28,452 bases of DNA from a virus (IMGVR_UViG_3300032182_000102:1-28452); one strand, 5' to 3'. Shown: positions 1 to 28,452, counted from the stretch's first letter. Program-made: numbers and translations. The notes: generated by a model not told the origin, from the letters alone.

Positions 1-35
1 GCGTATGGACTTCATAAATTTGTGCCAAAATTTAC

Positions 36-50
36 GGCCTTTGAGAGGCC
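36..50 (-). other. Short perfect hairpin at the predicted 5' end of a transcript
   Basis: GGCCT and AGGCC form a perfect 5-bp stem around a 5-base loop. On the minus strand it begins one base after the GGG of the T7-like promoter at 46-68, so a transcript from that promoter would start with a hairpin. T7 mRNAs often carry 5' stem-loops that protect them. The function here is inferred from position. A short T run follows only after a gap, so it is a poor terminator. Confidence 0.4.
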
Positions 51-68
51 CTCTAGGGAGTCGTAGGT
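46..68 (-). promoter_or_regulatory. T7-type phage RNA polymerase promoter candidate
   Basis: Read on the minus strand, positions 65 to 49 are TACGACTCCCTAGAGGG. Against the T7 class III consensus TACGACTCACTATAGGG, 15 of 17 positions agree, including the -11 to -7 GACTC block read by the polymerase specificity loop and the GGG start. The predicted +1 is position 51, and the transcript would run leftward out of the window. A match this good is not expected by chance in 28 kb. No second copy was seen here, so whether it is a working promoter of this phage depends on finding copies elsewhere in the genome. It lies inside one arm of the hairpin at 49-96. Confidence 0.5.
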
Positions 69-96
69 GTCTTTACACCTGCGAGGAGCTAGAGGG
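49..96. repeat. Long imperfect inverted repeat with symmetric internal loop
   Basis: The two 22-base arms are 49-70 and 75-96, with a CTTT loop at 71-74. The outer stem is 8 bp (CCCTCTAG with CTAGAGGG). Then comes a 4 x 4 internal loop (GGAG opposite GGAG), then a 10-bp inner stem (TCGTAGGTGT with ACACCTGCGA, one T-G wobble). The architecture recalls T7 RNase III processing hairpins, which also sit next to phage promoters. A role in replication or packaging of DNA is the alternative. The structure is read directly; the role is inferred. Confidence 0.6.
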
Positions 97-120
97 GTCT
101 TGTAGGGGCTGCTAGGGGCC

Positions 121-321
121 TTAGAGATCGAATTGATCTTCTAAGACGATGCGCTGTAGGTAGTCAATTAGGTCCATAAGCATCATTTGCTCGTCTGGAT
201 TACCTCCAGCCCAATGTTCTTTGTGGGTTTTGACAGAGATCAACAGCTGACGAACAGCATCAATGGGCAAGTTAAGCTGGTATAAGTAGTTTCTCTCACT
301 CATTTTGCTGTCAACTCTCAT
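121..321 (-). CDS. Small hypothetical protein, 66 aa
   Basis: Not recognised. The ORF encodes a soluble, mixed-charge protein rich in Leu and Asp toward the C-terminus (ends LEDQFDL), with no membrane segment and no cysteine. The listed start is an ATG at 321. An in-frame ATG at 303 would give 60 aa and has a GAGAG sequence just upstream, so the shorter form is possible. It follows the 56-aa ORF at 330-500 by 8 bases, in an apparent run thyX, 330-500, 121-321. Nothing in the sequence points to a function. Confidence 0.6.
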   Translation of the reverse strand: MRVDSKMSERNYLYQLNLPIDAVRQLLISVKTHKEHWAGGNPDEQMMLMDLIDYLQRIVLEDQFDL

Positions 322-329
322 AGAAGAAC

Positions 330-500
330 TCAGAAGATGTCAGATTCAGTGATCTTTGCGTCACTGTTAGGGAAAGGAGGCATGATGGGACGTTGATTAA
401 CGTGGGCACATGCCAGTTCATAGAAGGGTGAGTCAGTCTTTCCTGCCTCTAGGAGGACTTGCTTAAGCCTGACCCAACGTTGGTAAGTGGAGTTGTCCAT
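330..500 (-). CDS. Hidden small ORF, 56 aa, overlapping the thyX 3' end
   Basis: Reading the frame opened by the ATG at 500-498 gives an uninterrupted 56-codon ORF ending in TGA at 330-332. It overlaps the last 52 bases of thyX in a different frame and fills almost all of the space between thyX and the 66-aa gene. The protein begins MDNSTYQRWVRLKQ, has a central AGKTDSPFYELACAHV segment and ends NSDAKITESDIF. The composition is protein-like and balanced, not that of a shadow frame. The Trp-x-x-Leu-Lys ... Gly-Lys-Thr-Asp-Ser-x-Phe-Tyr pattern resembles, from memory, short cyanophage hypothetical proteins; no function is known to me. It could be translationally coupled to thyX. Confidence 0.7.
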   Translation of the reverse strand: MDNSTYQRWVRLKQVLLEAGKTDSPFYELACAHVNQRPIMPPFPNSDAKITESDIF

Positions 501-1126
501 TCCAAAGCACGCGAAATGATAGGAAATTGGTCAATAAAGATAGCCCTAGCCTTTTCTGCAATGGTTTTATGCTCTATCTGTGTGCCATTATCGGTACGCA
601 GATTGATATAATGAATCCAAGAACGAACAGTGCCGTTCATATACAGGCGTGTTGGGCAACTAAGTGGTAATACGTTACGGGCACACTCTTTAGCTACACC
701 TTGAGAGAGTAGCTCATGATAAAGATCCTCAGACTCAGCATAGAGATGCGCTATACGGCGATAGAACATCTGTGTATGTTCTTTGTCTAGGTCATCATGA
801 CTAGCCTGACGGTTCTTATTGTCTTGTCTACGCAGTTGAGGCAGCTTAAGGTTGCCTAGTTCTAGTGTAGAAGCGTAGCGTTGGCTAAACTCTTGAAAGG
901 TAAAGCTACGGTGCCGTAGGATTTGAGGAGATATTGCCCTAGTTGTATTAATCTCTAACACCATATTAGCCATCTCGAAGATAGACCAGTGTTGATTTCT
1001 AATACAATAAGACAACAGCCGATCCACGGTCTCGTGGTTCTGTTGATTAGCAGGATTACTTACTCTTGCACAATAAGCAATAGTCTCTTCTGCCTTTGGT
1101 GTAACGGAGATTAGTGAAACAGACAT
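449..1126 (-). CDS. thyX: Flavin-dependent thymidylate synthase ThyX
   Basis: ThyX makes dTMP from dUMP using methylenetetrahydrofolate, with FAD and NADPH, supplying thymidylate for phage DNA synthesis in the cytoplasm. The protein is 225 aa from the ATG at 1126, the usual family length. The signature RHRx7S is present as RHRSFTFQEFSQRY at about residues 71-84. A second conserved block, INLRTDNGTQIEHK, lies at about 174-187 and corresponds to the substrate-binding LR...Q.E region of the family. I chose the ATG at 1126 because the protein then starts MSVSLISVTP. An upstream in-frame TTG at 1144 would add only six residues. It lies downstream of terL across a 330-base structured gap, so it may be the first gene of the left, early end if the genome terminus lies in that gap. 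Its own promoter may be in the AT-rich repeats at 1150-1169. Confidence 0.95.
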   Translation of the reverse strand: MSVSLISVTPKAEETIAYCARVSNPANQQNHETVDRLLSYCIRNQHWSIFEMANMVLEINTTRAISPQILRHRSFTFQEFSQRYASTLELGNLKLPQLRRQDNKNRQASHDDLDKEHTQMFYRRIAHLYAESEDLYHELLSQGVAKECARNVLPLSCPTRLYMNGTVRSWIHYINLRTDNGTQIEHKTIAEKARAIFIDQFPIISRALEWTTPLTNVGSGLSKSS

Positions 1127-1149
1127 TAAAGAAGAAATAGACAATACTA

Positions 1150-1169
1150 TATATACTAGTATATACTAG
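1150..1169. repeat. Tandem 10-bp AT-rich repeat upstream of thyX
   Basis: TATATACTAG occurs twice in perfect tandem. The overlap makes two nested palindromes: TATATACTAGTATATA at 1150-1165 and CTAGTATATACTAG at 1156-1169. It ends 24 bases upstream of the thyX ATG. The minus strand here offers TATA-type -10 sequences, so a host-type promoter or an operator for a dimeric repressor is plausible. The repeat is seen; the function is inferred. Confidence 0.55.
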
Positions 1170-1178
1170 CTCCGCATC

Positions 1179-1204
1179 AACCCCCCTTCGGTGGGTTTCT
1201 TTGG
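1179..1204 (+). terminator. Possible plus-strand-oriented terminator
   Basis: AACCC at 1179-1183 pairs with GGGTT at 1193-1197. One mismatch and two more C-G pairs follow, around a TTC loop (a C-TTCG-G tetraloop is the alternative pairing). On the plus strand the stem is followed by TTCTTT. On the minus strand no T run follows, so as a Rho-independent terminator it would stop plus-strand (antisense) transcription rather than terL transcripts. The T tract is interrupted, so this is weak. Confidence 0.35.
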
Positions 1205-1348
1205 TCTTCACTTTCAGTCGCTGTCGCTCCTTCAAGTTCAGAACCCTACCCCCTATAGTCCCCCTTCCCTTGTGTCAGACCCCCCAAACCATACCGCCAA
1301 GGGGCGTATCTGTGGTGCGTCAGGGGTCCAATGTGAAACATTAGGGGA

Positions 1349-1375
1349 CGGGAGGACGGAGTATCTATCCTCCCG
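1349..1375. other. 8-bp perfect hairpin in the terL-thyX gap
   Basis: CGGGAGGA (1349-1356) and TCCTCCCG (1368-1375) form a perfect stem with an 11-base loop. No T tract follows on either strand, so it is not a simple terminator. It is one of several stems in this gap that could shape RNA or act on DNA during concatemer processing. Confidence 0.45.
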
Positions 1376-1394
1376 CTTGTCGTGACGTGGGAGT

Positions 1395-1444
1395 CACCTA
1401 CCGCTGTTCCACACCAGAAGGCACCACACTTCTGGTATTAGGTG
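1395..1444. other. Nested double hairpin just downstream of terL
   Basis: An outer stem CACCTA (1395-1400) with TAGGTG (1439-1444) encloses a perfect 8-bp inner stem ACCAGAAG (1413-1420) with CTTCTGGT (1429-1436) and an 8-base loop. It starts 13 bases after the terL stop in the direction of transcription. On the plus strand a short AGGT-GGC-ACCT stem followed by TTTTT (1440-1454) overlaps it. Candidate roles are 3'-end protection of the late transcript, RNase III processing or a packaging signal; the sequence alone does not decide. Confidence 0.45.
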
Positions 1445-1456
1445 GCACCTTTTTCC

Positions 1457-3196
1457 TTAACGATCAGAAACCCAGTTATAGACACCAGTTTCAGACACAT
1501 CTGTGTCTTCAAAGGTTTTGCCTGCTACAAGCATGTCAGTAGCCATCTGTGGGTCATTCATAAAGGCGGTCAGCATCTTGTTCCAGGTCTGACGCTTTTG
1601 CTCAATCTGAGCCTGTTTAGCAGAGACAGCAAGGACATCCTGGAAGTATTTAACACCAAGACAAAGACAGTCAGCACGGTCATCGTGACGGACAGCACCA
1701 CGTTCCCGACACATCCTAGTGAGCTGGTACATCAGCATTCTAGGCAGTCGTTCCTCTGGTGCATCCTCGGGATTAGATTTATAGTCCCAGGTAACCAGGC
1801 GCTGGTCAATAACAATACGGTGCTGGTTAAGCACGGGTTCTAGTGTGTCAATAATCCTGTCTTCCTTACGGGTAGTAGCACGCATTTCTTCAAATGACAT
1901 ACCTACCTTCATTTCCTGCGCGTGTTTTTTCATCAGTTCCATAATGGCGCCGTCCCCGAAGTTACTTTCGATTAGGCACATCTTGGCGTTATAGCGTTTG
2001 CCACGCCGCAGTATTTCTCTTAACGTAACATCCGAGTAACCATCTTGCGTAGCAAAGATGTCACGAATAAAAATATAACCATTTAGTTGACTAAGGATAA
2101 TGGCGACTGTCTCGTCTTTACCGCGACCCGAAGGGTCAACAGCGATAATCGTCTCGCCGTACGGTACATACTCGCCCGTCGATTTTGGTCTATGCCATCT
2201 GTCGCCAGGCAAAGCAACAGCAGGAAGATCAAGAACAGTTTCTTTGTCGGCACCCCAAACAATGTCGCTGGGACCTTTTTCCAAATCAAGGGGAAGCACA
2301 GAAAAGTCACTGAGCTTAAGGGGAAACTTAAGGGCATCGCTCAAGGCGGTGTCCAACATGAATTGTAATTGGAAATTTGAACGCGACATACTTTGTTCGC
2401 GTTCCATCAAATTTATTTCTGAGAAGCGTGTGTCAGTGGGTAACCACTTAACAGCCTCCAGCCCTTTTGTTTCTATGTCATGCTCTAGCTGTGGAGCAAG
2501 GACACCCTCGTAACCCACCATATCTTTGGGGTAACGAGCAGGCCACACAAAGGGTTTGTAATTACGTTCTCTTAATGTACGATAGATTGTAAACGTAGTT
2601 TGGGGGGTTCCTAAGAAAATAATTCGACTGCTATCCTTTGGTGTCAGAACCGATTCACCTTCGGTAACTAACTGTAAAAGTTTCTCTCTTTGGAAGTCAG
2701 AGCTAGAGTTAGCAGGAACTTCCACGTCATCGAATACTAGAACGTCAGCCCTAGAACCTGTCAGCTGACCCGTAATGCCGACTGACTTTACGGAAGGAGC
2801 CTGAGCCGGTCTACAACCTGCAACATCGAACGATATACGAGACCAACGCTGGTCATCATCCACAGGACGGAGATGAGCAAGCCAATCAAACTCCAGGATA
2901 CATTTTTGGCAGAAGATAGTGAAGTCGTCAGCTCTCTGCTTAGACGCAGATACAACAAGGATCTTTTTATCACGGTCATTCCATAGCGTCCAGAGAACGA
3001 ACGCTGCGGAGATCCAGCTTTTACCAAGTCCACGGAAGGCTTGGATTTGCAAACGCTTTGGTCCATTTTGCAGGTGATCAGCAATGGCAAGCTGTGCGCG
3101 GGTAGGACAAGGCAGGTCGAGCGATTTCCATACCGCAGTTAGGAACAAAGGAAAACTAGCCCCTAGACGGGCCTCAGGGGTCTGATTGTCAGGCAT
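1457..3196 (-). CDS. terL: Large terminase subunit (DNA packaging ATPase/nuclease, T7 gp19-like)
   Basis: This is the packaging motor that docks on the portal, pumps concatemeric DNA into the prohead with ATP and cuts it at the genome end. The 579-aa protein (T7 gp19 is 586) has an N-terminal ATPase half: the Walker A loop FRGLGKSW at about 54-61, and Walker B DVLVFDDVE at about 151-159 with acidic residues 156 and 157. The coupling-type segment IIFLGTPQT is at about 192-200. The C-terminal RNase H-like nuclease half shows IAVDPSGRGKDET at about 351-363 (Asp354), LIESNFGDGA at about 408-417 and a late Asp cluster HDDRADC. The start is the ATG at 3196, with no clear Shine-Dalgarno sequence. 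A terminator-like hairpin lies 24 bases upstream, so expression may depend on read-through or a separate promoter. Small and large subunits are not adjacent here, unlike in most phages. Confidence 0.97.
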   Translation of the reverse strand: MPDNQTPEARLGASFPLFLTAVWKSLDLPCPTRAQLAIADHLQNGPKRLQIQAFRGLGKSWISAAFVLWTLWNDRDKKILVVSASKQRADDFTIFCQKCILEFDWLAHLRPVDDDQRWSRISFDVAGCRPAQAPSVKSVGITGQLTGSRADVLVFDDVEVPANSSSDFQREKLLQLVTEGESVLTPKDSSRIIFLGTPQTTFTIYRTLRERNYKPFVWPARYPKDMVGYEGVLAPQLEHDIETKGLEAVKWLPTDTRFSEINLMEREQSMSRSNFQLQFMLDTALSDALKFPLKLSDFSVLPLDLEKGPSDIVWGADKETVLDLPAVALPGDRWHRPKSTGEYVPYGETIIAVDPSGRGKDETVAIILSQLNGYIFIRDIFATQDGYSDVTLREILRRGKRYNAKMCLIESNFGDGAIMELMKKHAQEMKVGMSFEEMRATTRKEDRIIDTLEPVLNQHRIVIDQRLVTWDYKSNPEDAPEERLPRMLMYQLTRMCRERGAVRHDDRADCLCLGVKYFQDVLAVSAKQAQIEQKRQTWNKMLTAFMNDPQMATDMLVAGKTFEDTDVSETGVYNWVSDR

Positions 3197-3219
3197 TGGA
3201 TACAGAGTATCTATTAAGT

Positions 3220-3244
3220 AAAAAGGGGGCCTTGTAGGACCCCC
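3220..3244 (-). terminator. Rho-independent terminator upstream of terL
   Basis: On the minus strand GGGGG and CCCCC, then CC and GG, form a stem with a single bulged T and a five-base loop, followed directly by TTTTT (3220-3224). It lies between the stop of the 84-aa gene (3254) and the terL start (3196). It would reduce transcription into terL, in keeping with the low terminase dose phages need. Confidence 0.7.
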
Positions 3245-3253
3245 TAGACGCCT

Positions 3254-3508
3254 CTAAGAGCATTTCCAACGACGCAGAGCCAGTGCCTTGCGTGTTGGCT
3301 TACCGCTTGGTTTTTTCATTGGTCCCTTGACGCCCTTCATACGAGCGCAGAATGATTTCTTACGGGGACCACCACCAGGCTGTGGCGCTTTGAGATTAGA
3401 GCCAGTTGCTCGGTTGTAACGAGCACGCCCTTTTGCGGTAAGGCCACCCTTACGGCTTTTTTCTCCACGTTTTAGAGAAAGGCTGGGTGTCTTACGGCGT
3501 TTCTTCAT
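3254..3508 (-). CDS. Small basic protein, 84 aa, DUF6321-like
   Basis: About a third of residues are Lys or Arg. The core GGLTAKGRARYNRATGSNLK followed by a Pro/Gly stretch and RKKSFCARMKGVKGPMKK matches, from memory, a widespread phage and marine-virus family of unknown function (DUF6321). The order 'GGL-AKGR-YN--TGSNLK ... KSFCARM-G' is its hallmark. The protein ends in RRWKCS. It has no membrane segment. Its ATG overlaps the stop of the 28-aa gene upstream as ATGA, indicating translational coupling. A DNA-binding or virion role is suggested only by charge and by its place next to terL. I am confident it is a gene and do not know its function. Confidence 0.85.
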   Translation of the reverse strand: MKKRRKTPSLSLKRGEKSRKGGLTAKGRARYNRATGSNLKAPQPGGGPRKKSFCARMKGVKGPMKKPSGKPTRKALALRRWKCS

Positions 3509-3591
3509 TTCTTGTAGCCCTTACCTTTTTTCTTACACTTGCCGGCTTTTTTGCAAGACATAGGGGAAGTGCAAGACTTACAAAGTTTCAT
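3505..3591 (-). CDS. 28-aa four-cysteine, lysine-rich microprotein
   Basis: An ATG at 3591 opens a 28-codon ORF ending in TGA at 3505. The start is two bases after the TAA of the upstream gene (TAATCATG, the spacing used at many junctions in this genome). The stop overlaps the next start as ATGA. The junctions therefore fit the operon exactly, with no unexplained space left. The protein begins MKLCKSC and ends KKKGKGYKK; 11 of 28 residues are Lys, and Cys lie at 4, 7, 13 and 19 (C-x2-C-x5-C-x5-C). That could bind one zinc ion or form disulphides. It is too short for automatic gene callers. No function is known; its neighbours are all cationic. Confidence 0.75.
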   Translation of the reverse strand: MKLCKSCTSPMSCKKAGKCKKKGKGYKK

Positions 3592-3593
3592 GA

Positions 3594-4406
3594 TTACTTA
3601 GTGGTGTACTTCTTACCTTTGAACATAAAGGTTTTTTTGCCGGCTTTTTTAGCAGCGGCGTATGCTTTATCGAAGGCTTGAGCAATGGTGCCCACCTTCT
3701 TAGATCCAACTTTTTTGGGTCCAACTTTTAGGCGACTACGAACAGTACCGTCTGCGTCACGGGTATTGTACTTGCCGACAGAAGACTCAAGTTTGGCCTG
3801 GCGAGCAGCAGCTGCACGAGCACCAGGGCCACTCATAGTGGCGTCAGCAACAGGACGAGCCCGCATAACTTCGTATGCTACACCAGCAGGAGTAACAGCA
3901 CGACCACCGCGAGCAAGACGAGCAGCCATACCAGCAGCTCGGGTTCCTCCACGAATAGCCCTAGAGGGCGCCTCGCGTCCAGCAGCAGGGCGAGACCCAC
4001 GATAGCTACCAACACCACGACGGACGGTGCGACGACGATTGTAGGGGCTAGGAGTACCGCCAGGAGGACGATTAGACCTTGTAGTTTGACGGCTGCCAAT
4101 AACTCCGCTAACACGGCGATTCGGCCCTTGGACAGGAGCCTGCCGAGGACCTTGTGCGCCACGAGGAGGACCTGATACGGGGCGAGTTTTTACACCGGTA
4201 CCCCTCCGTGCATTACGGGTTTTGGACACGGTGCTTGCCACACGCTTGCTTTTGGTAGTGGCAGTCTTGGTACCGGGCTTAGTACCACGTTGAAGACGGG
4301 CCTTGGTGCCAGTCTTTTTAGTGCGTTCACGCATTGCTTTTGCTGCACGAGCCCGTTGTTGAGCGCGTTGTTTGCGCTGTGCAGCAGTGGACTTGTAGCG
4401 AGCCAT
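3594..4406 (-). CDS. Arg/Lys-rich, low-complexity protein, 270 aa
   Basis: Not a known enzyme. About a quarter of residues are Lys/Arg, with much Ala, Gly, Pro and Thr. The first ~200 residues look disordered and histone- or protamine-like (RKQRAQQRARAAKAMRER near the start, NRRRTVRRG in the middle). Near residues 229-240 is a short repeat, KVGPKKVGSKKVG. The C-terminus is ordered-looking: IAQAFDKAYAAAKKAGKKTF then MFKGKKYTTK. The pattern 'AF--A...G---F-F-GK-YTT' recurs, from memory, at the ends of assorted phage virion proteins. It has no hydrophobic segment. Its ATG overlaps nothing but follows the 86-aa gene with a one-base TGATG overlap. Binding or condensing DNA during packaging or ejection is an inference from charge and location. 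Confidence 0.85.
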   Translation of the reverse strand: MARYKSTAAQRKQRAQQRARAAKAMRERTKKTGTKARLQRGTKPGTKTATTKSKRVASTVSKTRNARRGTGVKTRPVSGPPRGAQGPRQAPVQGPNRRVSGVIGSRQTTRSNRPPGGTPSPYNRRRTVRRGVGSYRGSRPAAGREAPSRAIRGGTRAAGMAARLARGGRAVTPAGVAYEVMRARPVADATMSGPGARAAAARQAKLESSVGKYNTRDADGTVRSRLKVGPKKVGSKKVGTIAQAFDKAYAAAKKAGKKTFMFKGKKYTTK

Positions 4407-4666
4407 CAGCGAGAAGCCAGACCCATGGAGGTGCTGGTGGTAGCGCTAGAAGTAGCGATGGCAGTGTTGATCAGATCAATCAGATCAGCCACAGTGTAGT
4501 CACCAGTAGCAGCGTTAGCAGCAGCCTGGGTCAGACCAGTCAGAGTAGCAGCAGTTACCTTGTTAGGACCAGCCAGGTGAACGCCTTTGATTGCTTTCTT
4601 GTTGATAAATTGACGGGCTCCGGTCAGATCACCGTAAGCAGAACCGCCTGCAGGGTTAGTAGCCAT
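4406..4666 (-). CDS. Hypothetical protein, 86 aa, Ala/Thr-rich
   Basis: Not recognised. Unlike its neighbours it is nearly neutral. The N-terminal half (GDLTGARQFINKKAIKGVHL) is followed by TAATLTGLTQAAANAATGDY, a predicted helix DLIDLINTAIA and a Ser/Thr tail (SSATTSTSMGLASR). Its composition resembles small virion decoration proteins more than an enzyme. Cyanophage Syn5 carries knob and horn proteins encoded in its late region, so a virion surface role is a possible but unsupported guess. Its ATG is two bases from the HNH gene stop (TAATCATG) and its stop overlaps the next start (TGATG), so it is certainly part of the operon. Confidence 0.75.
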   Translation of the reverse strand: MATNPAGGSAYGDLTGARQFINKKAIKGVHLAGPNKVTAATLTGLTQAAANAATGDYTVADLIDLINTAIATSSATTSTSMGLASR

Positions 4667-4668
4667 GA

Positions 4669-4986
4669 TTAAACAGTTGTCCAGGAAAGAACTTTGAAGA
4701 AATTTTCAGTCGAAAAAGATTCTTGACCGACCCACCAGCTAAGCCAGTGGGACGATCCTTTGCTTTGATTGCATTTCACACAAGCGCACACTACGTTATT
4801 TGTAATGTCGTGACCTCCTTTTGCTTTAGGATGAACGTGATCTAAGGTTAGACAGTCTGTGGATCCGCAATAAACACACCGGTTGCCCCAGTGTTCTTTG
4901 ATTGCAGCACGCCACATACGTTTCGCTTCAGCAGAAGTCATAGCTTGAAGGAAGTAAAGGTATTCGGAAGGGGCTTTGAGAGGCAT
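4669..4986 (-). CDS. HNH endonuclease, 105 aa
   Basis: This is a small metal-dependent DNA nuclease of the HNH / beta-beta-alpha-metal family. Structural Cys pairs are RCVYCG at about 36-41 (Cys37, Cys40) and CVKCNQSKG at about 69-77 (Cys69, Cys72). The catalytic core is LTLDHVHPKAKGGHD at about 46-60 with His50, then NN (63-64) and N73 plus K76. The N-terminal ~30 residues are helical. HNH proteins beside terminase genes assist packaging cleavage in HK97-type phages. Free-standing HNH homing endonucleases are also common in phages. T7 has none at this site. The tight two-base spacing to the next gene suggests an integrated operon member rather than a recent invasion. Confidence 0.93.
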   Translation of the reverse strand: MPLKAPSEYLYFLQAMTSAEAKRMWRAAIKEHWGNRCVYCGSTDCLTLDHVHPKAKGGHDITNNVVCACVKCNQSKGSSHWLSWWVGQESFSTENFFKVLSWTTV

Positions 4987-5002
4987 AATGCTCTACGGTG
5001 GT

Positions 5003-5152
5003 TTACTTCTTAGCTTTCTTTCCTCGCTTTTTGGGGAATCCAGCTTTCATGTTGGCATAAGCCTTAGCCGTAATAGTAGACTTAGACTTAGGCCGCGATG
5101 TGCCGGCTTTTCTTCGCTTGTTAATGTTGCAATACAGGCCGCATTTTGCCAT
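5003..5152 (-). CDS. Tiny lysine-rich protein, 49 aa
   Basis: The start is the ATG at 5152 (MAKCGLYCNINKRRK), four bases after the stop of the upstream gene. A longer in-frame reading to 5272 would overlap that gene by more than 100 bases and adds an unrelated hydrophobic stretch, so I reject it. Seventeen of 49 residues are Lys/Arg. The pattern LY-NINKRRKAGTSRPKSKST followed by AYANMKAGF and a KKRGKKAKK tail is one I recall as recurrent among cyanophage and other marine phage hypotheticals. Function unknown. Two Cys near the N-terminus (4 and 8) are notable. Confidence 0.82.
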   Translation of the reverse strand: MAKCGLYCNINKRRKAGTSRPKSKSTITAKAYANMKAGFPKKRGKKAKK

Positions 5153-5156
5153 GGTA

Positions 5157-5417
5157 TTACCTTTTGGTACTTTTGCCGTTGTGGCCGTTGCGGGCACGGT
5201 TCTTACGAGGTGATTCGAGAACCATACGGCCAGATTTAGTGTGAGAAAGGTCTTTGCCTCCCTTACCCGCAATGCCTAGCTGTCTACGTTTTGTCCAACG
5301 AGCTTCAGAAGCTTTTTTGACAGCTGGTTTTTTGTTGTATTTACGCTGGTAGGCACGTCGTTTGGCCGCGCTGGCCGGCTTACGAGCGTAAAACTTTGAT
5401 GTTCTGCTTTGTGCCAT
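5157..5417 (-). CDS. Small basic protein, 86 aa
   Basis: About a third of residues are Lys/Arg. The N-terminal half carries KRRAYQRKYNKK, followed by EARWTKRRQLGIAGKGGKDL; the end is SGRMVLESPRKNRARNGHNG plus KSTKR. The layout (basic helix, then a Gly-rich turn, then a conserved-looking S-x-K-NRARNG motif) resembles, from memory, conserved phage hypotheticals of cyanobacterial viruses. It has no cysteine and no membrane segment. The ATG follows the upstream TAG directly with no gap. Nucleic-acid binding is likely from charge alone. Confidence 0.82.
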   Translation of the reverse strand: MAQSRTSKFYARKPASAAKRRAYQRKYNKKPAVKKASEARWTKRRQLGIAGKGGKDLSHTKSGRMVLESPRKNRARNGHNGKSTKR

Positions 5418-5612
5418 CTACTTATCAGTGAAGAATACTTTGTTTTCAAGCCGCTCAATTCGAGCTGTGCTAGTTCCCACTTTTTCAATGAGCACCTCTA
5501 CGGATTTAGCAATGTTATGAAGAGTGACCATGTGCCAACCAAACAACCCAAGGGCTGCGCTAGCAAGAACATTGCGAATAACTTCTGTACTACCGGATCG
5601 TGCGTTGGACAT
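5418..5612 (-). CDS. Putative holin-like single-pass membrane protein, 64 aa
   Basis: The protein has one hydrophobic segment at about residues 11-28 (VIRNVLASAALGLFGWHM). A C-terminal amphipathic, coiled-coil-like tail follows (SVEVLIEKVGTSTARIERLE). Size, single transmembrane segment and position beside the small terminase gene resemble the T7 class II holin gp17.5 (67 aa). T7 also has its inner-membrane spanin gene between the two terminase genes, and the coiled-coil tail would fit a very short i-spanin. A lysis role is therefore likely but the exact class is undecided. The gene overlaps the 3' end of the small terminase gene by 23 bases. Confidence 0.6.
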   Translation of the reverse strand: MSNARSGSTEVIRNVLASAALGLFGWHMVTLHNIAKSVEVLIEKVGTSTARIERLENKVFFTDK

Positions 5613-5820
5613 CCTCTAGCTCCACTTCAGGTAAAGTAGCAAACAGTTCGGCCAGAGGAGATCCTGTCACAGGCAAGCCAGTAATGTTGTTCTTAGCTAG
5701 CCAGTCGGCAGCAGCCTTCAGGTCTTGGGTCGTTGCGACACCAGATTTAATTCGATCGATGAGCTCAAGAGTGATAAGCCCGTGAAGCTCATTAAATTGA
5801 TCTTCCGTGGCTCTATTCAT
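5590..5820 (-). CDS. terS: Small terminase subunit / DNA maturase A (T7 gp18-like)
   Basis: This subunit recognises phage DNA and loads the large terminase. The 76-aa protein (T7 gp18 is 89) is helical and acidic: RATEDQFNELHGLITLELID, then a helix IKSGVATTQDLKAAADWLAK, NNITGLPV, and an acidic end LPEVELEDVQ. The order 'E-QLNELH ... ATT-DLKAA-WL--NNI' is what I recall for cyanopodovirus small terminases. I chose the ATG at 5820 because it overlaps the upstream TAA as TAATG; an in-frame start at 5832 would add four residues. It sits after the endolysin region, as in T7, but about 2.4 kb of small genes separate it from terL. Confidence 0.75.
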   Translation of the reverse strand: MNRATEDQFNELHGLITLELIDRIKSGVATTQDLKAAADWLAKNNITGLPVTGSPLAELFATLPEVELEDVQRTIR

Positions 5821-6107
5821 TATGGCACCCACACAGGATGGTTACCAGAGCGCAGAATCTCTGCACGAACCCAGTAACCAGTTGTATCTGCCGTGTCAGG
5901 GCCATAGAATGCTGGATTGCCGCCAGCAGCTGCATAGAGCTTTGGTTTAGCACACCATTCAAATTGGGTTTCTGAGGACGCATGACGCCACAGAAGCCGA
6001 CGATGCTCTACGTTCTGAGCATCCGTAAAACCAGTAGCAAAATCAGCATAGGCGTAACCGGTAATGGTAGGCCACTGGCTTTGTTGTGGAAATGGATTGT
6101 TAGACAT
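5820..6107 (-). CDS. Hypothetical protein, 95 aa
   Basis: Not recognised. The protein is aromatic-rich with no membrane segment: WPTITGYAYADFATGFTDA near the N-terminus, RRLLWRHASSETQFEWC in the middle, TTGYWVRAEILRSG near the end, and a terminal NHPVWVP. The many Trp and Tyr on predicted short beta strands suggest a binding or virion-surface module. It is sandwiched between endolysin and small terminase with one-base TAATG overlaps on both sides. Those junctions make it a secure gene of unknown role. Confidence 0.75.
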   Translation of the reverse strand: MSNNPFPQQSQWPTITGYAYADFATGFTDAQNVEHRRLLWRHASSETQFEWCAKPKLYAAAGGNPAFYGPDTADTTGYWVRAEILRSGNHPVWVP

Positions 6108-6679
6108 TAATCGTTACTATTCATCAAGTTGATCAGTTTTTGTGCATAGACCGGATCAGTGGCATAACCTTCAGACTTCAACAGAAGCGCACATTCTTCT
6201 CGTGTTGAAGCCCGGTTGACACCTTGATAACCACGATAGTCTTTATACCACTGTGTCACCAGATGATTAACACAGTCGTAAGGCGTGGCAAAGTCTTGGA
6301 ACTCATCAACAATAGTCACAGGACCATTGCCGTAGTCTTCCCAAGTTGTCTTTTTAGTGCCAGGACCTTTAATACCAAAGTAATTATTCTTGCCACTCAG
6401 AGCGGAACCCCACGCGGATTCGAGCGCCCATTGAGCAGCAACGCATTCAGGAAACTTAGCGCCTGCAGCTGTTGCGGCTGCTTTGATTCCGTCCCAAGTG
6501 TTTTCAATCACGTCGGGGCTTGAGACGGACTCTGAGGCGGTGCTACGCCAGAGTTGGATCCACTCGGCGTCATCAGATAAAAGAGCAGGCTCCAGAGCGG
6601 ACTCCAGAGCCTGGATGGCTTTCTTCTGATGATCTAGTCCTTTGTAGTGCTTGACTACATCCAGAAGAGAAATGGTCAT
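6107..6679 (-). CDS. Endolysin, GH73 N-acetylglucosaminidase family
   Basis: It cleaves the glycan strands of peptidoglycan at lysis, acting in the periplasm once the holin opens the inner membrane. The 190-aa protein has a ~70-residue N-terminal helical region (LLDVVKHYKGLDHQKKAIQ) and a glucosaminidase domain from about 76. The catalytic segment AAQWALESAWG (Glu87) is followed by SGKNNYFGIKG (95-105). Later conserved parts are VDEFQDFATPYDCVNHLVTQ (124-143), YRGYQGV and SEGYATDPVYAQKLINLM (169-186), all as in bacterial Glucosaminidase (PF01832) proteins. There is no signal peptide, so export must be holin-dependent. T7 uses an amidase in an early gene (3.5); here the lysin is in the late fibre region. 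The ATG overlaps the upstream TGA. Confidence 0.9.
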   Translation of the reverse strand: MTISLLDVVKHYKGLDHQKKAIQALESALEPALLSDDAEWIQLWRSTASESVSSPDVIENTWDGIKAAATAAGAKFPECVAAQWALESAWGSALSGKNNYFGIKGPGTKKTTWEDYGNGPVTIVDEFQDFATPYDCVNHLVTQWYKDYRGYQGVNRASTREECALLLKSEGYATDPVYAQKLINLMNSND

Positions 6680-6867
6680 GATTCAGAAGGAGGTAATTGC
6701 TTTTGAGCTTCTTCGGGGAACAGGCCGTTTTTAATAAATTCTACAGCCTTGTCATCCAAGGTATTGTCCGTGGCTTGGGCAATTTTGGACAGCACCTTAA
6801 CAATTAGGCGCTTAACGTGAACAGAACCGAGAAAAGAGAACAGGATTGGACGAATGATTTCAAGCAT
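6676..6867 (-). CDS. Small hydrophobic-N-terminal protein, 63 aa, possible lysis protein
   Basis: I start it at the ATG at 6867, two bases after the upstream TAA (TAATCATG, the junction used repeatedly here). An earlier ATG at 6885 would overlap that gene. The N-terminus MLEIIRPILFSFLGSVHVKR then LIVKVLSKIAQ is hydrophobic and amphipathic. The rest is soluble (TDNTLDDKAVEFIKNGLFPE). It lies immediately before the endolysin with an ATGA overlap. The membrane-active N-terminus and neighbour suggest a holin or antiholin role, but the hydrophobic stretch is short for a sure transmembrane helix. Function is not established. Confidence 0.65.
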   Translation of the reverse strand: MLEIIRPILFSFLGSVHVKRLIVKVLSKIAQATDNTLDDKAVEFIKNGLFPEEAQKQLPPSES

Positions 6868-6869
6868 GA

Positions 6870-7415
6870 TTAACCACAGAAACAATCGTAATCAACGGAG
6901 CAATCCTCTTGCTCCACAATGAACATGGACTCAGGTTTATCTGGCCATGCGGGTTGAGATGCTTCAACAGCACCCATAGCTCCTACATAGTTGTAGAGAT
7001 CATCAACACTGGTTTTGTCGTTAATATCGGTTTCGCGCTGGGTAAACGTAGTACGCACTGCAGCACGATAGGTTGCAACTTCAGCAGGAACAGCATCGCC
7101 GCCTTCAGCTGCTTGAATGACATACCAGTCACACTCTGCCAACAGACGGAGCATTTTGGTTTTGTTGTCTTTGATAAGTCTGGCTTTTACTGATGCAAGA
7201 GAGTGAGGTTGTTTAATCCAGGTACCATCAACATTAATACCTTGAGTATCATAAAACGTATTACTTGGTTCTATTTCTACAGGGGTAATAAAAGTAAAAT
7301 TTAGTGAGTCAAGCAATTCAGGTGTAACTAAACTTCCTGGATATTTGATGCCTGCTAAAACAAAACCATTACCTACTCTTGCTTTAGTGCCACTTTCTGT
7401 GTGAACGTAAAACAT
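6870..7415 (-). CDS. Fibre companion protein (tail-fibre assembly-like), 181 aa
   Basis: It follows the fibre gene at 7418-9019 by two bases. The region at about residues 88-141 aligns with the companion of the previous fibre (9022-9393). Both share 'DW-VI----E-G-A-P-----YR---R-T---R---I', here read as DWYVIQAAEGGDAVPAEVAT then YRAAVRTTFTQRETDI. This Asp-Trp ... Tyr-Arg pattern is typical of tail-fibre assembly chaperones. The ~85-residue N-terminal part is extra (GTKARVGNGFVLAGIKYPG, TFITPVEIEPSNTFYDTQG) and could be a virion-binding module. The C-terminus is acidic with three Cys. Its role as fibre chaperone or small fibre subunit is inferred from pairing and motif. Confidence 0.7.
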   Translation of the reverse strand: MFYVHTESGTKARVGNGFVLAGIKYPGSLVTPELLDSLNFTFITPVEIEPSNTFYDTQGINVDGTWIKQPHSLASVKARLIKDNKTKMLRLLAECDWYVIQAAEGGDAVPAEVATYRAAVRTTFTQRETDINDKTSVDDLYNYVGAMGAVEASQPAWPDKPESMFIVEQEDCSVDYDCFCG

Positions 7416-7417
7416 AA

Positions 7418-9019
7418 TTAAGTATAAGGTATAATCATAGGAAGTGAGTTACCACCACCAGTAAAATTACTGCACTGGCCATGTTGGTGAGAAGGGAAAA
7501 GTTTCCAACCACTTGTGTTTACGGTAAGACCGCTTGGCCCTGAAATAGTAGTCCAGCTAGGAGTAGCAACGTTTAGACCTGCGCTAGCCATCCACCGAAA
7601 ACTTCCGTCCTGCATAGCAACAAGATTCTGCTGACCATAACCACCAGCATGAATAGGTGTTGCAACATCATCAAGAATTTTACGGAACGCATGGTTTTGG
7701 GTTACAAGGTATAAATGACCATCTTTACCTTTCATGCTGAAACCAGAAGAATTTGCTCCACCAACCCCGTTTCCGAAAACAGAAACTTCTTCAATAGCTG
7801 TAAAACCAGTTGGATTGTATTGAACAGGGCTTGCAAGTGTGCCAGAACTAGAAATACCAGTTACAGTGCCGCCAGGATTACCAACAGTGTAAATGTTTCC
7901 ACTATCAGTCAAAAAACCCACACAAAGAGGTTGAACAGAGCCACCATAATAGATACCGAAGATCTGCTTAACTTTTTCTCCAGATGGAAGCGTAGGGGTT
8001 ACATCTTGCCAAGCATTAAGAGGGCTACCAGTCCAAGTATTTGTACCGTAATACCAAGTATTAACAATTTTACGGTCTCCAGCTGAGTTCTCAATTAACG
8101 CATAAGCTGTGTTTGAGCAAAAACCGGTATTCATTAGAGCTAAACACTCATAACCTGGGTAAGTGGATGACATATAAGTCATAGAACCTTGGTTATTCTG
8201 TGTGCCTTGAGCAACATCATTATTTGTAACCAGATGTGCAGCAAAACGATCTTGACCTACACCATGAGCATTAGTATTGTTAGACAGCGCTATATTTCTA
8301 ACACCGCCGGCAAGTGCAGCCGTAGACCCAAAGTAGCTAGTAATATCAGAGTTAGCATTAGATAGATAATTATTAGAACTAGCACTTTGCCATACCTTAT
8401 AATCCTCACTTATAACATAAAAGTAACTATTAGGACCAGCATTGGTATTACGAACATTAGTGGTTGTACTACCATTAACTGTCATAGATAACCAACCAGA
8501 AGTACTGTTGTAGTAGTAAAGTCTACCGACAGTACCATCATAAATTTCAGCGGCAATGGTTTTAGCAGCTGATGTCGAACTAGCAGTTAACGCTGTAGGG
8601 GTTGTACTATCTGCAACATTAACAACACAACGTAATTGACCATCAGTAGTGTTGTCGCTTCCAATTTGTGCAGGAACCGTGTAAGTTTGGCTAGTAGCTC
8701 CACTAATGTTAGAAAAACTAGATCCACCGTTTACTTGAAACTGCCACTGGTAAGTAAATGTGTAAGGAGTAGTGCCTGAAAGTACAGTAGGGTTAGTACA
8801 AGTAGTAACTTGACCAACTTGTGCGTCACTAATTGATGCATCAGCGCTAACAATTAAGTTAACAGCTGTCGCCCAAGTAGTAACACCGTTTGCACCTACC
8901 TGAAGAAACTGACCAGCAGTACCAATACTGTTTGGCAATGTAAGGCTTACATCGCTTGTAAGAGACGGAGCGGATAGTTCAACGTGATTACCGCCACCGT
9001 CATTGAGTCTAAGTCCCAT
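7418..9019 (-). CDS. Fibre/adhesin with Ig-like module and RCC1-like repeats, 533 aa
   Basis: This is a probable receptor-binding appendage. The first ~50 residues (MGLRLN ... SLTLPNSIGTAGQFLQVGAN GVTTWAT) are the short leader seen on many phage fibres. An Ig-like module at about 53-140 carries the classic Cys74, Trp92 (YQWQF) and Cys131 (LRCVV). The remaining ~380 residues contain propeller-like strands, most clearly TDSGNIYTVGNPGG (371-384), KGKDGHLYLVTQNHAFRKI and VAMQDGSFRWMASAG, as in RCC1 repeats. It is a paralogue of the 531-aa protein at 9396-10991: the first 131 residues align without gaps, while the distal part has diverged, as expected for host-range evolution. A good Shine-Dalgarno GGAGG lies upstream of the ATG. 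A non-fibre capsid appendage such as the Syn5 horn is an alternative. Confidence 0.8.
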   Translation of the reverse strand: MGLRLNDGGGNHVELSAPSLTSDVSLTLPNSIGTAGQFLQVGANGVTTWATAVNLIVSADASISDAQVGQVTTCTNPTVLSGTTPYTFTYQWQFQVNGGSSFSNISGATSQTYTVPAQIGSDNTTDGQLRCVVNVADSTTPTALTASSTSAAKTIAAEIYDGTVGRLYYYNSTSGWLSMTVNGSTTTNVRNTNAGPNSYFYVISEDYKVWQSASSNNYLSNANSDITSYFGSTAALAGGVRNIALSNNTNAHGVGQDRFAAHLVTNNDVAQGTQNNQGSMTYMSSTYPGYECLALMNTGFCSNTAYALIENSAGDRKIVNTWYYGTNTWTGSPLNAWQDVTPTLPSGEKVKQIFGIYYGGSVQPLCVGFLTDSGNIYTVGNPGGTVTGISSSGTLASPVQYNPTGFTAIEEVSVFGNGVGGANSSGFSMKGKDGHLYLVTQNHAFRKILDDVATPIHAGGYGQQNLVAMQDGSFRWMASAGLNVATPSWTTISGPSGLTVNTSGWKLFPSHQHGQCSNFTGGGNSLPMIIPYT

Positions 9020-9021
9020 AT

Positions 9022-9393
9022 TTAAGCCTCCAATGAATTTGATTGATCAGGCAACAACCAAATATCTAAAGATCCTGGGTTGCCAATGACTAACCCATCA
9101 TCAGCTTGCTGTGTTTGTGGAGTTAGTAGTAATGTTTTTAATGCGTCCAAATCAGCACACGCATTAATTTTTTCTTTTCTGAGATTACCGGTTGCTCGAA
9201 TAAGTGTCCGATAGTCGCTAATGTTTGTAGGAATTGCAGTTCCTGTTTCTTGAAGACGAATAACTGTCCAATCAGTTGGACTAAGGAGCTGGTATTGAAT
9301 GTCTTGATCTTCCTTCAATAACACAGCTTTAGCTTCTTCAAGAGTAAAAACGCCTTCAATGACGCTGTTAATAGTGTTAAAGTTAAAGTCCAT
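9022..9393 (-). CDS. Fibre companion protein (tail-fibre assembly-like), 123 aa
   Basis: It lies between two paralogous fibre genes with two-base gaps on each side. The core SPTDWTVIRLQETGTAIPTN then ISDYRTLIRATGNLRKEKI shares the DW-VI----E-G-A-P-----YR---R-T pattern with the companion at 6870-7415. The N-terminus is short (FNFNTINSVIEGVFTLEEAK) and the C-terminus ends in a hydrophobic-acidic tail (SLDIWLLPDQSNSLEA). The motif is typical of phage tail-fibre assembly or chaperone proteins. It may help fold or attach the fibre encoded just upstream. Confidence 0.7.
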   Translation of the reverse strand: MDFNFNTINSVIEGVFTLEEAKAVLLKEDQDIQYQLLSPTDWTVIRLQETGTAIPTNISDYRTLIRATGNLRKEKINACADLDALKTLLLTPQTQQADDGLVIGNPGSLDIWLLPDQSNSLEA

Positions 9394-9395
9394 AA

Positions 9396-10991
9396 TTATT
9401 GAGGTAATACAAATCCAGTCCAGTCTCCAGAATAATCAGACATTACAATATATTGTCCACCGTGAGTCATCAGTGAAGAATTCCAAGTTGGAAATCCTGA
9501 AGGCAAAGTCCAAGTGTTATGGATAGTAGTAGCTTGTGGTCCATTAGTGGTAGAAATCAACGTGTTATTTTCCCCTACTGCAAACATATCTAAAGGATTA
9601 TAGGTGCAGCAGTTGTCAATATACGGAAAATGTTGACCTTGCAAACTTTTAAAAACAGTGCCTGAAAAATGAGCTTCAAACGTATCGCTATTATTTGCCA
9701 AAACTTGCCAATACTGTCCATCGGCTGTAATAGCTTGTAGGCCATAATCATAATTTGGCGCAACATTACTAAAAGCAGCAATCTGTTCAAACTTTTGTGT
9801 AACTGAGGTTACAAGTGCAGGTGCGCTGCGAGTACCATTAGTCGGAAATCCTGCAATGTTTGGGTTACCAACAGTGTACAATCTTTGATCATTACATAGC
9901 AACACAAGTCCAGCTGGGGTAGCCAAGTGTGCAGCTGCTACATAGCAGATTTTTTTTCCAGTTGGAGGTGTAATATACACATCCATAAAATTGTAACTAG
10001 TAGTTTGAGTGTTAGTACCACCATCTAAAATGTAATAAGACCTAGTACCACTTGCAGACGAGTATCGAACATACCCATCTTCAGTTACAACAATAGGAGG
10101 CAGAATCATCTCACTGCTGTTGTGCCACAATACTTTAGAAAAACCAGAAGTAGTAGTTAGCCATTCATCGGGCCAACTAGAACCACTGTTTGTTGTAGCA
10201 CGAGCTTCTCCAGTGGTAGAGATTTGAGTTGTAGCAGTGGATGATGAAGCTTGAAGGCCAGCAATTAATTTACCGGACCATGTTTCCTGGGCTCCAGTTA
10301 AAAGCGATGGTGTTGTTGAACCTGTTGATTGCCTATTCATTTGATAGACAGTGCCAGCATCACTGATAATTTTCCAGTTTGTATTAGCGTTGTTGTTTCC
10401 TGTAATTGCTACAGCTTTTTCATTGTTTGGCAATGGGTGCCAACCAACACTACTTGCAACTCCACCTGATCCAGTATTGACATTCCACTGCATAGCAATG
10501 CCAGCAGGAGAGTGCATGTTAGGTCTAAATTCAATAGTAGTAAGCTCGTTACTATTAATAACTAACTGAGAGTTGTCAGCATCGGTTACTGTAACTGCAC
10601 AACGCAGTGTGCCATTTTCAGCAGAATTACCGTTAATAGTAGCGGTAATAGAGTAAGTTGTAGAAGTTTCACCGGAGATGTTAGCGAAACTAGAACCACC
10701 ACTTTCCTTAAATTGCCATTGATAGGCAAATGTATAAGGTTTAGTACCACCTAAAATAGAAGGATTAGTGACGGTACTGTCTGAGCCAATAATACGTCCA
10801 TCGATAACTGGATCAGTTTGAGCGATCAACAAGACAACCGTTTGAAAACTTAGTTGCCCGGTAGCATCTACTTGTAAAAACTGACCATCACTACCGTTAG
10901 ATGAAGGCAACGTAAGTGTGTTGTTAGCAGGTGTGGCACCGGCTGACAGTTCTGTATAACCGGATGTTGATCCGTTAATTCTAATTCCCAT
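9396..10991 (-). CDS. Fibre/adhesin with Ig-like module and RCC1-like repeats, 531 aa
   Basis: Paralogue of the 533-aa protein at 7418-9019. The N-terminal leader (LSAGATPANN, TLTLPSSNGSDGQFLQVDAT) and Ig-like module (AYQWQF with Trp92, SSFANISGETSTTYSI, LRCAV with Cys131) align residue for residue. The first Ig Cys is replaced, so no disulphide pair is expected. The distal part carries RCC1-like segments: CNDQRLYTVGNPNIAGFPTN followed by GTRSAPALVTSVTQKFEQI, then ITADGQYWQVLANN. It has no catalytic motif. The start overlaps the upstream TAA by one base (TAATG), with GGAGG in the upstream gene end. Likely role: receptor binding or virion surface appendage. Divergence is concentrated after residue ~145. 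Confidence 0.8.
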   Translation of the reverse strand: MGIRINGSTSGYTELSAGATPANNTLTLPSSNGSDGQFLQVDATGQLSFQTVVLLIAQTDPVIDGRIIGSDSTVTNPSILGGTKPYTFAYQWQFKESGGSSFANISGETSTTYSITATINGNSAENGTLRCAVTVTDADNSQLVINSNELTTIEFRPNMHSPAGIAMQWNVNTGSGGVASSVGWHPLPNNEKAVAITGNNNANTNWKIISDAGTVYQMNRQSTGSTTPSLLTGAQETWSGKLIAGLQASSSTATTQISTTGEARATTNSGSSWPDEWLTTTSGFSKVLWHNSSEMILPPIVVTEDGYVRYSSASGTRSYYILDGGTNTQTTSYNFMDVYITPPTGKKICYVAAAHLATPAGLVLLCNDQRLYTVGNPNIAGFPTNGTRSAPALVTSVTQKFEQIAAFSNVAPNYDYGLQAITADGQYWQVLANNSDTFEAHFSGTVFKSLQGQHFPYIDNCCTYNPLDMFAVGENNTLISTTNGPQATTIHNTWTLPSGFPTWNSSLMTHGGQYIVMSDYSGDWTGFVLPQ

Positions 10992-11329
10992 TATTCAACC
11001 TCCGGTTTTGGATATTTAGTTTTGACTGCATCACAGGCTGCGACATAAGCGGTCATTTTTGTATCGTCACCTTTTTGTGACCAGTAATAAGCATCAGCAA
11101 AGTCTGCAAGAGAAGGGTATTCAGGTTGACGATCGCGTTGATATTGTTTGGAGTTGTATGCAGCTTCTAATTCTTGAGCCTTAGCAACTGCAGCGTCACG
11201 ATCAAAAACAACTGGATTTTCTGGATCAGAGCTTTTAACTACAAAGTCGTCGTAAGTAGTAGCTGTTACTTGAAAGCCCTCGCCGTTGCCAAGTTCAGAA
11301 ATTGCCTCACAAAGGAAAAATTGAATCAT
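10991..11329 (-). CDS. Fibre companion protein, 112 aa
   Basis: It follows the 217-aa fibre gene with an ATGA overlap. The C-terminal half, EYPSLADFADAYYWSQKGDD then TKMTAYVAACDAVKTKYPKP, is a pattern I know from small proteins encoded next to phage fibre genes (YPS--D--DA-YW--KGD---M--Y-------KYPKP). The N-terminal half is a compact domain (FFLCEAISELGNGEGFQVTA, SSDPENPVVFDRDAAVAKAQ). It differs from the DW...YR companions further downstream, so the three companion proteins are not all one family. A chaperone or fibre-accessory role is inferred. Confidence 0.7.
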   Translation of the reverse strand: MIQFFLCEAISELGNGEGFQVTATTYDDFVVKSSDPENPVVFDRDAAVAKAQELEAAYNSKQYQRDRQPEYPSLADFADAYYWSQKGDDTKMTAYVAACDAVKTKYPKPEVE

Positions 11330-11979
11330 GGTGCCATCTCCATAAAAACAATAGGTGATACGCAGGTAGATGTATAACCATTTGTCTGTCTTGGCACATT
11401 CAAAGACATTTGGCCTTGATTACATAAGTGGTGCTCGTAAGTAATTACATCACCAGCTGTGTGGCCAGGTGTATCTAAAAATGAATATACAAAACGATCA
11501 CCTTCGTTTGGTGTATTGCCTCTAAAATTACCAAACACACCAGTATTAGTGCTAGCTAAAGGGCTTGAATTTACTAAAAGTTCAACAGCTGGACCACTAC
11601 CAATTTTTCTATACAACTTAAATGTTGCATCATAAGAAGAAGCTGAGATAAGCAGAGCCCAGTTAAAACTTACATAAATTGAGCCAGCAACAGTTGTTGT
11701 GTAAGTAACATCCATTTCTGGAAAACGTGCAAAACTGTTTGCCGATCGCGCAGCAAAATTAGCTTTACTGTCAATAATCGTTTGAGCAACATTGACAAGT
11801 TTTCCGCCAGTGCCAGCAGGCAAGGTAACTGTTTTACTAGAAAAATCTAGTGTTGTAGCAAGCTTACCATCTGTAATAGTAGTATTTGCAATGTCATCAT
11901 TAACAATGACACCATTAGGCAATCCACCTGCACTAATGCCGGTGATTGTACCGGCGGATCCATTAATTGTAATAGCCAT
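11326..11979 (-). CDS. Short fibre / receptor-binding protein, 217 aa
   Basis: The N-terminus is MAITINGSAGTITGISAGGL then IVNDDIANTTITDGKL, a beta-strand leader common on cyanophage and other fibre proteins. The following LDFSSKTVTLPAGT is similar to the leader of the longer paralogues. The distal ~140 residues look like an all-beta jelly-roll head: TTTVAGSIYVSFNWALLISA, DATFKLYRKIGSGPAVELLV, GDRFVYSFLDTPGHTAGDVI. It ends in VFMEMAP, a typical fibre-head terminus. It lacks the Ig and RCC1 parts of its two neighbours. It starts two bases after the T7-type fibre stop. Confidence 0.75.
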   Translation of the reverse strand: MAITINGSAGTITGISAGGLPNGVIVNDDIANTTITDGKLATTLDFSSKTVTLPAGTGGKLVNVAQTIIDSKANFAARSANSFARFPEMDVTYTTTVAGSIYVSFNWALLISASSYDATFKLYRKIGSGPAVELLVNSSPLASTNTGVFGNFRGNTPNEGDRFVYSFLDTPGHTAGDVITYEHHLCNQGQMSLNVPRQTNGYTSTCVSPIVFMEMAP

Positions 11980-11981
11980 AA

Positions 11982-13193
11982 TTAAACAATCACCCAGTTT
12001 GAAGTTGAAGGTACGGTTACAACTACTGGTGTGACTCCATCCGCTTCAAAAGCATTTTGAGTGATAGGTCCAGCAGTAATTACGTTTTTGCCAGCACCGA
12101 TTGTGTAACTTGTAGTGATCGTGCTGTCGTGCTCATAAAACACTTGGTCAGTACCACCACCAGAAGCACCACCTGCAGTACCCCAAGACAATTCGCCATT
12201 TTGGTTACCTATCAAAGCATAACCATTTTGCGTAGGTGCAGTGACAGGAAGTTGAAGGGTGTATGCAACAGAATTAAGAGTATGTGGCGGACTCTTAATT
12301 GTAATTCCGTGGTTGTTGTTATCACAATTTAGGGTGATTTGACCAGGATCATTACCTATGCCAGTACCTTTGAAGGTAGTTGCAGTAGCACTAAACGTAC
12401 CTTGCAGCTCGATGTTGGTGTCCATCTTGGCAGATGTAATCGTGCCGTTATCGATGGTCCAAGTGCCACCACTGTTGCTTACAGTGATGTCTCCACGGTC
12501 GCCGTCAGCAATACCAGAAACAGCAACGCCGTCAACATACGCTTTGGTTGCCGCATCACCAGTATCTGTAGGAGTGCCAAGCCCAGTGACTTTGCTACCA
12601 CCCATGGCGATAGGGCCAGTCATCGTGCCACCAGCAAGGTCTAGCTTGAGCTGGTCAGCAGAATCAACGTAAGTCTTGGTGGCTGCGTGATTGTTAGCGG
12701 TTGGGTTACCAGACAGGGTAAGCAAACCCGTCATGGTGTCACCAGCCTTGGCTACTTTCAGATCTGCATAGTCCTTAGTAGCGGCATCCGTACCTGCTGT
12801 CGGAGTGCCAAGGTTGATGATTTTGTTGGAACTCATGTCCAACGTACCGGATAGCGTACCACCCGTGGAGTCCAAAGAACGCTCTTCACGCTCTTGGGCA
12901 GAGTACACCAGTTGCAGGTTGTTGTTGTTCAGGTCCTGTGCGCGGATAGCAGAACCCGAAACAAACGTAGCTTGAGGCGAGCTAATGTCCGTATCACGGA
13001 AGATACGAATCGTTTGACCAGAGGTGGGAAACGGAGCTACCGTAAAGCGAATCTGGGTGTCGTTATCAAAAGAGAAGTCGGTGGTTACAACCTCATCAAC
13101 AGACACCTTGATGTCAGTACGCTCAAGGTATGGGAAAGTAATTGAAAAAGGGCCGGCCGTACCGTTACCCGGAATAGTAGTGTCAGTTGCCAT
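11982..13193 (-). CDS. Tail fibre protein, T7 gp17-like, 403 aa
   Basis: This fibre attaches to the tail tube and contacts the host. The N-terminal ~125 residues are the T7 tail-fibre domain (PF03906): PGNGTAGPFSITFPYLERTD, FSFDNDTQIRFTVAP, QTIRIFRDTDIS, AIRAQDLNNNNLQLVYSAQE. The shaft has degenerate repeats of GGTMTGPI-MGG-KV-GLGTP followed by DAATK-YVD at about 112-225, as in fibres of other phages. The end carries the leader-like LPVTAPTQNGYALIGNQNGE LSWGT and a short C-terminal cap. At 403 aa (T7 gp17 is 553) it has no large receptor-binding head, so the three fibre-like proteins downstream probably supply the adhesive parts. No Shine-Dalgarno sequence is evident. Confidence 0.92.
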   Translation of the reverse strand: MATDTTIPGNGTAGPFSITFPYLERTDIKVSVDEVVTTDFSFDNDTQIRFTVAPFPTSGQTIRIFRDTDISSPQATFVSGSAIRAQDLNNNNLQLVYSAQEREERSLDSTGGTLSGTLDMSSNKIINLGTPTAGTDAATKDYADLKVAKAGDTMTGLLTLSGNPTANNHAATKTYVDSADQLKLDLAGGTMTGPIAMGGSKVTGLGTPTDTGDAATKAYVDGVAVSGIADGDRGDITVSNSGGTWTIDNGTITSAKMDTNIELQGTFSATATTFKGTGIGNDPGQITLNCDNNNHGITIKSPPHTLNSVAYTLQLPVTAPTQNGYALIGNQNGELSWGTAGGASGGGTDQVFYEHDSTITTSYTIGAGKNVITAGPITQNAFEADGVTPVVVTVPSTSNWVIV

Positions 13194-13213
13194 GTTTTTC
13201 TAGTTGGGTACGG

Positions 13214-16200
13214 TTATTCGATACCGGCGTATTGTTTAATAACGTCAATCTCTGCTTGACTAAAATCACCACGGAGCTGTCTTTGTCTCTTGTACTTCTC
13301 AGCAGCAACCAGTTCTTTGTAAGACGGATCCTGCTGCATCAGTTTATTAAGAGCAGTACGCTTATACTTGCTAATCTCGCGAGTAATCATACGGATGTGT
13401 GGAGGGTTAGACTCATCATCGTTAAAGAAGGTCTCCATATCAACTGGACGACCACGATATGCTTCTTCCATTTTCTTCCACTCTGGATCGCGCATAATCT
13501 TCTCAAGCCGCTTGGTAAGTCCGCTCTTGGCCAGGATCTTGGCTAGTTGCTCACGATGCCGTGGTTCCAACTTAACACCAAAGTTGCCGGTCTTCAGCAA
13601 TTCATTGGATGGATACCCAATCTGGCTTAGTTTCTGAGCAACAAAGTTATCGTTGACGTTCTGGATGCGAATGGGGCTAACAGCATTAAACAGTCCGCCA
13701 CCAGCGCTGTGGAGTTTATCGCCACTGATCCAAGAGGTGACAGAAGGCAGATCATTGCCATAGCCAGGAGCTGCAGCAATCAACATACGATCCAGCTCAC
13801 CACGCAGTTCCTTCATGTAGGGGTCTACAGAATTAGCAAAAGCTCTACGCAGACCAGAAGCAGGAACATAGTTGTTAGCCATATTCAATGCCATACGGAA
13901 ACCACTGGGGTCATTCATGTTCTTAGGAGAGAAGATTTCTCCAAGATCAGATAGACCAGCCAAGAAACTCTTGTCGGTGTAGCCAGCTGTAAACGAGTAA
14001 AGCAGCTGTTGCATAGCACGGCTAGCTCCTTCTGCTCCGCCCATTTTGGTCAGGCGTACAATGTCTGCGGTGACAGACAGGAAAGAGTTGATAGGTTCAA
14101 AACTTGCATAAGAAACCCACACACCACCAATCTTAATTGACATTGGCGGACGGCCTTCTGCTTGCCAAGCTTTTCTTTCGTTTGCGTCTGGAGGATAGTT
14201 GCCTGTAACATCAGTAAACATAGCTACTGTCGTTAGCAAGCCAATAGTCATCAGACCTGTTGCATAGCGGCCCTCAAGCTCAGCCATCAACATACGGTCT
14301 CCGTTTTTCTTGGCTGCTATGTAAGTCTTATCCATCTGACGGATAATTTTATTAGCACCAGGCAGGTGTTCTAGGCCATAGCCCAAAAGGTTACCAGGGG
14401 TACGAATAAACGGCAGGAACAGACGACCAGAGCCCAAAGGCAGTTGATCCACAAAGTTAGATAGGGCATTGACAATCGCACCAGGATCTTGCTGGAACGT
14501 AGCCCGCTCTGCATAGTTAAGAAGATCTTTGTCAAGAATACGGCCAGTACCTGGATCAATACCTTGAGAGAACTTTTTAACATATGAATCCATCAACGCA
14601 TCAACGGATTCATCATCAACTGCGTGCATGATGGCTTCATACTTAGCTTTAGAGTAAAGCCTGTATCGAGCAGCTAGACTCTTAAAGAAGTCATCACTTG
14701 CCATTAGAGCACGGCTAGGCCAGCTCACCCATGGGTTGTTTTGGAAACGATAGCTATAAGCCAAAAACTTAACAGCTATCTGTTCAGACTGGGTGGTGGC
14801 AGCAAGTTCCATTTGACGCAGCATGGCTTGCGTTTCAAAATCTTGTACCGCAAACTTCGCATTAAAGTTAACCGAAGTACCCGTCTTGTAAGTTTGTTTA
14901 GCAATCTTCCAAGCATCGCCAAGTCCAGAAAAAAGTGAGTTAGCCCCCGCAAGAGCTGACGCACGAACCGATTTGTCATTAGTAACAACACCACGCAAAT
15001 ACGCAGACAACGGCCGCTCAACGAGCGAATAAGAGTTACCAACTGCGTTACGGAAGTGAGTGATAGGACCAGACAGAATCGACTGATACATGGCCGTGGT
15101 AGCCTGTTTAGCGCCTTGAACAATGGCAGCAGTAACAAACTTAACTTGATTGGTAGGGTCACCACCAGCCAACACCATCATATTGATTAGACGGTCGGCT
15201 TCTGCTTGAGCAGCAGGGTCACCACTACGCAACTTATTCTTCAGACTGACAGACCATTCCCGCACTTCTTTGATGCTTAGCTCAAAGTTGTCACGGTTAG
15301 CTGCCTCGTCGATTGGCATACCAATACGACGTTTGAAGATTTCCAGGGTAGAGCCTGTTTTGTACGCAGTAAATTTATGGAACTCCAAGAGAGTTACCAA
15401 ACGATCAATACTGCGATCAAGCAAGTTACCAGGAGGGGCGCCGGCTTGGCGCAGTTCTGTTGCTTCTTTAGCCAGCTGGTGAATCTGTTCGGCAGTATCA
15501 CCAATCAAAGCCTTAGTAACAAGGATGCCACTCTTAGACAGAAGTTTGTCCGATTTTGAATCAGGATCGAGCAAACCGTTGTCTTTCATCATCTGCTTCA
15601 GCTCATCAGCTGGAGCTTCTGGTTTAAGAGCAGACCTAAAATCTTCTAGCTTGTCAGCAGCATGGCGCAAGATGTCAGCCACAGGAACTTTCAACTTGGC
15701 TGCCATGGCTTGCAAGTCCATGTCTTTGCTATATTGACGGATAAGCTGCTCAGCTTCTGGCCGATAAGCCATAATCTTGTACTGAGCATCCGTCATCATG
15801 TGGGCACCGCCCGACTCCAACGGAGTGTATTCTTTAGGAAACGGCGCACCTGGATCAGGGTTCTCTGCTTTGAGTTGCTGCTCAACAGCAGTTTGAGGTT
15901 TTGCAGGAGTGTTAAATGCTGCAACATCTTGCTGGTCAGCACCCTTCAAATCATCAGGGTTGTAACCTCGTGACAGGTTTTCGTCAATTTCAGCTTTGTG
16001 GAGACGAATATCCTCAAGGGTTGACATTGCTGCCTTGTATCGAGGATCTTCTGGTTTAACACCAGCCCGCTGCAAGTTAGCCATCTTGACGACGACATCA
16101 TTTTCAGCACGAGTCAGGTCGTCAAACTGCTCTTGATAAATGTCGTCGAAGCGATCAGCTTCTTCGGCAACTGCTTTGGTGTGCTGAGCATCCACCTCTT

Positions 16201-17242
16201 TCATCTTCTTCTGGCTTTCTTTCAAACCAGTTTCCAATGCTTGCTCTTTTGTCGCACCGTTTCTAATAGCGCGTTGAGCTGCCTTACGGCCAAAGCTCAG
16301 CCAAAGGAAACCATCAGCAATAGAGCCGATGACACCACCTTCGAGCGAGCCTTTAACCTTGGCTGTAAACGGATCGTCATCTTCCTCACTACGCAATGCC
16401 GTCAAGAACGAATCATGTAGTGGATGATCTTCAGGAATAAAGCTGTTGACCATCGCCGAGAAGTTACCATCCTCGGGTGTGGTTGTAATGAAGTCAGCAA
16501 TAGCGCCAGGAATCACGCCTTCGCGCAATGCTTGTTTGATGTTTTTAGGACCACCCTTCACACCAAGACGCAGGAATCCAGGACCCCGCACCATCAGTTG
16601 ACGGGTGATAACAATGATTTCAGCAAGCTTAGCTGCCATCTTGCCTACTTCTGTCTTTGGCTTCTTAGTACCAAACGAATAGGCAGCAGCTACATAGCGA
16701 TCAGAAAAAGGATCTTCTGTGGGTTTGGTTTCTAAACCACGAACAGAAGTCAGTCCTTTCTTAATTACATCGCCAAGAAGGTCAGCTGTGTTGAGAGTAT
16801 CTTCGACAGTGCCAACAACGGCTCCTGTACCAACTCGAACAGCTTCAGCAGCAACAGTACTAGCAGGGTCTTGGTATAGCTGCTCTTCAAATTGTTCAGC
16901 CTGTTCACGGCCTTCCTCTCGAAGAGCTTCCCTGTTTTCAACAATTTGTTCTCGTGTGAGTTGATCACCTTGGAAGGTATTATCAACAAAATCTCGAATA
17001 CCAACAGCGGCATTCTCAAGAAAGTCAGAAAGACCCTCAGCAGGGCCTGAGAGATTGTCTAAAGGGTTGACGGTGGTAGTAGCATCCTCACCCTCTTCAG
17101 GCATCTCTGTGGCGCTTTCAGCTACCTCTCCTGCTTCTTTAGCAAGGCGGAGTTCTTCAGCAGCACGATTCTTGCTTTCTTCTTCTTGTCTTTTACGATA
17201 ATTTTCTTCTAGGTACTCAGGATCATAAACCGCTCTAGGCAT
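13214..17242 (-). CDS. Internal virion protein, T7 gp16-like, about 1342 aa
   Basis: This is the large core protein ejected into the cell to form the DNA-translocating channel. Its length matches T7 gp16 (1318 aa), and it sits between the gp15-like gene and the tail fibre as in T7. The N-terminus is highly charged (YLEENYRKRQEEESKNRAAE) and lacks the transglycosylase domain that T7 gp16 carries there. The long middle is helical. A hydrophobic stretch near residue 1000 (LMTIGLLTTVAMF) could cross a membrane. The C-terminus ends DVIKQYAGIE. I use the ATG at 17242; the longer reading begins with TTG at 17248. Read-through of the terminator-like hairpin at 17276-17300 would set its dose below the gp15-like protein. 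Confidence 0.88.
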   Translation of the reverse strand: MPRAVYDPEYLEENYRKRQEEESKNRAAEELRLAKEAGEVAESATEMPEEGEDATTTVNPLDNLSGPAEGLSDFLENAAVGIRDFVDNTFQGDQLTREQIVENREALREEGREQAEQFEEQLYQDPASTVAAEAVRVGTGAVVGTVEDTLNTADLLGDVIKKGLTSVRGLETKPTEDPFSDRYVAAAYSFGTKKPKTEVGKMAAKLAEIIVITRQLMVRGPGFLRLGVKGGPKNIKQALREGVIPGAIADFITTTPEDGNFSAMVNSFIPEDHPLHDSFLTALRSEEDDDPFTAKVKGSLEGGVIGSIADGFLWLSFGRKAAQRAIRNGATKEQALETGLKESQKKMKEVDAQHTKAVAEEADRFDDIYQEQFDDLTRAENDVVVKMANLQRAGVKPEDPRYKAAMSTLEDIRLHKAEIDENLSRGYNPDDLKGADQQDVAAFNTPAKPQTAVEQQLKAENPDPGAPFPKEYTPLESGGAHMMTDAQYKIMAYRPEAEQLIRQYSKDMDLQAMAAKLKVPVADILRHAADKLEDFRSALKPEAPADELKQMMKDNGLLDPDSKSDKLLSKSGILVTKALIGDTAEQIHQLAKEATELRQAGAPPGNLLDRSIDRLVTLLEFHKFTAYKTGSTLEIFKRRIGMPIDEAANRDNFELSIKEVREWSVSLKNKLRSGDPAAQAEADRLINMMVLAGGDPTNQVKFVTAAIVQGAKQATTAMYQSILSGPITHFRNAVGNSYSLVERPLSAYLRGVVTNDKSVRASALAGANSLFSGLGDAWKIAKQTYKTGTSVNFNAKFAVQDFETQAMLRQMELAATTQSEQIAVKFLAYSYRFQNNPWVSWPSRALMASDDFFKSLAARYRLYSKAKYEAIMHAVDDESVDALMDSYVKKFSQGIDPGTGRILDKDLLNYAERATFQQDPGAIVNALSNFVDQLPLGSGRLFLPFIRTPGNLLGYGLEHLPGANKIIRQMDKTYIAAKKNGDRMLMAELEGRYATGLMTIGLLTTVAMFTDVTGNYPPDANERKAWQAEGRPPMSIKIGGVWVSYASFEPINSFLSVTADIVRLTKMGGAEGASRAMQQLLYSFTAGYTDKSFLAGLSDLGEIFSPKNMNDPSGFRMALNMANNYVPASGLRRAFANSVDPYMKELRGELDRMLIAAAPGYGNDLPSVTSWISGDKLHSAGGGLFNAVSPIRIQNVNDNFVAQKLSQIGYPSNELLKTGNFGVKLEPRHREQLAKILAKSGLTKRLEKIMRDPEWKKMEEAYRGRPVDMETFFNDDESNPPHIRMITREISKYKRTALNKLMQQDPSYKELVAAEKYKRQRQLRGDFSQAEIDVIKQYAGIE

Positions 17243-17275
17243 AGTCAAAAGGCCCGCAGGCTAAATGGAATAAGG

Positions 17276-17300
17276 AAAAAGAGGGCCAGCGCACCAGCCC
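17276..17300 (-). terminator. Terminator/attenuator between gp15-like and gp16-like genes
   Basis: On the minus strand GGGCTGG and CTGGCCC form a 7-bp stem (two G-U wobbles) with a TGCG tetraloop at 17283-17300. TCTTTTT follows immediately. The stem begins at the last base of the gp15-like stop codon. Since no promoter is evident before the gp16-like gene, partial read-through is the likely mode. Confidence 0.65.
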
Positions 17301-19909
17301 TACCTACCTCTACGAAGAGCTACAAGAGCTCGTTGTGCATCAGGTAAAAATTCTCGGTACTTTCCGCTCTTATAAACGGACCAAGCATTAAATCCCTGTT
17401 GCTTGAAAATATAACGCATAGCCATGGCGTTAATAGTTGGATCAGTGAGTTGATCATTAGAGATCAGACCCAGGGCTGCTCTACGCTCAGGACCCATATC
17501 ACCCAACATATTAATCTGCCACAACCCATAGGAATCATCACCAGTTGAAGCATCATCGTTGTGAGCTTCTGGATCGCCACTAGACTCAGCAAGAGCAATG
17601 GCTAAAAGCTTAACAGCATCTCTGTCGTTGAAGCCTTGGTTGAAAGCTAGCTGTAGAATCTCTGTATCGCCCATTGGCGTGATTAAGCCTCTGGGCGTTT
17701 CTACTTTGAATGTGCCGGCCTCCTTTGCAGCAAGTCGTTCAGAACGTTGTTGAGCTTGTGCCACTCCTGCTGCACCTGCTGCCTGTGACAACTCATCATC
17801 AGAGTTGTAGAGACGATTAGCTGCACCAGGAGCCAGCCGCATCGCTGTGCCTTCACGCTCTGCAGCTTCTTTAAGATAGGGGGTGGGATTGATGCCATAG
17901 TGTTCTGCTTGCAGTTTCAGAAAGGTGGCCATTGGCATGTGTGCTGGCTTGATTCGTGGATCACGAGCCCTGCCAGTCAGTTGCTGATTATCGCGGAACC
18001 TTTCTAAATTAGCTTTGACTTCGTTCTCTGTCAACAGAATGCTATTCTCTGGATGATCGTAACGATTGTCTAAATCTTCGATACGGACATTACTATTATC
18101 GTAAACAGGCTCACCATCAGAGTTCTTACGAATCGTCATGGCTGTTTTAGGGTTATTACGAGGCTTTCCTTTAGAAGTGTAATACTCTAAAAAGACTCGT
18201 TTAGAGATTTTTTCTAACTCTTTAGACAGCTCATCCTGTGTTGGATAAACACCCTTAGTGTTTTTGTACTGTTCTCTATATTCAAACAGCTGATCTTCAA
18301 CTGCTTGTTGATAAGCATAATAAGCCTCAGGATTTTGGCTTGGTTTACCAGTAATATCAAAGGAAACCTCACCAGCCTCAGCCAATACTTGCTGAGTAGA
18401 GTCCCTTACTTGCCTACCATAAATCTTTTCATATTCTATACGTTCCCTATCAGCTGCTTGCTTACGCAAGTTTTCTTTCAAACTTTCAGGGATATTTAAC
18501 GACTCAATCATCTCAAGCGTCATGTCATCCCGAGTAAGAGCTGTATTGTAAATAGCATACTCTTTAGGCGTAGTTTTATCAATCGCTACATCAGCTAAAA
18601 AGTTTCTAGCTTCTGCATTATCATATTGAGAAATACGCTCAAGCAGCACCTTTTGTTCTTGCTCTAGCTGAGTTGAATCAGTTACTGTATTTTGTAAATA
18701 CTTATATTGAGCAATCAGATCATTAACTTCACGAGCTTCTTGCTGGCGAATATACGATTGCTCTTGACGCCTCGTTTGGCGAATCCTGGCGCGTGCTGCG
18801 CGGAATTGATCCGCATTAAGCTTGCCTAGAGTGCCACTCTTAGGATCGCCTTCAATTTTCGTAAGCCGTTCTAAACGCTGCAATGCAGCTTCCGCTTCTT
18901 CTGGAGGTAGAGATTCCGCAGACGAAATCATACCTTCTAGTGCCAGCCTAGCGGCTTTACCTTTACTAAGACCAGCCAGTGTTTGCAAGTCTTTAACTGC
19001 CTGCTGATAGGTATTGCCTAGCTCTTGATCTGTAATGTTCTCAGTAGTTGCAGCAACCCTAAGACCACTAAGAATGTTATATTCGTTGGTCTCACGCTCG
19101 TTAGCAATAACTTGACTAACAGTGTTGGATTTGATCTGTGACTTTGCGGCCTGGAATGTAGGGGCAAAGTTTTCAGCCAAAACAACAGGGTTGAGACGAG
19201 AGATACCCCGAGACTCAAACAGTTCTTCTGAGCCTACAGCCAGAGCTGCTTCAATCTCGTACTCGTCACCAGACTGAGCAATCTCTGCTGGTGATTTTAA
19301 GCCTTGAGGTGTTGGGACAATTTTGTCCGTCCGTGTCATAAAGGAGGTAAGGAAAGGCTGAACCTCAAGGGCTGCCTTCTTTGCCATACCAACCGCACGA
19401 CCATAAGCACGCCAACCTGAAACAGCTGGGCTGCTCTTACGGATCTGCAGGCTAAGCTCTTTGTTGCCCTGTTCTTCTAAACTGTTAGCAACCTCACCGT
19501 CAGCTTCGGCTGCGTTAGCAAGCACCTCAGCTTCTTTCTTGTGTTCGGCATAAACAGACTCAGGGAACTGAGCACGTCCGTTCATGATTTCCGCAAGGCC
19601 AGCATTGTATTCTGCTTTGTTGCGACGCTCGGTACGGTCTTCTAAATCTTTCTGAAGGGTAGAGCTAAACTTTGCTAACGCATCTAGGGTCTGCTGACCA
19701 CGCTCTTCAAACTGCGAACCAATCTGTTGCAGCTGGTCACGGTACTGTTGTTCAGACCGGTTCAGCTGTTTGCCATAGTCAGCAGCAGCACGTTCACGCT
19801 TACGGGCAGCAGAGTCTTCTTGTTGTTGAATTTGAGAGGAAGGATCATAAGCCGTAGCAGCCTTAAAGCCTCTAGGACCTTGATACCCAGTAAGTTGAAT
19901 GTCTGCCAT
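17300..19909 (-). CDS. Internal virion protein, gp15-like with C-terminal lytic transglycosylase, 869 aa
   Basis: A core protein ejected with the DNA that also opens the peptidoglycan. The N-terminal ~150 residues form a charged coiled coil (SAARKRERAAADYGKQLNRS, QQYRDQLQQIGSQFEERGQQ). The middle is helical, like T7 gp15 (747 aa). The last ~110 residues are an SLT-type lytic transglycosylase: LLAIALAESSGDPEA with the catalytic Glu at about 775, then SYGLWQINML at about 794-803 and a C-terminal YIFKQQGFNAWSVYKSGKY. In T7 this activity sits at the N-terminus of gp16, so the enzyme has moved to the neighbouring core protein. The start is the ATG at 19909, overlapping the upstream stop as TAATG. 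Confidence 0.9.
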   Translation of the reverse strand: MADIQLTGYQGPRGFKAATAYDPSSQIQQQEDSAARKRERAAADYGKQLNRSEQQYRDQLQQIGSQFEERGQQTLDALAKFSSTLQKDLEDRTERRNKAEYNAGLAEIMNGRAQFPESVYAEHKKEAEVLANAAEADGEVANSLEEQGNKELSLQIRKSSPAVSGWRAYGRAVGMAKKAALEVQPFLTSFMTRTDKIVPTPQGLKSPAEIAQSGDEYEIEAALAVGSEELFESRGISRLNPVVLAENFAPTFQAAKSQIKSNTVSQVIANERETNEYNILSGLRVAATTENITDQELGNTYQQAVKDLQTLAGLSKGKAARLALEGMISSAESLPPEEAEAALQRLERLTKIEGDPKSGTLGKLNADQFRAARARIRQTRRQEQSYIRQQEAREVNDLIAQYKYLQNTVTDSTQLEQEQKVLLERISQYDNAEARNFLADVAIDKTTPKEYAIYNTALTRDDMTLEMIESLNIPESLKENLRKQAADRERIEYEKIYGRQVRDSTQQVLAEAGEVSFDITGKPSQNPEAYYAYQQAVEDQLFEYREQYKNTKGVYPTQDELSKELEKISKRVFLEYYTSKGKPRNNPKTAMTIRKNSDGEPVYDNSNVRIEDLDNRYDHPENSILLTENEVKANLERFRDNQQLTGRARDPRIKPAHMPMATFLKLQAEHYGINPTPYLKEAAEREGTAMRLAPGAANRLYNSDDELSQAAGAAGVAQAQQRSERLAAKEAGTFKVETPRGLITPMGDTEILQLAFNQGFNDRDAVKLLAIALAESSGDPEAHNDDASTGDDSYGLWQINMLGDMGPERRAALGLISNDQLTDPTINAMAMRYIFKQQGFNAWSVYKSGKYREFLPDAQRALVALRRGR

Positions 19910-20670
19910 TAGTCACCGGCGGGTTTAGTTTGTGTTTGATTACCACCAGAGGTATCACCTGCTGCTGGAGCTTTGGTTGAAAGATATGCAGAACCACCTG
20001 CAATGGCACTCTGACCCAGACCTAAAACAAGGCTCGTAGCAGACGGCCCCATAGGGCGAACTGGGTTGAGAGGATCCATAGGCCGTGCGACAATACTTCG
20101 GACAGGTTGAAACATCCTACGGCTAGCTGCCGCAGCATTAGCAGAGCGCTGATCCAATGCAATTCTTTCAGCTTCTAGTTCATACGCATCGGCTGCGTAG
20201 CCAAGGTTGGTACCCAAACGTGAAAGGTCACGACCATATTCACGCTCAGCATCAGACACAAGATTAGAAATACTCTGACCAGTACGGCCAGCAGCAAGGG
20301 TTGTACCCATCTTCTTCATCTTTTTGATCCAAAGATCTTGCGCTTGGGTTGCTGCCTTCTCGCGCTCACCTTTTAGCCGCAGCTGTTCGTAACGATACGC
20401 ACGGTTAGCAGCATTACGATTCTGTTCTATCTGATCTTCATAGGCTTGCTGGCTTGCATTATACGCACGCATTTGGCCTGCATACTCTGCATCAGCATTA
20501 GCTTTTGCAATAGCGTAGTTACGGTTCTGGACTTGAATCTGATAATCACGAGCTGCCTGGGCAGCCTCATACTGGTATGCCGCTTGCTGTTGTTGCGTCT
20601 GGTATCCAGCAATAGTCTGAACACCACCAATAACAGCTGTAGAAATACCTAAAATAATAGGTTCACACAT
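19909..20670 (-). CDS. Internal virion protein, T7 gp14-like, 253 aa
   Basis: Ejected protein thought, from T7, to form the outer-membrane pore. The N-terminal segment PIILGISTAVIGGVQTIAGY is hydrophobic and could insert in a membrane. A long Ala/Gln/Arg-rich coiled coil follows, to about residue 125 (YQYEAAQAARDYQIQVQNRN and on). The C-terminus is low-complexity (GGSAYLSTKAPAAGDTSGGN). Length (T7 gp14 is 196) and the order gp13-gp14-gp15-gp16 match T7. The ATG at 20670 overlaps the end of the gp13-like gene by 8 bases. Confidence 0.85.
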   Translation of the reverse strand: MCEPIILGISTAVIGGVQTIAGYQTQQQQAAYQYEAAQAARDYQIQVQNRNYAIAKANADAEYAGQMRAYNASQQAYEDQIEQNRNAANRAYRYEQLRLKGEREKAATQAQDLWIKKMKKMGTTLAAGRTGQSISNLVSDAEREYGRDLSRLGTNLGYAADAYELEAERIALDQRSANAAAASRRMFQPVRSIVARPMDPLNPVRPMGPSATSLVLGLGQSAIAGGSAYLSTKAPAAGDTSGGNQTQTKPAGD

Positions 20671-21118
20671 GGTTAGTTAATTTAGCAAACTCTACATAGG
20701 TTAATTTTTGTGGCCCAACTGTCACATAGCTCAGCTTCTTAAACCCCAACATGTGGAGAAGCTTCATGTGCATACGGTTCCTTGGATCAGCGATGTTGTG
20801 AAGTACGGAATAGGAGGTTTGTTGATCGACCCACTTTTTGGCCTCCTTAAAAAATAGCTTTGGATATGGGCGGACGTGATCGGTGGTCAACATCCAGATT
20901 GCTCCACAATGGGCATCTGTTCTGGATACCCCAGCCATGCCGCAGAGCTTATCTTTAACAAGAAAAGCAATAGGATCTTCTAGTTGATCAAAAGATTTGG
21001 GTAGGACCTGATAAGGATTGTGGCCCCACCCAAGAATTTCACGCAGATCGTCCGTCTGTAGGTGTGCAGCTAAATAGGAAGCATCCTCTAATGTAGCTGG
21101 ACGGATTTCATGGATCAT
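20663..21118 (-). CDS. gp13-like protein with GNAT-type fold, 151 aa
   Basis: It lies exactly where T7 has gene 13, between tail tube B and gp14. The sequence reads like a small acetyltransferase fold: HEIRPATLEDASYLAAHLQT at the start, IAFLVKDKLCGMAGVSRTD as the central strands, WMLTTDHVRPYPKLFFKEAK, and IADPRNRMHMKLLHMLGFKK (the N-x-x-x-x-x-x-x-x-x-x-GF segment typical of GNAT ends). The acetyl-CoA R/Q-x-x-G-x-G/A loop is not evident, so catalysis is doubtful. In T7, gp13 (138 aa) is needed for infectivity though not enzymatic as far as known. The ATG overlaps the upstream TGA. Confidence 0.8.
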   Translation of the reverse strand: MIHEIRPATLEDASYLAAHLQTDDLREILGWGHNPYQVLPKSFDQLEDPIAFLVKDKLCGMAGVSRTDAHCGAIWMLTTDHVRPYPKLFFKEAKKWVDQQTSYSVLHNIADPRNRMHMKLLHMLGFKKLSYVTVGPQKLTYVEFAKLTNHV

Positions 21119-23796
21119 ACTGCTCTGATACCTTTGTTGTTATATGTGCCTTCCCAGATTAGCGTTACAAGAGCGAGGGGAAAAGGAGAGTTGCAGATAA
21201 TTTTAAGATCTACATCACGGCCCTTAGCCATAACTGGAATGATGTTTTCGGCAGACCGAATCATCGGTGGTGTGTTTGCGGTACTTGAGTTGGCTTGAAT
21301 CTGTGGCAGAGTCAATGTGAAAGTAGATCGTCCAGGGACATCAAGACTGATCTCATAAGGACCAGATTCATGACTATACAGACGAACACGGTGAATTGTT
21401 GGAACGTTAATCTCGTCTGCTTGCTTATCTTTCTTAACATAGAAACCAGGCAAACGTGCTTCAGATGTAATGCGATAGCCCAAGGCATATTGCACAGCTG
21501 ATTGATCACCTTCGACAGCGACATAGTACTGCTGTCCTGGTGCCCCCGCTGCATCAAACTGCATCGTGGGGAACTGTGTAAATGAGTTGTCGTTTGGATC
21601 AATAGTTACCAGACAAGGCTGAGCAGATGCAATGTCACAACCATCTTTGAAAAAGATACGGGTTTCGTCAGATGCAGACACATAGGTTTTGGCTGGATTG
21701 TAATCAAACAAATCCATCCGCAGGTCTACATATTGATTGTCAAAGAAGATGGCACCACCAGGGCTTTCTGTCATCAGACCGATGTGGATCAGCACAGAAC
21801 CACTGTCAGTCTTGAGAACACCAAAGACTTCATCTTCATGGAAATCCACCAGCTCTACTTCACCTGGGAATGTCCACTTGAACCAAGATGCAATCAAACG
21901 CTCAGTGTCTTGGGTGTAATACCTAAACAAATACAGTTCTTCTTTTTCTTGTACGCTTCTAAAAGCAAACAAGGAAGCACTGACGCTGTTGCTAGTCTGA
22001 TCGATGCCAGTGGGAATGTAAGACGGAATGAGTTTGCTTAGCTCTTTCCGCAAAGGGTTTGCCCCTTCTGAGATGGTCAGCTCGTTGACTGCGATAGAGG
22101 TGTTGTTTTCCTCCACCACAACCACCGTGTTGCCTAGGTCAACCGGCTTGACGTTGACGCTATGGCTAAAGCTAGACATCAAGTTAAGTTCAGCAGTGGT
22201 AGGCGAGAACGCTTCGGTTCGCGTCTGCAACACATACTGAGAGTTGTCTGCAAACAACAGCAAACCATTGGTACGCTGTAACGCATGACGGAACTCGATA
22301 CGAGTGACAGAACCTGCGGACAGGTCAATAGGGTCACTATCAATCGTAGTAATTACAGTCTGAGGATAAAACTTAAGAAACTCCGCAGCCTGAGAACAGA
22401 CAACGTTTTCACTACTCATCAAGACAAGTCGGTTCTTAAAAAACGACATGCCTGTAATAGGGTTGCCTACAAACGTAGGATCTTTGGCTGTCTCTTCATC
22501 ACCTACGGTACGGCCTTCCCAGTACTGGTTTGCCCAGGTGCTGCCGCTAATCGTCTGTGTACCTACGGTGTTGATGGTAAATGTATCACCCTCATTATTA
22601 GATACAACATCAGCTGCTGTATAGTCTTGACCAGCACGCACAATCTTGATGCCAGTGATCTGACGGTTGGCATTGATTGATGTTACTTGTAGGCGCAGGT
22701 TTTTACCAGTACCACCATAGACAGGAAAGCTTTGGCCAATATGCCAACGAGCGTTTCCGTTGCTAGTCACAGAAGCCGTCAAGGGAATACCGTTGACAGA
22801 CGTGGATAGAACGTAAGAGTTAGCAGCAGATTCACTTAGCTCACGGAAGGTATAGCTACCGTCAGCCTCACGAATGATGGCATGAGGCATGGTTGCGGCA
22901 TCAACACCAAGGTTAGTGCCAGGGCCTACTGTCTCTTGCCACACACCAGCACCTTCGCCGGATCCTGTTTCGGTTTCAAATTTTAGAAAGTAATCATCAC
23001 CAGTAGAATCACCACTGGCAGCAACACGAACAATCTTGCCATGCACAAACTGAGCAGGCAGATCTTCAACGCCATCAATCGTACCTTTATATGCTTCGAG
23101 ACCAGTACCAGAAACACTACCAGATGCCTTCAGCGTAAAGTCCGCACCATCCGTACGCTCGATATAGATGTAGTTGGCGACCCCGATCGCGTTGTAATTT
23201 GCATTACCGTTGATTGAGGTAACCAGCGCATCAACGATAGTGTTTGTGTTAAGACGACTACCGCTGGAGGTCGGAGACTGGTAAATAAAATCAACACCAT
23301 CGATGGTGACCTTGTACTCTGTGTCGTACGCAATGGTCGTCAGTTCGGCCCAACCGAATGGTGTCTGTGCTGGTGATGTTGCAGTTCCGTTAGCAACTAG
23401 AATGTTTCTATTAAGAACAAAGATAAAGTCGTTGATCTGTAGAACTTCTAATTCTGTTTTAGAATCATGGGTTGCATAGGTAGTAGCAGTAGACGACAAC
23501 GCATTGACTGTCTGTGCAATACCACTCTGAGCATCCCAAAGCTTTACACCACCTGTCTTGCTGATCTGTAGCAAAAGTTTTTCGTCAAGGCCTTTGCAAA
23601 TAAAGAACCATGATCCATCAGCGTAAGGGCTGTCTAACTTGCGAACGTGTTTGGCGCCTGGTCTTTTCAACAGACCAAAGGTTGGGTCAGGGTAGTAATT
23701 ATCACACTCTCGGAATTGGCCCGGAAGCATAAGAGAATCAGGCTGTTGAGATACCCCACCAACCAGGCCAATGATTTTTTGTGAGATAGCAGCCAT
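21115..23796 (-). CDS. Tail tubular protein B, T7 gp12-like, 893 aa
   Basis: Forms the nozzle of the short tail. The N-terminus SQKIIGLVGGVSQQPDSLML then FRECDNYYPDPTFGLLKRPG is the family hallmark (GGVSQQPD and a Tyr-Pro/RPG segment). Long beta-rich middle domains follow, with ITGMSFFKNRLVLMSSENVV at about 450-470 and RHALQRTNGLLLFADNSQYV, as in other gp12 proteins. The C-terminus is ICNSPFPLALVTLIWEGTYN plus NKGIRAV; the 'P--L-----EG-Y--RG/KG' ending is typical. It is about 100 residues longer than T7 gp12 (794). It starts three bases after the tail tube A stop. Confidence 0.94.
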   Translation of the reverse strand: MAAISQKIIGLVGGVSQQPDSLMLPGQFRECDNYYPDPTFGLLKRPGAKHVRKLDSPYADGSWFFICKGLDEKLLLQISKTGGVKLWDAQSGIAQTVNALSSTATTYATHDSKTELEVLQINDFIFVLNRNILVANGTATSPAQTPFGWAELTTIAYDTEYKVTIDGVDFIYQSPTSSGSRLNTNTIVDALVTSINGNANYNAIGVANYIYIERTDGADFTLKASGSVSGTGLEAYKGTIDGVEDLPAQFVHGKIVRVAASGDSTGDDYFLKFETETGSGEGAGVWQETVGPGTNLGVDAATMPHAIIREADGSYTFRELSESAANSYVLSTSVNGIPLTASVTSNGNARWHIGQSFPVYGGTGKNLRLQVTSINANRQITGIKIVRAGQDYTAADVVSNNEGDTFTINTVGTQTISGSTWANQYWEGRTVGDEETAKDPTFVGNPITGMSFFKNRLVLMSSENVVCSQAAEFLKFYPQTVITTIDSDPIDLSAGSVTRIEFRHALQRTNGLLLFADNSQYVLQTRTEAFSPTTAELNLMSSFSHSVNVKPVDLGNTVVVVEENNTSIAVNELTISEGANPLRKELSKLIPSYIPTGIDQTSNSVSASLFAFRSVQEKEELYLFRYYTQDTERLIASWFKWTFPGEVELVDFHEDEVFGVLKTDSGSVLIHIGLMTESPGGAIFFDNQYVDLRMDLFDYNPAKTYVSASDETRIFFKDGCDIASAQPCLVTIDPNDNSFTQFPTMQFDAAGAPGQQYYVAVEGDQSAVQYALGYRITSEARLPGFYVKKDKQADEINVPTIHRVRLYSHESGPYEISLDVPGRSTFTLTLPQIQANSSTANTPPMIRSAENIIPVMAKGRDVDLKIICNSPFPLALVTLIWEGTYNNKGIRAV

Positions 23797-23799
23797 GAT

Positions 23800-24399
23800 T
23801 TATCGAGAGATAGCGCGGAAAGGAGTGTAGCTAATGTATGTATTCTGACCGTTTTCTTGGCCAAAGATATTTACCTCAGAGGTAGAAGTATCGTAAGCCA
23901 AACAATTAGCTCGCAGGATAGCTTCGTCTTGAGCATTAAAGGTAACCATCTCTTGTGAGCCTAGGACTCGCCCAGCAAACACACGAGCTGCTCGTTGCGT
24001 AATGTAGTCTTGAAAAACATGAGGCATGTCTTCAAAATCTACTTTCCATACTACATCACATTTGATTGTTGCACCAGCTGTAAATGTGTATGTATGATTA
24101 ATTTTGTCGTAAAGTTTACCATTCCGTAATACGGTCTGGTACTTTTGAGAATTGGCAAACTTGTTGTCAGACAGCTGGAGAACGTTGGTAGGAACCACAA
24201 TATCTCCACTTGCATCAGCGACAAAAGGGTACGCCACCTCGGTATTGAAGTGCCAGCCTTCGCCTTGGACTTCACCTTCTACTGCTTCTAGGATATTCAA
24301 AGCAATAGCAATCTCTGGGTTAGCAACATCGAGGGCCACCACGGGGGCTTGCCCGATACCGCTAAGCATTTGGTTAACAGCTTGAAGTTGAGTTGTCAT
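23800..24399 (-). CDS. Tail tubular protein A, T7 gp11-like, 199 aa
   Basis: Ring protein connecting portal and nozzle. The start is the ATG at 24399 (MTTQLQAVNQMLSGIGQAPV), the typical N-terminus 'AVN-ML--IG--PV'. A longer in-frame reading to 24555 crosses the terminator and the capsid stop and is rejected. Family features include GEVQGEGWHFNTEV at about 45-58 and DKINHTYTF at about 104-112. The C-terminal helices include DYITQRAARVFAGRVLGSQE. Length equals T7 gp11 (196). It lies right after the capsid terminator. Confidence 0.93.
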   Translation of the reverse strand: MTTQLQAVNQMLSGIGQAPVVALDVANPEIAIALNILEAVEGEVQGEGWHFNTEVAYPFVADASGDIVVPTNVLQLSDNKFANSQKYQTVLRNGKLYDKINHTYTFTAGATIKCDVVWKVDFEDMPHVFQDYITQRAARVFAGRVLGSQEMVTFNAQDEAILRANCLAYDTSTSEVNIFGQENGQNTYISYTPFRAISR

Positions 24400-24413
24400 T
24401 TTATTCGGGCAAG

Positions 24414-24441
24414 AAAAAAGGACCACCCCGAAGGATGGCCC
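24414..24441 (-). terminator. Strong Rho-independent terminator after the capsid gene
   Basis: On the minus strand GGGCCATCC and GGGTGGTCC form a 9-bp stem (two G-U pairs) around a TTCG tetraloop closed by C-G (24420-24441). G/C-rich sequence is followed directly by TTTTTT (24414-24419). The position between capsid and tail tube A is that of T-phi in T7, which reduces expression of everything after gene 10. Confidence 0.9.
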
Positions 24442-24478
24442 TATAGCGACGATAGATATTAAATGATGGAAGTTGCCA

Positions 24479-25474
24479 TCAAACGTTGCGGAAAGCACCA
24501 GCAACGGACACGCGGACGGCGCCAGCACCGTAGGCCAAGCGGCCAACGATAACATCGCCTTGGTAGATTACCTTAGTGTCTGCACCGGTGGTTTGAACAG
24601 AAGGACCAATAGCCTCCACAACACCAGCAGCGTCACGGTGGAAGATAAGACCGCAGCTGTTAGCGAAGTCGGTACGAACACCATAGCTGTTGTTCTCACC
24701 AGTCACAGCAGCTGCGTCGATCAGTTCGCCGGAAGCGGAGCCGTAACGGGTCAGGAAGGGGATGTTGTTGGACTTGTAGATCTTGATACCAGCGATCTCA
24801 TAGAGACCTTCACCGGAGTTCATAGAACCCTGGCTGTTGCCCAGGTCGCGGTTCAAGATGTTTGTGTCTACTTGTGAGATCAATGCGTAGTATTGCCGGG
24901 GGGACAACACGGCGACACGTCCGTCCTGGGGTGCTGCAACCTCGTCGAGACGAGCTGCGGCTTCAAAGAAGCCATCCACCAGGGCTTGAGCGTTGTACTC
25001 GTTACCAGTGCCGAGGTTCACCTCGAAGCCACCGGGCTCACCAGTCACAGCGGCGGTAGCGCCAGCTGCTTGGTCAAGCACACGGAAGATACGACGGTCA
25101 TAAAATTCTGCGAGGCTCTGGCCAATCTGACGCGAGATCGGGCCGCGAATATCGTACTGAGCCAGAACTTCGTCGAGGTTGTCTACAAACGCGGAGGCGA
25201 CGAGCAAATCGTCCATCGCGATGGTGGTCTCTGCCACCGGAGGATCACCCGAGCCCAAAATCGCAGTGCCAGCCGTATGATAGCTAGCGCTGACACGCCC
25301 TGTATGGATGAATTGTGCCTCTTTGCCATTTGTCAGGCTCCGGTTCATCACCAGACCCTTAGCAATCGTGCTGTTACGGAAGGCCTCATAGACCTCACCG
25401 GTAAACAGCTTCAAATAAAGAGCTTTAGTATCGCCAGCCTTATTAGCCTGGCCTAGCTGAGTTACAGTTGCCAT
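24479..25474 (-). CDS. Major capsid protein, T7 gp10-like, 331 aa
   Basis: HK97-fold shell protein. Characteristic parts: KAGDTKALYLKLFTGEVYEA and FRNSTIAKGLVMNRSLTNGK near the N-terminus, then FIHTGRVSASYHTAGT. The middle carries RQIGQSLAEFYDRRIFRVLD and VAVLSPRQYYALISQVDTN. Near the end are VIYQGDVIVGRLAYGAGAVR and VSVAGAFRNV. The length matches T7 gp10A (345). No slippery frameshift extension (gp10B) is evident: the stop is followed within 40 bases by the terminator. The leader has no Shine-Dalgarno sequence and is AT-rich right before the ATG. Confidence 0.96.
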   Translation of the reverse strand: MATVTQLGQANKAGDTKALYLKLFTGEVYEAFRNSTIAKGLVMNRSLTNGKEAQFIHTGRVSASYHTAGTAILGSGDPPVAETTIAMDDLLVASAFVDNLDEVLAQYDIRGPISRQIGQSLAEFYDRRIFRVLDQAAGATAAVTGEPGGFEVNLGTGNEYNAQALVDGFFEAAARLDEVAAPQDGRVAVLSPRQYYALISQVDTNILNRDLGNSQGSMNSGEGLYEIAGIKIYKSNNIPFLTRYGSASGELIDAAAVTGENNSYGVRTDFANSCGLIFHRDAAGVVEAIGPSVQTTGADTKVIYQGDVIVGRLAYGAGAVRVSVAGAFRNV

Positions 25475-25647
25475 TTTAATTAATGAACTAGATATTTACA
25501 ATAGGGTTCCGCGGAAAAGTATTTAGTTGTGGGTTCGCTTTCACCAAGGGTATCCACCGCAGCGGGCCAAGGTTCCAGTCATGACTGGGTTTTTAACGAG
25601 GTTATCCCATCCTCAATAGGCAGGGGGACATTGCAGTCCCCACGATC
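25475..25647. promoter_or_regulatory. Non-coding, hairpin-rich leader of the capsid gene
   Basis: No ORF longer than 13 codons is present here. Three inverted repeats stand out. CGATCTT/AAGATCG with a 4-base loop (25643-25660) spans the scaffold stop codon. GGGGAC/GTCCCC with a 6-base loop lies at 25624-25641. The perfect 14-bp palindrome CCAGTCATGACTGG is at 25575-25588. On the plus strand the palindrome is followed by GTTTTT. None is followed by a T run on the coding (minus) strand. mRNA processing or stabilisation before the most highly expressed gene is plausible, and a promoter may also lie here, but I see no T7-like copy. Confidence 0.5.
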
Positions 25648-26484
25648 TTACAAAAGATCGCCGCTTGCAGCCAGCTTTTCTTGGACATCAAGACGATAGC
25701 CTGGATCATTGCGATAGCGAGGGTCACTGATAGCACGAGCCAACTCGGCTTGGCTACGGTAACCTTGGACACTACTGCGAATAGATTTGCCAGACACACG
25801 AGCACCCTCAAACCCAACAGCATCTTTGTAGCGCTGGGTCAGAGAATTAACAGCAAAGAAGATAGCATCTTTGTTACCACTGTTAATCACATTGTCATAA
25901 GCTGCAACTTCATCTGGACTCAGATTGTCAGCAGCCCATGCCAGGGTTTCGTTGTAAGCCTGCTCTCCGCCTGCTGCGGTCATGATTGCGCTTGCGTCTG
26001 CATCAGACAGAGCACCGGGCTCAGGGGCCAGGTCCTTCTGCATCTGTAGATAAGCATCAATCAGCTGCTCAGACGGCATCTCCTTTAGCTTTTGAACTGT
26101 CTCAGGTTTGAGTTGGTTCTCGTTACTAAAGTACTCATCTGACGCATCGCGGATGAACTGAACAGTATCATCCAGCGGAGTGCTTTCTTCGGAGGTTTGG
26201 GCCTCAGCTTCAGGCTGATCAGTCGTCTCAGTAGGACTGTCTTCCTTCTGGCCAAGCTTCTTCTCAAGTTCCTTGTAGGCATTTTCGAGATCTTCAGCAG
26301 ACTTGAATTTACCAGCGTACCGAAGTTCAGATTCTTCAGCAGCTTTGGCGCGATCATAAGTATCTTGCTGACGAGCTTCCTCATCATTGATAACCTTTTC
26401 ACCAAGCTCAATAAGACGAGCCTCTTCGGCTTGCCTAGCTTCTGTAGCCTGTGGATCAGTAGCGTCAAAAGTAATCTCTGCCAT
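25648..26484 (-). CDS. Scaffolding (capsid assembly) protein, T7 gp9-like, 278 aa
   Basis: Directs prohead assembly and leaves before packaging. The first ~75 residues are a charged helix (ATEARQAEEARLIELGEKVI) leading into AGKFKSAEDLENAYKELEKK LGQ at about 56-78, the segment typical of phage scaffolds. An acidic low-complexity middle follows (SPTETTDQPEAEAQTSEEST). The conserved C-terminus is SSVQGYRSQAELARAISDPR then YRNDPGYRLDVQEKLAAS, the capsid-binding end of gp9 proteins. The length fits T7 gp9 (307). The gene lies between portal and capsid. Confidence 0.93.
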   Translation of the reverse strand: MAEITFDATDPQATEARQAEEARLIELGEKVINDEEARQQDTYDRAKAAEESELRYAGKFKSAEDLENAYKELEKKLGQKEDSPTETTDQPEAEAQTSEESTPLDDTVQFIRDASDEYFSNENQLKPETVQKLKEMPSEQLIDAYLQMQKDLAPEPGALSDADASAIMTAAGGEQAYNETLAWAADNLSPDEVAAYDNVINSGNKDAIFFAVNSLTQRYKDAVGFEGARVSGKSIRSSVQGYRSQAELARAISDPRYRNDPGYRLDVQEKLAASGDLL

Positions 26485-26495
26485 AGGTTTGTGGA

Positions 26496-26666
26496 TCAGT
26501 GGGTGGTGAGAGAGACCATGCCAAGGCCAGGAGTCGTGACCTTTTTCTTGGCGAGGGGTTTGTTATGGACAGAAGGCTTGACGGCCTTCTTACGGGTAGA
26601 GAGTTCAGTAGGGGATGCGCTAGGCAGGGGGCTGGGCTCCACCTGACGCTTGTTCTTGGATTCCAT
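26496..26666 (-). CDS. Possible small basic ORF between portal and scaffold, 56 aa
   Basis: The ORF from the ATG at 26666 overlaps the last 47 bases of the portal gene in another frame and fills the otherwise empty 135 bases before the scaffold gene. The protein is Pro/Lys/Ser-rich (STRKKAVKPSVHNKPLAKKK, ending VTTPGLGMVSLTTH) and has no recognised domain. An in-frame ATG at 26696 would add ten residues. There is no clear Shine-Dalgarno sequence. Its support is position and a lack of other use for the gap; it could be spurious. Confidence 0.45.
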   Translation of the reverse strand: MESKNKRQVEPSPLPSASPTELSTRKKAVKPSVHNKPLAKKKVTTPGLGMVSLTTH

Positions 26667-28260
26667 CGACAGTATTTTGTACGGCTTCGAGGGCATCAGG
26701 GTTCTTAGATGGATCCAGCATAGGAGCCTTAGCCAACTGGCCTGCCTGTTGTACCATTGAAGCTTGCATTTGCTGTTGTTGTGCCTGCTGCATTTCCTGT
26801 TGCCTTTGCTCAGCAGTCTTGATCAGTTCAACTGGATCAATACCTTGGGCAGCAGCAAGACGCTTGATAGCCTCTTCAGGATTTACATACTTAACCAAAG
26901 CCTCAGGCCCAAGAGCTTGAGCAATGGTCTGCATGAATTGCATCAATGATTCCCTGTCTTGGCCGCGACCGATACCTTCGATACCAGCAATGACCGTGGG
27001 AAACACAACACCTTTGGGTAGTTTAGGCAACACGCCAGAGCGTTGAAGCGTAAACAGTTTTCTTTGCAAATAGGGACGAAGCAGTTCGGTCGTCAGGTTA
27101 CCGTAGATGCCACCTAATTGCTCGTTTAATTCTTGTGAAACGTAACGAATTTCTTCGGCTGTTGTGCGCTCTGACTGGCGCACAGTCAACACAAGGAATG
27201 CTTCGCTCAACCGTTGATTGAGCTGAGTAATCATTTGGTATGCGGTTGAGAAGTCTGCTTGCTTCTGGACCTGAACTGCAGACACATCATCAGGGCGTCC
27301 CTGAATGATTGCACCATTTCCCGCCTTCGCCAGAATAGAAGGCTTAACGGTTGCAGAAGGAGATACCAAAAACACCACCTTACTGGCGGCAGCAGAGCCC
27401 TCGACCATAGCTTGCATGAGTCCTTCGAGTGACTTAAGATCACCCAAGTACTCTTCGATCCTGCCTCTTCCGTAATCTTCACCATCGCAAACATTAAAGC
27501 GAAGGGGCAAAAATGGGCAGATAGATTTAGGCGATTTGCCGTAACTATCTTCAATGATTTCACCGTCTACTTCTTGACGCCAGCGCCACTGACCATCCTT
27601 GAGCTTGGCCCAGGTGTAGACAGCAGCTTCATCCTCACCCACAGTCACATCAACAGCTGGCATCGATGTGTTGTCATCGACACTGTTGACAGTGCGCTTG
27701 GGCTTCTGGAATTGTTCAGGAAGAAATTGACGATTAATAGATTCAACAGTAACGATCTCGGTGGGCTGACCCTCTCCATCACGGACGACCACATAACGGT
27801 CAAGAGGATACAGTTTTACACCACTCGAACCCATGTAGACCAGCACATTGCCGGTTACAATTAGATGCTTCATTGCCTGGTGTAGGACCACACGGTCCTG
27901 TGATTCAGCAATGTGTTGCATGATGACCCGCTCCATTTTGGAGAGGCTCAAGTCAATCTCTGATTTGATCGTAGCATCTAACTCAGGGTCAGAGGCGAGC
28001 TTCCCGTCATTAATCTGTAGCTTAAAAAATGTAGCCGTCACAGGGAACAAACTCAACATGAGCTTACTCGCCATGACGTTACATCCTTTGGCTCCGATTG
28101 ACTGCCAGGGTGTAGGAAGCTTCTGCCCATTGGTAACGCCCGTTGTAGGCGTCAAGAGATAGGGCAGAGAGAGCTTCGCACAATCCCTAGCAGTGTCAAG
28201 AAAGATCGTTCTGTCGCTTGCTAGCCGAGCGTAGCGTGATGCGGCAGATTGATTTTCCAT
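26620..28260 (-). CDS. Portal (head-tail connector) protein, T7 gp8-like, 546 aa
   Basis: Dodecameric ring through which DNA enters and leaves. Family features include ARLASDRTIFLDTARDCAKL at about 11-30, WQSIGAKGCNVMASKLMLSL at about 53-72, and LIVTGNVLVYMG at about 132-143. The C-terminal half carries SERTTAEEIRYVSQELNEQL GG, a hallmark of T7-type portals. The tail is Gln-rich and probably coiled (QRQQEMQQAQQQQMQASMVQ). The length matches T7 gp8 (536). The ATG at 28260 overlaps the upstream TAA as TAATG. Confidence 0.96.
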   Translation of the reverse strand: MENQSAASRYARLASDRTIFLDTARDCAKLSLPYLLTPTTGVTNGQKLPTPWQSIGAKGCNVMASKLMLSLFPVTATFFKLQINDGKLASDPELDATIKSEIDLSLSKMERVIMQHIAESQDRVVLHQAMKHLIVTGNVLVYMGSSGVKLYPLDRYVVVRDGEGQPTEIVTVESINRQFLPEQFQKPKRTVNSVDDNTSMPAVDVTVGEDEAAVYTWAKLKDGQWRWRQEVDGEIIEDSYGKSPKSICPFLPLRFNVCDGEDYGRGRIEEYLGDLKSLEGLMQAMVEGSAAASKVVFLVSPSATVKPSILAKAGNGAIIQGRPDDVSAVQVQKQADFSTAYQMITQLNQRLSEAFLVLTVRQSERTTAEEIRYVSQELNEQLGGIYGNLTTELLRPYLQRKLFTLQRSGVLPKLPKGVVFPTVIAGIEGIGRGQDRESLMQFMQTIAQALGPEALVKYVNPEEAIKRLAAAQGIDPVELIKTAEQRQQEMQQAQQQQMQASMVQQAGQLAKAPMLDPSKNPDALEAVQNTVDGIQEQASGGAQPPA

Positions 28261-28452
28261 TATTGAGATGCTCCAGGAACATTAATACCAGTTGCCTGGC
28301 CAGTGATAGTAGGAATAGGAGCACGCGGCCGACGCATTGCTGCAGCGCCTTTGCCATCGTCTTGGGGACCACGGACAGAAGCAGAACGTTTGATGGTTGC
28401 AACTTTCTGACCAGCTGACTCAGGAGGACGCAGAGGTGGCGGGGGCGGAGCT
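28260..28452 (-). CDS. C-terminal part of a gp7.3-like virion protein (partial)
   Basis: Reading upstream of the portal start, one frame is open to the window edge. It gives 63 residues ending in TAA at 28260-28262. The visible part has a Pro-rich stretch, then KVATIKRSASVRGPQDDGKG, RRPRAPIPT, and the end TGQATGINVPGASQ. T7 gene 7.3, a small basic virion/tail-assembly protein directly before the portal gene, also ends in a basic, Ser/Gly-rich tail closing with Gly-Ile-Asn. Homology is suggested by position and this tail only. The N-terminus lies outside the window. Confidence 0.55.
   Translation of the reverse strand, partial: APPPPPLRPPESAGQKVATIKRSASVRGPQDDGKGAAAMRRPRAPIPTITGQATGINVPGASQ

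What the first reader, a model, noticed from the sequence alone, without database searches (positions are those of the whole stretch)
6870..11979. Three consecutive fibre + companion cassettes downstream of the T7-type fibre
The order is fibre 217 aa / companion 112 aa, fibre 531 aa / companion 123 aa, fibre 533 aa / companion 181 aa. All are spaced by two bases or overlap by one to four. Two companions share a DW-VI----E-G-A-P-----YR---R-T motif. This looks like duplication of a fibre-plus-chaperone unit followed by divergence, giving one podovirus several adhesins. The gp17-like protein itself is short and lacks a large head, so adhesion may be delegated to these cassettes.
Basis: partly seen in the sequence, partly recalled or inferred. 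Interest (0 to 1): 0.7.

Follow-up and report, generated by a model that had tools for sequence, protein, structure and literature searches.

The report
Marine phage multi-fibre array with chaperones
Behind its main tail fibre this marine T7-like virus carries three genes for probable host-gripping fibres, each followed by a likely folding helper; the same arrangement recurs in many other marine phages, so it is a new example of a known kind, unusual mainly in two large fibre heads that have no known relatives.

Summary
In detail: three fibre-like/companion pairs lie head to tail behind the gp17-type fibre, all junctions between -4 and +2 nt. Cassettes 2 and 3 are paralogous (fibre N-termini 49% identical, heads weakly but significantly related, companions 33% identical). 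Cassette 1 is unrelated to them in head and companion: one related pair plus an independent cassette. The set matches a recurrent marine-phage array: carrier fibre ending in a conserved tip, 2 nt, short fibre + companion, fibre with a conserved N-module + companion. It occurs in at least ten other contigs; cultured P-SSP7 and S-SBP1 carry partial versions. The chaperone reading is well supported by inference. Companions 2/3 resemble 'tail fiber assembly' families. Companion 1's family (PHROG 'unknown') shares interchangeable N-domains with PF16778 chaperones; across 108 pairs its N-domain, not its C-terminal hairpin, co-varies with the fibre head, as the solved Pam3 gp24-gp25 complex predicts. 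Peculiar here: two ~390-residue heads without detectable relatives, and a companion 2 lacking the N-domain seen in 80 other family members. Binding, attachment site and chaperone activity are untested.

The parts
11982..13193 (-). gp17-type carrier fibre, 403 aa, with T7 fibre docking domain and C-terminal common tip module (last ~50 aa)
   Evidence: PF03906 5.6e-21; tip profile without window rows 6.8e-22
11326..11979 (-). F1, short fibre 217 aa with conserved N-module and variable head
   Evidence: F1N profile without window rows 4e-15; no relative of the whole protein in the phage collection; neighbourhood
10991..11329 (-). C1, companion 112 aa: variable N-domain plus YQRxRxxEYP...KYPKP helical hairpin; probable fibre chaperone
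   Evidence: phrog_9114 1.2e-13; AF2 model pLDDT 87.6 with helical C-part; co-variation and domain exchange in its family
9396..10991 (-). F2, fibre 531 aa: F2-type N-module, probable Ig-like segment, ~390 aa head without detectable relatives besides F3
   Evidence: F2N profile without window rows 1.7e-18; F3 paralogy; no database relatives
9022..9393 (-). C2, companion 123 aa, helical DW...YR part only; N-domain absent
   Evidence: phrog_4912 tail fiber assembly 7.2e-5; DW motif at residue 35, all 80 other family members at 80 or later
7418..9019 (-). F3, fibre 533 aa, paralogue of F2
   Evidence: 49% identity over first 138 aa, heads z 6.7; F2N profile without window rows 1.5e-10; residues 75-117 ZirU-family profile 3.5e-6, below its cut-off
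6870..7415 (-). C3, companion 181 aa, N-domain plus DW...YR helical part; probable fibre chaperone
   Evidence: phrog_4912 tail fiber assembly 1.8e-6; PF16778 0.0065, below cut-off

Best explanation
The stretch is the host-recognition array of a marine T7-like phage. The gp17-type fibre docks to the tail through its PF03906 domain and ends in a common tip rather than a specific head (shown by sequence). The variable adhesive parts are separate downstream genes F1, F2 and F3, with conserved short N-modules (probably attachment, inferred) and variable heads (probably receptor binding, inferred). Each is followed by its own small chaperone, probably translated in step with it. By analogy with Pam3 gp24-gp25, the companion's variable N-domain would hold the fibre head during assembly while its conserved helical domain trimerises; the companion then leaves or caps the fibre. 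F2-C2 and F3-C3 are related cassettes, probably from an old duplication followed by head divergence; F1-C1 is an independent cassette.
For: Same order and N-modules in at least ten other contigs; cultured P-SSP7 and S-SBP1 have tip fibre plus further short fibres. C2/C3 match 'tail fiber assembly' families. C1-type N-domains occur fused to PF16778 hairpins. In 108 pairs the C1-type N-domain co-varies with the fibre head (0.29, p 0.001) and the hairpin does not (-0.06), with shuffle and length controls. 88/94 and 74/74 companions sit directly behind an ORF of at least 80 aa. F2/F3 and C2/C3 homology. Pam3 gp25 (PMC9608196) and V22 gp27 (PMC7289586) show the mechanism in other phages.
Against: No experiment. 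The F2/F3 heads have no recognisable fold. C2 lacks the N-domain that the model needs. C1's predicted fold has no significant match among solved structures. In the C2/C3 family N- and C-part co-vary with the head equally. P-SSP7 has four short fibres but only one recognised C1-type companion. The mirror correlation is moderate and the within-locus swap control too small.
Confidence: 0.78

Rival explanations
1. F1, F2 and F3 are not independent adhesins but successive segments of one long composite fibre: the gp17 tip carries F1, which carries F2, and so on, as T4 gp34-35-36-37 stack; each companion helps one segment.
For: Fixed gene order tip, F1N, F2N across contigs and conserved N-modules in fixed positions; F1 lies exactly 2 nt behind the tip gene in most cases.
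Against: Array length and the type of the third fibre vary between contigs; F2 and F3 carry the same N-module, which fits parallel better than serial attachment; each fibre has its own variable head.
Confidence: 0.2
2. The companions are structural accessory proteins that stay on the fibre as tips or caps and take part in binding, like Mu Tfa or S16 gp38, rather than chaperones that leave.
For: PMC10579305 proposes a cap function for homologous-type chaperones and cites TfaMu as remaining bound; co-variation with the head fits any stable contact.
Against: Pam3 gp25 is absent from virions (PMC9608196) and V22 gp27 is not in the final complex (PMC7289586); the helical conserved part fits assembly.
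Confidence: 0.2
3. The small genes have nothing to do with the fibres; they are unrelated late genes that happen to lie between them.
For: C1's PHROG families are listed as unknown function and its predicted fold has no good match among solved structures.
Against: Neighbourhood with fibre-like ORFs across phage groups, co-variation with the head, exchange of N-domains with PF16778 chaperones, chaperone-family matches for C2/C3.
Confidence: 0.05

Closest known systems
Pam3 gp24-gp25 fibre/chaperone pair (PDB 7YPX, PMC9608196)
   Same: Fibre gene with its chaperone; variable N-domain that binds the head plus conserved helical trimerising domain, the pattern seen here in the C1 family
   Different: One fibre and one chaperone in a myocyanophage; no sequence match of our companion profiles to it in the PDB set; three cassettes here
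Alteromonas phages V22 gp26-gp27, A5 gp8-gp9, P24 gp44-gp45 (PMC7289586, PMC10579305)
   Same: Marine fibre-chaperone pairs in modules shared between podo-, myo- and siphoviruses
   Different: Their chaperones carry DUF4376 (V22, A5), not found in the window companions by Pfam; one fibre-chaperone pair each
Cyanophage P-SSP7 gp36-gp41 (NC_006882)
   Same: T7-like gp17 with the same tip, then F1-type fibre gp37, further short fibres, C1-type companion gp40
   Different: Four short fibres with a single recognised companion; no F2/F3-type heads or C2/C3-type companions
Synechococcus phage S-SBP1 gp40-gp44
   Same: Tip-bearing fibre followed after 2 nt by several fibre genes, one with an F2-type N-module
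   Different: No recognised companion of either family; other heads
Marine metaviromic islands (PMC3909814)
   Same: Tail fibres, C1q-like heads, XkdW proteins and tail fibre assembly proteins listed together among variable genes
   Different: XkdW given as function unknown there; no cassette or chaperone model

Membership tests
T7-type tail fibre (gp17) | PF03906 N-terminal docking domain | tested here: met
   gp17 75.3 bits against cut-off 25.2; F1, F2, F3 have no such match
PF16778 Phage_tail_APC | Score above the curated cut-off (26.6 bits) | tested here: not met
   C3 16.7 bits, C2 and C1 no match; companions in comparable arrays do meet it (55-61 bits)
phrog_4912 tail fiber assembly | Significant profile match | tested here: met
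   C3 1.8e-6, C2 7.2e-5, partial stretch only; 41 of 50 family members match
PF09636 XkdW | Score above the curated cut-off | tested here: not met
   C1 no match; 6 of 64 relatives match at E up to 0.01
phrog_9114 (unknown function) | Significant profile match | tested here: met
   C1 1.2e-13; 63 of 64 relatives match
Intermolecular tail fibre chaperone (functional class) | Gene directly behind its fibre gene | tested here: met
   All three here; 88/94 and 74/74 relatives
Intermolecular tail fibre chaperone (functional class) | Variable N-domain matched to the fibre head, conserved helical C-domain | tested here: inconclusive
   Fits for the C1 family; not separable for the C2/C3 family; C2 lacks the N-domain
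Intermolecular tail fibre chaperone (functional class) | Fold like Pam3 gp25 or TfaMu | tested here: inconclusive
   C1 model has an N-part and a helical C-part, but Foldseek and VIA-align gave no significant match; C2 and C3 were not modelled
Intermolecular tail fibre chaperone (functional class) | Fibre needs the companion to fold or bind | not testable with these tools
   Needs co-expression

The most novel reading that the evidence does not exclude
Marine phages use a general plug-in system: any short fibre with a standard N-module plus its own mix-and-match chaperone (head-specific N-domain, exchangeable trimerising hairpin) can be slotted behind any carrier fibre that ends in the common tip, whatever the tail type, so that one virion displays several adhesins at once. 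PHROG families 9114/2687/8886 and the XkdW domain would then be chaperone parts of this system.
Probability: 0.35. Interest if true: 0.65.

Novelty: new variant of a known kind. Interest (0 to 1): 0.42.

Why it matters
Genes of this kind probably set which cells a marine phage can attach to, yet most are annotated 'hypothetical'. If the chaperone reading holds, a large set of unknown-function families (phrog_9114, 2687, 8886 and the XkdW domain) gains a function, and the companion becomes a marker that flags adhesin genes in metagenomic phages even when their heads have no relatives, as here.

Tried and rejected
1) Three copies of one unit: rejected for cassette 1 (no similarity of F1 head or C1 to the others). 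2) C2 and C3 as each other's closest relatives: the free tree separates them, but the clade is not rejected (p-AU 0.56), so left open. 3) RCC1-type beta-propeller in the F2/F3 heads, suggested by 'YTVGNP'-like strings: no RCC1_2 match up to E 10, no Pfam match, no significant internal repeats; not supported. 4) AF2 model of F2 with a two-row alignment: pLDDT 36, not used for fold search. 5) Fold search with C1: only weak matches, best Z 3.4 to prefoldin, not interpreted. 6) Profile-profile link between the C1 and C2/C3 families: none. 7) Relatives of the F2/F3 heads: none in viral contigs or the phage collection; one relative of the Ig-like segment only. 8) 'gp17 is short, hence delegation': carrier length varies from 189 to 1505 aa in comparable arrays.

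Full report
WHAT IS THERE. The window is a 28.5 kb virus fragment of a T7-like marine phage: terminase (NF033889, 1.4e-170), head-tail adaptor, major head protein and tail protein, and a gp16-like protein whose best relatives are in cyanophages such as S-CBP42, SS120-1, P60, Syn5 and P-SSP7. On the minus strand the order is gp16, gp17 (403 aa, PF03906), F1 (217), C1 (112), F2 (531), C2 (123), F3 (533), C3 (181), a 69 aa ORF, and an endolysin (PF01832, 1.3e-20). All junctions from gp17 to C3 lie between a 4-nt overlap and a 2-nt gap. F2, F3 and C1 have a GGAG-type ribosome site in the 22 bases before their start; F1, C2 and C3 show none. Translational coupling of C2 and C3 to their fibres is therefore likely but inferred.

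ARE THE CASSETTES COPIES? F2 and F3 are paralogues: 49% identity over the first 138 aa (E 8e-36), and their ~390 aa heads align with a score that none of 500 shuffles reached (z 6.7). C2 and C3 are homologous (33% over 80 aa; z 19). F1's head shows no similarity to F2 or F3 (z 0.3-0.9), and C1 none to C2 or C3 (z 0.3 and 1.4; 47 of 500 shuffles reach the latter). Whether C2 and C3 are sisters could not be settled: the free tree of 73 sequences separates them, while a test on 33 sequences does not reject the clade (p-AU 0.56). So there is one related pair of cassettes and one independent cassette.

THE SAME ARRAY ELSEWHERE. Relatives of C1 and of C2/C3 were collected from viral contigs. Small profiles were made for the gp17 tip, the F1 N-terminus and the F2 N-terminus. 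With the window's own rows left out they still find the window proteins (tip 6.8e-22, F1 4e-15, F2 1.7e-18, F3 1.5e-10). The order tip fibre, F1-type + C1-family companion, F2N-type + companion occurs in L175, L177, L178, L181, L192, L195, L198, L202, L204 and L022; some of these (L195/L198 for instance) may be close relatives of each other. L188 has another fibre and companion between its first pair and its F2N-type pair. Three consecutive pairs were counted in L181 (same contig as L018), L188, L192 and L193; L193 lacks the F1N and F2N modules. Of 22 unique F1N genes with upstream sequence, 17 follow a tip-bearing fibre, most often after exactly 2 nt. Loci were gathered mainly through the companion, so the companion behind F1 is partly ascertained, but the tip before F1 is not. 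Upstream genes differ: some contigs carry other tail genes before the carrier fibre (L016, L020), which suggests that the array moves between phage types. In cultured phages, P-SSP7 gp36 bears the tip, gp37 the F1 N-module and gp40 is a C1 homologue; S-SBP1 has a tip fibre followed after 2 nt by further fibre genes, one with an F2-type N-module. P-SSP7 was among the sequences used to build the C1-family profile, but not the tip or F1N profiles.

WHAT THE COMPANIONS ARE. C3 and C2 match phrog_4912 'tail fiber assembly' over a short stretch (1.8e-6 and 7.2e-5), as do 41 of 50 members of their family. PF16778 is only approached (C3, 16.7 bits against a cut-off of 26.6), so they are not filed as members of that Pfam family. 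C1 belongs to phrog_9114 and relatives, all 'unknown function'. Three lines point to a chaperone. First, neighbourhood: 88 of 94 C1-type and 74 of 74 C2/C3-type companions have a same-strand ORF of at least 80 aa immediately upstream. Second, domain exchange: the same N-domain occurs with either hairpin, for example L178:8764-9099 (PF16778-type hairpin) and L221:6143-6442 (C1-type hairpin), 79% identical over 47 aa. L028:3881-4207 has a C1-type N-domain and a PF16778 hairpin (5.6e-14), and L016:3899-4303 an XkdW N-domain (8.9e-10) with a PF16778 hairpin (2.3e-16). 6 of 17 PF16778/RYPYP-type companions share an N-domain with C1-type ones at E 1e-6. Third, co-variation: in 108 non-redundant C1-type pairs, N-domain similarity tracks fibre-head similarity (Spearman 0.29, p 0.001), hairpin similarity does not (-0.06, p 0.88); the partial correlation given the hairpin is 0.30, given N-domain length 0.26, and letter-shuffled N-domains give 0.02-0.07. 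A within-locus swap points the same way but is too small to count (0.095 against -0.095, n = 20). In the C2/C3 family the two parts are not separable (0.35 and 0.37).

HOW IT WORKS, MOST LIKELY. [quoted passage not shown] V22 gp27 is an essential chaperone of fibre gp26 and is not part of the final complex (PMC7289586). PMC10579305 adds a possible cap role and shows such modules shared by phages of podo-, myo- and siphoviral form. I infer that F1-F3 are trimeric adhesins assembled with C1-C3. Their N-modules probably attach them; for F1 the gp17 tip is the likeliest site, because it is the shared element upstream. Whether F2 and F3 sit beside F1 or stack on it is open. F3 residues 75-117 match a ZirU-family profile (3.5e-6, below its cut-off); with the 'YQWQF...GGSSF.NISG.TS.TY' pattern this suggests an Ig-like segment in both F2 and F3 (inference).

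WHAT IS PECULIAR. The F2/F3 heads have no detectable relatives in the phage collection or viral contigs, and their fold could not be predicted. C2 begins its conserved motif at residue 35, whereas the 80 other complete family members with that motif begin it at residue 80 or later: it lacks the N-domain. Only 2 nt separate F2 and C2, so no N-domain is hidden between them. Either F2 is served by the helical part alone, or by C3, or C2 is degenerate.

VERDICT. Observation confirmed; interpretation partly supported. The array is a recurrent marine-phage arrangement. The newer elements are the evidence that C1's unknown-function family is a modular fibre chaperone, and the related cassettes with orphan heads and one N-domain-less companion. 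Function is inferred throughout; no binding or assembly was tested.

Noticed in passing
window 6676-6885 (-): 69 aa ORF (TTG start, overlapping C3's end by 16 nt), phrog_2738 of unknown function (2.1e-20), just before the endolysin and beginning with a hydrophobic stretch; its place would suit a holin.
   Followed up: partly
window 4669-4986 (-): HNH endonuclease (phrog_2214, 4.5e-28) between the lysis genes and the terminase; P-SSP7 has an HNH gene in a similar place.
   Followed up: no
window 449-1144 (-): Thymidylate synthase (phrog_85, 1.6e-74) downstream of the terminase.
   Followed up: no
window 17300-19909 (-): An 869 aa ORF between the internal virion proteins without any PHROG match at E 0.001; by position an internal virion protein (gp15-like).
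   Followed up: no
L016:3899-4303, L064:2675-3004: The XkdW domain (PF09636, function unknown) occurs as N-domain of fibre companions, once joined to a PF16778 hairpin and once to a C1-type hairpin, which suggests that XkdW is a fibre-binding part of chaperones.
   Followed up: partly
L091:4196-4627: An RCC1-like repeat protein ('LFTWGANTLGQLGNGTTTPTSSPVQIG') follows a companion in another array, hinting that beta-propellers serve as heads in such arrays.
   Followed up: no
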